Shown one piece after another: positions 1 through 50,063 of a DNA stretch of 50,063 nucleotides. Within the stretch, counting starts at the first letter, position 1, and each line of letters starts with the position of its first letter. Source of the stretch: Bdellovibrio sp. (GTDB taxonomy: Bacteria; Myxococcota; SpSt-1050); the NCBI GenBank assembly GCA_020725805.1, contig DYEF01000097.1:1-50063 (forward strand), read 5' to 3'. Under the pieces are notes generated by a model. That model was not told the origin of the DNA. It did no database searches and was given only the letters and a program-made list of their open reading frames with translations. The position numbers and the translations under genes are program-made.

Positions 1-63
1 AACATATACTTTTCCCTGTAATTCCACTTTAATCCCTAACTTTTCTTTATATCCAAACCTATT

Positions 64-101
64 AAATGTAACATTTCTACTTTGCAGATAATGTAACATT
101 T
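64..101. promoter_or_regulatory. tandem pair of short palindromes (possible operator)
   Basis: Two near-identical dyads, AAATGT-A-ACATTT (64-76) and AATGT-A-ACATT (90-100), lie 25 bp apart upstream of the first gene. The shared core AATGTAACATTTCTA is repeated exactly at 65-79 and 90-104. The arrangement resembles a two-site operator for a dimeric regulator, but the region is AT-rich and no regulator gene is adjacent. The link to the downstream gene is inference. Confidence 0.3.
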
Positions 102-194
102 CTATTTTGGAACAACACCGGAAATAAAAAATATTTGCATTTGTAGCTGTTTTGTGTTAGTAAGCCGTTTCTCTGATTTTTTTGGAGGATGATT

Positions 195-539
195 ATGAAG
201 TTATCACCGCTTGCAAGAGTAAAAAAGGAATTCGGTTCCAAGGAGAAGCTGGTAGCCGAGGTAGTATCTCTTCTGAAATCGCTCAGCGAAACACTACCTG
301 AAGACATCGAAAAGAAGCTCAAATCCCAGACCAATCAGAAGCTGATGAAACTATACAACAATGCGAAGAAAGTCAGTGAACTGGGCAAGGATAAGGTGAT
401 CGAGGTCATCCTCAAGGCAAAGAGACCAAACGCAAAGAAGGTCGATGAGGATTACAGAAAGTCTCTTCTCAGGTATCCTGTTTCGAAACTCTATGATATG
501 TACCTTTCGGCCTCGAAGGCATTGAAGAAGAGCAGATAA
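195..539 (+). CDS. small basic helical protein, unknown function
   Basis: A 114-residue, strongly charged, Lys-rich protein without Cys, signal peptide or membrane segment. The sequence looks almost wholly alpha-helical, with repeated K/E-rich amphipathic stretches. I do not recognise a family. Two in-frame ATGs occur at 189 and 195. GGAGG at 184-188 abuts the first but lies 6 nt before the second, so 195 is chosen. It is monocistronic, with 142 bp before the next gene. Its basic composition would allow nucleic-acid or membrane-surface binding, but nothing in the sequence proves either. Confidence 0.75.
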   Translation: MKLSPLARVKKEFGSKEKLVAEVVSLLKSLSETLPEDIEKKLKSQTNQKLMKLYNNAKKVSELGKDKVIEVILKAKRPNAKKVDEDYRKSLLRYPVSKLYDMYLSASKALKKSR

Positions 540-617
540 CCGGGTCTGATTTATTAGTTTTATCAATACAAATATAATATTTAGATGGCCTTTCTTACAT
601 TTTTCTTTGCAAAAATA

Positions 618-646
618 TTGACTTTATTACATATATGAAATAATAG
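618..646 (+). promoter_or_regulatory. weak candidate promoter for the PEGA kinase
   Basis: TTGACT (618-623) is followed after 17 bp by TAATAG (641-646) in an AT-rich stretch upstream of the GTG start at 682. The -35 is good and the -10 poor. This is a spacing-based guess only. Confidence 0.3.
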
Positions 647-681
647 TATTACTGATTTTTATCTTGTTATAAGAGGTTTGT

Positions 682-3018
682 GTGAGAAAACCAATTCCAT
701 ATGGTAAATATTATCTGCTTGACCGGATTAACGTTGGAGGTATGGCAGAGGTATTCAAGGCAAAGGCATACGGAGTGGAAGGTTTCGAAAAACTTGTTGC
801 AATCAAAAGGATTCTCCCCAATATTGCAGAAGACGAAGAATTCATTACGATGTTCATAGATGAGGCGAAGATCGCAGTCCAGCTCAACCACGCAAATATC
901 GCCCAGATATTCGACCTCGGAAAGATTGAAGATACATACTTTATTGCCCTCGAATATGTTTACGGAAAAGACCTGAGGGCAATCTTCGAAAGACTGAGAA
1001 AACGCGGCGAAATAATGCCTATCCCCGCGGCCTGCTATATTATTACTCAGGTGTGCGAAGGTCTGGATTACGCTCACCGTAAGAAGGATTCGATGGGCAG
1101 GGACCTCAACATTGTTCACCGGGATGTGAGTCCCCAGAACATTCTCGTTGCGTATGAAGGAGATGTAAAGGTCATAGACTTCGGAATCGCCAAGGCCGCC
1201 AACAAGGCCTCAAAGACACAGGCAGGAATACTCAAGGGGAAGTTCGGATATATGTCTCCCGAGCAGGTCAGAGGTCTTCCGCTCGACAGAAGGTCCGATA
1301 TCTTCTCTTTAGGCATTATCTTTTATGAAATCCTGACGGGAGAGAGGCTTTTCGTGGGCGAGAGCGATTTCTCTACACTGGAAAAGGTCCGTAATGTCGA
1401 GATAATGCCACCCACGGCATACAACCGCAATATTCCGGAATCACTCGAGAAGATTATTCTCAAGGCGCTTGCAAAGGATGCCGATGACAGATATCAGTTT
1501 TCATCAGAGATGGCTGAGGATATTCAGCGGTTTATGATATCTCAGGGGATTCTCTTTACGAGAAAAGACCTCGGCAATTTTATGAAGACGCTCTTTGCGG
1601 ATGATATCGCAAGGGATAATGCGCAGGACGACTCCAAGAAGCAGAGTTCTTCCCTGCCGCAGACCGCAGCACCGGTAAAGGAAGTCAGAAAACCTGCTTC
1701 AAAACCTTCAAATCCAGTACCCCCTCCGGTACCCGGTGAACTTGATAACGCAAAGACGGTTGTCTTCGGAGGAGAACAGAAGGCGGCTTCTGCGCCCCCG
1801 CTCGGCAATGAGATAGGGCTGAAGACACAGGACGATGAGCCAATAGAGCTTGCCACAGAAGAGAGCACAAAGCCTGTGGTCAAGGCTCCCCCGAAGATAC
1901 AGCCACAGTCCCCAAAGCCCAAGATGACTGCAGAGATAAAGAAGCCCCAGACAGCGGAAATCAAAAAGGGCGGTGTAAACAAGATGGTCTTTATTGCCGC
2001 AGGTGTGGTGGCGGCGCTTGTCTTTCTGATAGTTGTAATTAAGTCGGTTACAAAGACAGAGGAGATAGGCGAGGCAAGTATGGAGATTCTCTATACTCCC
2101 CCTGATTCGGAGTTGTTTATAGACGGAGTAAAGGTAGGGTCGTCTTCCCCTTATAAAAATCCGAAGATTACAGCGGGTCAGCATACAATCGAGATAAAAA
2201 GAAAGGGTTTTCTTACCCTGAAAGAGGTTGTCAATCTTAAGAACAACGAAAAATTTTCAAACAATTATATTCTCAAGGCCGAAAAAGAGGTCTATGGCAC
2301 TGTAGAGATAGAGACCATCCCGCCCGGTGCCACGGTTACTATTGATGGTCAGATAAAATCCGGTGTCACACCGATGAATACAAAGGTCCTTGCCCTTGTC
2401 GAGCATACCATTCTCATCGAACGTTCGGGATTCAAGAGCGTAGAGGACAAGTTCTCTGTCGCGGAAAACGAGACGAAGAAACTAAGTTTTGAACTCAAAC
2501 AACCACTAGCGAAACTCATTATCAACAGCAACCCGAAGGGGGCAGCGGTCCTGATAAACGGCAGGAAGGCAGGGCAGACACCTTATTCGCAGGACGCAAA
2601 GGTAGGTGACAAGTTCGATATCGAGATATCCAGACCATCCTATGCGACAGTTAAAAAATCAGTTGTAATCGATAAAGAAGGCGATTTTACAATAGATGAG
2701 GAACTCAAAAAGGCTGAGGTGAGTGCGGAGAAGAAGGAGAAACCGGTAGCACAGAAGGAAGAAGTTAAGACTGCAAAGAAGGAAGAGAAGGCAACCGGTT
2801 CAGGTACGGGATTTATCGTTGTTTCGGCCTATCCGTGGGCGTATCTTTTCATAGACGGGAAGGAGCTTGGTACGGCCACTCCTGCCCTGAAAAAGCACGA
2901 AGTTAAGGCGGGCAGTCATACGGTAGTCCTGAGAAAGAGCGATGGTAAAGAGGCAGTGCATAAAGTTAATGTGAAACCGGGTGAAGAGGTCCAGATAAAG
3001 GAGAAGTTTGACAAATAA
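682..3018 (+). CDS. membrane Ser/Thr protein kinase with PEGA repeats
   Basis: A Hanks-type kinase of 778 residues. The cytoplasmic kinase domain (about 7-290) has a Gly-rich loop (GGMAEVF), VAIK lysine K42, HRD at 146-148 and DFG at 166-168, followed by an SPEQ activation-segment motif, so it should be active. A Pro/Lys-rich linker (about 310-430) leads to one transmembrane helix (about 434-456). Outside the membrane are four PEGA-type beta repeats, starting near 467, 539, 610 and 708, each with the I-D/N-G core. PEGA modules are commonly attached to bacterial kinases and thought to bind envelope surface structures; the ligand here is unknown. Translation starts at GTG 682, with AAGAGG at 671-676 as ribosome-binding site. 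Its kinase domain resembles that of the gene at 32092. Likely substrates are FHA-binding partners, such as the double-FHA protein at 9577, but that is inference. Confidence 0.93.
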   Translation: MRKPIPYGKYYLLDRINVGGMAEVFKAKAYGVEGFEKLVAIKRILPNIAEDEEFITMFIDEAKIAVQLNHANIAQIFDLGKIEDTYFIALEYVYGKDLRAIFERLRKRGEIMPIPAACYIITQVCEGLDYAHRKKDSMGRDLNIVHRDVSPQNILVAYEGDVKVIDFGIAKAANKASKTQAGILKGKFGYMSPEQVRGLPLDRRSDIFSLGIIFYEILTGERLFVGESDFSTLEKVRNVEIMPPTAYNRNIPESLEKIILKALAKDADDRYQFSSEMAEDIQRFMISQGILFTRKDLGNFMKTLFADDIARDNAQDDSKKQSSSLPQTAAPVKEVRKPASKPSNPVPPPVPGELDNAKTVVFGGEQKAASAPPLGNEIGLKTQDDEPIELATEESTKPVVKAPPKIQPQSPKPKMTAEIKKPQTAEIKKGGVNKMVFIAAGVVAALVFLIVVIKSVTKTEEIGEASMEILYTPPDSELFIDGVKVGSSSPYKNPKITAGQHTIEIKRKGFLTLKEVVNLKNNEKFSNNYILKAEKEVYGTVEIETIPPGATVTIDGQIKSGVTPMNTKVLALVEHTILIERSGFKSVEDKFSVAENETKKLSFELKQPLAKLIINSNPKGAAVLINGRKAGQTPYSQDAKVGDKFDIEISRPSYATVKKSVVIDKEGDFTIDEELKKAEVSAEKKEKPVAQKEEVKTAKKEEKATGSGTGFIVVSAYPWAYLFIDGKELGTATPALKKHEVKAGSHTVVLRKSDGKEAVHKVNVKPGEEVQIKEKFDK

Positions 3019-3083
3019 TCTGTTTTTTGTGTTTCTTCATCTTTTTTACTGATTCTGATATACGCTTGGACAGGAGGATAAGA

Positions 3084-3287
3084 ATGATAAACAGGTTTAA
3101 TGATAATCTCCTTATGATTAGGAATCTCTGTGAATCGCTCAGAATCCTTTCACAGAGAGCCCTTGAGGATGCAAATGATGACAGTTGCAGGGCACTCTAT
3201 ACCGATATGAATAAGGAAATGGCTTTGTATCTCGAGGAGATCGATAAGGAGATAGATGGCCATAAGAAGAAGGGTAAATGGGAATAG
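3084..3287 (+). CDS. tiny helical protein, unknown function
   Basis: A 67-residue acidic, predicted helical protein with Cys at residues 15 and 35. The frame stays open further upstream to 3027, but the ATG at 3084 has AGGAGG at 3072-3077 with 6-nt spacing, so that start is used. It ends 4 bp before dapF and is probably the first gene of the long forward operon running to 10338. I recognise no family. The ideal ribosome-binding site and the tight junction argue that it is a real gene. Confidence 0.65.
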   Translation: MINRFNDNLLMIRNLCESLRILSQRALEDANDDSCRALYTDMNKEMALYLEEIDKEIDGHKKKGKWE

Positions 3288-3291
3288 CCAT

Positions 3292-4131
3292 ATGAAAAAA
3301 TTCGGGAAAGCCTATAAATATCACGGACTCGGAAATGACTTTGTCCTCTTTGATTCATTAAAGACCGGAAGGCTTATCAGGCCCGGTGATGCGGTTTCCC
3401 TCTGCGACAGACATTTCGGTGTGGGGTCAGACGGTGTTCTGACCATTCTTCCCTCGAAAAAGGCAGACTTCTTTATGCATATCTACAATGCAGACGGGTC
3501 TGTGGCCGAGATGTGCGGAAACGGCATAAGATGTGCAGTAAAGCATTATGTGGATTTTTACAGAAAGGGAAAAGGAATCAGGCCGGTAAATGTCGAGACT
3601 CTTAAGGGAATCCAGATTTGTGATTATTCTGTCAGGGACAACGAGGTAGATACCGTTACAGTGAATATGGGTTCGCCGGTTCTCGAGCCGGAGAAGATAC
3701 CGGTCAGATCTGCCGGAAATATCCTGAAAATCCAGATGAGGAACCGTATTATCCGTGGTATGGCGGTCTCGATGGGGAATCCTCACTTTGTAAGTTTCGG
3801 AAAATTCTCGCCCGATGATATTCATACAGTCGGGCCGTTTGTTGAAAGGCATCCTTTATTTCCGCGTTTTACGAACGTCGAGCTCGTCCGGCTCAAAGGC
3901 AGGAGAGAGGCAGATGTCTCGGTATGGGAGAGAGGTGTAGGTATTACGCTTGCCTGCGGCTCGGGTTCCTGTGCGGTAGTGGTTGCAGGTGTAAAGCAGA
4001 ATCTTCTGGATAAGGATGTCTTTGTAAAGGTTAGACTGCCCGGAGGTATTCTGCGGGTAAAATATGATACAGTCCGCAATATTGTTTTGATGAGCGGAGA
4101 GGCCAAGAGGGTTTTCGGGATTGATTTCTGA
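3292..4131 (+). CDS. dapF: diaminopimelate epimerase
   Basis: Interconverts LL- and meso-diaminopimelate in the lysine and peptidoglycan pathway, in the cytoplasm, with a two-cysteine, cofactor-free mechanism. Both catalytic cysteines are visible: C75 in MCGNGIRC and C222 in ACGSGSCA. The N-terminal YHGLGNDFV motif is also typical. With the ATG at 3292 the protein is 279 residues, the usual family length. An earlier in-frame ATG at 3256 would add 12 basic residues inside the preceding gene and is disfavoured. The stop overlaps the next ATG by one base (TGATG at 4129-4133), so the enzyme is translationally linked to a signalling protein, which is unusual company for dapF. Confidence 0.95.
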   Translation: MKKFGKAYKYHGLGNDFVLFDSLKTGRLIRPGDAVSLCDRHFGVGSDGVLTILPSKKADFFMHIYNADGSVAEMCGNGIRCAVKHYVDFYRKGKGIRPVNVETLKGIQICDYSVRDNEVDTVTVNMGSPVLEPEKIPVRSAGNILKIQMRNRIIRGMAVSMGNPHFVSFGKFSPDDIHTVGPFVERHPLFPRFTNVELVRLKGRREADVSVWERGVGITLACGSGSCAVVVAGVKQNLLDKDVFVKVRLPGGILRVKYDTVRNIVLMSGEAKRVFGIDF

Positions 4132-6086
4132 TGCTTGAACGTTTCGAAAATATTCTGATATGCGATGATGACGAGCTCTTCAGAAGAATGATTTCGGATG
4201 TGCTCAGGCAGAACGGCTATTTTGTGTTCGAGGCATCAAATGGTCTTGACGCAAAGGATAAACTCCTGAAAAACAAGATAGACCTTGCGATTGTGGATAT
4301 CATCCTGCCTGATTACGACGGAGCATCTCTTGCCGTTGAACTCAGGGAAAAATATCCTGACCTTGCGATAGCGGTAATTACCCAGAAGAACGAGGCAAGG
4401 CTCGCTCTCAGTCTTCTGAGGAAGGGAGTCGATGAGTACATCGTAAAGCCGGTCTCGGCAGATGACCTGCTCTCAGTAATCGATTCGGTATACAGACGCA
4501 GGTTAGAGAACGAGGAAAAGAGCCGTATTCTGATGGAGAGCGGGAGTTACAACCTCCAGCAGATATATGACAGGATAATCAGACTTCTTACATTTATTGA
4601 ACTGGACAAACTCTATGATGCAATAGTTGAGACACTTGTATCCGTCCTCAAGGTACAGGGTGCGATTCTCTGGATTCCTGACAGGAAGGACAAGAATATC
4701 CTGAGAATCGAGTCATACAGAGGGCTCGTTCATACAGAATCATATCCCTTTACATTCAGTCTTACCGAACACCCGTTGCAGAATCAGTTTTTCGGCAGCA
4801 AGGTAATCGAGGATTCTGAACTCTCGAACGGCGAAGGTGCGGTAATAGGAGAGACAGTAGACAAAAAGAGGAATATTATTCTCCCGCTCGTATATTATAA
4901 GGAACTTTACGGGATAGTTAAACTTGTCGAGAAGATTTCAGGGGAATTTCTGGAGAATGATATCAGGATAGCATCACTTATAGCGGAGTTTTCGGCGATA
5001 GCTATCAGGAACTGCAGGTATTTCGAATTTGCATCCTACTCCCTTCTGAGGGAGAAGGACTCCCACCTCTATTCCATGGCATATTTCATCGACTATGCCG
5101 GCAAGGAAATTTACAGGGCAAGGAGGTATAAGAGGCCGTTTTCCGTCGTCGAAATAGTCATAGATAATGCAGAGTATTTCAGGCTCAATATGAATAAGGA
5201 TATGTACGAAAATCTTTCGAAATGGCTTGTAAACAATATCTCGGCAGGACTGAGGTCCTCCGATGTCATATCGAGGATATCCGAGAGTGAGTTTCTTCTG
5301 GTTATGCCTGATACAGATTATATGGGTGCCCTTTCGTATATTAGCAGGTCTCTCAACAATTTCAGGTCGGAGCAGTTTGTAAACTTTCTGGATAAGTATA
5401 TCCCTCTGTCGGTCTCTATGGGGGCGGCATCATTTCCGGCAAACGGCAGTGATTATGACAGTCTGATATATACCTGTTCGGGCAAAATCAAGTCGATAAG
5501 GGAATCTATCTACCGCAGACACCACCTTGAAGAGATGGGATTTTACCAGATAATGGATTATCTGATAGGCTCGTATGAGGATTACGAGAATTACTTCGGT
5601 GATAATAAGGAGAAGACGTCCGTAATGTTTCTCTCCGTCGAGCAGTCGTCCGAACAGAATTCACACCTCTTTTTCAGTCATAAGGAAATGGAATACCATA
5701 TCGGGGAGGTCGCGTCCTTTATCCGAAGTGTTTCGAATGAGGGAATCTGGATGCTCTTCATCGGAAAATCCTCCTCGGCGGTTGCAAGTCTTCTCTCGGG
5801 GCTTGTAGGATACAAGAATCCCAATGCAAAGATGTTTGTTGTGAGCAAGATGGAAAGAGAGGGGTTCAAGTTCAAGAATATCAATCTCGTCGAACAGAAC
5901 AACGACCTGTGGCAGAGATATACTGCACTCTTTGTTTTATCGGCAGCCGGCTCATACGGGTTGATGCTTAAAAATGAGTATGACAGGTATTACGGCTTTT
6001 CGACCTGTGATGAATATCTGATTTTTGAACTTTTCACCAGATTTATTAATTCCAACGGTCTTCAGCTCAAGGAGATTTCAAATTGA
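4131..6086 (+). CDS. response regulator with GAF and degenerate GGDEF domains
   Basis: A 651-residue cytoplasmic signalling protein. The receiver domain (1-120) has acidic residues D12-D14, phosphoacceptor D56, T84 and K106, all in canonical places. A GAF-like sensor domain follows (about 150-300). Next comes a region with the secondary-structure pattern of a GGDEF domain (about 315-480), but the signature is SESEF at 384-388 instead of GG(D/E)EF. Diguanylate cyclase activity is therefore unlikely, and a receptor or scaffold role is more plausible. The last 170 residues match nothing I know. It overlaps dapF by one base and the next gene by four (TTGA), indicating translational coupling. Confidence 0.85.
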   Translation: MLERFENILICDDDELFRRMISDVLRQNGYFVFEASNGLDAKDKLLKNKIDLAIVDIILPDYDGASLAVELREKYPDLAIAVITQKNEARLALSLLRKGVDEYIVKPVSADDLLSVIDSVYRRRLENEEKSRILMESGSYNLQQIYDRIIRLLTFIELDKLYDAIVETLVSVLKVQGAILWIPDRKDKNILRIESYRGLVHTESYPFTFSLTEHPLQNQFFGSKVIEDSELSNGEGAVIGETVDKKRNIILPLVYYKELYGIVKLVEKISGEFLENDIRIASLIAEFSAIAIRNCRYFEFASYSLLREKDSHLYSMAYFIDYAGKEIYRARRYKRPFSVVEIVIDNAEYFRLNMNKDMYENLSKWLVNNISAGLRSSDVISRISESEFLLVMPDTDYMGALSYISRSLNNFRSEQFVNFLDKYIPLSVSMGAASFPANGSDYDSLIYTCSGKIKSIRESIYRRHHLEEMGFYQIMDYLIGSYEDYENYFGDNKEKTSVMFLSVEQSSEQNSHLFFSHKEMEYHIGEVASFIRSVSNEGIWMLFIGKSSSAVASLLSGLVGYKNPNAKMFVVSKMEREGFKFKNINLVEQNNDLWQRYTALFVLSAAGSYGLMLKNEYDRYYGFSTCDEYLIFELFTRFINSNGLQLKEISN

Positions 6087-7651
6087 AGGAAAATCCCCCG
6101 AGACTTATTCTTATAGCCGACAAGGACAAGGAAGCCGCTGTGCAGCTCGGTGATGCCCTCAGGAAGAAGGGTTACGGGGTGGTTTATACCTATGACGGTT
6201 CCAACTCAATAGAGGTTGTCATTACACATCTCCCGGATCTGATATTCTATGATGCAGCCCTGCCGCTCATACACTTTAAGAAATTCATTCAGATAGTCAG
6301 GTCGAATCCCCGCACCATGCACATCCCGATTATCATTGTCGGAAGGGCGACAGACAGGATAGGTTTTACCACCCTTACAGAGAGCAAGATAAACAAGCCT
6401 TATGATATAAATGCAGTTGTCAGGATGGTCGAGAACATTTTTCACAAGATTGATACGGCAGATATGCTCAAATCCTCGACAAGGGCATTCGAGGGAAAAC
6501 TATCGGAGATATCGCTCCCGGACCTTATGCAGGTCTTTGCCCTGAATAAAAAGACCGGTGTTCTGAAAATAAAGAATCAGAATCTGGAGGCGAGCATTTT
6601 TCTCAGAAACGGTGAGATAATTCACGCCCAGACAGGCAGGATATTCGGTGAGAAGGCTATGTACAGACTCCTGGGGTTGTCAGAAGGTGATTTCATCTTT
6701 CAGCCTGATATTATGAGCGAGCAGATATCTCTCAGGGGAACTCTCGACAACATACTGATGGAAGGGATGAGACAGCTCGATGAATCCAAGAAGATAATAT
6801 CCGAGAATTTCAGCGGAAGTAATCTCTTTGTTACTGATGAGCTGAAGATAAGGGAACTGTCGGGTCTCCATCCGATTGCCGAGGATGTAATAAGCGAACT
6901 GAAGAATCCCCGTATGCTCGAGGAACTGCTGGATATACTCCCGTACACTGATCTGGAGATTCTTACAACTCTGCGCTCACTTATCGGTTCCGGGGCAATC
7001 AGGGTTGTGAGTCTCAATGAAGTGAGCGAGCTGATTCAGAAGACATCATCACAGAGCACAGGAATTCTGAGTGAGGAGGAGTGGCGGGCGCTTGCATACT
7101 ATATAAACGAAAATCTCTACAAGAGATACTCTATCTTAGGTGCGATAATAGGGCTGGTCTGTCCCAACCGCACACTCGTCAAGAAGTTTATAAGGGTTCT
7201 GAAATCCATCAATGAGGTGGAGCTTCTGGACTATAATTTCGTTTCGCAGGCAGGTTACGGGAAACTCGGGCATATCCGTAATCCCGAGACCGACCTTGAT
7301 ATATATCTCGTCCCTGTCAATAAACATCTTGCTCCGTTCAGGCGGCTTCTGGACATACGGACGATCGGACTGATTCTCATTACTTCTTCTGCTGCAAAGA
7401 ATATTGTGGTGAATACGGCTATCGACCAGAAAAACAGCACATATCTGAATTTTATGCCGGTACTCAATATAGTCGTACCGACTGACGATATTGCCGGGGT
7501 CAGGGATATAACATACATCGAGGCGTCTCTGGAGATAGGCGAAAAGAAGGAGCCTCCTACGCGATATGATATATCGAAACCTGAGGAGGTTGTTCTGCTT
7601 GTCAGAAAATTTATCAGCAGTATTATCAGAAGTTCTGTTACGGGGTGTTGA
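6083..7651 (+). CDS. REC-PATAN (DUF4388) response regulator
   Basis: A 522-residue cytoplasmic protein. The N-terminal receiver domain has D13/D15, phosphoacceptor D57 and K105-P106. A PATAN/DUF4388 domain follows (about 135-235), recognisable from LSEISLPDLMQVFALNKKTG and the FLRNGEIIHAQ strand. Residues 340-500 alternate hydrophobic strands and helices somewhat like a small GTPase fold without a P-loop; this is only an impression. The start is TTG at 6083, inside the upstream stop region, with AAGGAG at 6069-6074. PATAN proteins act with two-component and motility or polarity signalling in deltaproteobacteria. Its cognate kinase is not adjacent. Confidence 0.85.
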   Translation: MKENPPRLILIADKDKEAAVQLGDALRKKGYGVVYTYDGSNSIEVVITHLPDLIFYDAALPLIHFKKFIQIVRSNPRTMHIPIIIVGRATDRIGFTTLTESKINKPYDINAVVRMVENIFHKIDTADMLKSSTRAFEGKLSEISLPDLMQVFALNKKTGVLKIKNQNLEASIFLRNGEIIHAQTGRIFGEKAMYRLLGLSEGDFIFQPDIMSEQISLRGTLDNILMEGMRQLDESKKIISENFSGSNLFVTDELKIRELSGLHPIAEDVISELKNPRMLEELLDILPYTDLEILTTLRSLIGSGAIRVVSLNEVSELIQKTSSQSTGILSEEEWRALAYYINENLYKRYSILGAIIGLVCPNRTLVKKFIRVLKSINEVELLDYNFVSQAGYGKLGHIRNPETDLDIYLVPVNKHLAPFRRLLDIRTIGLILITSSAAKNIVVNTAIDQKNSTYLNFMPVLNIVVPTDDIAGVRDITYIEASLEIGEKKEPPTRYDISKPEEVVLLVRKFISSIIRSSVTGC

Positions 7652-7652
7652 A

Positions 7653-9560
7653 ATGAAGAGAGGTATTATCTTTTTTTGTCTGATTCTTCTTGCTGCCACG
7701 GTATATGCCCAGCAGAATGTTGTTACGACTCTTTCCGAGGAATTCAGCGGCAAGCTCTTTCTGTATGATGATAAGGAAGAGGCGATAAGCGGTCTGAAGG
7801 CAAATCTCTCGGAAAGACTGGAGAAGAGGCTCAAAAAGATGGGTTTTTCGGACGATTACATTATAACTCTTCTGAAGAAGGCAAAATATTCATCCCTGAA
7901 TGTGACCGAAAAGCGTGTAGAGATCTTAAAGGACAATAAGAAGGTCAAAACCACTGCCTTCGATATTGCAGGGTCTGTCAGCGTGGGTATCGATGAGAAC
8001 GATATAAGGGAACTCGCCGAGATGCTCAAACGGATTTCACCTATCAGTGATGAGGAGAAGCAGCTTTACAGGGAGGCGCTCAGGAATTTTCTCAGTCTTT
8101 CGGGCGGAATTAAGGATCTGGATGTGTCATTTCTGAAACTCAAGCTGTCGGAGATAATAAAGGCGGATATTATCAGGCAGATTCAGACTGTCTTTGCATC
8201 CGACAATACCTCCTTTCAGCTGCTTCAGGACAGGGTTGTGGATGTTCTGAACAACATCGAATTAAACAAAAAACATATCGAAGGGGAAGAGAATATCAGA
8301 GAACTCTCCGATACTCTTCTGGGCAATGTAGAACTTTACTTCAAAAGGTCGGTTGTGGATATAACGAATTACGAAAATGCGGTCAGCTGCGCTGTGAATA
8401 TAGCCAAAATGATGCCGCTCAGAAAGGATGATGCCCAAAAGAGTCTTATGTTTATTATTGAATTCAAGTGGGCAGAGAACATACAGAATATTTCGGCAAG
8501 CAGTAATGTGGAGGTTGCAAGACTGTATAGTGAGACCGATGCTTTCCTGAATGCATTTAAGGATTCCAGATTTCTGAAGAATATCAGAAACAAACTTGTT
8601 ATCCGGCTCGGAAATGAACTGAAAGATGAACAGACAGGCTATGATTCGCTGCAGTTTATATTGCTGATTTACGAAAGGCTGGGTCTGAAGGAGCTTGACA
8701 AAGATATAGTTAAGAAGTGTGAATCGGTGATGGAGAGTATCGAAAGTGCCTCTGATGAAGCCTCTTCGAAGATTGAAGAGTCATTCAGGATATGCATCAA
8801 GCATTCTGACCCTGCAGCCAGAAAAAGGCTGACTCTAATGCAGGAGAAGTTTGTAAAATCAGATAAAAACCGCGTTTACAGGAATATGCTTGGCAACCTT
8901 GCATTCATAATGAGATTTGTCCGGTATGCAGACCAGATTAACTTTGGTCTGTCTCCCGAAAAGGTTGTCTCCGGTAAATTCGGAGATTTTCTGAATGAGG
9001 GTTCCGTCTCTTCGGGGTGCAGTTGTGCGGCAGGGGAGAGCGACGAGTGCAGAATATTTGTGTATGCGGGAGACCAGTTCGAAGTTGTACTAAGGTATAA
9101 CGAACAGAAACTGTATGAGGTCAGTATCTGCAATATGAATATGAAGGGGAAGAGTTCGGTTGTGCTCTCCTATCTCAGGGAGAATTTCAGACCGCTTTTC
9201 AAGGCAAATTTGTCTCAGATTGAAGAGAAGGACGGCTCATTTGATTATGAACTCAAAAAGGATGTGATCGTATCGGTTGAGAAGGTCGGATTTTTCGGGA
9301 GTCTCTCTGTTTACGACAAAAAGACCAGACCGAAGATTCAGAACAAGGTTTCTTATTCGGCACCACAGGGTTACGAGTCGCTCAGGAAGGGAGATTGTGT
9401 CGAATGGGATTGTGATCTGGAGTGCAGGTACAAGGGGAAGATCGAAAAGGTATCTGCAGATGGCTTTCAGGTTATTATAATTTCGGCACCGAAGGCCTCC
9501 GAGCTCAATATGAGAAAACATATGCAGAAGTCCTCTGTAAAAAAATGCCAGTCATTCTGA
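7653..9560 (+). CDS. exported helical protein, unknown function
   Basis: A 635-residue protein with a clear signal peptide (MKRGIIFFCLILLAATVYAQ, cleavage probably after YA). The body (about 30-440) is charged and predicted helical, possibly a helical-repeat array. A Cys-rich patch (SSGCSCAAGESDEC, about 452-466) precedes a beta-rich end. Residues about 575-610 look like an SH3- or Tudor-like barrel (GDCVEW..CRYKGKIEKV). The frame is open upstream to 7566 inside the previous gene, but the ATG at 7653, one base after the preceding stop and followed by the signal peptide, is the logical start. It belongs to the operon with the receiver proteins. I recognise no family; periplasmic or surface location is inferred. 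Confidence 0.75.
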   Translation: MKRGIIFFCLILLAATVYAQQNVVTTLSEEFSGKLFLYDDKEEAISGLKANLSERLEKRLKKMGFSDDYIITLLKKAKYSSLNVTEKRVEILKDNKKVKTTAFDIAGSVSVGIDENDIRELAEMLKRISPISDEEKQLYREALRNFLSLSGGIKDLDVSFLKLKLSEIIKADIIRQIQTVFASDNTSFQLLQDRVVDVLNNIELNKKHIEGEENIRELSDTLLGNVELYFKRSVVDITNYENAVSCAVNIAKMMPLRKDDAQKSLMFIIEFKWAENIQNISASSNVEVARLYSETDAFLNAFKDSRFLKNIRNKLVIRLGNELKDEQTGYDSLQFILLIYERLGLKELDKDIVKKCESVMESIESASDEASSKIEESFRICIKHSDPAARKRLTLMQEKFVKSDKNRVYRNMLGNLAFIMRFVRYADQINFGLSPEKVVSGKFGDFLNEGSVSSGCSCAAGESDECRIFVYAGDQFEVVLRYNEQKLYEVSICNMNMKGKSSVVLSYLRENFRPLFKANLSQIEEKDGSFDYELKKDVIVSVEKVGFFGSLSVYDKKTRPKIQNKVSYSAPQGYESLRKGDCVEWDCDLECRYKGKIEKVSADGFQVIIISAPKASELNMRKHMQKSSVKKCQSF

Positions 9561-9576
9561 TATCAGGGAGCCGGCT

Positions 9577-10338
9577 ATGGGTTTTGTATTAGGTCTTGTC
9601 TGTCCCAAATGCAGATTTCTGAACAAGTGGGGTGAGAATCTATGTGTCAGGTGTATGTCTGTGCTGAGGGAAGAGGGCGGTTCTGTCATTAAGGAAATTC
9701 AGATCTTTCATGTCAATAAGGGCGGGCGTGGTCTGCTGTTCTCTTCCACCAATGCATTTTCGGTAAGTATCGGAAGAAACAAGTGCGATATCAGCTTTGA
9801 GAATGACAGGTACCTCTCACCTATACACGCAAGGATCGAGAATTCGGTTGAAGGGCTCAGGATTGTGGATGCAGGCTCCTACAACGGTGTTTTCAGAAAG
9901 GTTATAGGGTCAAGGCCGGTCAAGGCATCCGATGTATTTATCTGTGGTTCACAGATACTGAAGTTTCTGGGTGTTCTCAGCAGCCTGACTCCTTATATTC
10001 TGCCCGATGGCACGACATTTTACGGGTCTTTTATCCCTGACAGAGAGTATCTGATGATTCAGCAGATTCTGGGGAGCAGAAAGATGGGGGATTTATATCT
10101 CAGACCCGCACCCCTGACGATAGGAAGGGAGAAGGCGGATATACTGTTCCCGCAGGATAAATTTCTTTCCTCGACGCACTGTTCCATCTCTTCGTCCGAG
10201 GGCGGATTTTTGCTGACAGACCTGAATTCCGCAAACGGGATATACCTCAAGGTCAGAGGTTCCGAGATAATCAATGACGGAGATGTGCTTCTGATGGGAC
10301 AGGAGCTCATAATGGTCAGAATAATCCGGAAAGAATGA
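9577..10338 (+). CDS. zinc-ribbon protein with two FHA domains
   Basis: A 253-residue cytoplasmic protein. An N-terminal zinc ribbon (CPKC at 9-12, CVRC at 27-30) precedes two FHA domains. Each shows the hallmark pattern: FHA1 SIGRNKCDISF..LSPIHARI..SYNGVF, and FHA2 TIGREKADILF..LSSTHCSI..SANGIY. FHA domains bind phosphothreonine, so this protein probably reads the output of Ser/Thr kinases such as those at 682 and 32092. AGGGAG at 9565-9570 lies 6 nt before the ATG. It closes the operon begun at 3084; a long non-coding gap follows. Confidence 0.9.
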   Translation: MGFVLGLVCPKCRFLNKWGENLCVRCMSVLREEGGSVIKEIQIFHVNKGGRGLLFSSTNAFSVSIGRNKCDISFENDRYLSPIHARIENSVEGLRIVDAGSYNGVFRKVIGSRPVKASDVFICGSQILKFLGVLSSLTPYILPDGTTFYGSFIPDREYLMIQQILGSRKMGDLYLRPAPLTIGREKADILFPQDKFLSSTHCSISSSEGGFLLTDLNSANGIYLKVRGSEIINDGDVLLMGQELIMVRIIRKE

Positions 10339-10614
10339 CCTCACCCTTTGCTCTGTTGCAAAAAAACTGGGTCTCCCGCAAAACCCTATACAGCGAACCA
10401 TCTCTGTTCAGAGGTGCCCTATGGCCGAAGAATGTCACCCGTGTCACACGGGGCAGAAAAATTGTAACGGGATAATTCCGGTATGAATATAAAGACTGCC
10501 ATTTATTGATTCGTTTTTTTGAAAAAAAAGTCCGGTTTTACCTGAAAATCAAAGATTTGTTGCATTAATATATGCATAGTTGTATAATGAGCAGTAATTT
10601 CAGGAGGACTTAAG
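10339..10614 (+). other. non-coding gap with hairpins and a promoter
   Basis: A 276-bp region without a convincing gene. It holds two compact perfect inverted repeats: CTCT-GTTC-AGAG (10402-10413) and CCCGTG-TCA-CACGGG (10438-10452). Neither is followed by a T-run, so neither is a standard terminator. The first half is noticeably more GC-rich than the rest. The last 55 bp carry a strong promoter for the downstream lipoprotein. I compared it by eye with common riboswitches, including c-di-GMP-I, and found no match. Confidence 0.5.
10560..10588 (+). promoter_or_regulatory. sigma70-type promoter of Cys-rich lipoprotein
   Basis: TTGCAT (10560-10565), a 17-bp spacer and a perfect TATAAT (10583-10588). 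Transcription should begin near 10595, giving a 20-nt leader with AGGAGG at 10602-10607 before the ATG at 10615. Confidence 0.75.
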
Positions 10615-12486
10615 ATGAAAAGATTATTACTGCTCTCTGTTATTATGGGTTTTTCGATTCTTTTCTTTCAGTGCACCTCTGATACAGGTGAACAGACACA
10701 GCAGACAGATGCACAGGGTGATATCATAATATTAAATGATATTTCCGTAAAAGATGCATCAGAAGATGTAATATCCGGTCCTGATGCCACTTCGGGTTGC
10801 AAAAAGAACAGCGACTGCAAACTCGGACATATATGTAAGAATACCGAATGTGTAGAGGGATGTGTTACTGTGGCAGACTGTCCTCCCGAAGAATTCCCTT
10901 CAAGAAAACTTTGCAATGCCGGTCTTGGTGAAAATGGAAAGTGTGTGGAGTGTATCGAAAATAAAGACTGTGAGAGTAATCTCTGCTCACAGGAGGGAGT
11001 CTGTCTCGAGGCGCCTGAGTGTGCGGATGACAGGGACTGTACAACACCCGAGAAGCCGTATTGTGAGAAAGCCGATGGAAAGTGCTATGAGTGTACGGAT
11101 GGCGCTCACTGCAGGTCCGGTGTATGTACGAGCCATATCTGTGAGCCTTTTACAGGTTGTGACACGGATAAAGACTGCAAGGATGCCAAACTGCCTTACT
11201 GCGATATAACCGATAATAAATGTTATGAGTGTGTTGAGAACAAGCATTGTCTCTCAAACAGCTGTACCGACCATAAGTGTGATCCGCTCAAGGACTGTAA
11301 GACAGATGCCGATTGTCCTCCGCTGGTTCCGTATTGCGACCCGTCCAGTGATAAGTGTTATGAGTGTGTGATGAGTAATCAGTGTAAGACCGGTCTTTGT
11401 GTAAATCACAAGTGTGATACATCGGTTGATTGTACCAAAGATGGCTGTAAGGAGGGTGAGCAGTGTGATTCGTTTACAAAGAAATGCTATCCCAACTGTT
11501 CGTCACAGGATATTCAGGGATATACTGTATATTACTGCAAGCCTCCGTATCCGATTCTTGGCTGCGAAGATACCAAAAAGGTCTGCTATCCCTGTACGAA
11601 GAACGATGACTGTAACGGCAAGGTCTGTGATGTGAAGTACCACGAATGTATCTACTGTTATAATGACGGCGCCTGTTCCCCGAAAGTCTGCAAGGAGGAG
11701 GACGGGCTCTGTGTTGAGTGTGTGGAGAATGGGGATTGTAAGGATGCCTCGAAGCCGCTTTGCAAATCCGATAATACCTGTGTTCAGTGTCTCTCGGGGA
11801 GTGACTGTCCGAAATCACTCCCGTTCTGCGATGACAGAAATGTCTGCAGGGAGTGTCTGAAAAACGAAGATTGTGCAAATAATATGAAGTGTGACCCGTT
11901 CTATAAGAAGTGTGTCGAGTGTCTTGCCGATGCGGATTGCAAGGATGCAAATAAGCCCAAGTGCGATTCTCTCTATCATAAGTGTGTCGAATCAGGAATA
12001 AAGGCTCAGTGCGAGACCTGTACACAGAATTCTGAGTGTGGGACCGGGAATTACTGTGTGATTAACAAGACTCTTTTGGGGCAGGAACTCGAAAGAGCCT
12101 GTGCATGGCCATGTACACAGGATACGGAGTGTCCCAAGGGATATTACTGTGTCAGCAAGCAGGCCGTTTCCGGAGGGAATGTGAAAGTATGCTATCCCGA
12201 CTATGCAAAACTCTCAAATGTGCTCCTGATTCAGGCCTCGACCTGTCAGGGGTTAAAGGATGTTTTCAAGATGAACTGCAACAATCAGCAGGATACCTGC
12301 GGACTTACGAACGCAAAAGATATGGTCTGTATTGAGGTACAGCAATACAATGTCTCAGTCTGTGAAATTCCCTGTGCAGAAGACAGGGATTGTCCTGATG
12401 CAACTATCTACGGATTCAAGGTCGCAACAGTATGTAAGGAGATTCCGAATGTGCCTCTCGTCAAGTTCTGTATGCCTTCTTATTAG
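10615..12486 (+). CDS. large Cys-rich (Dickkopf/EGF-like) lipoprotein
   Basis: A 623-residue predicted lipoprotein. The signal peptide ends in the lipobox FFQC with lipidated C20. A low-complexity Asp/Ser/Ile segment (about 25-60, DISVKDASEDVISGPDA) acts as a spacer. The rest is an array of short disulfide-type repeats with the recurring pattern C-x-x-D-x-D-C...PYCD..KCYECV.N.HC...C..H.C, resembling the Cys-rich repeats of large myxobacterial surface proteins. No catalytic motif is visible. It probably sits on the outer membrane, perhaps surface-exposed. It has its own strong promoter and is followed by a second lipoprotein with the same kind of repeats. Confidence 0.85.
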   Translation: MKRLLLLSVIMGFSILFFQCTSDTGEQTQQTDAQGDIIILNDISVKDASEDVISGPDATSGCKKNSDCKLGHICKNTECVEGCVTVADCPPEEFPSRKLCNAGLGENGKCVECIENKDCESNLCSQEGVCLEAPECADDRDCTTPEKPYCEKADGKCYECTDGAHCRSGVCTSHICEPFTGCDTDKDCKDAKLPYCDITDNKCYECVENKHCLSNSCTDHKCDPLKDCKTDADCPPLVPYCDPSSDKCYECVMSNQCKTGLCVNHKCDTSVDCTKDGCKEGEQCDSFTKKCYPNCSSQDIQGYTVYYCKPPYPILGCEDTKKVCYPCTKNDDCNGKVCDVKYHECIYCYNDGACSPKVCKEEDGLCVECVENGDCKDASKPLCKSDNTCVQCLSGSDCPKSLPFCDDRNVCRECLKNEDCANNMKCDPFYKKCVECLADADCKDANKPKCDSLYHKCVESGIKAQCETCTQNSECGTGNYCVINKTLLGQELERACAWPCTQDTECPKGYYCVSKQAVSGGNVKVCYPDYAKLSNVLLIQASTCQGLKDVFKMNCNNQQDTCGLTNAKDMVCIEVQQYNVSVCEIPCAEDRDCPDATIYGFKVATVCKEIPNVPLVKFCMPSY

Positions 12487-12586
12487 GAGTTAGAATTATC
12501 GGATGAATGTCGTATATGATAACATCAGGTTTTCTGAGATAATTATAGATGGAATATAGTATAAGCATATTCCAAGGAGGTCAGTT

Positions 12587-14830
12587 ATGACTTACAGAAG
12601 ATATTTGAAGGAAATAACGGTTCTTCTCCTGATTGCCTCATTTACTCTGATTACCTGTTCTGACGACCCGACTCCGGGCGGGAATACGAAGACGCAGCTG
12701 AAAAGGGGTCTGGTGGTAGTTGGTCAGGCTCAGGTAAACGCTATCCCTGATACAACTCAGAAATTTACAGTCCTGTACTTTGAAACAGACGATAAGGCAA
12801 CAAAGGGACTCCCCAACGAAAATCTCTCCTTAAAGTTTGTCAAGGATGCGAAGGATTCACAGCTTTCCAGAAACACGGTCACCACGGATACCAACGGAAG
12901 GGCTGATATAGAAGTTAAGGTTGGTAAGAATTTCCCGACCAATACAGTTACCAAGATACAGATTATGGTTTCACCCCAGACCGTGGATAATTCTAAATAC
13001 GAGGTGGAGCCAATTTATCTTAGCATTATTGTAAAGCCGGTTGGTTCCTCGATGAAGGCAGTGGGACCCACAGAGAGACAGGGGTGTGTAAAGCAGAAGG
13101 TTACGCTGCAGGTCAAAATGACCCAGATTGACTATACAAGCAAGCAGAGCCGTGAGATTCCGATTCAGGGGAAACAGGTTACATTCAGTATTGTGAAGGC
13201 TGCGCAGGAACAGATTACGGCAAAGTTTGACCCCTCCGGCGGTGATACTGTTCAGGTCGATACAAATCTCTCTGGTATTGCAACTGCAACACTTTACGCA
13301 GGTGAAGAGGCGAGGGATTATAATGTTCTTGCTCAGGCCGAAGGTGTCCCGAGTGTTCAGTTCCATATCGTGGTCAATGCCGAGTCGAGCTGCACGGCGG
13401 GCTGCAAGACCTCCAAGGACTGCGGTGACGGTCTCGTCTGTATAAACGGTGAATGCAGAAATAAGGATGACCCGATTGCCTGTCAGAAGAAAGAGGACTG
13501 TCCGTCCGGCTACGATTGCATAAATAATGTCTGTGAAGCAACAACTACCTGCCCTCCGGGTTATCATCTGGATCCGGGCGGACCCGGTCAGTCACCTTCC
13601 TGTGTGGCAGATAATCCCGATATTAAGCCCTGCAAGACAGATGCCGATTGTCCCGGTCCCAATTATTACTGCCAGAACGGGGAGTGTAAGGAGATCAAGA
13701 CCAGTTGCGATTCGATATCGGACTGCCCGTACGGTTATATATGCGAGAATAATACCTGTGTCCCCGGCGGTGGTCAGGACTGCAAGACAGATGCCGATTG
13801 CCCGACCGGATTCTGCAAAGATGGCAAGTGCATCAGTTGTATAAGGGATTCTGATTGCCCGCAGGATAATATCTGTGCGGACGGAATATGTGTCCCGAAG
13901 CCCAAGTGCGGGGATATGGAAGATGAGGATGTGACGGGTCTCTGGTATACCGAACACGATTTTGACCTTTCGAATGCGCTCCTCGGTCTGCCGAAACTGG
14001 CCGAGCCTCTGGATTTCATCGACCAGGTATTCAAAGGGAATCTGGGAGATATCGGTAATATCCCGATTATCGGAGATATTCTCGAAGCACTCGTTCAGGA
14101 CCTCATCAAACAGTATGTGCCGCCATGGGTTCCGAATCTTATCCACGGTCTCAATGCCCTTGCAAATATTCTGCAGCAGATGAAAGTGCTCGGGGTTATG
14201 GAACTCTGGAATACACAGGTTCCGGATATGGTAAACGGCAAGGAGCAGTGGGAGAGTATTGTTGTATGGTGGATCGACCAGTGCCCGAAAGGGAGACAGG
14301 ACCCCAACTGGCCTCAGTGTGCAGAGCTGGATATCGCTATGGGAGATGCGGATATAAAAATGACCGAAAACCGACCTATTGTCGGAGTGGTGGATTGTGA
14401 TACTCTCTTTATAAGGGAACGTCAGGTAGAGTTTGAGGCATACAAACTGATCAATTATCTGGTCAATCTCATTACACAGATTACGACCGGTTATGATACA
14501 CTTGAAGATGCTGTCGAAAATATGATTGACTGTGCAGAGGTTCAGCAGGCAGTCGATGATATGGCCTGTGATATGTCCAACGGGAGTATCTGTTCTGTTC
14601 CCGGCGTAGAGGCAGCCTGTGAGGTCGCAAAGAAACAACTCCCCAAGGCACTTATGGATTGGCTCGCAAAACAGGGATTGCCGACCAAGATGACATTCTC
14701 AGGTTCTGCAAAGATCGTCGATGATGATAAGGATAAATATGCAGACCACCTGAAAGATGGTGTCTGGAACGGCAAGATCGAAGTACTCTTTAACGGCAAG
14801 CTGACCGGCAAGTGGAAGGCCGAAAGATAA
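12587..14830 (+). CDS. lipoprotein with Ig-like, Cys-rich and unknown C-terminal domains
   Basis: A 747-residue lipoprotein with lipobox LITC (C24). Residues about 38-260 look like two invasin/Big_1-type beta sandwiches (e.g. TTDTNGRADIEVKVG). Residues about 268-440 form a Cys-rich repeat region of the type seen in the preceding protein (CKTDADCP, CINGEC). The last 300 residues are different: Trp-rich and mostly helical in its first part, with a few cysteines, and ending in a possible beta strand pair (MTFSGSAKIVDDD..GKIEVLFNGKLTGKW). I cannot assign this domain. AAGGAGG at 12574-12580 lies 6 nt before the ATG. It probably forms a surface-protein unit with the previous gene. Confidence 0.8.
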   Translation: MTYRRYLKEITVLLLIASFTLITCSDDPTPGGNTKTQLKRGLVVVGQAQVNAIPDTTQKFTVLYFETDDKATKGLPNENLSLKFVKDAKDSQLSRNTVTTDTNGRADIEVKVGKNFPTNTVTKIQIMVSPQTVDNSKYEVEPIYLSIIVKPVGSSMKAVGPTERQGCVKQKVTLQVKMTQIDYTSKQSREIPIQGKQVTFSIVKAAQEQITAKFDPSGGDTVQVDTNLSGIATATLYAGEEARDYNVLAQAEGVPSVQFHIVVNAESSCTAGCKTSKDCGDGLVCINGECRNKDDPIACQKKEDCPSGYDCINNVCEATTTCPPGYHLDPGGPGQSPSCVADNPDIKPCKTDADCPGPNYYCQNGECKEIKTSCDSISDCPYGYICENNTCVPGGGQDCKTDADCPTGFCKDGKCISCIRDSDCPQDNICADGICVPKPKCGDMEDEDVTGLWYTEHDFDLSNALLGLPKLAEPLDFIDQVFKGNLGDIGNIPIIGDILEALVQDLIKQYVPPWVPNLIHGLNALANILQQMKVLGVMELWNTQVPDMVNGKEQWESIVVWWIDQCPKGRQDPNWPQCAELDIAMGDADIKMTENRPIVGVVDCDTLFIRERQVEFEAYKLINYLVNLITQITTGYDTLEDAVENMIDCAEVQQAVDDMACDMSNGSICSVPGVEAACEVAKKQLPKALMDWLAKQGLPTKMTFSGSAKIVDDDKDKYADHLKDGVWNGKIEVLFNGKLTGKWKAER

Positions 14831-14833
14831 TTT

Positions 14834-15055
14834 ATGTTTGACGAAGACAGGGATTTTGACGAGGAGCCGAATGTAAAGCCTTCGGTTCCTCTTGCCAGAA
14901 TACGGTTTTATGAGTTCGATTGCCCGAACTGTGATGCCAATAATCCTATGAATGACGGGTTCAAGCACGATGATGAACTTGTCTGTCTTTACTGTGGTCT
15001 GGAATTTAAGGTAAAGACCGTCTCCGAAAACAGATTCAAGCTGATTCCTATCTGA
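14834..15055 (+). CDS. small zinc-ribbon protein
   Basis: A 73-residue acidic protein with two CxxC knuckles (CPNC and CLYC) separated by about 20 residues, the usual spacing of a zinc ribbon. It starts 3 bp after the stop of the preceding lipoprotein with no clear ribosome-binding site, so it is probably co-transcribed and translationally coupled. The role is unknown. It ends convergently with the reverse-strand gene at 15101. Confidence 0.65.
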   Translation: MFDEDRDFDEEPNVKPSVPLARIRFYEFDCPNCDANNPMNDGFKHDDELVCLYCGLEFKVKTVSENRFKLIPI

Positions 15056-15100
15056 GTCGATTTTTCAAAAATCCGCCGACTTCCTGTGAAAATTTGTAAA

Positions 15101-15844
15101 TTACGAGGTGAGATATCTTGCGACTTCCCTTATTACAGGGTGAATCTCTGTGTCGTTTCTGACCTGAACAAGCTCGGTCTTTGGCAAAAGGTATGTCAGT
15201 TTGATTGATAATCCCGGAAAGCAGTAAGGATTTCTGACCAGTGTTGTTCTTATCCGTCTGTTGTTCTTCCACCTGTAACTATTGTAGATTTCCAGAAGGA
15301 CCGGGGCGAAATTCGGCCTTCTTGCCCCGAGGGCAATGACGTCACTTTCGAAGAGCCTCGGATTCAAAAGCAGAATTCTGATGACATCAGGTGTAGGGTC
15401 CTTAAGCAGCCTCTCTACCATCTTTCTGTCGAGCCTTTTTGCAAAAGACTTTCTTTCTCCCAGCGTTACCTTCGAGAGTTCGACGTCCCACTCCTCAAAA
15501 TCCTTCGGGTCAGCACTCATCACCGGCGGCGGAGAGATAAAGAAGGATTTGACCTCATTATAATTCTTTTCGACGGCAGTAAGGTAGATTGACTCTATCT
15601 TTTCGTAGAGATGAGCACTTTCGCCGGCGATATTTATCATAACATCTGTAAGTGCATTCATTATTCTCAGTGATATATTCTCTTCCTCTCTTAGAGTCAG
15701 GATAACTGTCCTGAGAATCTCTGTAACCAGTTCAGGTTCCAGTTTTTCTATTATTTCCCTTATCTGATACCTGTGAAAAGATAATTCCGTACTGGTTCTG
15801 AAACGGGGTTTAATCTCATTTTCGAAAATCTCACTGATATTCAT
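15101..15844 (-). CDS. alpha-helical repeat protein
   Basis: A 247-residue soluble protein, predicted all-helical. The second half contains HEAT- or LRV-like units, each a pair of helices around a turn with Asn-Pro or Asp-Pro (LLKDPTPDVIRILLLNPRLF; RTTLVRNPYC; NDTEIHPVIREVARYL). This pattern suggests a scaffold for protein-protein contacts. Its start overlaps the stop of the upstream zinc-ribbon/TM protein by three bases (ATGA), so the two are translationally coupled and probably work together. No enzyme motif is seen. Confidence 0.75.
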   Translation of the reverse strand: MNISEIFENEIKPRFRTSTELSFHRYQIREIIEKLEPELVTEILRTVILTLREEENISLRIMNALTDVMINIAGESAHLYEKIESIYLTAVEKNYNEVKSFFISPPPVMSADPKDFEEWDVELSKVTLGERKSFAKRLDRKMVERLLKDPTPDVIRILLLNPRLFESDVIALGARRPNFAPVLLEIYNSYRWKNNRRIRTTLVRNPYCFPGLSIKLTYLLPKTELVQVRNDTEIHPVIREVARYLTS

Positions 15845-17898
15845 TGAGAGGAAACTTTAACCGAGGATTTGACATTTACTCCGTTTATATCAATATTGCT
15901 TATTATAAGAGGGGCTATGAACGGGTTCTTTCTCTGGGTGATTATTCTGGATCTGTTCTTGCTTATGAAATCCCTGATTTCTTCCATATTCTTTATATTC
16001 ATAATATCTTCGGATTTTTCCGTATAGGTGAGCGGGTATTCTGTCTGTATAATCTCGTTGCCAGATAGGTCAGATAAGCTGAACTGAAGGATTATGCTGT
16101 CGGGAGGGACAGGTTTGTTGAGGTTTATATGTCCGGTGAAAATCAGTAGTGTCTCTTTCGGGCTTATTTGCCTGAAATAGAGATTCTCTATGACAATCGA
16201 ATTGGTAATCAACGGTTGCCTTATGGCTTTGAGAATATCGGCATTTATATCAGGAAAGATCTTTGAGGGTGAGTACGATATCAGTCCGACCAGTGCCCCG
16301 AATATAAGTGTAAATATCCATTTTGCAACCTCTCTCTTGATTGATTTTTCACTATCCTTGAGAGCCATAGTCGCAGGTTTGAGGGGGACGGATGCGGTAC
16401 TCTTTCTGGGAAACTCCTCTGACTGACCGGCCTCCTGATACGTCTGGATGGCCGGCTCCTGTGTTGTGGACCTGACCGGGGCTGGTTTTGCTATTGCCGG
16501 GATATTCTGTACAGGTGACTGAACCGGAGACATATCGATGGAATCCATCTGTGAGAGAAGGTCATCGCTCCTGTTTGCATTTGGTGAAAATCTGTTCCTG
16601 TCATCATCAGGCTTTTTTGTCTCCGGAAGGTCTGCCCCGAGTTCACCGAATTCGAATGAACCTAAATTATCGGAGATGTTACTGATCTGGGGCTCCGGTG
16701 CCGGTGCCGGTGTGTTTGCGGCCGGCGGGGCAGATAATTCGGAGAGAAGGTCATCGGCCATATTGAGTGAGGGAGGTTTCGGAATCTGAGGCTGAGCTGT
16801 ATTCTGTGGAGACAAGAACATCGAGAGGTCATCACTCAGCAGATTGTCCTGAATCTGCTGTGGCTCGGGGACCTTCGCCGGTGCGGGTATATCACTTAGG
16901 GAGAAGGCCTCTGTAGGGTTAGGAGGTATATTCAGGGGAGGTGGCTGCTGATGTGCAGATATGCTCTGGGCGTTCTGATGGGCAACAGGAACGGCCTCCA
17001 TATAGAGCATAGTCTTTCTCACCTGCTTCTCCTGAGGCGTTGTCTGCTCTGGTGGCGTCTGAGGTTCTGATTCGGCAAAGAGACTGTCGAAGACCTTATC
17101 TATGTCCATTGAAAGTTTGTCCTGCGGACTTGCAATCTGCGGTGCCGGCGGAGCAGTTTCATCCTTCTGAGCACTGATAACCGGCTCTTTCGGTTTATCG
17201 GGGGAAACTAAGCCTGAAGTAGGCTTGGGGTCTGTTCCGGTCTGTATAGCGGGTTTCTCCTGAATTGTGGCAGAGAGAAGAGCAGAGAGGTCAGGTAATT
17301 CCTCAGGTGTAGAATCTGTTGTTTCTTTTTCCGGGATTTGTATAGGTGGAGAAGAATTTATATCCGAGATGCTGTCGAGCAATGAATCGATGCCCGGAAT
17401 ATCTGCTGGTGACGACTTCTTCTCAGGTGTACTGGTGACGGCTTCAAAATCCGGGAGCGGTATGTCCGGTATATCAGCAGGTTTGGCGGGCAACTCTGTC
17501 TTCACGACCGGTTCAGTCTGAACCTGCTTGCTGAGTCCGGATTCGATTGCGGACATTATTTCACTCAGTCCCTGTCCTGAATCCTCGATTATTTTTATCT
17601 CGGGAGATGACATAGGTATGCCGTGTCCCAGTGATTCTACAGAGGACGAGAGACTATTCTGATGCCTTTTGATTGTAACCGGAGAGTCATCGTCCTTATC
17701 TTCCCCGAACGGGGCCGGTATGAATCCTATCCTTGTCTTCTCCTCAAATTCTTCGGCAACGGGCTGAGTTGCCGGCTTTATAGGATATACTGAGAATACA
17801 TTTTTACATTTGCTGCATCTTACCTTGGTCCCTTCAGGCTTGATCTTTTCATCAGGGAGCTTGAATGAGGTATTACATTTGTCACACTTAATAATCAT
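15841..17898 (-). CDS. MJ0042-type zinc-ribbon, Pro-rich, single-TM protein
   Basis: A 685-residue protein. The N-terminal 37 residues form an MJ0042-type zinc ribbon (CDKC..CSKC). It continues with a long disordered Pro/Gln/Ser-rich region (about 50-515) containing short recurrent hydrophobic acidic motifs (DDLLSELSA, DNLLSDDLSMFL, DSLLDSISDI) that look like docking sites. One TM helix lies at about 524-545, and a beta-rich extracytoplasmic C-terminus resembles the domain attached to such ribbons (DUF3426-like). The orientation implied is ribbon inside and C-terminus outside. There is no Shine-Dalgarno sequence. A TATATC hexamer ends 10 nt before the ATG, so the message may be leaderless. 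The architecture parallels the gene at 48567. Confidence 0.82.
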   Translation of the reverse strand: MIIKCDKCNTSFKLPDEKIKPEGTKVRCSKCKNVFSVYPIKPATQPVAEEFEEKTRIGFIPAPFGEDKDDDSPVTIKRHQNSLSSSVESLGHGIPMSSPEIKIIEDSGQGLSEIMSAIESGLSKQVQTEPVVKTELPAKPADIPDIPLPDFEAVTSTPEKKSSPADIPGIDSLLDSISDINSSPPIQIPEKETTDSTPEELPDLSALLSATIQEKPAIQTGTDPKPTSGLVSPDKPKEPVISAQKDETAPPAPQIASPQDKLSMDIDKVFDSLFAESEPQTPPEQTTPQEKQVRKTMLYMEAVPVAHQNAQSISAHQQPPPLNIPPNPTEAFSLSDIPAPAKVPEPQQIQDNLLSDDLSMFLSPQNTAQPQIPKPPSLNMADDLLSELSAPPAANTPAPAPEPQISNISDNLGSFEFGELGADLPETKKPDDDRNRFSPNANRSDDLLSQMDSIDMSPVQSPVQNIPAIAKPAPVRSTTQEPAIQTYQEAGQSEEFPRKSTASVPLKPATMALKDSEKSIKREVAKWIFTLIFGALVGLISYSPSKIFPDINADILKAIRQPLITNSIVIENLYFRQISPKETLLIFTGHINLNKPVPPDSIILQFSLSDLSGNEIIQTEYPLTYTEKSEDIMNIKNMEEIRDFISKNRSRIITQRKNPFIAPLIISNIDINGVNVKSSVKVSSQ

Positions 17899-17966
17899 CA
17901 GGGATTAAGATATAATATTTTTCCCGAATTGTCTATTTACTTTTGATTGTGAAATCTGAATTTACT

Positions 17967-17994
17967 TTGATAATTCGGGCATATTTGGTATTAT
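17967..17994 (+). promoter_or_regulatory. promoter of the M4-like metalloprotease
   Basis: TTGATA (17967-17972), a 16-bp spacer and TATTAT (17989-17994). The leader is about 15-20 nt long, with GGGAGG at 18006-18011 before the ATG at 18016. Confidence 0.6.
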
Positions 17995-18015
17995 AAAGAG
18001 ACCTCGGGAGGTGTT

Positions 18016-20163
18016 ATGAAAAAGTTACTCTATATAACCGTTATTATGGGGTTTTTTATTATCTGTCTTTCTGCCTGCAATCCGCTGGAGACGGTAACGG
18101 TCGACAGATACGATAATCACAAGAAGATAATCTACGGCAGGATCGACAAAAAACTTACTTTTGATGAACAGGGTATAAATAATTTTCTCATTCAGAGTGA
18201 TAAAATCGGTATCAACTGTAAGGACTGCATATATAAGGCCGAGAGGATAAAAACCGGTTACAGAAGAAATGTCATAAAACTCCAGCAGTATTACAAAGGT
18301 TATAAGGTATTCGGGTATACAGTAGTTCTGCACACAGACTCAGATAATAATCCTGTCTATGTAATAGACCACTCATTCCCGCTTGAAGGGGGTTTCTCTG
18401 TTCCGGATAAGATTATCTCTGAGAGAGAGGCAACAGGGCTCCTTCTGAACCACCTGAATAGTCAGAATGTAAAACCCGGGATAGCCGAACTCGGTATTGT
18501 TACTTATACCGAAAACCCGCTTCTCAGATATCGTATCAAGGCATATCTGCCTGACAGACCGTTTGACGGCGGTACTTTCGATATCGATGCAGTAACAGGT
18601 GAGGTCGTAAAGTATGAGCCGGCACTTGTCTCAACGAAGGTTACTATAACGAATACGAACAGTGAGAGTGTGGATGTGGAGGTTGCAAAGAATCCCGATG
18701 AATATTCAGATACAGATTGTGCCGATAATTACTGTGCAGTAGATACGACGCGTGGTGCTCAGGAGGTATTCGGCACGAAGTTCATAAAGACCTATTATGA
18801 GATTCAGCAGGCTCAGTTCCCCGGTGAACTCCCGCCTTCTTCAATGCTCTTCTCCTCAGGCGAAGCTTCAATATGGGATGGTGTAATGCCGGACGGTGTA
18901 AAGACAAGACGGATTGAAGGTATCTCTGCCCATTATGCCGCACAGAGGATTTACGACTGGTATGCCTCACTTGGTCTAAGAGGTATTGTGAATAAGGATA
19001 ACGGCTTTAGGGTATATCTGGAAAAAATGGCCTATGACCCTCTGGGGCTGAATGCATTCTGGGATATTTACAGCCATAGTGCAATGGTGCTATGGGTATA
19101 TCAGCCCGATGAAAATACGAGCAGGTCATTCGCATCATCATACGACGTGGTGGGGCACGAATATACTCACGGGGTATTATCCGCACCGCTCTCTCAGGGA
19201 GGACTTGCGGAACTGGAATATAATAATTCGAATTATCCGAAAAACGAATCCGCTTCTGTACAGGAGGGACTCTGTGATACAATGGGTTCACTCTCGCAGG
19301 GAGACGAGAATCCGAACTGGCTTATGGGTTATAACGGACTTATAGATTCGGACGGGAAGCACAGGTGGCTGAGAAATGATAGTGACCCTTACGACCCTGA
19401 TGCAATTACCTGGGGAGATAAGGAGTATATCGGCCAGTGTTATCAGAGACTCTGTTCGAAATATCCACCGCCGCCGGGACACAAAGATGACTGTCAGATG
19501 CCGCTGGATATGTATGACGCCTCTTATGTATGTGCGACCACTATTGCGTATCCCGCGTGGAAGATCAAAAATGCCATTGGTGTTGAAAAGACGGCAAAGA
19601 TATATTTCAACGTCATTGACAAGTATCTCCAGAAGAAGGAACTCATTCCCACAGTCAGTCAGTATGTCTTTGATTCCTGTATGGAACTTTACAACAACAA
19701 CGATGGTGAGTGCTGTGTGGTATATAAGGCACTTACAGAGTCAAAGTTTACGATTAACTTAAGAGGTATAGTATGTAGTGAACCTGTTGACGCAGGTCCT
19801 GATGTGGCTACCGATGTAATCTCCGATATATCTGCCGATGTGCCTTCTGATATAACAGTCTCCGATATAAAAGAAGATATATTAATACAGGATGCTATAA
19901 CAGATGTATCTGCCGATATAAAGGATGTCAGTTATGAAGATTTTGCCGACATAATAATAGAGGATGTCTCTATGGCAGATGAAACAAGTGACACTACAAT
20001 AATTACCGATGCGACAGAGGATATAATCCAAAAAGATAACGGAATTTCGGAGGATGCCGGAGAGGATTCGGGCGTAGTAACAGATATCAGTCTGGAAAAT
20101 GACAGCGGTCAGAAGAAGACAGATGAATCATCAGAGGGTTGTTCCTGTTCATTAATAGAGTAA
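18016..20163 (+). CDS. M4 (thermolysin)-like metalloprotease with GCxC tail
   Basis: A 715-residue exported protein. The signal peptide ends in lipobox LSAC (C21). An FTP/PepSY-type propeptide (about 40-195) is followed by an M4-type catalytic domain. The zinc site is H381-E-Y-T-H385, with third ligand E417 in NESASVQEGLCD, aligning with the thermolysin NESGAINEAISD stretch. The position of thermolysin His231 appears to be Tyr (ASYVCATTIAYPAWKI), so catalysis may be altered. Residues about 592-706 are an Asp-rich linker with D-V/I-x-x-D units, and the chain ends GCSCSLIE. Two unrelated exported proteins nearby share this tail. If the propeptide is removed by cleavage, the N-terminal lipid is lost, leaving the C-terminal tail as the only possible anchor. 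Confidence 0.88.
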   Translation: MKKLLYITVIMGFFIICLSACNPLETVTVDRYDNHKKIIYGRIDKKLTFDEQGINNFLIQSDKIGINCKDCIYKAERIKTGYRRNVIKLQQYYKGYKVFGYTVVLHTDSDNNPVYVIDHSFPLEGGFSVPDKIISEREATGLLLNHLNSQNVKPGIAELGIVTYTENPLLRYRIKAYLPDRPFDGGTFDIDAVTGEVVKYEPALVSTKVTITNTNSESVDVEVAKNPDEYSDTDCADNYCAVDTTRGAQEVFGTKFIKTYYEIQQAQFPGELPPSSMLFSSGEASIWDGVMPDGVKTRRIEGISAHYAAQRIYDWYASLGLRGIVNKDNGFRVYLEKMAYDPLGLNAFWDIYSHSAMVLWVYQPDENTSRSFASSYDVVGHEYTHGVLSAPLSQGGLAELEYNNSNYPKNESASVQEGLCDTMGSLSQGDENPNWLMGYNGLIDSDGKHRWLRNDSDPYDPDAITWGDKEYIGQCYQRLCSKYPPPPGHKDDCQMPLDMYDASYVCATTIAYPAWKIKNAIGVEKTAKIYFNVIDKYLQKKELIPTVSQYVFDSCMELYNNNDGECCVVYKALTESKFTINLRGIVCSEPVDAGPDVATDVISDISADVPSDITVSDIKEDILIQDAITDVSADIKDVSYEDFADIIIEDVSMADETSDTTIITDATEDIIQKDNGISEDAGEDSGVVTDISLENDSGQKKTDESSEGCSCSLIE

Positions 20164-20166
20164 AAT

Positions 20167-20184
20167 AGTTCAAACCGTTCAAAC
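20167..20184 (+). repeat. 9-bp tandem repeat, two units
   Basis: AGTTCAAAC then CGTTCAAAC, starting 3 bp after the stop of the M4-like gene. The same unit is present in four copies at 21784-21819, so the two blocks flank the nitroreductase and outer-membrane protein genes as direct repeats. Confidence 0.7.
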
Positions 20185-20250
20185 CAAAATTTCTTCTGGA
20201 CATTCGGCTTGGGCGGTATTAAAAAAAGCTGACAAGCGGAGGTGTTTAAG

Positions 20251-20910
20251 ATGTTTGCACTCGAATGTATAGATAAGCGGATGAGCACCAGAAAGTTTAT
20301 TAACAAAGAGATTTCGGACGGGATACTCATTGAGATTCTGGAATATGCTTCCAAAGCCCCGTCATTCAAGAATAGTCAGCCGTGGGAGGTCTATGTAGTA
20401 AAAGAGCCTCAGTTGGGCAATTTATCAAAGTTGTTAATTAATGAATTTGAGAGTGGAAGAACTCCGTCACCGGAGATTAAAGAGCCCGTATGGCCGGAAA
20501 AAATACATAGCAGGATAGAATCCCATATGATGAAGAGGGCTCTCAGATTCGGAGTCAATATAAACGACAAAGAGGCATTAAAGAAGGCAAAACTCGCTAA
20601 TTACAGATTCTATAATGCGCCTGCTGCAATCTTTCTCTTCTGCGACAGGAATCTCTCGGAGTGGTCGGTCTTTGATATCGGGGCATTTGTCTACGGGCTT
20701 ACCCTTGCCGCAACCGCGAAGGGGATTTCGAGTGTTATTCAGGCATCACTCACGGATTATCCGGATATTGTGAAAAACTTTCTGAAAGTCCCTCAGAATC
20801 TGAAACTTATTGTCGGGCTCTCTGTTGGCTATGCGGACGAATCCGATATTGCCAATTCATACAGGAGCGAGCGAATACCTGTGAGTGAATTTGCCAGAAT
20901 CATCAAGTGA
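20251..20910 (+). CDS. nitroreductase-family FMN enzyme
   Basis: A 219-residue cytoplasmic flavoenzyme of the nitroreductase fold. Visible are the N-terminal STRKF phosphate-binding motif, the PSFKNSQPWEVYVV segment and the C-terminal GLTLAATAKGISSVIQAS helix leading into VGLSVGYAD, typical of NAD(P)H-dependent nitroreductases acting as dimers. The substrate cannot be told from sequence. The ATG at 20251 is chosen because GCGGAGG at 20236-20242 lies 8 nt upstream; a GTG at 20242 would overlap that site. It stands between two exported-protein genes, with 9-bp repeats upstream. Confidence 0.88.
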   Translation: MFALECIDKRMSTRKFINKEISDGILIEILEYASKAPSFKNSQPWEVYVVKEPQLGNLSKLLINEFESGRTPSPEIKEPVWPEKIHSRIESHMMKRALRFGVNINDKEALKKAKLANYRFYNAPAAIFLFCDRNLSEWSVFDIGAFVYGLTLAATAKGISSVIQASLTDYPDIVKNFLKVPQNLKLIVGLSVGYADESDIANSYRSERIPVSEFARIIK

Positions 20911-20937
20911 ATTCTTTCACTCTCTGTTTGTTTTTTT
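20907..20937 (+). terminator. weak candidate terminator
   Basis: GTGAA-TTCT-TTCAC (20907-20920) overlaps the nitroreductase stop and is followed by a T-rich stretch including a T7 run (20921-20937). The stem is only 5 bp, so efficiency is doubtful. Confidence 0.3.
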
Positions 20938-21049
20938 CACAGATATATACCGGGCACTCCATCCTAACCATTTGAAAACATGCTTTTTTTAAGTCTGGCA
21001 TAACATTTGATTAACAGGTAGTTAATGAGTCTGTTCAAGGAGGTTTATT

Positions 21050-21778
21050 ATGAAGAAACTTATATTATTGATTTCCTCAATCGTAAGTCTCTTTGTCTTT
21101 TCAGGGGCGACCTGTTCGCCAATCTCTCCGCCGGCATTTTCACCTTCAAGGACTCTAAAGGCTCAAAAGGAGGGTGACGTATCTGTAAAGATGTTTGGAG
21201 GGGCGGCAACTCAGGTATTTGACTTAAGCGGAGTTGGTATCGGACTTGAGGCGGATTACAGAGCAGAGGAAAATACCGAAGTTGTCTTCGGTATATCAGG
21301 GGCAAAGGGTGAGGACGACCTCGAGAATAATCATTCGGTATTTCAGACAGGAGCAGGAATCGTAAAATACTTTTTAGAGCTCAATGACGACTCCTATCTG
21401 TTTGCGTTTGAGCCAAGGATTGATTTCGTATATATCACAAATGGAACTGTCTCCGCCATTCCGAATCTGGTAATTCATACTTCATACAGATACGGACTGA
21501 TTGAGCCCAAGCTCACATTGAGGGCCGGTTCGAGCCTTATATTATCCCGCGGAGATGAGGTAAATGTAGACAAACCTGTCTCCGGGCCAGCAGTATACAG
21601 GAAGGATTTTCTCAAAGATATAATATACGGCGGCGGTGATCTTGGTATTCTCTTTCATTTCGGCAGATTATATACAGGTCCTGTATTAGGGGTGATGTAC
21701 ACAAAGAGTCTTAAAGATTGTGAGGAATGCACGGACCTCTGGATGTACTATCTGATAAATGCGGGAGTTGATTTTTAA
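21050..21778 (+). CDS. predicted outer-membrane beta-barrel protein
   Basis: A 242-residue exported protein with signal peptide and a possible but imperfect lipobox (GATC, C22). After a Pro/Ser-rich spacer the sequence is a series of amphipathic beta strands (e.g. VFGISGAKGE, ILFHFGRLYTGPVLGVMYT) ending in an aromatic residue (GVDF), as in many outer-membrane barrels. AAGGAGG at 21036-21042 precedes the ATG by 7 nt. Its stop is followed directly by the four-unit 9-bp repeat. The substrate or partner is unknown. Confidence 0.7.
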   Translation: MKKLILLISSIVSLFVFSGATCSPISPPAFSPSRTLKAQKEGDVSVKMFGGAATQVFDLSGVGIGLEADYRAEENTEVVFGISGAKGEDDLENNHSVFQTGAGIVKYFLELNDDSYLFAFEPRIDFVYITNGTVSAIPNLVIHTSYRYGLIEPKLTLRAGSSLILSRGDEVNVDKPVSGPAVYRKDFLKDIIYGGGDLGILFHFGRLYTGPVLGVMYTKSLKDCEECTDLWMYYLINAGVDF

Positions 21779-21783
21779 TTAAC

Positions 21784-21819
21784 CGCTCAAACCGTTCAAA
21801 CTGTTCAAACCGTTCAAAC
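21784..21819 (+). repeat. 9-bp tandem repeat, four units
   Basis: Units CGCTCAAAC, CGTTCAAAC, TGTTCAAAC and CGTTCAAAC run head to tail between the convergent stops at 21778 and 21823. The repeat has no dyad symmetry, so it is not a terminator hairpin. It matches the two-unit block at 20167-20184 in the same orientation. Confidence 0.8.
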
Positions 21820-21822
21820 TGT

Positions 21823-24294
21823 TTATTCAAGGACCGTACAGCCGCAGCCTCCTTCTTCCTCTTCTCCCAGTTTACTGAGGTCGGAGGTCTTCTTTTTAAT
21901 GTCGTCATAAGAAATGATATCTTCAGCTTTACCACCTGAGTCTTCATCTGATGTATCATTGGAGATTATCGTATCCGTATTCTGATTTGTATCTGTTCCC
22001 TCATCCGGTATATTTGCTTTGTCTTCCGGCAAGATATCCTCGTTTGGACTTGTATCTGCTGATGTATCATCAGCGGTACCGGTATCTGACCGGATATCAA
22101 TACCTGCGTCCGTTGAAGTCCCTGTAATGTTGACGATGAAATATACAGGTATCAGGTCCTCCGCCTTCTCCGGCAGAATACTCCTGTTGCGGCCGGTCTG
22201 AACAGGCGACTCGCCATCCCAGGCAGCGATGTAGTAATAAATTTTATTTGCAGTTATAAATGCGGCCGAGATTTTTGCCTCGAATATATTCCCGCCTTTA
22301 TCTACCATGGTTATAGTCTTCATTATTGAATCGCCCTCGTTTTTATATTTTATATTTGCCGCCTGAATCTTTCCGGAATCATCCGTTATCTTCGCGGATA
22401 TGATGATATCTTCTCCCTTCTTTGCCGAGCTTACCGGTGTATGGACGATTACGGGAGGAGTGTTTGGCTGCACAACCGTAATAGTAAAGTATTGCGGATT
22501 TGTCGTATCCTCAGCCTTCTCCGGAAGGATGCTTCTGTTTACACCCGTCTGAACCGGTGATTCCCCGTCCCACGCTGCAAGGTAATAATAGATTTTGGTA
22601 CTTTTTATTGAGGCCGCGGGGATTTTTGCCTCATAATTGCCCGAACCTTTATCTGTCATACTCAATGCTGTAAAATTTGCCTCTCCTTCATTTTTGAATC
22701 TTAAAGTGGCTGAATCTATTTTTCCGGAGTCGTCGGTGATTTTCGCAGTGATTAATATATCCTTCCCGCTTTCAGCAGATGTCACCGGTGTGTGAGTGAT
22801 TACAGGGGGCTTATTTGTTGGAACTGAATCATCAACGATTGCATTATACCTGATTGCGTCGTATCCGTCGTTCTCGGCCGGTGTTCTGACTGTATATCCG
22901 ACACCCCAGTACCCCGAACCGGCATACGATTCGACCATATCCCACTTTCCGTCAGAACGGAAACCTACGAAAAGACGGATATGGGAGCCTGTATCGTTTA
23001 AGGCATCGGCGGGTTTGAGGTCCGATTTGTTTATTTTGGTTGCTATCTGCATAATAGTTGAAGTCCCATATTTCGTAGTCTGTTTCCATAGTCTGGAGAC
23101 AAAGCCGGAGCAATCTACTCCAACCGAACAGGATGAGCCACAGGCACTGGTACCATCTGCGTATTTTGTCTGAATATCTCCTGCCTTCTTGCAATCCACA
23201 AGCCCCTGATCGAACTGTGATATCGTCGAGAATCCTCCCCACGAGTAAGGGAATCTGGTGTTCGTTCCTACAACAACCCACGAGGGTGGTTTGATTGTCT
23301 TCTGCTTGTTGCACCAGTCCGTACAGGTAGTTGTCCCTATATTGCAGGATTTTGCGGTCCATACATGGTCATTATACTGCTTTGCAAGGGATAATGCCTC
23401 GGACCTCTTGACCGCTGTAAGGGCCATAAGATTCTGGGTATAATTTATATTCTCCGTCATCTCGTATAATTTCTTCGTCCAGTAGGTTATTCCGACTTTG
23501 CCGTCTGTATAACCGTCATACTCAAAAATTCTGAGACCGTCTTTGTCCGAAGCAAGAATGTATATCTTGTTGCCGTATACCTTTACGTCTCTGACATCGC
23601 TTAGCAAAAACCGGTTCGGAAGTATTATCTCGGAGAATATGCTGCCTTTTTCATCGATTGTAAGTACCGAACGGCTGTTGCCCATATCAAATTCTGTAAC
23701 AATCACCAGCAGGTTATCAATAAACCCTACCGGTGTTATCGCGGCAATCTCCTTCTCGTTTTCAAATGAATATACAAGTATCTCGTCGTTGTGGTAGATT
23801 CTCACCTGAGCAAGATGAGGATTTTCGATTACTGCATCCATCAGGATATCCTGAAAGACATACTTTTCATATTTTGTTATAGGGTAGAACGTATTACCAA
23901 AATGCATAACTCCCGATACCGGTTCTGAGACCGGCATTGTCTGAATCCTGAGTATGTTTTTACCAAGTACCTGATATACCCCTCCGTCCCTTCCGAAGAG
24001 AAGAGTCTTACTGTTTGACCTCTCGACCATAATTATATCTTCAGGGAGATTCTCAACTGAGTTTATGTAAATGCCGTTCTCGAAGATATTAAGGCTTCTG
24101 CCAAGATTACTGAGTATGCCTGTCTCACTTTTATCTACATAGAAATCGGATACCCCGTAGATTCCGTCAGGTGCTGTAAAATAGTTGATGTTATGTGGCG
24201 GCTCTCCCCACTTTATATTCAGGATTTCGGCTGCATAGCTGTTTGAAAACAGGAGAATCAAAAAGGAAAACGTCACAAAAACCCTTCTTCTCAT
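21823..24294 (-). CDS. exported NlpC/P60-like protein with GCxC tail
   Basis: An 823-residue protein with signal peptide (cleavage after SYA). Residues about 25-300 are beta-rich, perhaps propeller-like. Next is an NlpC/P60-type cysteine hydrolase domain (about 330-490), with catalytic C395 in GVDCSGFVSRLW and H438 in GSHIRLFVGF. Such enzymes cleave or modify peptidoglycan peptides or related amide bonds. Two tandem, clearly homologous Ig-like domains follow (about 492-600 and 611-715; both contain AKITDDSGKI and YY.AAWDGESPVQTG). A long Asp/Ser/Thr-rich linker (about 724-805) ends in GGCGCTVLE, the tail shared with the genes at 18016 and 26443. AAAGGAGG precedes the ATG. It is the second gene of an operon 12 bp after a small barrel protein. 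Confidence 0.85.
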   Translation of the reverse strand: MRRRVFVTFSFLILLFSNSYAAEILNIKWGEPPHNINYFTAPDGIYGVSDFYVDKSETGILSNLGRSLNIFENGIYINSVENLPEDIIMVERSNSKTLLFGRDGGVYQVLGKNILRIQTMPVSEPVSGVMHFGNTFYPITKYEKYVFQDILMDAVIENPHLAQVRIYHNDEILVYSFENEKEIAAITPVGFIDNLLVIVTEFDMGNSRSVLTIDEKGSIFSEIILPNRFLLSDVRDVKVYGNKIYILASDKDGLRIFEYDGYTDGKVGITYWTKKLYEMTENINYTQNLMALTAVKRSEALSLAKQYNDHVWTAKSCNIGTTTCTDWCNKQKTIKPPSWVVVGTNTRFPYSWGGFSTISQFDQGLVDCKKAGDIQTKYADGTSACGSSCSVGVDCSGFVSRLWKQTTKYGTSTIMQIATKINKSDLKPADALNDTGSHIRLFVGFRSDGKWDMVESYAGSGYWGVGYTVRTPAENDGYDAIRYNAIVDDSVPTNKPPVITHTPVTSAESGKDILITAKITDDSGKIDSATLRFKNEGEANFTALSMTDKGSGNYEAKIPAASIKSTKIYYYLAAWDGESPVQTGVNRSILPEKAEDTTNPQYFTITVVQPNTPPVIVHTPVSSAKKGEDIIISAKITDDSGKIQAANIKYKNEGDSIMKTITMVDKGGNIFEAKISAAFITANKIYYYIAAWDGESPVQTGRNRSILPEKAEDLIPVYFIVNITGTSTDAGIDIRSDTGTADDTSADTSPNEDILPEDKANIPDEGTDTNQNTDTIISNDTSDEDSGGKAEDIISYDDIKKKTSDLSKLGEEEEGGCGCTVLE

Positions 24295-24306
24295 AAGAAA
24301 CCTCCT

Positions 24307-24855
24307 TTATAATCCTGCTTCCCTGTCCTTTTCTCTGTCGGATGCAAACCCGCTCCCGATTGTAAACAGAATAATCGATGGCCATTCTGTAGTTGTCTTG
24401 TAGAGTTGCTTGTATGAAAGCTCAAATGTCAGAAAGACCGGGAGCCTTTCGTATCTTAATCCCGCTCCCATAGAATAGCCATAATCGTAATTTTCGTTGT
24501 TTAGAAAATTTCCTTTATAAAACTCTCCCGTAACCTTGATATACGGAAGAAGTCTCATAACATCTACCACAAAGAGCAGACCGAGAGATGTGTTGACCAG
24601 ACTTGCCTCATTGGCGTATTTCTGACCTCTGTAAATACCGCTTTCGAGGTGTGAGATGCTCTCATTTATTGTCAGAGCAAGGTCGGAGAAGAGGAAGAGA
24701 TTTGTCGATATACCGAGCAGGTAGCCGTTTCTTTCAGTTGGACCTCTGTACTCGAATGCACCGGTATTGAGTGCTGCATCGAAGGAGATTCCGAAGAGAC
24801 TTTGGGAATATAACAGTAATAGCGCAATAAATAACTGAAAGGTTCTGACTAACAT
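24307..24855 (-). CDS. small outer-membrane beta-barrel protein
   Basis: A 182-residue exported protein with signal peptide (MLVRTFQLFIALLLLYSQS..) and alternating amphipathic strands (GYLLGISTNLFLF, SMGAGLRYERLPVFLTFELSYK). It is probably an 8-stranded barrel. It is transcribed ahead of the NlpC/P60-like gene with a 12-bp gap, so the two products may act together at the outer membrane. There is no Shine-Dalgarno sequence; the promoter -10 lies only 7 nt before the ATG, implying a leaderless mRNA. The C-terminal charged tail (ASDREKDREAGL) is unusual for a barrel, which normally ends in an aromatic residue. Confidence 0.7.
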   Translation of the reverse strand: MLVRTFQLFIALLLLYSQSLFGISFDAALNTGAFEYRGPTERNGYLLGISTNLFLFSDLALTINESISHLESGIYRGQKYANEASLVNTSLGLLFVVDVMRLLPYIKVTGEFYKGNFLNNENYDYGYSMGAGLRYERLPVFLTFELSYKQLYKTTTEWPSIILFTIGSGFASDREKDREAGL

Positions 24856-24862
24856 AGATATA

Positions 24863-24891
24863 ATAATATCTGATTATGTTATGAGAGTCAA
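24863..24891 (-). promoter_or_regulatory. promoter of barrel/NlpC operon, leaderless layout
   Basis: On the reverse strand, TTGACT (24891-24886), 17 bp, TATTAT (24868-24863). Only 7 nt separate the -10 from the ATG at 24855, so transcription should begin at or next to the start codon. Confidence 0.7.
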
Positions 24892-24953
24892 ATATTAGAG
24901 GAATTTTTCTAATCTGTTGATTTTTCCGAAATTATGAGATTAACTTGTCCGAT

Positions 24954-26354
24954 ATGAGCATTAAGCAAAAATTTACGTTCTTCCTGATGCTTCTGATGTT
25001 TCTCTTTGTGGCACTCAATCTGGCGGCATATCTATATATCTCTTACCGTCTCTTTATGTCAGGCAAGGTAGATACCTATATGATTTCAGCCTCGATTATT
25101 TCCCGTCTGGTCACCGAAAAGGGGGACAGGGAGTGCTATCAGGTGATAGGAGACAGAAAACTTTTCGAATATATGCCTGTTGCAATTGCGAGGGTTTATA
25201 AGGATAACTCCTTTGACTATCTCTGTGGTCTGGTAAATGATACCGGTATCATCAGAGAGGCTCTCAAGAGTGTTAGCAGGGAATACGGTTTCTTTGATTA
25301 CGGTTCGGGTTACATAGGTATTTTCAAGAATGCCGATACAGGAGACGGGCAGAGGTATCTGATAATCTTCAGTTATGAAAAGGATATTGCCAGTTATTCG
25401 AAGCTGAGAAATTCCATTGTAATATTCGACGTTATTCTGTTTCTGATACTCGGGATGGTTATATATTCAGTTGTGAGGAGATTGTACTTCAAACCGTTCG
25501 AGAATCTGATGGTCAGGATTAAATCACAGCAGATAGAAGATGATTTTCTCTCAGAGAGCGATAAAAAGGATGAGACCGCCGTGATTATTTCGTCGGTTGC
25601 AACACTTATAAGGAATCTCAAGAGAGAGAAGGCGGAACTTCTGCGAATCAATGAGGAACTCCGGAAAGCACAGGATGACCTTATAAAATCCGAAAGGCTC
25701 TCTACTGTCGGAAAGATTGCGGCCTCTATTGCACACGAGGTCGGAACACCTCTCGGGACGGTCAGGGGATATATCGATATAGTGGGGAAGGGGATAAGAG
25801 AGAACAGGACAGAGAATATAGGTGAGTATCTCAGAAAGATGGACAATGAGATAGTAAGAATAAGTAATATTCTGAGGGAATTGCTGGATTATGCAAGACC
25901 TCCGAAGTTCAATATGAAGAAGGATGATGTCGGGCTGGCAGTTACGGAGGCCATAAATTTTGTCTCGCTTCAGAAATCCTTTGCAAATATAAGAATAAGG
26001 TTTAATAACAACGAAAAAATATCTGCTGTGTATGATAAAGACCGTATCAAGCAGGTACTGATAAATCTCCTGATGAACGCAAAGGATGCGATGAACGGAA
26101 ACGGGGATGTAGAAATATCGCTTACTCAGGATGAGGGATATGCAGTGATATCTGTTAAGGATAACGGATGCGGGATAAACGAGGCAGACAGAGAGAAGAT
26201 ATTCGAACCTTTTTATACGACGAAACCATCGGGACAGGGCTCGGGTCTGGGACTCGCGATCGTGAAGAAACTCGTTGAAAGTATGGACGGGAAGATCGAT
26301 TTTGAATCCGGCAGGAATACCGGAACGGTCTTCAGGGTCTATCTGAAAAAATGA
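24954..26354 (+). CDS. membrane sensor histidine kinase
   Basis: A 466-residue sensor kinase. TM1 (about 7-27) and TM2 (about 152-172) bound an extracytoplasmic sensor of about 120 residues. A linker and coiled coil lead to HisKA with phospho-acceptor H261 in SIAHEVGTPLG, and a HATPase domain with N box (NLLMNAKDAM), DNGCGIN and GSGLGLAIVKK. It resembles NtrB/AtoS-like kinases. No response regulator lies beside it. A TTG at 24945 is an alternative start; neither has a Shine-Dalgarno sequence. A weak TTGATT-17-TTAACT ending 8 nt before the ATG would make it leaderless too. It diverges from the barrel/NlpC operon across about 100 bp. Confidence 0.9.
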   Translation: MSIKQKFTFFLMLLMFLFVALNLAAYLYISYRLFMSGKVDTYMISASIISRLVTEKGDRECYQVIGDRKLFEYMPVAIARVYKDNSFDYLCGLVNDTGIIREALKSVSREYGFFDYGSGYIGIFKNADTGDGQRYLIIFSYEKDIASYSKLRNSIVIFDVILFLILGMVIYSVVRRLYFKPFENLMVRIKSQQIEDDFLSESDKKDETAVIISSVATLIRNLKREKAELLRINEELRKAQDDLIKSERLSTVGKIAASIAHEVGTPLGTVRGYIDIVGKGIRENRTENIGEYLRKMDNEIVRISNILRELLDYARPPKFNMKKDDVGLAVTEAINFVSLQKSFANIRIRFNNNEKISAVYDKDRIKQVLINLLMNAKDAMNGNGDVEISLTQDEGYAVISVKDNGCGINEADREKIFEPFYTTKPSGQGSGLGLAIVKKLVESMDGKIDFESGRNTGTVFRVYLKK

Positions 26355-26358
26355 GTCT

Positions 26359-26439
26359 ATGTATATCCTTGGAATTACATCCGGTATGCACGATTCTTCT
26401 GCCGCGCTTGTAAAGTCCGGAAAAATAATTGCATTTTAA
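26359..26439 (+). pseudogene. truncated carbamoyltransferase (NodU/CmcH family) start
   Basis: A 26-codon frame starting 4 bp after the histidine kinase stop. It encodes the classic N-terminal strand of NodU/CmcH/HypF-type carbamoyltransferases: M-Y-I-L-G-I-x-x-G-x-H-D-S-S-A-A-L-V-K-S-G-K-I-I-A. In the family this continues as EEERF, but here it hits a TAA at 26437. Only 3 bp further lies the stop codon of the reverse-strand matrixin gene. The rest of the roughly 550-residue enzyme is absent. This is best read as a gene remnant left by a deletion or by insertion of the matrixin segment. Confidence 0.7.
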
Positions 26440-26442
26440 GAT

Positions 26443-27789
26443 TCAAAACAGAACACTGCATTCACATCCTGTGAGTTCGTTCAGTTCATCTATGAGGTCG
26501 ATATCTGACAGGGAACCCGAATCCTGCTGGTTTACACTGCCGGAGTCCTTCTCTGTCCCTGTATCAGTCCCCGTCCCTGTATCAGTCGGGGATGTTTTGG
26601 GCATACAGGCGCCGCTTTCATTCGTAAGAGTGACACATCTTTCTGTCTCGGGGCACTGCGGGCTTTTTGGATTGCATTCATAATAGCACTTCCCGAAATC
26701 ATCACCGGATTTTGCCGCTACACATATAAGACCGGACTTGCATTCACTTAGCGAATAGCATATCTCTCCAAGGTCTTTCGGGATATTGGCAGAATCACAC
26801 TCATCATTTTCCGGCCAGCAGCCGCCTCCGCCGTTTTCGAGTTCTGCGCAGTAATATCCGGAGGGGCAGTTGCTGCTGGATACAACGCAGTATCTCGAAC
26901 AGATAGAGAGATTACCGTCTGTCAGACAGAGTTCAGATGAGCAGTCTTTGGAACTTTCGCAGGGTTTGCATAAATCCGATGAACTGTCTCCCGGAAAACA
27001 ATAGGAATTGCTGTCATTTGCTTCGAGACACCGGTATCCGTTAGGGCAGCTGCCGGTTTCGGTCGTGCTGCAGTTCTGGGAACAGATACCCGAATCTCCG
27101 GCAGAGACACATATATTGCTGTTGCAGTCACTCGAATATTCACAGGCAGAACCAAAAGTCCCTTTCGATGAGGATGTCTTGTCGGGATAGAGAAAACAGA
27201 TGCCTTTTATGTCATCGTCTTCGATACTCCTTGCACTTGTCTCGCCGAGATTTGCATACGGATACATTGTGGCACCGTATACCATTGTATGGTCGAGTCC
27301 GAAGAAGTGGCCTATCTCGTGTGTGGCGATATTCTGTACATCCATCTTCCCCTTCTCACCGGTTGTCGACCACTGAAAATCTGCCGCATTGAATCTTATA
27401 TCGGCGTCCTTGATGTATCCGTCGGAATATACAGCAGGAGTACATACCGCTATCGTTCCGTAGCCTCCGAGTTCATCGGGCCATTTTCCTGTTATAAAGA
27501 ACAGGTTGTTTCTGAAATCGGAGGGGGATGCCGAAGTGGAGAGAGTCTTTCCTGCATATTCGGTTGAGACATAGGTGCAGTCGGGTTTGGACCATTCCTC
27601 GAAAGAGAGCTTTATGGCGTTTATTACCGCCGTTTCACTTAGCCCCGAACCTGCAGGATTTATGTAGTATTCAACGGGAAGAGAGGAGTCCATCCATTTT
27701 GCCGAACTTCCGTCGGGATTCTTAATGGTATTGAATCCGGAGATGAAAATTAATGATGAGAGAAGAAGAATCCTGATTATCCTGTTCAT
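26443..27789 (-). CDS. matrixin-like (M10) metalloprotease with GCxC tail
   Basis: A 448-residue exported metalloprotease. Signal peptide at 1-20. The catalytic domain (about 30-205) carries the metzincin zinc site H157-E-I-G-H161-F-F-G-L-D-H167 and a Met-turn (GATMYP, M175). No cysteine-switch propeptide is evident. Residues about 220-410 are Cys-rich Dickkopf/EGF-like repeats (C..SSDCNSNICV, CSRYCVV). A short Thr/Asp/Ser linker ends in TGCECSVLF, the tail shared with the proteins at 18016 and 21823. The ATG at 27789 has GGGAGC upstream and begins the signal peptide; an earlier ATG at 27816 lacks both. Its end abuts the broken carbamoyltransferase start. Confidence 0.88.
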   Translation of the reverse strand: MNRIIRILLLSSLIFISGFNTIKNPDGSSAKWMDSSLPVEYYINPAGSGLSETAVINAIKLSFEEWSKPDCTYVSTEYAGKTLSTSASPSDFRNNLFFITGKWPDELGGYGTIAVCTPAVYSDGYIKDADIRFNAADFQWSTTGEKGKMDVQNIATHEIGHFFGLDHTMVYGATMYPYANLGETSARSIEDDDIKGICFLYPDKTSSSKGTFGSACEYSSDCNSNICVSAGDSGICSQNCSTTETGSCPNGYRCLEANDSNSYCFPGDSSSDLCKPCESSKDCSSELCLTDGNLSICSRYCVVSSSNCPSGYYCAELENGGGGCWPENDECDSANIPKDLGEICYSLSECKSGLICVAAKSGDDFGKCYYECNPKSPQCPETERCVTLTNESGACMPKTSPTDTGTGTDTGTEKDSGSVNQQDSGSLSDIDLIDELNELTGCECSVLF

Positions 27790-27867
27790 AATAGCTCCCT
27801 GTTTATCAGACAGCATCTATTTAACACCATTTTTTCAGATGAGGCAAGTCAAACCTTTATTGATATC

Positions 27868-30573
27868 CTATTTTATCTCTTCTCCCGTTGCTGTAACTTC
27901 CGTTATATTATCCGATATCTCTTTCAGGCTTTCGAAGACTTTGTTCTTGTCTCCTGCAACGACAATTATGAGGTTTTCTGTGCTGAAATATTCTGATACG
28001 ACCTTCATTACGTCCGCCTTTGTTATGGTCTTGAGTCTGTTATATTCGGTATTTATGCTGTCGCAGGGGAGATTGAATACCGCAATACTACTCAGTTTTG
28101 AATGAAGGTTGTCTATGGTCTCGTATTCTATCGGAAAACGTTTGACCACATAGCCTTTTGCCTTGTTCAGCTCGTCATCGGAGAGTGTCTCGCCCTTCTT
28201 CATCTCCGTAATAACATTCAGTGTCTCCCTTATGGTCTCCTTTGTCGCATCTGACTGAACTGATGTGGATATGGTCCAGAGGGAATCATTAGTGTAGAAC
28301 CTGATGTTACTGCGCGCACCGTATGTAAAACCCTTCTCCTCCCGCAGGCGCATATTGAGTCTGCTCAGAAAATATCCGCCGAATATTGTATTTGTGATAT
28401 AGGCACTCTCGAAATGACTATCCGTCCTCATTATGCCCCTGAATGCAAACATTATGTGTGACTGGGTCGAGTTCTGTTTATTTGCAAAGAATATCCTTAT
28501 CCCTTTCGGTTTCTCCTGTCTCTTGATGTCAGGCATACCGGACTTTTCTGCTGCTTTGAAACCCTTCAGGTATTTTTCGACGAGTCCTTTTATTTTTTCC
28601 TCTTTGAAAGAACCTGAATAGATGAATCTGGCTTTGGCTGTGATGATGTGATTGTTGTAGAAGCCGATTATCTCCTCTCTTTCTACGGTCTTCAGAAATT
28701 CCATATTTCCTATTGTAAGATGGCCGTAGGGGTGGTCCTTGAAGTACTGTTTTATAACAGCCGCACTGGCGATGAACGGAAGCTGGTCTGTCATTCTCAG
28801 AAGCGTATTCTGATACCTCGATTTCAGTATCTCTATCTCCTTTTTGTCGAATGACGGATTGAAAAGAATATCCGAGAGCAGTTTCAGCGTCTCGTCGGCC
28901 TTGTCGTTGATAAAAGTCGCCAGTATGGTGGTGGTATCTGCATCCACGTTTACGCTGATTGTAGAACCCAGCATATCGAGTTTAGACTGAATCTCTTCAT
29001 TGGTAAGGTTTCGTGTGCCGGTGAGCATTGCATTTGCCGTAAAATTTGCAATCCCTTCCCTCTTTCCGTCCGCAGAGGAACCAACAGGTAAAATTATGCT
29101 CAGATAACTCAGCGGAAGTCTCGTATATGGCATAATAAACAAATCCCCTCCGGTTGAGACCGTGGTCTTTGCTGCCTCAGGGAATTTTATCTCCTTTCCC
29201 TGCTTCTCTGAAGGCATCTTCGACCTGTCTAATTCCTCCTTTGAATAGGTGAGGTTCTTTTCGGGGAGGACGACTATTTCGGCATAATACTGGCTCAAAA
29301 ATTTCTTTGCTGCTGCCTTAACTGATGTCAGACTTGCCTTCATATATCTGTTGAGGTCGTATTCGAACATATCGGGGTTCCCGAGCATCTGGTAGTAATA
29401 GTTCATCCTGTCCGTAATCCCTCCGAATCCCCCGAGTCTCTTGAGGCTTCTGATGAAATCCGATTTGAAATAATTCTTTGCCTGTTCAAGTTCATCTCTG
29501 GTAATTCCGTCTTTGATGAGGCTTTTTACCTCACTCATAATCAGTTCCCTTGCCTCGCCTACGTTTTTGTCGGGGTAGAGAGTTGCAACAATGGTAAAAT
29601 ACCCCGCTATCTGGTTTGACGACTGATAGGCAGAGATATCGGAGGCAATTTTCCTGTTTTTTACAAGTGATTTGTAGAGTCGTGAATTCTCATTTGCCCC
29701 CAGTACCTTTGCTATAATGTCCAGCTCGGCGTCGTACTCTTCAAATACCGCGGTTGTCGGAAATGATATATGGATTTTCGGAAGACTGACATTCTCTCTC
29801 ATTACGAGACTCTTGTTCTCATTGAGGTTCGGTGTCCACTTTGAAATAAATTTTATCGGTTTTGCCGGCTTAAACGAGCCAAAATACTTTTCCACAAGTT
29901 TCTTTGTCTCTTCCCTGTTGATGTCGCCGGCTATCGCTATGGTGGCATTGTTTACGCTGTAATAAGTCATAAAGAAGTTCTTTACATCTTCGAGTGTTGC
30001 ACCGGCTATATCCTCGGGAATGCCTATGGTAGGCCAGCTGTACGGATGATGCGGAGGGAAGAGCAGTTTCAGGGTCTCCGAATAGACCATACCGTACGGT
30101 TTATTCTCGTAGTTCTGACGATATTCGTTTATTACCACGGAGATCTGGTTTTTGAGCCTCTCTTCCGTCAGGGAGTCCAGCAGATATCCCATCCTGTCTG
30201 ATTCGAGCCAGAGGGCGCGTTCGAGATAATTTGACGGGACTATCTCGTAATATCTCGTTCTGTCCTGATTGGTTGCGCCGTTTACCTCCCCGCCGATATC
30301 CTGAAGCGCCTTGAAATAGTCATCATTGAAATGTTTTGAACCCTGAAACATAATATGTTCGAAGAGATGGGCAAATCCGGTTTTACCTCTGACCTCGTTT
30401 TTCGAACCGACATTGTAATTTACATCGACCGCCACAATCGGGAGTGAGTGGTCTTCCAGAAGGAATACCGTAAGACCGTTCTTGAGTCTGTAGGTCTCGA
30501 TATCGAATCTGAAATTCATATTGTCACCTCCCATTGAAAAAAGAGTTGAAAGTATAAGGATTGTATTAATCAT
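27868..30573 (-). CDS. M16-family zinc peptidase (pitrilysin/PqqL-like)
   Basis: A 901-residue two-repeat M16 metallopeptidase. The N-terminal half has the inverted zinc motif H69-L-F-E-H73 and a downstream Glu in NEYRQNYENKPYG. The second half has the inactive-partner motif set, including SRLNMRLREEKGFTYGARS. Such enzymes degrade peptides in a clamshell chamber. Two in-frame starts are credible: ATG 30573, with GAGGAGG, gives a short hydrophobic leader that could direct export; ATG 30519, with GGGAGG about 6 nt upstream, removes it and would give a cytoplasmic form. I annotate the longer one. It is monocistronic and divergent from the amidohydrolase. Confidence 0.92.
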   Translation of the reverse strand: MINTILILSTLFSMGGDNMNFRFDIETYRLKNGLTVFLLEDHSLPIVAVDVNYNVGSKNEVRGKTGFAHLFEHIMFQGSKHFNDDYFKALQDIGGEVNGATNQDRTRYYEIVPSNYLERALWLESDRMGYLLDSLTEERLKNQISVVINEYRQNYENKPYGMVYSETLKLLFPPHHPYSWPTIGIPEDIAGATLEDVKNFFMTYYSVNNATIAIAGDINREETKKLVEKYFGSFKPAKPIKFISKWTPNLNENKSLVMRENVSLPKIHISFPTTAVFEEYDAELDIIAKVLGANENSRLYKSLVKNRKIASDISAYQSSNQIAGYFTIVATLYPDKNVGEARELIMSEVKSLIKDGITRDELEQAKNYFKSDFIRSLKRLGGFGGITDRMNYYYQMLGNPDMFEYDLNRYMKASLTSVKAAAKKFLSQYYAEIVVLPEKNLTYSKEELDRSKMPSEKQGKEIKFPEAAKTTVSTGGDLFIMPYTRLPLSYLSIILPVGSSADGKREGIANFTANAMLTGTRNLTNEEIQSKLDMLGSTISVNVDADTTTILATFINDKADETLKLLSDILFNPSFDKKEIEILKSRYQNTLLRMTDQLPFIASAAVIKQYFKDHPYGHLTIGNMEFLKTVEREEIIGFYNNHIITAKARFIYSGSFKEEKIKGLVEKYLKGFKAAEKSGMPDIKRQEKPKGIRIFFANKQNSTQSHIMFAFRGIMRTDSHFESAYITNTIFGGYFLSRLNMRLREEKGFTYGARSNIRFYTNDSLWTISTSVQSDATKETIRETLNVITEMKKGETLSDDELNKAKGYVVKRFPIEYETIDNLHSKLSSIAVFNLPCDSINTEYNRLKTITKADVMKVVSEYFSTENLIIVVAGDKNKVFESLKEISDNITEVTATGEEIK

Positions 30574-30731
30574 AATATCCTCCTCAAATCCCTGTCAGGA
30601 TATCAGCAAAAATAAAACTTAAAAGCAAAATCATACAGTATTTATGATGCTATTCCGGCATTTCGGTTGCCCGGGGCTTTATCTTTCGGGGGCGCTTACC
30701 CGACTCTTATTTTCTATTCTGCTCAAAATAA

Positions 30732-30766
30732 TTTGACTACAAATCACTTTTATCCTATAAGTCAAA
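30732..30766 (+). promoter_or_regulatory. amidohydrolase promoter inside an inverted repeat
   Basis: TTGACT (30733-30738), 17 bp, TATAAG (30756-30761). A perfect 7-bp inverted repeat, TTTGACT (30732-30738) and AGTCAAA (30760-30766), spans the -35 and the region just past the -10. The ATG at 30774 is 12 nt beyond the -10 and has no Shine-Dalgarno sequence, so the leader should be about 5 nt. A repressor bound to the repeat would block RNA polymerase; that is inference. Confidence 0.65.
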
Positions 30767-30773
30767 GCAATTT

Positions 30774-32090
30774 ATGGACCTCATTATAGAAAATGCCAAT
30801 ATAATTACTATGGACGATAAGGAGACTCTCCTTTCCGGTTCGGTACTCGTGGAGGACGGAATTATCAAGTCCGTCGGTAAAAATCCCAAGAGAAGGAATA
30901 AGGCAGTTTATCAGGTAATCGATGCCGAAGGAGGATTTCTGCTCCCGGGCTTCGTCCAGACACATATACATACGGGACAGACCCTCTTCAGGGGTATGGC
31001 AGACGACCTCGAACTTCTCGACTGGCTCTCGAAATATATATGGCCTCTCGAGGCTGCGCACAGCGAAAAATCTGTCTATGCAAGCGCAAGGCTTTCGATG
31101 CTCGAGATGATTTCATCAGGTACGACGACATTTCTTGACATAGGGCTTGTGCATCATACCGAAGCAATATTCAGGGCACTGTCGGAATCGGGTATGAGGG
31201 GAATCGTATGCAAAATGCTTATGGATAAGAGCAGTGGTAAGATACCCGGGGAGGATATCAGTGAGTCGGAGAAGGAGATCAGATATCTCTATTCAGCTTA
31301 TCACAATTCGGAAAACGGCAGGATGATGCTCGGTATTGGACCGCGTTTTGCCCTTTCTCTTAGGGAGGACTCGCTTGTTCGTTCGGCAGGGATTGCAAAA
31401 GAACTCGGGCTGATAATTACGACACACAGTTCGGAGAATATCAGGGAGATTACGGCCGTAAAGGACAGATTCGGCGACTCCAATATAGCATTTCTGAACA
31501 GGTGCGGTATCCTCGGGAATAACTCGGTGATTGCCCATTGTATATGGCTAGAGAAGAAGGATTTCGATATTCTGAAAGAGACGAAGACCTCAGTTGCCCA
31601 TTGCCCGTCTGCCAATCTGAAACTTGCCTCGGGATTTGCAAGGGTTCCGGAGATGCTCGATTACGGGATAAACGTTACTCTGGGGGCTGATGGCGCTCCA
31701 TGCAACAATAATCTGAATATCCTGAATGAAATCAGACTTGCGGCACTTATTCACAAACCAAGGGTAGGTCCGAAAAAGATGGATGCAAAGACCGTGCTGA
31801 AAATGGCGACGATCTGCGGGGCAAAGGCTCTTGGTCTCGGTGGACAGATCGGCAGTATAGAGGCCGGAAAAAAGGCAGATATGGTAATAATCGACAACAG
31901 GGGTCCACATATGAATCCTGTTGATAATCCGTATTCCGCTGTAGTATATTCATCTGACTTATCCGATGTCAGGTATGTTATTTCCGACGGAAGGGTGATA
32001 TATAAGGAAGGGAGACATTACCTCTGGGATAGGGAAGAGATAGTCAGAAAGGCAGTAAGCGAGAAGAGAGAGGTCTTAAAGAGGCTCTGA
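30774..32090 (+). CDS. amidohydrolase, MTA/SAH deaminase-like
   Basis: A 438-residue metal-dependent amidohydrolase of the AtzB/TrzN/MtaD type. Metal-site motifs are in order: THIH after LLPGFVQ, the TTHSSEN segment, AHC, and GADGAPCNNNL with the terminal Asp. The pattern fits deaminases of adenosine-type substrates, such as 5-methylthioadenosine or S-adenosylhomocysteine; guanine or chlorohydrolase activities are possible alternatives. It is cytoplasmic and of usual family length. It ends 1 bp before the Ser/Thr kinase and two genes before upp and hpt, which fits a nucleoside/nucleobase salvage context. Confidence 0.88.
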   Translation: MDLIIENANIITMDDKETLLSGSVLVEDGIIKSVGKNPKRRNKAVYQVIDAEGGFLLPGFVQTHIHTGQTLFRGMADDLELLDWLSKYIWPLEAAHSEKSVYASARLSMLEMISSGTTTFLDIGLVHHTEAIFRALSESGMRGIVCKMLMDKSSGKIPGEDISESEKEIRYLYSAYHNSENGRMMLGIGPRFALSLREDSLVRSAGIAKELGLIITTHSSENIREITAVKDRFGDSNIAFLNRCGILGNNSVIAHCIWLEKKDFDILKETKTSVAHCPSANLKLASGFARVPEMLDYGINVTLGADGAPCNNNLNILNEIRLAALIHKPRVGPKKMDAKTVLKMATICGAKALGLGGQIGSIEAGKKADMVIIDNRGPHMNPVDNPYSAVVYSSDLSDVRYVISDGRVIYKEGRHYLWDREEIVRKAVSEKREVLKRL

Positions 32091-32091
32091 T

Positions 32092-33237
32092 ATGTTAGGA
32101 CAGAGATTCGGAAAGTATATACTCATCAGAAAACTCGCCACAGGCGGAATGGCGGATATCTATCTGGCCAGACAGGAAGGTATGGAGGGTTTTCAGAAGG
32201 ACATCGTAATCAAGAAGATAAGACCCGAAATCAGCCAGAAACAGGAATTTGTCCAGATGTTTCTCAATGAGGCGAAGCTTGCCGCGATGCTCACTCACCC
32301 GAATATCTGCCAGATCTTTGACCTCGGAAAGATTTCGGACTCCTATTTCATTGCTATGGAATATATCGCCGGAAGGGATATGAACCGCATTATCAATGCC
32401 TCGGCAAAGCGCGGAATCCCCTTCCCGATGGAGTATGCACTGAAGATCGCCTCCAATGTATGTGAGGGTCTGTACTATGCCCACTCCAAGGTTGACTACA
32501 ACGGAAACCCGCTGAATATCGTTCACAGGGATGTCACACCCGAGAATATTATGGTATCATGGGACGGTGCGGTAAAGATTCTCGATTTCGGAATCGCAAA
32601 GGCTACGAATCTGGTCTCCACAGACAGGGAGGGCGAGGTCAAGGGGAAGCTGAGCTATATCTCTCCCGAACAGCTTCAGGGTAAGGAGGCCGACCAGAGG
32701 TCCGATATATTCTCGCTCGGCGTCGTCCTTTATGAGTGGATTACCGGATATAAACTCTTCAGGGGCGAGACAGATGAGGCCGTTATCAAATCCATTACGG
32801 AGGGGAAGATCTACCCGCCCAGTTTCTTCAAGCCCGAACTGCCGAAGCAGGTAGAGAAGATACTTATGTCTGCCCTCGAGAAAGACCCCGAGAAGAGATA
32901 CAGGAATGCGTGGGATATGCAGTTTGAAATAGACTCGTTTCTGAGTCAGCACGAATTTACTCCGTCGAATGTACACCTCTCGAATTTCATAAAACAGCTC
33001 TTCAAGGATGAGATCGAGAAGGAGAGGAAGATTACAGGCAAGAAGATTATCGCAGTGCCGCCGCCGCTTCCGGGGAGCAAGAGTCCGCATAAGGTGGTTC
33101 AGACAGCCGGAAGGAATGTCCAGTGTAATCTGCCAGAAGAGATATTCGTCTCTCTTTCCCAGATAGCCCAGAAGAACGAGATGACTCTTTCCGCCCTCAT
33201 CGAGGAGATAGTAAAATTTTATCTTAAATACAAATAA
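32092..33237 (+). CDS. soluble Ser/Thr kinase with ribbon-helix-helix C-terminus
   Basis: A 381-residue protein. The kinase domain (about 7-285) has GGMADIY, catalytic K41, HRD at 145-147, DFG at 165-167 and SPEQ, so it should be active. No membrane helix is present, unlike most bacterial kinases of this class. After a Pro-rich linker, the last 40 residues (about 342-381) match the ribbon-helix-helix fold: a short strand (NVQCNLP), helix A (EEIFVSLSQIAQKNE) and helix B (TLSALIEEIVKFYL), as in CopG/Arc-type DNA-binding dimers. This would tie a kinase to DNA or to dimerisation. It is in an operon with the amidohydrolase upstream and upp downstream. Confidence 0.88.
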   Translation: MLGQRFGKYILIRKLATGGMADIYLARQEGMEGFQKDIVIKKIRPEISQKQEFVQMFLNEAKLAAMLTHPNICQIFDLGKISDSYFIAMEYIAGRDMNRIINASAKRGIPFPMEYALKIASNVCEGLYYAHSKVDYNGNPLNIVHRDVTPENIMVSWDGAVKILDFGIAKATNLVSTDREGEVKGKLSYISPEQLQGKEADQRSDIFSLGVVLYEWITGYKLFRGETDEAVIKSITEGKIYPPSFFKPELPKQVEKILMSALEKDPEKRYRNAWDMQFEIDSFLSQHEFTPSNVHLSNFIKQLFKDEIEKERKITGKKIIAVPPPLPGSKSPHKVVQTAGRNVQCNLPEEIFVSLSQIAQKNEMTLSALIEEIVKFYLKYK

Positions 33238-33250
33238 GAGGAGTCACAAA

Positions 33251-34030
33251 ATGAATGAAATCGAACATCGTTACAACGAGAATGTTCATCTGATAGATTC
33301 CCCGATTCTTTTCGAACTTGTGGCACGTTTTTCGAGACCCGAGACGGTACAGCCTGAGGCAAACCGCATAATAAGGTATGCCTATAACGAACTGCTCAGA
33401 TATATAGTGGACGTGGAGTTCCCCAGAACGAGGATTGAATATTCCACACGTATGAAGAAATACACCCCCCGTGGTATAGTGAGGGGTATAGGGATAAAGA
33501 AAGACACCAAGACGGTTATCGTAAGTATTCTCAGGGCCGGTTCGATACCGTCACAGCTCTTCTTCGATATCCTGTGCTGGCTTATCAACCCGGAGTATAT
33601 CAGACAGGACTTTATTTCTTCTGCCAGAATAGTAAACAGAAAAGGCAAAGTAACGGGTGCATCCATCAATACAGTCAAGGTCGGCGGTGACCTGAGTGAT
33701 GCCTATGTTCTTATTCCGGACCCGATGGGAGCGACGGCATCGACTCTTGTCAAGGTGATCGATGAATATATGAAGAATACCCGGAAACCTCCTAAGAAGA
33801 TTATCACCGCTCACCTGATTATTACACCAGAGTTTATCAGAAATCTGCATAGCAGGTATCCTGATGTTATAATATATTCACTGAGACTCGACAGGGGTCT
33901 GTCCTCAGAAGAGGTGCTGAAATCAATCCCCGGCACATTCAAGGAGAAGGAGAGGGGACTTAACGATAATCAGTATATTGTCCCCGGCGCAGGCGGGGTA
34001 GGCGAAATAATAAATAATTCATTTGTCTGA
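33251..34030 (+). CDS. upp: uracil phosphoribosyltransferase-like
   Basis: Converts uracil and PRPP to UMP in pyrimidine salvage. The family signature elements are present: VSILRAGSIPS near the pyrophosphate loop, the PRPP-binding segment DPMGATAST (usually DPMLATGGS), and the C-terminal uracil-binding YIVPGAGGVGEI (usually YIxPGLGDAGDR). At 259 residues it is about 50 longer than typical bacterial Upp, and the motifs deviate, so substrate preference may differ. GAGGAG lies before the ATG. It is followed 10 bp later by hpt, a coherent salvage pair. Confidence 0.82.
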   Translation: MNEIEHRYNENVHLIDSPILFELVARFSRPETVQPEANRIIRYAYNELLRYIVDVEFPRTRIEYSTRMKKYTPRGIVRGIGIKKDTKTVIVSILRAGSIPSQLFFDILCWLINPEYIRQDFISSARIVNRKGKVTGASINTVKVGGDLSDAYVLIPDPMGATASTLVKVIDEYMKNTRKPPKKIITAHLIITPEFIRNLHSRYPDVIIYSLRLDRGLSSEEVLKSIPGTFKEKERGLNDNQYIVPGAGGVGEIINNSFV

Positions 34031-34040
34031 CAGGTGATTT

Positions 34041-34553
34041 ATGCAAAAATTCAAGGTATTGATAAGCGAGAAGGATATCAAAAAGAGGGTAAAGGCCCTT
34101 GCATCCAGAATAAACAGGGATTTTAAGGGGGAGCATCTGTATATTATCGGGATTCTCAACGGGTGCTATATGTTTCTGTCGGATCTGACCAAGGAACTTA
34201 AAATGCCCTGTACCGTCGACTTTATGCGTGTCTCGAGTTACGGGAATGCAACCGAGACGAGCGGTATCGTAAGGATAATTATGGATGTCTCCGAATCACT
34301 CTCCGGCAAGAATGTGCTGATCGTCGAGGATATTATCGATACCGGACTTACTATGGATTATCTCATAAGGACCATCAAGCAGAAGAAGCCCAAATCAGTA
34401 AAGATCTGTACACTGCTGCACAAGAAGGTAAAGACGAGGATAAACGTCGACATCGACTACTGCGGTTTCGAGGTGCCGGATAAGTTCGTGGTAGGTTATG
34501 GTCTGGATTACAATAATATGTACCGGAATCTGAGATACATCGGGTACAAATAA
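34041..34553 (+). CDS. hpt: hypoxanthine phosphoribosyltransferase
   Basis: Salvages hypoxanthine (and often guanine) to the nucleotide using PRPP. The 170-residue length is typical. The PRPP loop VLIVEDIIDTGLTMDYL, the N-terminal IIGILNGCYMF and the C-terminal CGFEVPDKFVVGYGLDY are diagnostic for the family. Cytoplasmic. It is encoded 10 bp after upp and 13 bp before a membrane protein gene. Confidence 0.95.
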   Translation: MQKFKVLISEKDIKKRVKALASRINRDFKGEHLYIIGILNGCYMFLSDLTKELKMPCTVDFMRVSSYGNATETSGIVRIIMDVSESLSGKNVLIVEDIIDTGLTMDYLIRTIKQKKPKSVKICTLLHKKVKTRINVDIDYCGFEVPDKFVVGYGLDYNNMYRNLRYIGYK

Positions 34554-34566
34554 ACGGAGAACTGAT

Positions 34567-35400
34567 ATGGAAGAGGATAATCTGGAAAAGAAGTCTGAGG
34601 AGAACGGGAAGACTGATGCTCCGGCCTCACAGAAGGGGAGCGGCGTCCCTCTGCTGATATGGGTACTCATCGTTATTCTGATAGCGGTATGTTTCTATTT
34701 TCTCTCGCTTATCAACAGCAAGAAATTCCAGATATCGTCCAGAAACGGGTATCTTGTTGTAAAGAAGGGACTCTTTCTGCCGTACGGGTTCTCCGAATAT
34801 ATCCCTCAGGATATGACCAAAAGGGAGGCATATTCGCCGCTAAAGATACCGGAGGGAGAGACGGTCCCTGTTGCCGAGGTAGACAGAGGTGAACTGGATA
34901 TTGCACTCTTCAGAATTGTCTCGGGTTGGGTCGAAAAATATCTAAAGAATGAGAGTGAGGAGAATCTCAGGATTGCCTCAGGCTACATAGAAAGGCTAAT
35001 GAAACTGAATGTCTCGCCCGATGATTTCGAGAAATATTCGAGGCTGAAGGGAGAGCTGACATTCAGGCAGGCAAAGTTCAGTTTCAATATGGGGATGGAG
35101 CTTATCAGAACATCGCGTGAGAAGATAACAGCAATTAAAAATCTGAGTCCTGAATTTCTGAAGGAATCGGAGGAACTTCTCGCAAAGATCGAGAAGATCG
35201 AAAAAGTCAACAGTCCGGATTATATCCTTCTGAAGAGGCAGGATATGGATAAGATACGGGACGAGATAAAGAAGGAGTGTATAAGTTCCTGTGTGAAGGA
35301 GACAATCGAACGTTCTGCCGGGAAGCAGCCGGATGCGGCGGTGCCGGGTGACTCAAAACCCCCCTCTTCTGATTCGCAAGAAAAGAAAGATGAAAAATAG
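34567..35400 (+). CDS. single-pass membrane protein, unknown function
   Basis: A 277-residue protein with a charged N-terminus, one TM helix (about 27-48, PLLIWVLIVILIAVCFYFL) and an extracytoplasmic, charged, predicted helical region, ending in a disordered Pro/Ser/Asp/Lys-rich tail. The segment right after the membrane (SRNGYLVVKKGLFLPYGF) is beta-like. I recognise no family. It is co-transcribed with hpt, and its 3' end overlaps the next lipoprotein gene by 11 bp, suggesting the two products work together in the envelope. Confidence 0.75.
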   Translation: MEEDNLEKKSEENGKTDAPASQKGSGVPLLIWVLIVILIAVCFYFLSLINSKKFQISSRNGYLVVKKGLFLPYGFSEYIPQDMTKREAYSPLKIPEGETVPVAEVDRGELDIALFRIVSGWVEKYLKNESEENLRIASGYIERLMKLNVSPDDFEKYSRLKGELTFRQAKFSFNMGMELIRTSREKITAIKNLSPEFLKESEELLAKIEKIEKVNSPDYILLKRQDMDKIRDEIKKECISSCVKETIERSAGKQPDAAVPGDSKPPSSDSQEKKDEK

Positions 35401-36916
35401 ATTGCTCTTTTATCTGCTGTCTGCTCTGATTTTATTTAATTCCTGTAATACCGAAGTCCGAAATCCCTCAGTGAAAGAGGTTCGTCACAGAACGGATGCC
35501 TCGACACTTTATACCAGAATCTACAGACTGATAGACCTTAAAGAATATGACCTTGCATTTTCCGAACTCTCCTTTTATCTGAATTTTCTCTCACGGGAGG
35601 AACTCCGGAATTTTGATATTCAGAATCTCTTTGCAAAGTACATCATCGAGGGGGAGGATACGCTCGAAAATACAATAGAAAACTATGTCAGATTCTTTCA
35701 GTTCTTCGGTTCGTCGGATGCCGAGGCAATATATCAGATGCTTATGTACCGTTCCGTGAGCGAAAAGGATACCGAACGTGCTGCACTCATCGTTGCCTCG
35801 AAGGCCGATGCCGGAAGGGGAGAAGCGGGGCTTTATTTCTTTCTGGCATATACATTTTACAATCTGAGGCTTAAAGAACAGGCAAACAGATATCTGGACT
35901 GCCTTATAAGTATTGCCCCGTATCACAGTGCTACGTCATATCTGATTTTCAGAATGCGTGGCAAAAAACCGGATTACAGGGCCGAGGCCGTAGAGGCTCT
36001 GAAGAACCTTTATGTAAAAGAAGCTTCACCTGTTGTGGCTGCAACTGTTGCAATGAATTTTCATATTCCATCAATGATGAACAAAGAATGGGAAGATATC
36101 GGAAAATCTCTTCTTAAAAGCGAAAACTATGCGGTAAGGAGTGCGGCATATTCAGAAATCCCTATATTCTTCGCCAGAAAGGGAGACGATGAGAATCTTT
36201 ATCACCTCTTAAAAGCCCAGATACTCGCAAATGACTACAGACTCTTTTCACTCGCGGCACGCTCACTGCTGTATGTCCGCAAAGAGTCACATATTGTGAT
36301 AAGCAGGCTGAAAAGAGAATTTCCCGAACATCCGTTTATAAATGCCCTTTATGCAAAATATCTCGTTTCACTGAGTCAGGAGAATATCAATGAGGCAGCA
36401 GGTCTTTATCTTGCTGCCCTCGAAAAGGAGAACAATATAGAAATCTTTTATGAAGCAGCAGATCTCTTCAGCAAGACATCAGACATATTCAAGCTGAAAT
36501 CATTTGCAGAGGAACTTCTCTTTAAGTATCCGTATCATACCGAACTTTATAATATTTACAGAATTATCTCTTCGGGTTCTGCAGATGATAAGCTCTTTGG
36601 CAGATATTTTGAACACCTCAGCGAATCGCCGTACCGATATGTCCTGTTTTCGTATATTGCCGCAGAGCAGCAGGAAAAGGAGAGATATCTTCTTGACGCT
36701 CTGAAGATTTACGGAGGAGACTGCAGTATTTTATCGGAAATTCTAAGACTGTATTCGGACTGCAAATCCGGTGATTTTACAAAGGCCTATAACAATGTTA
36801 TCAGAAAATATGCCGTAAAAGATGATTTTTACCGGTGTATAAAGTTTATGAGTGAAAATGAGAGGGAAAAATATTATTCGTTGGTGCAAAGCGGAAGCAA
36901 AAAGGGGTGTGAATAA
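35390..36916 (+). CDS. helical-repeat (TPR-like) lipoprotein
   Basis: A 508-residue predicted lipoprotein (lipobox FNSC, C18). The rest is almost entirely helical, with repeated helix pairs rich in Ala, Tyr and Leu (e.g. ALYAKYLVSLSQENINEAAG), resembling TPR/SEL1 solenoids. The ATG at 35390 is chosen because it begins the signal peptide; the frame is open upstream to 35333 within the previous gene. The start lies inside that gene's last codons. It precedes lptC by 3 bp, so a role in envelope or LPS assembly is possible but unproven. Confidence 0.78.
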   Translation: MKNRLLFYLLSALILFNSCNTEVRNPSVKEVRHRTDASTLYTRIYRLIDLKEYDLAFSELSFYLNFLSREELRNFDIQNLFAKYIIEGEDTLENTIENYVRFFQFFGSSDAEAIYQMLMYRSVSEKDTERAALIVASKADAGRGEAGLYFFLAYTFYNLRLKEQANRYLDCLISIAPYHSATSYLIFRMRGKKPDYRAEAVEALKNLYVKEASPVVAATVAMNFHIPSMMNKEWEDIGKSLLKSENYAVRSAAYSEIPIFFARKGDDENLYHLLKAQILANDYRLFSLAARSLLYVRKESHIVISRLKREFPEHPFINALYAKYLVSLSQENINEAAGLYLAALEKENNIEIFYEAADLFSKTSDIFKLKSFAEELLFKYPYHTELYNIYRIISSGSADDKLFGRYFEHLSESPYRYVLFSYIAAEQQEKERYLLDALKIYGGDCSILSEILRLYSDCKSGDFTKAYNNVIRKYAVKDDFYRCIKFMSENEREKYYSLVQSGSKKGCE

Positions 36917-36919
36917 ATA

Positions 36920-37450
36920 ATGAAAAAATCTCTCACTGCAATTTTGCTGTTTTGCCTATTATCTGCACTACTTTCCTGCAACGGAAAGTCTGCACCAAAT
37001 GAGAGAATCAGGGGAAAGAACCGCATAGAACTCGAAGATATAAAGATGAAGGAATTCAGAGACGGTGAACCTGTATCGGAATTGAGAGCCTCCTATCTGA
37101 GTCTTGACAGGGACAGTTCGGAGTTACTCGCCTCCGGCGGTAATCTTGTCTATAATATAAAAAGCGGAAAATTCAGCGACAGGCTTGATATCGGGTTTAT
37201 AAAAGGCTCCTACAATCTGGTATCCGGCAAAATGCATATGCTCCCGAAAAAGGGATTACTATTGGAGAATAATATCAGTCTCTTCTCCGGTGAGATTGAA
37301 TGCAATCTGACAGACGGATTCGTAAAGGCATATGAGACCGTGAGGATTGGCGGCAGTAATTTTGAGTTTGAAGGAAACGGATTTTCTGGTAATATCAGAG
37401 AGCAGACCTTCGTTTTTGATGAGGGTATTAAGGCAAGGATATTCAGATAG
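36920..37450 (+). CDS. lptC: LptC-like LPS export protein (predicted lipoprotein)
   Basis: LptC links the LptBFG transporter to the periplasmic LptA bridge. The protein has 176 residues with a beta-jellyroll-type repeat pattern (SELRASYLSLDRDSSELLASGGNLVY) typical of the OstA/LptC fold. It lies directly upstream of lptA and lptB, the standard gene order. In place of the usual N-terminal TM anchor it carries a signal peptide with lipobox LLSC (C20), suggesting lipid anchoring. Identification rests on fold pattern plus context. Confidence 0.78.
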   Translation: MKKSLTAILLFCLLSALLSCNGKSAPNERIRGKNRIELEDIKMKEFRDGEPVSELRASYLSLDRDSSELLASGGNLVYNIKSGKFSDRLDIGFIKGSYNLVSGKMHMLPKKGLLLENNISLFSGEIECNLTDGFVKAYETVRIGGSNFEFEGNGFSGNIREQTFVFDEGIKARIFR

Positions 37451-37451
37451 T

Positions 37452-37928
37452 ATGATGTCATTATTTAAGGTTTTGTTGTCGGTTCTGATACTTCAGAGTC
37501 CTGATGCCGGCTCTCTCAAGGACCAGATCAGGGAGGACAAATCGCCCGTCGAGATAAAGGCAAAGAAACTGAAGATAGAAAACAAGAACAGGAAGGCTAC
37601 ATTTTCAGAGGATGTGATTGCTGTAAGGTCTGATATGAAGATGACCTGCAATCAGCTGACAGCATATTATACCGAGAACGGAAATGTCGACAGGTTCGAG
37701 TGTACAGGGAATGTGGTTCTTAAGAAGGGAGAGAAGAATGCAACTTCGGATAAGGCTCTCTATGACAATGCAAAGTCACTTGTGACAATGACAGGAAATC
37801 CGTACTATTCGGACGGAGATAACAGATTCTGGGGAGAGATTGTCGAATATGATCTGGACAGGGACGAAGTGAATGTAAAGAATATCAAGGCGGTAATAAA
37901 GATAAAAGACGGGGGAGATAAGAAGTAG
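37452..37928 (+). CDS. lptA: LPS transport periplasmic protein LptA
   Basis: Periplasmic bridge protein for LPS transport. The protein has 158 residues with an N-terminal hydrophobic export signal and OstA-type motifs: PVEIKAKKLKIENKNRKATFSEDVIAV-like spacing, MTCNQLTAYY, and ECTGNVVLKKGEKNATSDKALYD. Two adjacent ATGs (37452, 37455) follow the lptC stop by one to four bases; no strong ribosome-binding site is seen, so coupling to lptC is likely. The stop abuts the lptB ATG. Confidence 0.9.
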   Translation: MMSLFKVLLSVLILQSPDAGSLKDQIREDKSPVEIKAKKLKIENKNRKATFSEDVIAVRSDMKMTCNQLTAYYTENGNVDRFECTGNVVLKKGEKNATSDKALYDNAKSLVTMTGNPYYSDGDNRFWGEIVEYDLDRDEVNVKNIKAVIKIKDGGDKK

Positions 37929-38642
37929 ATGCTCGAGGTCAGAAATGTTGTTAAGAGTTTCAGAAAGAGAAGGGTGCTTGACAGGGTTTCTCTCTCGCTT
38001 GACAGGGGTGAGATTGTAGGTATTCTGGGCCCAAACGGTGCAGGAAAGACCACACTTTTCAAAATAATAATCGGACTCCTCTCAGCTGATGAGGGGGAGG
38101 TCCTGCTCGATAATGAAAATATAAGCGGATATCATCTCTATCAGCTTATCAGAAAGGGTATCGGATATCTGCCTCAGGAACCATCTCTCTTTTACGGCCT
38201 CTCTGTTTACGATAATCTCAGGATAGTCAGTTCTGCCTCATCGGACAAATCAAAGACAGATGAGAGGATTATGAATGTTATGTCAGCTATGAGGCTTGAG
38301 GAGCTGAAGGGGAGTATTGCCGAAAATCTCTCGGGGGGTGAGAAGAGAAGGCTGGAGGTGGCACGTTCGCTTCTTTTGAATCCCGGATATATGCTCTTCG
38401 ATGAACCTTTCAGTCAGATTGACCCCAAGACTGTATATGAACTGGCGGGGATAATCAGAAAAATGAAAGGGGAGAATATTGGTATTCTCATTACCGACCA
38501 TTCGGCACGGGAGGTCTTTTCTGTCTGCGACAGGATATATATCATCTCGGAAGGAAAGGTTGTGACAGAAGGCCCGCCTGACGAACTGAAGAGAGACCGT
38601 CTTGTAAGGGATATTTACCTCGGCCAGCTGTTCGAGATATAA
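37929..38642 (+). CDS. lptB: LPS export ABC transporter ATPase LptB
   Basis: Cytoplasmic ATPase that powers LPS extraction from the inner membrane with LptFG. The 237 residues include Walker A GPNGAGKTT, a Q-loop (LPQEPSLF), signature LSGGEKRR, Walker B YMLFDEPF and the switch His (TDHS). The sequence closely follows the LptB subfamily, including the SQIDPKTV stretch after Walker B. It starts immediately after the lptA stop. lptF and lptG are not in this window; neither is rpoN, which often follows lptB. Confidence 0.95.
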   Translation: MLEVRNVVKSFRKRRVLDRVSLSLDRGEIVGILGPNGAGKTTLFKIIIGLLSADEGEVLLDNENISGYHLYQLIRKGIGYLPQEPSLFYGLSVYDNLRIVSSASSDKSKTDERIMNVMSAMRLEELKGSIAENLSGGEKRRLEVARSLLLNPGYMLFDEPFSQIDPKTVYELAGIIRKMKGENIGILITDHSAREVFSVCDRIYIISEGKVVTEGPPDELKRDRLVRDIYLGQLFEI

Positions 38643-38668
38643 ATTTTTTCAATCAGCAGACTTAAAGA

Positions 38669-40771
38669 TTATTTCAGAGGCATTATGTATTCGGGTGTTC
38701 CGTCCTGCTTTATTTCGATAAGATAATTGGCATATATATTCGTAAATTTCTGCACGCTCATATTCTTGTCGGGCCAGATTACCTCTATTTCATCCACGAT
38801 ACATTTATCTTTCAATCCGAAATGCAAAACAAGGTCATTCTGAAGACCGAAGTGCCCGTATCCTCCCTGAACCTGTTTGTACTGAACAAGGTCACCCGCT
38901 TTTACTCTTACTCTTGCTCCGATCGCAGAGAGATTCGATTTGCCTTTTTTACCGACAAGCTTTATCTCAATGGCATTTTTACTGGATGAGGCTTTGTTCT
39001 CGTAGTAATATACATAGTTGTCTTTCCAGTCGGTATTCCGCATAGTGCTCGAACCTACTATCACATCGAGGTCCCCGTCCCTGTCAAAGTCTGCAACCGT
39101 GACTTCCTGAGACTGCTTGTGGGCAATACCCGCCGGAACGGCGACTTCGGTGAATGTGTGTTCCGGCTTCTGCATAAACAGAAAGGCCCTGTCTCCCGGG
39201 TAATCGGAACTCGCTATGAAGATGTCGGGCAGACCATCATTGTTGAAATCGAAGACGGCACCCGAAATATCACCCTCATTCCAGTCCGTAATGCTCCATT
39301 TTCTGTCGAGTCCGTTTGTCTTGTTATCAATTCTGTCGAAGTAAAATCCGTATTTGTTATCTGCAATGACATTTCGCAGGAGTTGTGTGGGGTCCGAGGA
39401 CTGACCGATATGCCAGTGCCTTATCTCTGTGTGAATTACATCCATAAGTCCGTCATTATCGACGTCCGCACATATCGTTGAAAAGGTATTCCCGTTTAGT
39501 CTGAAAGGCTGGTCATCTATGCCAAATGCCCAGTAGTCACCGCACTGGATTCTGGGCTGACCGACAGTCGGCGGACAATATACCTGATCATCCGGGTTTT
39601 TCTTGCAGTAGCACTTGTAGAATTCATTGTCCGAATAATCGAGGTTCGAATCGCCGGCATAGTTGATATCTCTTCCTATTTCGTTATATTTTGTCCCGTC
39701 GAAGAGCCAGAATTTATTCCACTGCCTTCCGTAAACACTTGTCATCAGTTCGGGTGTTCCATCGTTGTTTATATCACAGGAAGTAACTCCGTATGTAGGG
39801 GCACTCGAGAGTCCTTCCTCGAATCCCGAGTCATCAGGCGTGAGAAGTCCCATCTGTTCGGTTACATCGATGAAATTCCCTGTCCCGTCTCCCTTGTAAA
39901 GCCTGTCGGAGAAAGATTCCAGAAATCCCCATATCTTATAAAAAGCGCCAACGAATAAATCTATGTTTCCGTCTCTGTCGAAGTCCGTAAAGGTGGCGGA
40001 TGTAACTGTTGCCCCGTCCCTGAAGATATTCGATGGAGCTGCAAGGGTAAAATGCCCTTCTCCATCGTTTAGGAGTATCTCAGACCTGTCGCCGGGGTCT
40101 TTGGGATTGGCATCTGATGCAAGGTTGGTATATACGCCGGAGAACAAGTCGGGGTCTCCGTCATTATCTACATCGGCAGCTATTGCAAAATTAGATGCCC
40201 TTGCAAGATTTGATTCCTCACCTCTTATCTGACCGAATTTCGATTCGAGGGTAAAGTCTGAAAATCCGTTTCCTTCCTTAATCTTGTTTAAGAGTATTCT
40301 TTTCTGATAATAAGGCGGATTTTTAGAAAAATCATCTCTGGTATTTGAATTTACCCTGTGGACAATGAGGTCCGGGTAATTGTCATTGTTAAGGTCAATC
40401 GAGGCGAGTCTGATTCCAAGGACTTTATCTTTTAGGTTCATTGCCTCTGATTTTTCGGCAAAATACGGAGCCATTACGTCGGTACCCGAATTTGCATCGG
40501 CAGTAGGGTCCTGTTTGCATATAAATTCTATGTCGGGATGACCGTTTGAATCAGACCCGGCATCAGTAATATCATTCTCGATGTCACCGATATCGGGAAT
40601 AACGTCAGCGACGATATCCGGCGATGTATCTACAATTACATCAAGTGATGCGTCTGATAGGGATATATCATTCGCAATGTTTGTATCAGTTGTATTCTTC
40701 GGATTGCTCTCCGAACAGGCAATAGAAAATATAGAAACTGCAATGAGCGAAATGATAAAATCTGACTTCAT
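38669..40771 (-). CDS. FG-GAP/VCBS repeat lipoprotein with ASPIC/UnbV domain
   Basis: A 700-residue lipoprotein (lipobox SIAC, C19). An Asp-rich spacer (about 25-75, D-x-x-x-D units) resembles the linkers of the GCxC-tailed proteins. The body holds at least six calcium-type loops (DVDNDGDPD, DFDRDGNID, DINNDGTPE, DVDNDGLMD, DFNNDGLPD, DFDRDGDLD) of an integrin-like beta propeller. The C-terminus (about 590-690) matches the ASPIC/UnbV domain (GARVRVKAGDLVQYKQVQGG). It is probably a calcium-stabilised surface protein in adhesion or binding. GGAGGT precedes the ATG. It is convergent with lptB. Confidence 0.9.
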   Translation of the reverse strand: MKSDFIISLIAVSIFSIACSESNPKNTTDTNIANDISLSDASLDVIVDTSPDIVADVIPDIGDIENDITDAGSDSNGHPDIEFICKQDPTADANSGTDVMAPYFAEKSEAMNLKDKVLGIRLASIDLNNDNYPDLIVHRVNSNTRDDFSKNPPYYQKRILLNKIKEGNGFSDFTLESKFGQIRGEESNLARASNFAIAADVDNDGDPDLFSGVYTNLASDANPKDPGDRSEILLNDGEGHFTLAAPSNIFRDGATVTSATFTDFDRDGNIDLFVGAFYKIWGFLESFSDRLYKGDGTGNFIDVTEQMGLLTPDDSGFEEGLSSAPTYGVTSCDINNDGTPELMTSVYGRQWNKFWLFDGTKYNEIGRDINYAGDSNLDYSDNEFYKCYCKKNPDDQVYCPPTVGQPRIQCGDYWAFGIDDQPFRLNGNTFSTICADVDNDGLMDVIHTEIRHWHIGQSSDPTQLLRNVIADNKYGFYFDRIDNKTNGLDRKWSITDWNEGDISGAVFDFNNDGLPDIFIASSDYPGDRAFLFMQKPEHTFTEVAVPAGIAHKQSQEVTVADFDRDGDLDVIVGSSTMRNTDWKDNYVYYYENKASSSKNAIEIKLVGKKGKSNLSAIGARVRVKAGDLVQYKQVQGGYGHFGLQNDLVLHFGLKDKCIVDEIEVIWPDKNMSVQKFTNIYANYLIEIKQDGTPEYIMPLK

Positions 40772-40794
40772 TTCTTACCTCCAGAGTGGAATAT

Positions 40795-40823
40795 ATTGTA
40801 AGACTTTTGTACATTTGTGTCAA
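40795..40823 (-). promoter_or_regulatory. promoter of FG-GAP lipoprotein
   Basis: On the reverse strand, perfect TTGACA (40823-40818), 17 bp, TACAAT (40800-40795). The leader is about 17 nt and includes GGAGGT before the ATG at 40771. This is one of the strongest promoters in the window by sequence. Confidence 0.8.
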
Positions 40824-40896
40824 TTTTTAAGGGTGACAGAAAAAATTACTTCTGTTTATTGTGTTTATATCGGGAATGTGCAGTGCATCAGGTTTA

Positions 40897-41094
40897 CTAT
40901 CTCTTTCTCCATATTTTCAAAAAGAGGTATAGAAGACCAATCTGGAGTAGGGCAAGGAGAATGAATTCCCAGAGAGTAAGTCTGTGATAATACTTTCCGC
41001 TCTCTGCCTTTATGAAGAACTCGTTTTGGCAGTTAGTCATAAATATTGGGACAAAGAACAGAAAGAGACTTTTCAGAAAAGTATTGAACTTCAT
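40897..41094 (-). CDS. tiny membrane lipoprotein candidate
   Basis: A 65-residue frame with a signal peptide ending in lipobox MTNC (C22), about 18 polar residues, a TM helix (about 41-60) and a basic end (KIWRKR). The combination of a lipidated N-terminus and a C-terminal TM helix with positive residues is coherent for a small envelope protein. A promoter-like TTGACT-17-TAATAT on the reverse strand ends 11 nt before the ATG; there is no Shine-Dalgarno sequence. It diverges from the VanZ-like gene. Confidence 0.5.
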   Translation of the reverse strand: MKFNTFLKSLFLFFVPIFMTNCQNEFFIKAESGKYYHRLTLWEFILLALLQIGLLYLFLKIWRKR

Positions 41095-41134
41095 AAGGTA
41101 CTGAAATATTATATCCTATTATGGCTTTAGTCAA
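41084..41134. promoter_or_regulatory. overlapping divergent promoters sharing their -10 region
   Basis: Forward: TTGAAC (41084-41089), 17 bp, TATTAT (41107-41112), 8 nt before ATG 41121. Reverse: TTGACT (41134-41129), 17 bp, TAATAT (41111-41106), 11 nt before ATG 41094. The two -10 elements overlap, so the promoters must exclude each other. Each -35 lies at or within the opposite gene's start. Both messages would be essentially leaderless. Confidence 0.6.
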
Positions 41135-41690
41135 AGATATATCCCTCAGGATATTGCTTGCTACTTTCTATGTGTTCTCGGTTCTTTTTCACAGAAGAGT
41201 CAACGAATTTATTGATATATTCTACAGAAAATTTTCCTTCGAAACTACAAACAGATTTTTTATCTACTCACTGATTCTGCCTTTTATTGCAGTTGTTCTG
41301 TTCTTTTTCTTATACAATGTAAAGAGTTTCAGGAAAAGTTTGTCTTATCTTGCCATAGTCCTCATCCCTGTAGCCGTTTATTATCCGCTCTTCTTTGTCT
41401 CGAATGTGGAGTTTGTTCATTATGTTCAGTATGCATTCATTTCGTTTCTTTTGCTGAAAATCAGCGGCAATATCTGGTATTCATTTTCTACATCAATAAT
41501 TCTTGGTGTAATCGATGAGGCCTACCAGTATTTTGTCCTGTATGCCGGAAGGCCATCAGTCTATCTGGATTATAATGATATGCTTTTGAATATCCACGGG
41601 GTTATTACGGGTATAATAATATTTCTGATTCTTTCTCCTCCCCAAACTTACAGAAAAGGTGATATTGTTAAAGGTTCTGAAATTACTTGA
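41121..41690 (+). CDS. VanZ-like integral membrane protein
   Basis: A 189-residue protein with about five TM helices. The C-terminal half carries the VanZ-family pattern: EFVHYVQYAFISFLL (helix with His), DEAYQYFVLYAGRPSVYLDYNDMLLNIHGVITG, matching the family's DE..Q....GR...D...N..G signature. The function of VanZ-like proteins outside teicoplanin resistance is poorly defined. There is no Shine-Dalgarno sequence; the -10 hexamer ends 8 nt before the ATG, implying a leaderless mRNA. Confidence 0.75.
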   Translation: MALVKDISLRILLATFYVFSVLFHRRVNEFIDIFYRKFSFETTNRFFIYSLILPFIAVVLFFFLYNVKSFRKSLSYLAIVLIPVAVYYPLFFVSNVEFVHYVQYAFISFLLLKISGNIWYSFSTSIILGVIDEAYQYFVLYAGRPSVYLDYNDMLLNIHGVITGIIIFLILSPPQTYRKGDIVKGSEIT

Positions 41691-41715
41691 CCATATATCT
41701 TTAATTGGCTATGTA
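41687..41715 (+). promoter_or_regulatory. candidate gcvH promoter
   Basis: TTGACC (41687-41692), overlapping the stop of the VanZ-like gene, 17 bp, TATGTA (41710-41715). The -35 is strong and the -10 moderate. GAAAGGAG lies just before the ATG at 41745. No glycine riboswitch is visible in the short leader. Confidence 0.45.
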
Positions 41716-41744
41716 AGAAAAGACCTTTTTGAAAGGAGTGTAAG

Positions 41745-42134
41745 ATGAATATCCCGAAAGACCTTTTTTACACGAAAGACCACGAGTGGGCAAGGATTGA
41801 AGGGAATACGGCAACTATCGGTATTACTGACCACGCCCAGAAACTTCTCGGAGATATTGTATTTCTTGAGATATCCGATGTCGGTACTTCGGTAAATATC
41901 GGTGAGAAGATAGGGACCATTGAATCGGTCAAGGCCGCCTCTGATATATTTTCACCTCTGTCCGGAAAGATAGTTGAGGTAAACACCGAGCTTACTTCCG
42001 CTCCGGATACGGTAAATAAGGACCCTTATGGCGCAGCATGGATGGCGAAGATAGAATTGTCAGACCCGTCCGAAAAAGGGAAATTGCTGGATGCCGGTGC
42101 CTACGCAAAACTGATTGAGGAGGAGTCGAAGTAA
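41745..42134 (+). CDS. gcvH: glycine cleavage system H protein
   Basis: Carries the lipoyl arm that shuttles aminomethyl groups between the P, T and L proteins in glycine breakdown. At 129 residues it has the normal length. Lipoylation lysine K63 sits in the diagnostic ESVKAASDI motif, and the N-terminal YTKDHEWAR and C-terminal NKDPYGAAWMAKI are typical. It overlaps the gcvPA start by one base (TAATG). Confidence 0.96.
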   Translation: MNIPKDLFYTKDHEWARIEGNTATIGITDHAQKLLGDIVFLEISDVGTSVNIGEKIGTIESVKAASDIFSPLSGKIVEVNTELTSAPDTVNKDPYGAAWMAKIELSDPSEKGKLLDAGAYAKLIEEESK

Positions 42135-43456
42135 TGAAGTACCTTCCGCATTCGGACAGAGATATCAGGGAGATGCTCTCGGTACTGAATATATCATCGG
42201 TCGATTCTCTCTTTGACACGATACCTGAAAAATACAGGCTGAAGAAGTTGCTGAATATCCCGTCCGGTCTTGAGGAGAGGGAGCTCGACCATCTGATAAA
42301 ATCGATTTCGGATTCGAATACCGCAAAGGATTTCAGGATATTTCTGGGAGGAGGGGTTTACAATCACTACATTCCGAAGATAATCGATACCCTTCTTCTC
42401 AGGCAGGAGTTTTATACGGCATATACACCGTATCAGCCTGAGATAAGTCAGGGAACCCTTCAGGCTATTTTCGAATTTCAGACTATGATTGCATCCATTC
42501 TGGGTCTCGATGTTGCCAATGCCTCTATGTACGACGGTTCGACTGCATCTGCCGAGGCAGTCCTTATGGCAAGAAGGCTTTCAAAGAGTCCGAAGAAGGT
42601 TGTTCTGAGCAGTGCTCTTCATCCGGAGTATAGGGAAGTAATAAAGACATATCTGAAACACCTTGGTGATGAGATAGCCGAACTGCCGTTCGACCTGAAA
42701 AGCGGAAGGACTATATATGATGAAAGACTCATCGATGGCGCCTACTGTGTGGTGATTCAGTATCCGAATTTCTTCGGTGTGGTCGAGGAACTGGATATCT
42801 TCGCATCGAGACTGAAAGAGAAGAAGATACCTCTTGTCTCAGTAACCACCGAACCATTATCCCTCTCTCTGATAAAATCTCCCGGGTCACTTGGTGCGGA
42901 TATTGCAGTATCTGAAGGGCAGTCTTTCGGTGTGCCGATGTCGGCAGGTGGTCCGACTGTCGGCTGGTTTGCCGCAAAGAAGGAACTGGTGAGGAATATG
43001 CCCGGCAGACTCGTCGGGGAGACAGTAGACAAAAACGGTGAAAGGGTATTTGTTCTGACCCTCTCGACAAGAGAGCAGCACATTAGACGAGAGAAGGCTA
43101 CATCCAATATCTGCACAAATTCCGGATTAAATGCGCTGACTAATGCTATTTATATGGCCTATAACGGTGCAGAAGGCTTAAAGAGACTATCCGTAGAAAA
43201 TCACAGTAAGGCAGAGATGGTCAAGGACAGACTTAGGTCAAAAGGGGTCAGATTTCAGTTCGACGGAGATACTTTCAATGAATTTGTAATTACATTGAAG
43301 GACGCAGAAGGATTTTTCAGAAAGGCTCTTTCGGATAAGATAATTCCCGGCATTTTACTCAAAAGGTTCTATCCGGAACTGAAGGACTCTATTCTTGTGA
43401 CGGTTACCGAACAGAATACCGAAGAAGATATTAGAAGATTTGCCGATTTGATATAA
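42134..43456 (+). CDS. gcvPA: glycine dehydrogenase (decarboxylating) subunit 1
   Basis: The alpha subunit of the split P protein, which with GcvPB decarboxylates glycine using PLP. At 440 residues it matches the GcvPA length. Characteristic stretches are FLGGGVYNHYIPKII, TPYQPEISQGTLQAIFEFQTMI, DVANASMYDGSTASAEA and TREQHIRREKATSNICTN. The PLP lysine belongs to the partner subunit, which is not encoded in this window; gcvT is also absent. The gene is translationally coupled to gcvH. Confidence 0.96.
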   Translation: MKYLPHSDRDIREMLSVLNISSVDSLFDTIPEKYRLKKLLNIPSGLEERELDHLIKSISDSNTAKDFRIFLGGGVYNHYIPKIIDTLLLRQEFYTAYTPYQPEISQGTLQAIFEFQTMIASILGLDVANASMYDGSTASAEAVLMARRLSKSPKKVVLSSALHPEYREVIKTYLKHLGDEIAELPFDLKSGRTIYDERLIDGAYCVVIQYPNFFGVVEELDIFASRLKEKKIPLVSVTTEPLSLSLIKSPGSLGADIAVSEGQSFGVPMSAGGPTVGWFAAKKELVRNMPGRLVGETVDKNGERVFVLTLSTREQHIRREKATSNICTNSGLNALTNAIYMAYNGAEGLKRLSVENHSKAEMVKDRLRSKGVRFQFDGDTFNEFVITLKDAEGFFRKALSDKIIPGILLKRFYPELKDSILVTVTEQNTEEDIRRFADLI

Positions 43457-43755
43457 TTTGCAGGTTTTCTATAGACTTTATTTTAATTTACCGGATATCA
43501 GAGAATAATAATTTAAATTCAGCTTCAGTCTTAATTCAGGATAAAACTGACAGACCTGTTAATAAGGGATTTGTAATAATCAGCCTTGTCGTTATCCACT
43601 TTCGATGCATATAATACTCCCGCATTTCTGAAAGAACAGAAAGGACTTAACTGATAAATCATATTTACCATATCTGATTTTTCTGCTAATCAGATTAACC
43701 GGCAGGGTTATGAAATTATTTCTATAAGGACTATTTTGGAATAGAAGGACTGAGT
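43457..43755 (+). other. 299-bp non-coding region before the GT9 gene
   Basis: AT-rich, with no convincing open frame. It contains a candidate promoter (43586-43615) and two inverted repeats: TTTCTG-AAAGAA-CAGAAA (43625-43642) and ATCTGATT-TTTCTGCT-AATCAGAT (43672-43695, perfect 8-bp arms). Neither repeat has a following T-run. Both lie downstream of the promoter, so they would be in the leader RNA of the GT9 gene as hairpins or act as DNA operators. No tRNA or known riboswitch was recognised. Confidence 0.55.
43586..43615 (+). promoter_or_regulatory. candidate promoter of GT9 gene
   Basis: TTGTCG (43586-43591), 18 bp, perfect TATAAT (43610-43615). It would give a leader of about 130 nt that includes the two inverted repeats noted for this gap. 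Confidence 0.5.
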
Positions 43756-44742
43756 GTGATTAAGAAACTCTTTATGTGGCTATTAAATCTCTTCTTTAAG
43801 AAAAGAGAGGAGATGATTCCAATTAAGGGAGATATCAGAAAGATTCTGATAATCCGTACCGATGAGAGACTCGGAGAGATAATTCTCACATTGCCGCTGA
43901 TAAATCATCTGAGAAGGGTTTACAGGGATGCTGAAATCACATTTCTTATGTGCAGAAAATATGAAAAATTGTTTGATTACATTGATTGCGACAAACTCAT
44001 TTCGTTTGAAAAAAGGGATTTTTCGGGACTCCTTGCTTTTATTGTGAAACTTAGAAGAACTTATTACGACCTGATTGTGCTGGGAGGAAAGATTTACCCG
44101 CCTTCCCTGACGTCATATCTCCTGCTCGGTCTTGCCAGAGGAAGGTTTAAGGCGGCAATCAGGCAGAAGGATTTCAATCCGTTCGTCAACCTTCCTGTCA
44201 GTATCGGGACGGACTCTGAGGCGGTTTCAAAGTCAGAGCTGGCCGCAAAGATTACCGGAGCAGAGCTGCCGTTTGACAATTCACTGGGATTTGATATTGA
44301 ATCAGGGAAAAAATATGATGTAATGATTTTTACAGATGCAAGGAAGTATGACCATCTCATACCGGTTGAGACATTATCTGATATCCTGAAAACGATGATT
44401 GTCAGTGGTCTTAGAATTCTGGTCGTTTCCGGAAGGGAAAATTCTGACAGAATCGAGGAACTGAAGAGAGAAATTTCTGGTAATAGTATTGATTTTATCT
44501 CTTCTCCGCCGCTTGAGGAACTGATGAAACTGATAAAGATGAGCAAATCTGTAATAGCAGCCAACACAGGTGTGATGCATCTCTCGGTTGCGCTGAAAAC
44601 ACCCACCTGCGGGATATTTGTAAATGCACCGCATAAGGTCTGGGGATACGATTTTCCTCCTCATCTGATGATAGATGCAAGAGAGGAAGAGATAGATGTA
44701 AAGAGAATTGCAGATTTTGTAAAATCGGCACCTGACAGATGA
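43756..44742 (+). CDS. GT9-family glycosyltransferase (heptosyltransferase-like)
   Basis: A 328-residue protein with the ADP-heptose:LPS heptosyltransferase layout: N-terminal ILIIRTDERLGEIILTLPLINHLRR (Rossmann 1, with the usual 'GD' replaced by 'GE') and C-terminal ANTGVMHLSVALKTPTCGIFV nucleotide-sugar binding segment. It is cytoplasmic and peripheral, with a basic amphipathic N-terminus. It probably adds a sugar to lipopolysaccharide or another envelope glycan; the donor is uncertain. Start is GTG 43756, with GAAGGA upstream. It is convergent with phoR. Confidence 0.85.
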   Translation: MIKKLFMWLLNLFFKKREEMIPIKGDIRKILIIRTDERLGEIILTLPLINHLRRVYRDAEITFLMCRKYEKLFDYIDCDKLISFEKRDFSGLLAFIVKLRRTYYDLIVLGGKIYPPSLTSYLLLGLARGRFKAAIRQKDFNPFVNLPVSIGTDSEAVSKSELAAKITGAELPFDNSLGFDIESGKKYDVMIFTDARKYDHLIPVETLSDILKTMIVSGLRILVVSGRENSDRIEELKREISGNSIDFISSPPLEELMKLIKMSKSVIAANTGVMHLSVALKTPTCGIFVNAPHKVWGYDFPPHLMIDAREEEIDVKRIADFVKSAPDR

Positions 44743-44790
44743 TATGCCCCAAAATCACACTTCGCAAACTGATTTAATTCTGTTATCTGT

Positions 44791-46518
44791 CTAAATGGTT
44801 TTCGGGAGTCTGACGGTAAACCTTGAACCTTTTTGTTCCTCGCTTGTCACTTCTATAGCCCCGTTGTGTCTGTTTATGATATGTTTGACGATTGAGAGTC
44901 CGAGTCCGGTTCCGCCCGATGCCCTGCTGCGGGATTTGTTGGCTACATAGAATCTCTCGAATATTCTGTCGATATCCTGACGTGGAATACCGATTCCGGT
45001 ATCTTCGATTTCGACAATGATATGTCTTTCATCTTCTGATGTCGATACGGTAATACTGCCTGTGTCGGTATATTTTACCGCGTTATCTATAAGATTTATG
45101 AGTGCCTGTTCGATCTTGAGACGGTCGCACGTAAAGACAGATTTGCTTGTAAGTCTGGTGTTTAGTGTAATATTCTTTTCGGTCAGCCTTTTTCTGAACA
45201 GCGGAAGTATTTCATCTATCAGTTCATTTATATCACATTCCGAAAACTCAAACTGAATTCCGCTTTCGAGCAACGAGAGGGAGAGAAGGTCGTTGACGAT
45301 GTTGATCATACGCTGGGTGTGATTTCTTATTATTTCGAGATATCTTCTGTGTGTCTCATCGGTGATTTCGTCGTTTAATGTGTCGATGAAGCCGTTTATC
45401 GCTGTAAGAGGGGTCTTGAGTTCGTGGCTTGCGTTCGAAACGAACTCCTTTTTGTAAATCTGCATCTTCTTGATGTTGGTAATGTTGTAAAGAAGGACTA
45501 CTACAATGTCATTCGCCTCATCATAGGATGAACTTATCAGGTAGTAATCGGAATTTATCTCTGTCTCATCAGAGCATCTGTCCTTTATCTCGAAACTCTT
45601 CTTGATGATGTTGTTGAGGTCCGCATTTTTCAGCACCTCATATAGTTTTCTGCCCGAAATATCACTGCTGCCGGCACGGGCTATCTCTGAAAAACCACGG
45701 TTTGCAAGAAGGATATTGAAATCCCTGCTGACGAGTATTATGCCTTCATTTATCGATGAGATTACTGAATTCAGTTCGTTGGTTCTTTTCTGGTTCTGAA
45801 TAAGGAGTTTCTGGATTTCAGAAAGCATATTGTTGAACGTGTTATACAGAAGTTCGTACTCTTTCGAAGGCGGAAGCAGAAGCCTTGCCGAGAAATCTCC
45901 TCTCTGAATCTTCTCTGATACCTGTATCATTTCATCAACGGGTCTGAGCATTCTGGATGTTATAATGAAAGTCAGTATATAAAAGAGCAGAATCGTAGCA
46001 ATACCGTAAATAACTATCGGGTTGCTGAGTCTGTTGATCTTCTGCATAAAATCGTTGAGCGGCATACTTATCCGGACTGCTCCGATAATTTTATTCTCTT
46101 TAGTGACAGGAATTGCCAGATATGCCATATCGCTGTTGAGGGTCTTGCTGTGACGTAAAGAGTGACCGGTAGCTCCTCCAAGCGCCTTGACAAATTCGGG
46201 TCTGTCCCTGTGGTTTTCCATTTCGTGGACATCTTTTTCCGAGTCAGCAATGACATTCCCTTCATTGTCTATCAGTGTCACACGGTACTGAATCTGGAAA
46301 TTCTTCTTCAGGTGTTCAATGTTTTCTCTGATCTTTTCATCTCCTGAAGTAAGATAAATCTCTTCTATGATCTCTGCCTTTGTCCGCATTTCATTATAGA
46401 TTATTTCACTCAGCTCAATCTGGGAATATGTCTTGATTGCAAAGAGCAGGATTACGGTGAGTATCAGATATGGTATTGAAATAAGTAAAAATATTCTGGT
46501 CTTAAAGGATATTTTCAT
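44791..46518 (-). CDS. phoR: PhoR-like sensor histidine kinase
   Basis: A 575-residue membrane kinase: TM1 (about 8-28), extracytoplasmic sensor (about 30-165), TM2 (about 168-190), HAMP (about 190-243), PAS (about 250-345), HisKA with H365 in SNASHELKTPL, and HATPase with N box (QALINLIDNAVKY), DTGIGIP and GGTGLGLSIVKHI. This is the phosphate-sensing PhoR architecture with an added periplasmic domain. It overlaps phoB by four bases (ATGA), and the neighbouring porin fits a Pho regulon, although no pst or phoU genes are in the window. Confidence 0.87.
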   Translation of the reverse strand: MKISFKTRIFLLISIPYLILTVILLFAIKTYSQIELSEIIYNEMRTKAEIIEEIYLTSGDEKIRENIEHLKKNFQIQYRVTLIDNEGNVIADSEKDVHEMENHRDRPEFVKALGGATGHSLRHSKTLNSDMAYLAIPVTKENKIIGAVRISMPLNDFMQKINRLSNPIVIYGIATILLFYILTFIITSRMLRPVDEMIQVSEKIQRGDFSARLLLPPSKEYELLYNTFNNMLSEIQKLLIQNQKRTNELNSVISSINEGIILVSRDFNILLANRGFSEIARAGSSDISGRKLYEVLKNADLNNIIKKSFEIKDRCSDETEINSDYYLISSSYDEANDIVVVLLYNITNIKKMQIYKKEFVSNASHELKTPLTAINGFIDTLNDEITDETHRRYLEIIRNHTQRMINIVNDLLSLSLLESGIQFEFSECDINELIDEILPLFRKRLTEKNITLNTRLTSKSVFTCDRLKIEQALINLIDNAVKYTDTGSITVSTSEDERHIIVEIEDTGIGIPRQDIDRIFERFYVANKSRSRASGGTGLGLSIVKHIINRHNGAIEVTSEEQKGSRFTVRLPKTI

Positions 46519-47201
46519 ATGTCAATTTTATAACCGACTCCGCGGATATTCTGAATAAGTTTTGAGGCCTCTTTGAGCTTTTCCCTGAGGTTTCTGATGT
46601 GGACATCGATAGTCCTGTCGATTACAACCTTCTCGTCTCCCCAGAGTTCGTTCAGCAACTGCTCGCGTGAAAATACCCAGCCGGGCTTTCTGGCCAGCGT
46701 ATAGAGGATTCTGAATTCGGTTGTCGTCAGTTCTATCTTTTTCTCTTTTACATAGACTTCGAACTTATTGGGATCGATTCTGAGTATGTTGTTAATCTTT
46801 ATCGTCTTTCCTTCAGTTTTTTCGGGCAATCCCCTTCTCATTACTGCCTTTATTCTTGCTATGAGTTCCCTTATATTAAAGGGCTTGGTTATGTAATCGT
46901 CGGCTCCTATCTCCAGACCGGTAATCTTATCTATATCTTCGTTTTTGGCACTCAGAAATATTATGGGGATTGAGGCAGTCTCGGGATTGAATTTGAGTTG
47001 TTTGGCAATCTCCATTCCGTCCATCTGCGGGAGCATTATATCCAGAATTATGAGGTCCGGCAGATACTTCTGGGAGGTGTAGTTCAGCATACTCTCGCCG
47101 TCATTAAATCCTTTTACGACAAAACCGCTCTTCTCGAGATTAATTTTTACAAGTTCCACAATATCAGGTTCGTCGTCTACAATAAAAATGGTCTTTTTCA
47201 T
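46515..47201 (-). CDS. phoB: PhoB-like response regulator (OmpR family)
   Basis: A 228-residue transcription regulator. The receiver domain has D9/D10, phosphoacceptor D54, T/S at 84 and K106. The C-terminal winged helix (about 130-228) has the PhoB/OmpR recognition region (GDEKVVIDRTIDVHIRNLREKL). It is transcribed together with phoR. A weak AAAGAGG lies about 10 nt before the ATG. A 14-bp motif upstream (47233-47246) is identical to one ahead of the porin, which suggests autoregulation and a shared regulon. Confidence 0.9.
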   Translation of the reverse strand: MKKTIFIVDDEPDIVELVKINLEKSGFVVKGFNDGESMLNYTSQKYLPDLIILDIMLPQMDGMEIAKQLKFNPETASIPIIFLSAKNEDIDKITGLEIGADDYITKPFNIRELIARIKAVMRRGLPEKTEGKTIKINNILRIDPNKFEVYVKEKKIELTTTEFRILYTLARKPGWVFSREQLLNELWGDEKVVIDRTIDVHIRNLREKLKEASKLIQNIRGVGYKIDI

Positions 47202-47232
47202 ACTAATAGAACCTCTTTACGATAGATTTTGA

Positions 47233-47246
47233 AATTTTGCAAATTA
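47233..47246 (-). promoter_or_regulatory. 14-bp motif upstream of phoB, shared with porin
   Basis: AATTTTGCAAATTA on the forward strand, in the phoB leader/promoter region. The same 14 bases occur at 48523-48536 upstream of the porin in the same orientation. The core TTTGCAAA is palindromic. It is a candidate site for PhoB or for a co-regulator. Confidence 0.5.
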
Positions 47247-47259
47247 CCTTCATTATATC

Positions 47260-47294
47260 AAAAAAAGCAGGGGAGGATATTCTCCTCACCCTGC
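47260..47294 (-). terminator. rho-independent terminator after the porin
   Basis: On the reverse strand, CCCTGC/GCAGGG and TCCTC/GAGGA arms make an 11-bp stem with one bulged base and a 5-nt loop (47294-47267), followed by seven T (47266-47260). It lies 14 bp after the porin stop and separates it from phoBR. Confidence 0.92.
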
Positions 47295-47308
47295 CTGAAT
47301 CAGAGATT

Positions 47309-48472
47309 TCAGTAACTTACCAGTGCCTGCAGAATGACCTGTGAGATATCTTTATTCTTTTCTGTATCCTCGAACATCTCCTTCGTATAATTGAGGCCGA
47401 TTGCCGCCTTGTTGTCCACAAAGTAGTAATACGGACCTGCAATAAGGATGCTCTTGCCGTCCTTATCCTTGTCTGTATTCGGGTCATATTTGTCATATCT
47501 GAAGAATAATCCCGTCTGGTTTGATTCCAGAAGCTTTTCGAGTTTTATTCTCGAAGATACCGAATATCCGGCGCCTTTTGAAATCTTTGTGTTTTCTGAA
47601 TCGAATCCGTCTTCCGCCATAAGATACTGGCCGAGCAGTAAAAAATAATCGTGGTCGAACGAGAGACCAAATGCCATTCTCTGTCTGACGCTCTCTGCAT
47701 CTGGTTTTGTCTTATCTGTATTTGCCTTTCCGTAGCCTATATAATAGTGGAGCATAAGTCCTTTTACGATATCCATCTCGGGAAGAGGCCTGACCGAAAT
47801 TCTTGCAAGATAATCTTTAACCTTTGTGTCTTCGGGTTTCTTGTATCCTTCTCCGTTTACGGCGGAAACGACTAACTCTCCGTATTTTGCCGGCAGATTG
47901 TATGCAAGGCTTAATCCTCTGTCGGCAGAGTTCAGAACCTTTGCCCTGTCAGTAAATGAGGAAGTCCACCATCTCATTCCTACAAATTTATCCTCAAAGC
48001 TCACCCAAGGCGTCGGAATCTGACCAAACTGAAGCTTGAGACCTTTCAGTCCCATATCCTCGAGTTCCAGATAAGCGTATTTTAAAAATGCCACGTATAA
48101 ACCATTTATTCCGGCTGACTTGATCTCTGTCTGGTCCTTTCCGTCAACTGTCTTTACCTCATAGGTTCCCTTTGCACCGATATCAGAAAACTCCCCGACA
48201 TCGAGTGTGAGTCTGTAATTTACTTTCATTCCTTCCGCATCTTCCTTTGTAAGACTGCCTTTTACACCAAAATACGCCCTTTTTACATTGAATGAATTCA
48301 GGTCCTGTTTCCCCTCGGTCATATCGTAGGTGTAGTCGGCAAAGATATCAAATGACGGTTTGATAGCCTGTGCCCCGGCTCCCGAAAAGTGGAGAAGAAT
48401 TACCGCAAATACTGCAATAATCCCAAGTGTTGTCAGTCTGTTGTCTTCAAAAATTCTCTTCGCTTTCTTCAT
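47309..48472 (-). CDS. outer-membrane porin, possibly phosphate-related
   Basis: A 387-residue exported protein with a long signal peptide (cleavage probably after GAQA, about residue 36) and a body of alternating amphipathic strands (FNVKRAYFGVKGSL, KVNYRLTLDVGEF, YVAFLKYAYLEL, LKLQFGQIPTPW) as in the OprO/OprP-like porin family; it ends in an aromatic residue (LVSY). This family includes phosphate-selective porins. Placement next to phoBR, the shared 14-bp motif and the absence of a -35 element support phosphate regulation. AAAGGAGG lies before the ATG. A strong terminator follows. Confidence 0.82.
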   Translation of the reverse strand: MKKAKRIFEDNRLTTLGIIAVFAVILLHFSGAGAQAIKPSFDIFADYTYDMTEGKQDLNSFNVKRAYFGVKGSLTKEDAEGMKVNYRLTLDVGEFSDIGAKGTYEVKTVDGKDQTEIKSAGINGLYVAFLKYAYLELEDMGLKGLKLQFGQIPTPWVSFEDKFVGMRWWTSSFTDRAKVLNSADRGLSLAYNLPAKYGELVVSAVNGEGYKKPEDTKVKDYLARISVRPLPEMDIVKGLMLHYYIGYGKANTDKTKPDAESVRQRMAFGLSFDHDYFLLLGQYLMAEDGFDSENTKISKGAGYSVSSRIKLEKLLESNQTGLFFRYDKYDPNTDKDKDGKSILIAGPYYYFVDNKAAIGLNYTKEMFEDTEKNKDISQVILQALVSY

Positions 48473-48499
48473 AAAGAACCTCCTTTAATGGGCAGGAAG

Positions 48500-48551
48500 A
48501 TTATAAGTAACCGGTTAAGCCGAATTTTGCAAATTATTAAGATTGTGTTAA
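48500..48551 (-). promoter_or_regulatory. porin promoter with 11-bp phased repeats
   Basis: Reverse strand: TATAAT at 48505-48500, with no -35 hexamer at the expected place. Upstream hexamers occur with an 11-bp period: TTAACA (48551-48546), TTAATA (48540-48535), a non-matching CAAAAT (48529-48524) and TTAACC (48518-48513). Such phasing is the layout of PhoB/PhoP boxes, which replace the -35 at activated promoters. The 14-bp motif shared with phoB lies at 48523-48536. Confidence 0.55.
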
Positions 48552-48566
48552 TTTTTTTCGGGGTTT

Positions 48567-49889
48567 TTATTTGCCGTAGTACTGCTTGATGATGTTCTTT
48601 ACCTGCTCTGCGTCTGATGCATTTGGCATTACTTCTATGTATTTTTCATAATTCTTTACTGCCAGATCAGGTTGCCCGAGTTTGGCATATGTCGTTCCGA
48701 GACCTCTGTAGGCCAGTCCGAATGTAGGGTCTGCGGCTATTGCCATGGCATATTCGTCTCTCGCCTGTTCGTATTTCGATTCCATAAAGTACTGGTTTCC
48801 CTTTTTGTAGTGCTCGAGGGCGGATTTTTTTGCCTTGACCGGTATCTTTGTCCCGGCTGTTTTGGATGTGCCGGTACTTGTCTGTGTTTCGTTTCCTCCG
48901 GTTGCCGGCTTTTCCTGTGATTCCCTGTTCTGAATGGCCGGTATTGCCCCGAGCGCCGGAGTGCTTTTGAGGTCTTTTATAAGGTCGCTCTTCGACGAAC
49001 TCACGACTATCTGGTAGTAGATGAAACCCGCAATACAGGCAAGTACAATCAGGGAGATGGCCGGAATTGTTATTGATGTCTTTTTTACGGTGTATGGCTG
49101 GGATGAGAGTATGATAACGTCTTTCTTCTCTGCTGTTTCAGCCTTGCGGGGTGATTCTGAAGTTGCAGGTTTCTTATCTTCTTCCTGAACTGTCTGAACC
49201 GGTTGGATTTCGGGAATCTCCGTTGCAAGTTCTATTTTCTCCTCTGCTATGGGCGGATTAAACGGCCGGGACGCGGGTACGCTCTGGTTTTCGGGCATAA
49301 CAAGGGAAGAGTCGATCTGAATGCTCGATGAGGCAGAGATGTATCCGGATTGTGCCGGTTGTGATGTGACAGGAATCGGAGGCGGAATATTTGCCGGAAT
49401 CGGCGGTGGCACTGCTGCCGGAATGGGTGGCGGTGCGAATGACTGAACCGGTGGTACCGGAGGCGGGGCTGCACTGCTGTCATACCAGACCTGTTCGGGT
49501 TTTGCAAACAATGCCTCCCGTGACTGCTGCACTTCTGTTTGTGTCAGTTCGAATTCCGGTTTGATATCTTCACTGAAGAGCTGGGGCTGGGAGACAGGTG
49601 CAACGGCCGGAGGCGGCGGATTAGTGCTTTGCTGAAAGGCCGGAGGGGACGGCGGAGGTACAGAGAACGGCGGAGGTATAACAGGGGGAGGAATCTGTAC
49701 GTTTGTCTGCAAAGGCATATTTTCACCGGCATTTGCCACCGGATTGTATACCTCTGGTACCTGTGAGATATCCTGCTCAACCGGGTTCAGGACATTTTTA
49801 CACTTCGGACAGTATAATTTTGCATTTTTCGGAAGAGACTTAATAGTCAGATTCAGTTCGAAACTACAACTTGAACACCTGAGCTTCAT
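48567..49889 (-). CDS. MJ0042-type zinc-ribbon, poly-Pro, TM and TPR protein
   Basis: A 440-residue protein. An N-terminal zinc ribbon (CSSC..CPKC) is followed by a very Pro-rich disordered region with many PPP runs (about 65-215), one TM helix (about 268-292) and an extracytoplasmic region with TPR units (about 355-435, ALEHYKKGNQYFMESKYEQA). The layout recalls GltJ/AgmX-type proteins of the myxobacterial gliding and polarity machinery, but the similarity is architectural only. The PPP runs imply dependence on EF-P. There is no Shine-Dalgarno sequence; a -10 element ends 8 nt before the ATG. Confidence 0.82.
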   Translation of the reverse strand: MKLRCSSCSFELNLTIKSLPKNAKLYCPKCKNVLNPVEQDISQVPEVYNPVANAGENMPLQTNVQIPPPVIPPPFSVPPPSPPAFQQSTNPPPPAVAPVSQPQLFSEDIKPEFELTQTEVQQSREALFAKPEQVWYDSSAAPPPVPPVQSFAPPPIPAAVPPPIPANIPPPIPVTSQPAQSGYISASSSIQIDSSLVMPENQSVPASRPFNPPIAEEKIELATEIPEIQPVQTVQEEDKKPATSESPRKAETAEKKDVIILSSQPYTVKKTSITIPAISLIVLACIAGFIYYQIVVSSSKSDLIKDLKSTPALGAIPAIQNRESQEKPATGGNETQTSTGTSKTAGTKIPVKAKKSALEHYKKGNQYFMESKYEQARDEYAMAIAADPTFGLAYRGLGTTYAKLGQPDLAVKNYEKYIEVMPNASDAEQVKNIIKQYYGK

Positions 49890-49897
49890 AGGGAGTG

Positions 49898-49925
49898 ATT
49901 TTACTGATTTATTTTTTTAATTCAA
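49898..49925 (-). promoter_or_regulatory. promoter of zinc-ribbon/TPR gene, leaderless layout
   Basis: Reverse strand: TTGAAT (49925-49920), 16 bp, TAAAAT (49903-49898), then only 8 nt to the ATG at 49889. No Shine-Dalgarno sequence is present, consistent with a leaderless mRNA. Confidence 0.6.
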
Positions 49926-50016
49926 CAAAAAAGATGTCACGGATAAGAATTGCCTGAAGTTTTGTAATCCGGATTTATCCCTGTTGTTGCATAAAATGTA
50001 TTTACCTGAATATACC

Positions 50017-50028
50017 CCAAAATTTTGG
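50017..50028. promoter_or_regulatory. 12-bp perfect palindrome near window end
   Basis: CCAAAATTTTGG lies in the divergent region beyond the zinc-ribbon/TPR gene, about 15 bp before a possible ATG (50043) of a forward gene running off the window. It could be an operator; nothing more can be shown. Confidence 0.25.
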
Positions 50029-50063
50029 TATTTTTAGAGTGTATGAGAGCAGGGATTATTGAT

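Follow-up and report, generated by a model that had tools for sequence, protein, structure and literature searches.

The window, i.e. the whole analysed stretch of 50,063 nucleotides of contig DYEF01000097.1, encodes three proteins that end in a short cysteine-containing tail (Table 1). The C-termini GCSCSLIE, GCGCTVLE and GCECSVLF were found exactly as given in the original prediction, which had proposed a new sorting or attachment signal shared by exported hydrolases of unrelated folds. Different folds are borne out by Pfam for two of the proteins, which belong to Peptidase_M4/FTP and Matrixin, whereas the NlpC/P60-like label of the middle one had no match above cut-off. In the M4 protease, a lipobox (LSAC) is also present at the N-terminus. 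The matrixin consists of 448 aa if translation starts at the ATG at position 27789 and of 457 aa from an upstream ATG at position 27816; it is called related to NCBIfam NF041905, a family of myxosortase-dependent metalloproteases, with a score of 88 bits at a cut-off of 250.

Table 1. Tail-bearing genes of the window and their tails.
Feature	Position	Strand	Remarks
M4-like (thermolysin/fungalysin) metalloprotease, 715 aa	18016..20163	+	N-terminal signal with lipobox, Asp/Ser/Thr-rich linker, C-terminal tail
Helix-less Cys tail GCSCSLIE of the M4-like protease	20137..20160	+	stop 20161-20163
Exported protein, 823 aa, D-rich linker and tail	21823..24294	-	first labelled NlpC/P60-like; no family above cut-off
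Helix-less Cys tail GCGCTVLE of the 823-aa protein	21826..21849	-	stop 21823-21825
Matrixin (Peptidase_M10)	26443..27789	-	signal peptide, Cys-rich repeats, linker, tail
Helix-less Cys tail GCECSVLF of the matrixin	26446..26469	-	stop 26443-26445

Number, carriers and anatomy of the tails

In the genome to which the window belongs (G000, 3.29 Mb), the end-anchored pattern put forward originally, applied in the strict form GCxC-[ST]-hh-x-stop, has 25 matches genome-wide, compared to one for the reversed pattern used as control. The ends of long ORFs account for 24 of them; the remaining match lies in a 30-residue frame whose stop is 12 bases away from the contig end and is probably a gene fragment. 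With the relaxed pattern C-x-C-x-h-h-x-stop, 62 raw matches were obtained (control, 27), of which 55 share the reading frame of a genuine stop codon (the 25 strict and 30 further ones). Forty of these lie in ORFs of 302 to 1372 aa and 15, including the fragment, in frames no longer than 73 aa. G000 has 40 long tail genes and the fragment (L025), and a second genome of the same genus (G001) has 27 tail genes, four of which are incomplete; the 40 and 27 genes form the joint set of 67 tails.

Across 195 genomes of the phylum, the two genomes of the genus have 25 and 10 strict matches. Outside the genus, raw counts range from 0 to 6 per genome, most listed places end in TGG and have no stop, and clean matches make up 11 of the 50 listed places, with at most two per genome (G004); the strict pattern is blind to the tail forms of a genome of the same order (G002) and of gut genomes described below, so that these counts leave absence elsewhere unproven.

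The predicted export of the carriers was corroborated by a hydrophobicity test, in which a signal-peptide-like hydrophobic N-terminal segment was found in 40 of 40 tail proteins of G000; among the ORFs without a tail in 437 kb sampled from this genome, 155 of 342 had one. The same applies to all 23 complete tail proteins of G001, and the lowest N-terminal value among the 40 and 23 proteins is 1.89. The cores of the 40 proteins fall into 24 similarity clusters, which supports the original view of the tail as a shared, end-anchored and sorting-signal-like feature of exported proteins. The genome encodes about 40 exported tail carriers, which are mostly unrelated to each other. N-terminal lipidation was rejected as the real anchor, with a lipobox in only 2 of the 67 proteins by a strict rule and lipobox-like stretches in a few more by eye.

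An origin of the shared tails by chance or by recent duplication of one gene end might be suggested by one similarity cluster, which has nine members, and by a divergent InlB-type repeat family matched by 8 of the 40 proteins. Chance is refuted, given the excess of strict matches over the control, and recent duplication of one segment is ruled out because the cores fall into 24 clusters. Furthermore, the linkers average 43% identity between G000 and G001, whereas 96% of 23 orthologue pairs conserve the Gly in front of the Cys. Such an origin can be dismissed for practical purposes.

The 67 tails have the consensus SSGC[SG]C[SN][LF][IL][ED], with Cys at positions -7 and -5 and an end that is mostly hydrophobic-hydrophobic-acidic. 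Both the CxC motif and the length of only four residues after the second Cys are found in 67 of 67 tails and are fixed by the search pattern; Gly precedes CxC in 58 of 67. Conservation of the two Cys between G000 and G001 is likewise given by construction, the same pattern having been used to search both genomes. Across the 23 orthologue pairs, identity at each of the last four positions amounts to only 39-61%. The lack of a transmembrane helix and of basic residues, pointed out for the three proteins of the window, was confirmed for the whole set, in which the mean hydropathy of the last 15 residues never exceeds 0.65 and Arg or Lys occurs within the last four residues of 4 of 67 tails.

Relation to MYXO-CTERM

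MYXO-CTERM is a myxobacterial surface-sorting tag. The tail had been regarded as distinct from this tag, which did not hold for its signature, because GCxC followed by Ser, Thr or Ala is that of many MYXO-CTERM tags. As in MYXO-CTERM, dozens of exported proteins carry the GCxC-type signature at their C-termini, in many cases preceded by an acidic linker rich in Ser and Thr, the carriers have N-terminal signal peptides, as do the tail proteins of G000 and G001 by the hydrophobicity test, and the genome also encodes a myxosortase-core enzyme and a type II secretion system (T2SS) secretin. In contrast, the tail has neither a transmembrane helix nor an Arg cluster and ends four residues past the second Cys. 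Because two of the three tag parts, the helix and the Arg-rich end, are missing, the tail fails MYXO-CTERM membership. It is best explained as a MYXO-CTERM signature without transmembrane helix and Arg cluster, in which the S/D-rich linker and Gly-Cys-x-Cys-[Ser/Asn] have been retained; a literature search for a helix-less MYXO-CTERM found none among the papers listed.

The MYXO-CTERM profile TIGR03901 has no match in G000 at E<=10 and one in G001 at E 1.31, which does not reach the cut-off of 20 bits, whereas of 39 genomes 31 have matches above this cut-off. This profile undercounts some relatives, as G003 and G012 score weakly yet own full-tag matrixins, and its silence in G000 is therefore no proof on its own. 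Among relatives of the matrixin, 24 of 28 loci end in a full MYXO-CTERM tag at the place of the tail, as judged by eye, and in 5 of these 24 the tag directly follows a Cys-rich module, the one also located in front of the tail in L032 and L167. From 30 loci of relatives, the 28 tags with Cys and basic residues were printed, of which 22 have CxC and six another Cys arrangement, all followed by a helix and a basic end.

A myxosortase-like enzyme and a possible route to the surface

The original prediction had suggested a test for co-occurrence with a conserved membrane enzyme, and such an enzyme is present in both genomes of the genus. PF02517 (Rce1-like protease) has one match in G000, and the enzymes of G000 and G001 reach 117.9 and 109.6 bits with the myxosortase core model Mrt_core (NF040914; cut-off 100). 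The CPBP catalytic residues (EExxxR, H, HxxxN) are intact in both, and across 46 aligned rows E127, E128, R132, H167 and H203 are invariant and N207 nearly so. By sequence, the sole Rce1-like protease found in G000 is thus a putative myxosortase with intact catalytic residues. The genus enzymes share this core and these residues with the CPBP/Rce1-like myxosortases MrtX, MrtC and MrtP (NF040593, NF040594, NF040674) but fall under all three family cut-offs, the G000 enzyme with 83, 136 and 160 bits at cut-offs of 180, 195 and 250, respectively. An Rce1-like fold is predicted by the structural model (pLDDT 96.3), whose best PDB match in Foldseek is the CAAX protease Rce1 (4cad; probability 1.00, E 0.018, TM-score 0.50); a sequence search for a solved relative found none.

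These features point to a truncated MYXO-CTERM whose carrier is exported, lipidated at Cys, trimmed by the myxosortase and transported to the surface, a reading with a probability of about 0.68. Export would proceed via Sec, in line with the observed signal-peptide-like N-termini. Lipidation of the Cys would take place on the periplasmic side, with Lgt as the published candidate enzyme. The Rce1-like myxosortase-core enzyme would then remove the residues that follow the Cys with its lipid, much as aaX is cut off by CaaX proteases, and type II secretion, for which the secretin gene gspD scores over cut-off in G000 and G001, would deliver the protein with its lipid anchor to the surface of the cell, as suggested by the route in M. 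xanthus. The substrate would resemble a CaaX protein in being soluble until lipidated and anchored by lipid instead of a helix. A study on M. xanthus describes that cleavage by MrtX requires the MYXO-CTERM cysteines and names the lipid-attaching enzyme as still to be identified (PMC11980579).

Alternatively, a tail derived from MYXO-CTERM may no longer be cleaved, so that lipid on one or both Cys would be sufficient as an anchor and the myxosortase would have a different target or be a relic. Without a helix, a protein could leave the inner membrane uncut, and only four residues follow the second Cys; the enzyme could have been retained for another substrate. However, the catalytic residues are kept in both species, and no other substrate class was found by the TIGR03901 search or by a hydropathy rule, which was applied to the G000 sample and detected no helix at the C-terminus of any exported protein. 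The hydrophobic residues at -3 and -2 are built into the search pattern and are thus undecisive on cleavage versus no cleavage. Overall, loss of cleavage appears rather unlikely.

The proposed truncated tag resembles the CaaX box and its proteases Rce1/MmRce1 in that a protein which is otherwise soluble ends in a short Cys-aliphatic tail and is accompanied by an Rce1-like protease, but its Cys are at -5 and -7 instead of -4 and it is extracytoplasmic. GlyGly-CTERM/rhombosortase, JDVT-CTERM/MrtJ and Synerg-CTERM/MrtS similarly pair a C-terminal tag with one intramembrane protease, whereas these tags are tripartite with a helix. As compared in the same paper, sortase, archaeosortase, rhombosortase and myxosortase systems have a tripartite tag with a membrane helix (PMC11980579). 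A genus with about 40 helix-less tags and a retained enzyme indicates which part of the signal may suffice, and makes it testable whether lipidation of the Cys precedes the action of myxosortases, as it does for Rce1, and which enzyme adds the lipid. Because the helix-including annotation model missed these tags here, counts of surface proteins in such lineages are probably too low.

Helix-less tails in other lineages

In about 568 kb, G002 has at least six helix-less tails, two of them with a single Cys, and two full tags. Its matrixin ends in GGCACSSVGIRERGM, with no helix in any frame. Judged by these sequences, G002 may be an intermediate holding both tail forms. A helix-less tail of a separate form, GCSMLF[IV] and similar, mostly with one Cys, occurs in ten MAGs of gut/digester type that encode myxosortase-like enzymes. 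The five f18 genomes gave 0-2 matches to the gut pattern, which is the control level. The enzyme of this second helix-less clade scores 78.3 bits with Mrt_core, under the cut-off of 100.

These forms bear on a further explanation, in which the tail is a docking signal for the T2SS or the outer membrane, or a redox, disulfide or metal hook, that is recognised by a partner protein and neither lipidated nor cleaved. Disulfide formation and metal binding are both within the abilities of CxC motifs, and GspD is present. However, an intratail disulfide is excluded in most tails of the second clade and in two of the six of G002 because they contain one Cys only. Nearby outer-membrane barrel genes, suggested as partners in the original prediction, were not supported, as among 21 tail-gene neighbourhoods every family of non-tail proteins is limited to two at most. 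Furthermore, the signature is common to MYXO-CTERM, and in M. xanthus cleavage of this tag requires its cysteines (PMC11980579). A docking signal or hook is improbable.

With the truncated-tag reading extended to these lineages, helix-less CaaX-like tails might represent a distinct class of surface-anchoring signals of more than one origin, for which the chances are about even. In this case, the short Cys tail would by itself suffice for recognition of soluble exported proteins, which would receive their lipid on the extracytoplasmic side and be trimmed by a myxosortase specialised for this purpose. Three forms would belong to it, GCxC[SN]hh[ED] in the genus, a short form such as GCxCS-x-[LV]-G... 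in the relative of the same order, and GCS-h-h-h-[IVM] in the gut/digester clade. In a phylogenetic tree, the genus enzyme groups loosely with that of the second clade at a support of 91/76, which is not starred, and a common origin of the two was not accepted on this basis. An alternative tree with the enzymes of G000/G001 and G002 as one clade was not rejected (p 0.158).

A dedicated Lgt as lipid donor was kept as a lead only, since G016 and G033 (85% and 92% complete, respectively), in which MYXO-CTERM scores over cut-off, show a single Lgt match each. Two adjacent Lgt genes are found in G000 and in G001, and a neighbouring pair in G002.

A Cys-containing tail on exported proteins

The three C-terminal tails of the original prediction, GCSCSLIE on an M4-like protease, GCGCTVLE on an 823-residue exported protein and GCECSVLF on a matrixin, are all present in the window as described. 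A scan of the genome to which it belongs (G000; 3.29 Mb, 115 contigs, 97.9% complete) with the end-anchored pattern GCxC-[ST]-h-h-x-stop gave 25 matches versus one with the reversed control. Long ORFs terminate in 24 of them; the remaining match, in locus L025, is a frame of 30 residues whose stop lies 12 bases away from the end of its contig, and is probably a gene fragment. Without the Gly and Ser/Thr requirements, 62 raw matches (control 27) were obtained in G000 and 70 (control 20) in G001, a second genome of the same genus. Of the relaxed G000 matches, 37 lay outside the strict set; these and all 70 in G001 were filtered for a true stop and no internal stop. Counting the 25 strict matches with the G000 survivors, 55 matches remained in G000 and 52 in G001. 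These comprise 40 long ORFs versus 15 frames of at most 73 residues (L025 included) in G000, and 27 long ORFs (four incomplete) versus 25 frames of at most 161 residues in G001; the short frames were taken as chance matches. The tail consensus is S-S-G-C-[SG]-C-[SN]-[LF]-[IL]-[ED]. Its Gly is conserved in 96% of 23 reciprocal orthologue pairs, in which linker identity averages 43%; Cys conservation is fixed by the search pattern itself.

Hydropathy served to recognise signal peptides and helices, and simple rules to call ORFs, in MAGs that may be incomplete. A simple hydrophobicity test detected signal-peptide-like N-termini in all 40 G000 carriers and all 23 complete G001 carriers (minimum 1.89; at least 2.0 in 22). 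In a non-random 437-kb sample of G000 (351 simply called ORFs from the window and from parts of five contigs with earlier matches), 9 of 9 tail ORFs versus 155 of 342 others passed this test (Fisher p 9e-4). Seven of the nine also passed a stricter automatic filter requiring a signal and excluding any additional helix, and the other two were judged exported on inspection. The cores of the 40 carriers form 24 similarity clusters, the largest having nine members; among the matches listed (25 of 54 families) are M4, M10, S8 and C1 proteases, metallophosphatases, GH25, amidase, kelch, beta-propeller and others. Asp makes up 15-18% of the 60 residues preceding the tail versus 6% in the background. 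With its additional N-terminal lipobox, the M4-like protease might be lipidated at both ends. The radical-SAM-like neighbours of tail genes, seen in 2 of 21 neighbourhoods, are probably due to chance.

Coordinates of features in the window, G000, G001 and related loci
Feature	Location	Remark
MJ0042-type zinc-ribbon protein	window 15841-17898 (-)	long Pro-rich middle; N-terminus weakly like gliding protein GltJ
M4-like protease	window 18016-18090	N-terminal lipobox LSAC besides C-terminal Cys tail
CxCDxTxxCDxxCxCDPxC module	L032:1687-3360	just ahead of tail or full tag; also L033, L041 and relatives' L280, L284-L286, L289
Similar proteins near two tail genes	L034:7259; L045:1245	radical-SAM-like Cys motifs (by eye)
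Two adjacent Lgt genes, G000	G000:C105:13209-14892	L236, L238, L240
Two adjacent Lgt genes, G001	G001:C81:3602-5285

Relation to the MYXO-CTERM tag

The tail shares with MYXO-CTERM (TIGR03901) the Cys signature at homologous protein ends, although it lacks two of the three defining parts of this tag, including the transmembrane helix. Among 28 printed tags of relatives, 22 have a GCGC-like (CxC) and six another Cys arrangement, followed by a helix and a basic end. Inspection by eye of 28 loci of matrixin relatives revealed an end made up of Cys motif, helix and basic residues in 24 and a different end in three (G002, G017, G020); one was not found. In five matrixin relatives a CxCDxTxxCDxxCxCDPxC-like module directly precedes the full tag, and the same kind of module directly precedes the helix-less tail in the genus loci L032 and L167. 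Across the phylum, several different proteases carry this module. TIGR03901 scores over its cut-off in 31 of 39 genomes, has no match in G000 and only one in G001 (E 1.31); it undercounts in some genomes, since G003 and G012 score weakly, yet full tags end their matrixins.

The matrixin of G002, a genome of the same order, ends GGCACSSVGIRERGM, and no helix plus Arg was found in other frames at this end. Together with it, at least six exported G002 proteins have helix-less ends (GGCGCSTLGS, GGCSCSKLGG, ACSCSTVGIGW, GSGCSVVGVGF, GGCSTTGVGVGVGF), and two have full tags (GCGCASVGAGDD...RRRR and SCECSAVGVDARGH...RRRQ), as counted in about 568 kb partly picked for earlier matches; TIGR03901 has 14 matches in G002 at E<=10. 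Since both forms occur in these 568 kb, G002 represents a mixed state; by its TIGR03901 counts, the genus of G000 and G001 represents an extreme one.

Candidate processing and secretion partners

The single PF02517 match in G000 is a 218-residue protein reaching 117.9 bits with the myxosortase core model Mrt_core (cut-off 100) and staying under the MrtP, MrtC and MrtX cut-offs; its G001 counterpart likewise lies above the first cut-off and under the other three. Mrt_core is over cut-off in 33 of 39 genomes, and across 46 alignment rows the catalytic residues show little or no variation. The G000 enzyme is intact; its structure model is confident, with Rce1 as best PDB match, though at E 0.018 and TM-score 0.50, and no other substrates were detected in G000. 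A type II secretin is over cut-off in G000 and G001.

By analogy with MYXO-CTERM, the tail Cys would be lipidated, the myxosortase-core enzyme would trim the tail, and type II secretion would lead to surface anchoring. According to PMC11980579, the TraA tag of M. xanthus is cleaved by MrtX in a Cys-dependent manner, and its authors propose there that lipidation precedes cleavage, with Lgt as candidate. If the same enzyme class acts on helix-less tails, a lipid-first, CaaX-like model is the natural reading, because without a helix the lipid would be the sole C-terminal membrane attachment. The adjacent genes for prolipoprotein diacylglyceryl transferase (Lgt), one of which carries an extra segment of about 40 residues, offer a lead to a candidate lipid donor; against this counts that some relatives with MYXO-CTERM have a single Lgt match only.

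A second helix-less clade

Among loci recruited through the enzyme, a gut MAG protein ends SDGCSMLFV. In ten such genomes, the pattern GC-[ST]-h-h-h-x-stop gave 110 matches (4-16 each) versus four in total for the control; 104 have true-stop translations, with GCSMLFI (n=38) and GCSMLFV (n=14) among them. Inspection covered 23 matches in 20 regions of three of the ten genomes. All 13 complete carriers have a signal-peptide-like N-terminus, mostly acidic or Ser-rich linkers before the tail, and form at least four clusters without mutual matches; four further matches are cut by the stretch end and six lie in frames of at most 30 residues. The enzyme at locus L372 has EExxxRG, H and HxxSN and scores 78 bits with Mrt_core, under cut-off. 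In the enzyme tree, the gut clade and the genus of G000 and G001 group at 91/76, which is only suggestive of their belonging together.

Gut- and digester-type MAGs (G195-G204; L354, L372, L334 and others) encode a myxosortase-like enzyme as well as exported proteins with tails of the SDGCSMLF[IV] or SSGCSV[VI]V[MF] type. At L372, a putative purine-nucleoside-phosphorylase-like gene follows the enzyme gene. In G202, the loci L457, L459 and L463 contain very short frames with KSDGCSMLFI or a similar sequence at the end, which are perhaps broken tail-gene copies.

Follow-up and report, generated by a model that had tools for sequence, protein, structure and literature searches.

The window, by which we mean the whole 50,063-nucleotide stretch of DNA that was analysed, carries at 32092-33237 on the forward strand an open reading frame of 381 amino acids (ATG at 32092, stop codon at 33235-33237) without any frame problem, the product of which combines a Hanks-type kinase domain with a C-terminal ribbon-helix-helix (RHH) domain. 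The gene lies in an operon with the following features.

30733 to 30761, + strand: most likely the sigma-70-type promoter of the operon, TTGACT (30733-30738), 17-nt spacer and TATAAG (30756-30761); hexamers and spacer kept in the sister genome L047
30774 to 32090, + strand: amidohydrolase gene, the immediate upstream neighbour of the kinase gene in the operon, with 5'-deoxyadenosine deaminase as its closest model (505 bits, under the model cut-off of 522)
32092 to 33039, + strand: Hanks-type kinase domain with a conserved C-terminal helical extension (residues 1-316), from Pfam, invariant catalytic residues and AF2 helices to residue 315
33040 to 33114, + strand: flexible linker (residues 317-341), AF2 pLDDT below 50 at 317-340
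33115 to 33234, + strand: RHH domain (residues 342-381), from Pfam on orthologues, hhalign, and AF2 with Foldseek
33251 to 34030, + strand: uracil phosphoribosyltransferase-like gene, downstream in the operon, below family cut-offs
34041 to 34553, + strand: hypoxanthine phosphoribosyltransferase gene, downstream in the operon (TIGR01203, 220.7 bits, above cut-off)

Operon context and promoter

The gene order of this operon was kept in L047 and L127, relatives from the same genus and order, and several other families also had amidohydrolase and kinase side by side. Many Myxococcaceae and their relatives instead have the kinase gene after gcvP-type genes and before truA (gcvTHP-kinase-truA); similarly, glycine cleavage genes were found upstream of it in L049, L052, L072 and L107, often with truA after it, with gcv, truA, clpB and metF being named by sequence inspection and not by family search. 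When neighbourhoods were compared across families, no single conserved context held for the RHH-tailed kinase. Since its neighbours differ between families, no regulon is implied, and the operon points loosely to nucleoside or one-carbon metabolism without fixing the function. With regard to MasK (MXAN_1929), a Hanks-type kinase of Myxococcus xanthus (PMC3546991), identity with the kinase described here was unsupported by the neighbours: masK sits in masABK beside mglBA and recR, whereas the recurrent neighbours of the RHH-tailed kinase are truA, gcvTHP or the amidohydrolase. This sets the two apart by gene context.

An earlier note on this DNA had proposed the inverted repeat at 30732-30766 as an operator for the RHH domain. 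This repeat, TTTGACT/AGTCAAA, has arms of 7 bp at 30732-30738 and 30760-30766, and it is no longer than expected by chance, given that an equally long repeat turned up in 343 of 1000 dinucleotide-shuffled versions of the 200-bp region. In L047, TTGACT-17-TATAAA was kept in an otherwise diverged upstream region, while AATTCAA replaced the right arm of the repeat. With a repeat at chance level, overlap with the sigma-70 promoter and the loss of the right arm in L047, the proposed operator was rejected, and 30732-30766 is, as judged from sequence, most likely the operon promoter instead. The promoter was recognised by its sequence together with its conservation in L047, a simple scanner having passed over it because of its rule of T as the last -10 base. 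A gap of 12 nt separates TATAAG from the start codon of the operon's first gene; if TTGACT-17-TATAAG is the promoter in use, the mRNA would begin a mere 5 nt or so upstream of the amidohydrolase start codon (30774) and be almost leaderless.

The kinase, its linker and its tail

The 381-residue product matched Pfam Pkinase over residues 11-270 (6.4e-43), and K41, E60, H145-R146-D147, N152, D165-F166-G167, E193 and D205 are all there in the protein and did not vary among 32 orthologues, so that the catalytic motif set of Hanks kinases (beta-3 Lys, alpha-C Glu, HRD, Asn and DFG) is complete. In line with the earlier reading of this gene as coding for an apparently active soluble enzyme, the protein is apparently a soluble Hanks Ser/Thr kinase that would be catalytically competent by its motifs. 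Whole-protein identity to orthologues outside the genus was 54-62%. The PknB_PASTA model matched the kinase part at 2e-80, below the full-length cut-off of that model, and the full-length AF2 model comprised a kinase fold, a linker and tail helices only, with no sensor module. The protein thus belongs to the same kinase class as PknB/Pkn-type Hanks kinases but lacks PASTA, transmembrane and sensor modules and has an RHH domain instead, which bears out the earlier suggestion that an RHH domain occupies the end at which a sensor or transmembrane module would be expected.

Residue 149 (32536-32538) is Thr, within the catalytic loop HRDVTPEN, a position at which Lys is the usual residue of Ser/Thr kinases; a loop of the form HRD[VIL][TS]PEN was common to nearly all orthologues. 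The beginning of the window carries a second Hanks kinase gene, at 724-1506 (open frame of 781 aa), and G000 gave 16 Pkinase matches in all.

The kinase part is joined to the tail by a disordered linker, the length of which ranged from about 30 to 180 aa across orthologues. Most orthologues (L021, L022, L058, L061 and L072, among others) had, within the linker, a short motif of acidic and hydrophobic residues, such as EEVLELEEVGGRALTD or EEIISSIEPIS, which is missing in the lineage of the window and is possibly a docking motif.

The identity of the tail was left unsettled by the Pfam/NCBIfam search with the single full sequence; taken alone, the tail of the 381-aa protein scored 17.5 bits against RHH_1, under the Pfam cut-off of 20.5. 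The profile comparison therefore failed for the single sequence and succeeded for the family. When orthologue tails were scanned one by one, RHH_1 matched 19 of 32 (best, 1.7e-6) and was the commonest family among them, followed by other RHH families, whereas none of the 32 shuffled tails gave an RHH match. Furthermore, a blind RHH_1 search of 39 relatives returned the G029 orthologue (frame of 404 aa) at 35.8 bits, above the cut-off, and hhalign aligned the tail alignment with 24 bona fide RHH proteins at 97.1% probability (E 5.5e-11), compared with 0.1% for the shuffled control.

The structural predictions pointed in the same direction. The AF2 tail model (pLDDT 90.3) consisted of an extended segment followed by two helices, giving an RHH layout of strand 342-347, helix A at about 349-361 and helix B at about 366-380; these predictions are of the monomer, and the paired strand of an RHH forms only in the dimer. 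The top 50 Foldseek matches of this model were almost only RHH proteins, with ORF56 as the best (TM 0.84, rmsd 0.8) and CopG, Arc, CopASO, CdbA, ParG, PutA and MatP among the others. Individually, none of the Foldseek E-values was better than 0.06, a weakness that reflects how short the domain is (45 residues), so the evidence lies in the consistency of the list. LysM and other weak matches of the tail were dropped, given that the structural matches are RHH proteins.

A chance helical hairpin would account for a single sequence under the Pfam cut-off and for weak Foldseek E-values with so short a domain; it is, however, scarcely credible in view of the failure of the shuffled controls, the above-cut-off score of the G029 orthologue, the hhalign probability and a structural list that is consistently RHH. 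Because orthologue tails, shuffled controls, hhalign and AF2/Foldseek agree, the family evidence confirms, at the level of sequence and predicted structure, that the C-terminal tail of the kinase is an RHH domain. The tail of about 40 residues put forward earlier thus stands, with its bounds refined to about 342-381.

Distribution and evolution of the family

Full-length orthologues were found throughout Myxococcota. A profile of the tail matched 132 of 195 Myxococcota genomes (about two thirds), normally with one strong match per genome, which nearly always closed an open frame of kinase length; among the weakest matches, a few were short separate frames. This genome count covers Myxococcota, and one pattern-based scan served as a sample beyond the phylum. 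By these sequence searches, the RHH-tailed kinase is a single-copy family kept across most of Myxococcota. In a kinase-domain tree built with a quick method, all RHH-tailed kinases fell into one clade (SH-aLRT 98), and the sole member labelled otherwise, L083, had an RHH-like tail on inspection. The simplest reading of the tree is one origin of the kinase-RHH fusion, followed by retention.

Between the window and a sister species, synonymous sites were saturated, while the kinase retained 97% amino-acid identity and the RHH domain 73%, with a dN of 0.17 for the RHH domain versus 0.024 for the kinase domain, i.e., about seven times faster. Given that the RHH core was kept despite saturated synonymous sites, the sequence comparison indicates that the RHH domain is under selection, yet evolves faster than the kinase domain.

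Dimerisation, DNA binding and the role of the RHH domain

RHH domains are intertwined dimers that read bases through the outward-facing residues of their paired strand and touch phosphates with the loop and the start of helix B (PMC7156744). The inward strand positions 343 (L/V/I), 345 (L/V/I/C/F) and 347 (L/V/M/I) of the kinase tail were hydrophobic in all 32 rows of the family alignment, with Leu at 355 in 31 of 32 and Ala at 359 in every row. By analogy with the RHH superfamily, dimerisation of the kinase is likely. With regard to DNA contacts, the outward residue 344 was T/Q/S/R/N in 30 of 32 orthologues and the loop residue 361 was R/K in 28 of 32, choices as expected for a DNA binder. 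Position 342 was unconserved: most rows had a hydrophobic residue, an acidic one or Gly there, often A/V/M/E. Position 346, also unconserved, was P/A/D/E in 15 of 32 rows compared to 1 of 24 reference RHHs, and basic in 3 of 32 compared to 9 of 24. The mean net charge of the RHH core was 0.06 in the family and 1.2 in the reference RHHs; for the comparisons at 342 and 346 and of charge, p-values are indicative only, since the rows are relatives of one another and Pfam served to select the reference RHHs. Because 342 and 346 vary across the family, DNA binding is not readable from the fold, and we consider the chances of DNA binding by this domain to be roughly even. In this organism, the outward trio is N342-Q344-N346, all polar and compatible with DNA reading.

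Among known systems, the closest concept is the PutA protein of E. coli, an enzyme whose RHH domain represses its own regulon, with trifunctional PutA moonlighting as an autogenous repressor (PMC5293562). PutA likewise joins an enzyme and an RHH domain in one chain and its RHH domain was among the structural matches; however, it is a flavoenzyme with an N-terminal RHH domain and proven DNA binding, which is putative here. CopG, ORF56 and Arc share the strand-helix-helix fold and gave the best structural matches (TM about 0.8), but they are stand-alone small repressors, whereas here the RHH domain forms the C-terminus of a kinase and two of its three outward strand positions do not resemble those of DNA binders when the family is taken as a whole. 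CdbA and CdbB of Myxococcus xanthus, from the same phylum, are RHH proteins of 67 and 86 aa that bind c-di-GMP and have no kinase domain, CdbA being a nucleoid protein (PMC7156744) and one of the structural matches.

Taking these data together, we consider it rather probable that the RHH domain serves as a dimer-maker that favours trans-autophosphorylation and, in at least some lineages, as a DNA tether. On its flexible linker, the C-terminal RHH domain would make the kinase an obligate, constitutive dimer, and such RHH-driven dimerisation would favour autophosphorylation in trans. In some lineages at least, possibly including this one, the dimer may also dock on DNA, which would bring kinase activity to a chromosomal site or onto a DNA-bound substrate. 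We infer DNA binding, its targets and the direction of any coupling with uncertainty. The points against this explanation are the residues at 342 and 346, which are not DNA-like, the dN of the RHH domain, about seven times that of the kinase domain, and the varied gene neighbours. More tentatively, and somewhat short of an even chance, the protein may be a phylum-core single-copy Hanks kinase tethered to DNA, in which the RHH dimer sets the kinase on chromosomal sites, where it would phosphorylate transcription or nucleoid proteins or release itself on autophosphorylation.

A purely dimerising RHH domain that has lost DNA binding, with a role like that of other small dimerising kinase tails, would explain a strictly kept hydrophobic core, outward strand positions that are often hydrophobic, acidic or Pro, and a core net charge near zero. 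We regard this as possible, if on the doubtful side, in that the central strand position 344 and the loop R/K361 are polar or basic in most members and all three outward residues are polar in this organism. A one-component regulator, with a sequence-specific RHH domain and autophosphorylation toggling its binding to operators, the promoter of its own operon included, would be in keeping with the DNA-binding regulators that RHH domains mostly are, with N342-Q344-N346 as a plausible base-reading trio and with the precedent of PutA (PMC5293562). This is, however, unlikely: the proposed operator coincides with the promoter, with a repeat that is no better than chance and not conserved, residues 342 and 346 of the strand vary freely from one family member to the next, and the operon differs across the phylum, which makes a conserved autoregulatory target improbable. 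Finally, the RHH domain could bind c-di-GMP as CdbA does and be a sensor that regulates the kinase; the ligand site of CdbA overlaps the DNA-contact region and includes R27, a residue mutated together with R30 (PMC7156744) and equivalent by numbering to the conserved R/K361. Among the equivalents of CdbA K8, S10, R27 and R30, only that of R27 was kept (R/K in 28 of 32), an equivalence by numbering and not by superposition; with those of K8, S10 and R30 unconserved, we give such a sensor very little weight.

In a search of the open-access literature, with subscription papers mostly outside it, no paper describing a Hanks kinase that carries an RHH domain was found. A known fold sits on a known enzyme class, and it is their combination and its phylum-wide retention that appear to be undescribed. 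Myxobacteria have very large kinomes, in which most kinases are without an assigned role, and a kinase with a fused RHH domain that most of the phylum has retained as a single copy clearly qualifies as a candidate for a core function, one that is testable in Myxococcus laboratory strains. If DNA binding holds true, this would be a case of a Hanks kinase working at the chromosome with no response regulator in between; if the kinase is indeed tethered to DNA, kinase signalling would reach the chromosome through one protein, by a route that most Myxococcota have conserved.
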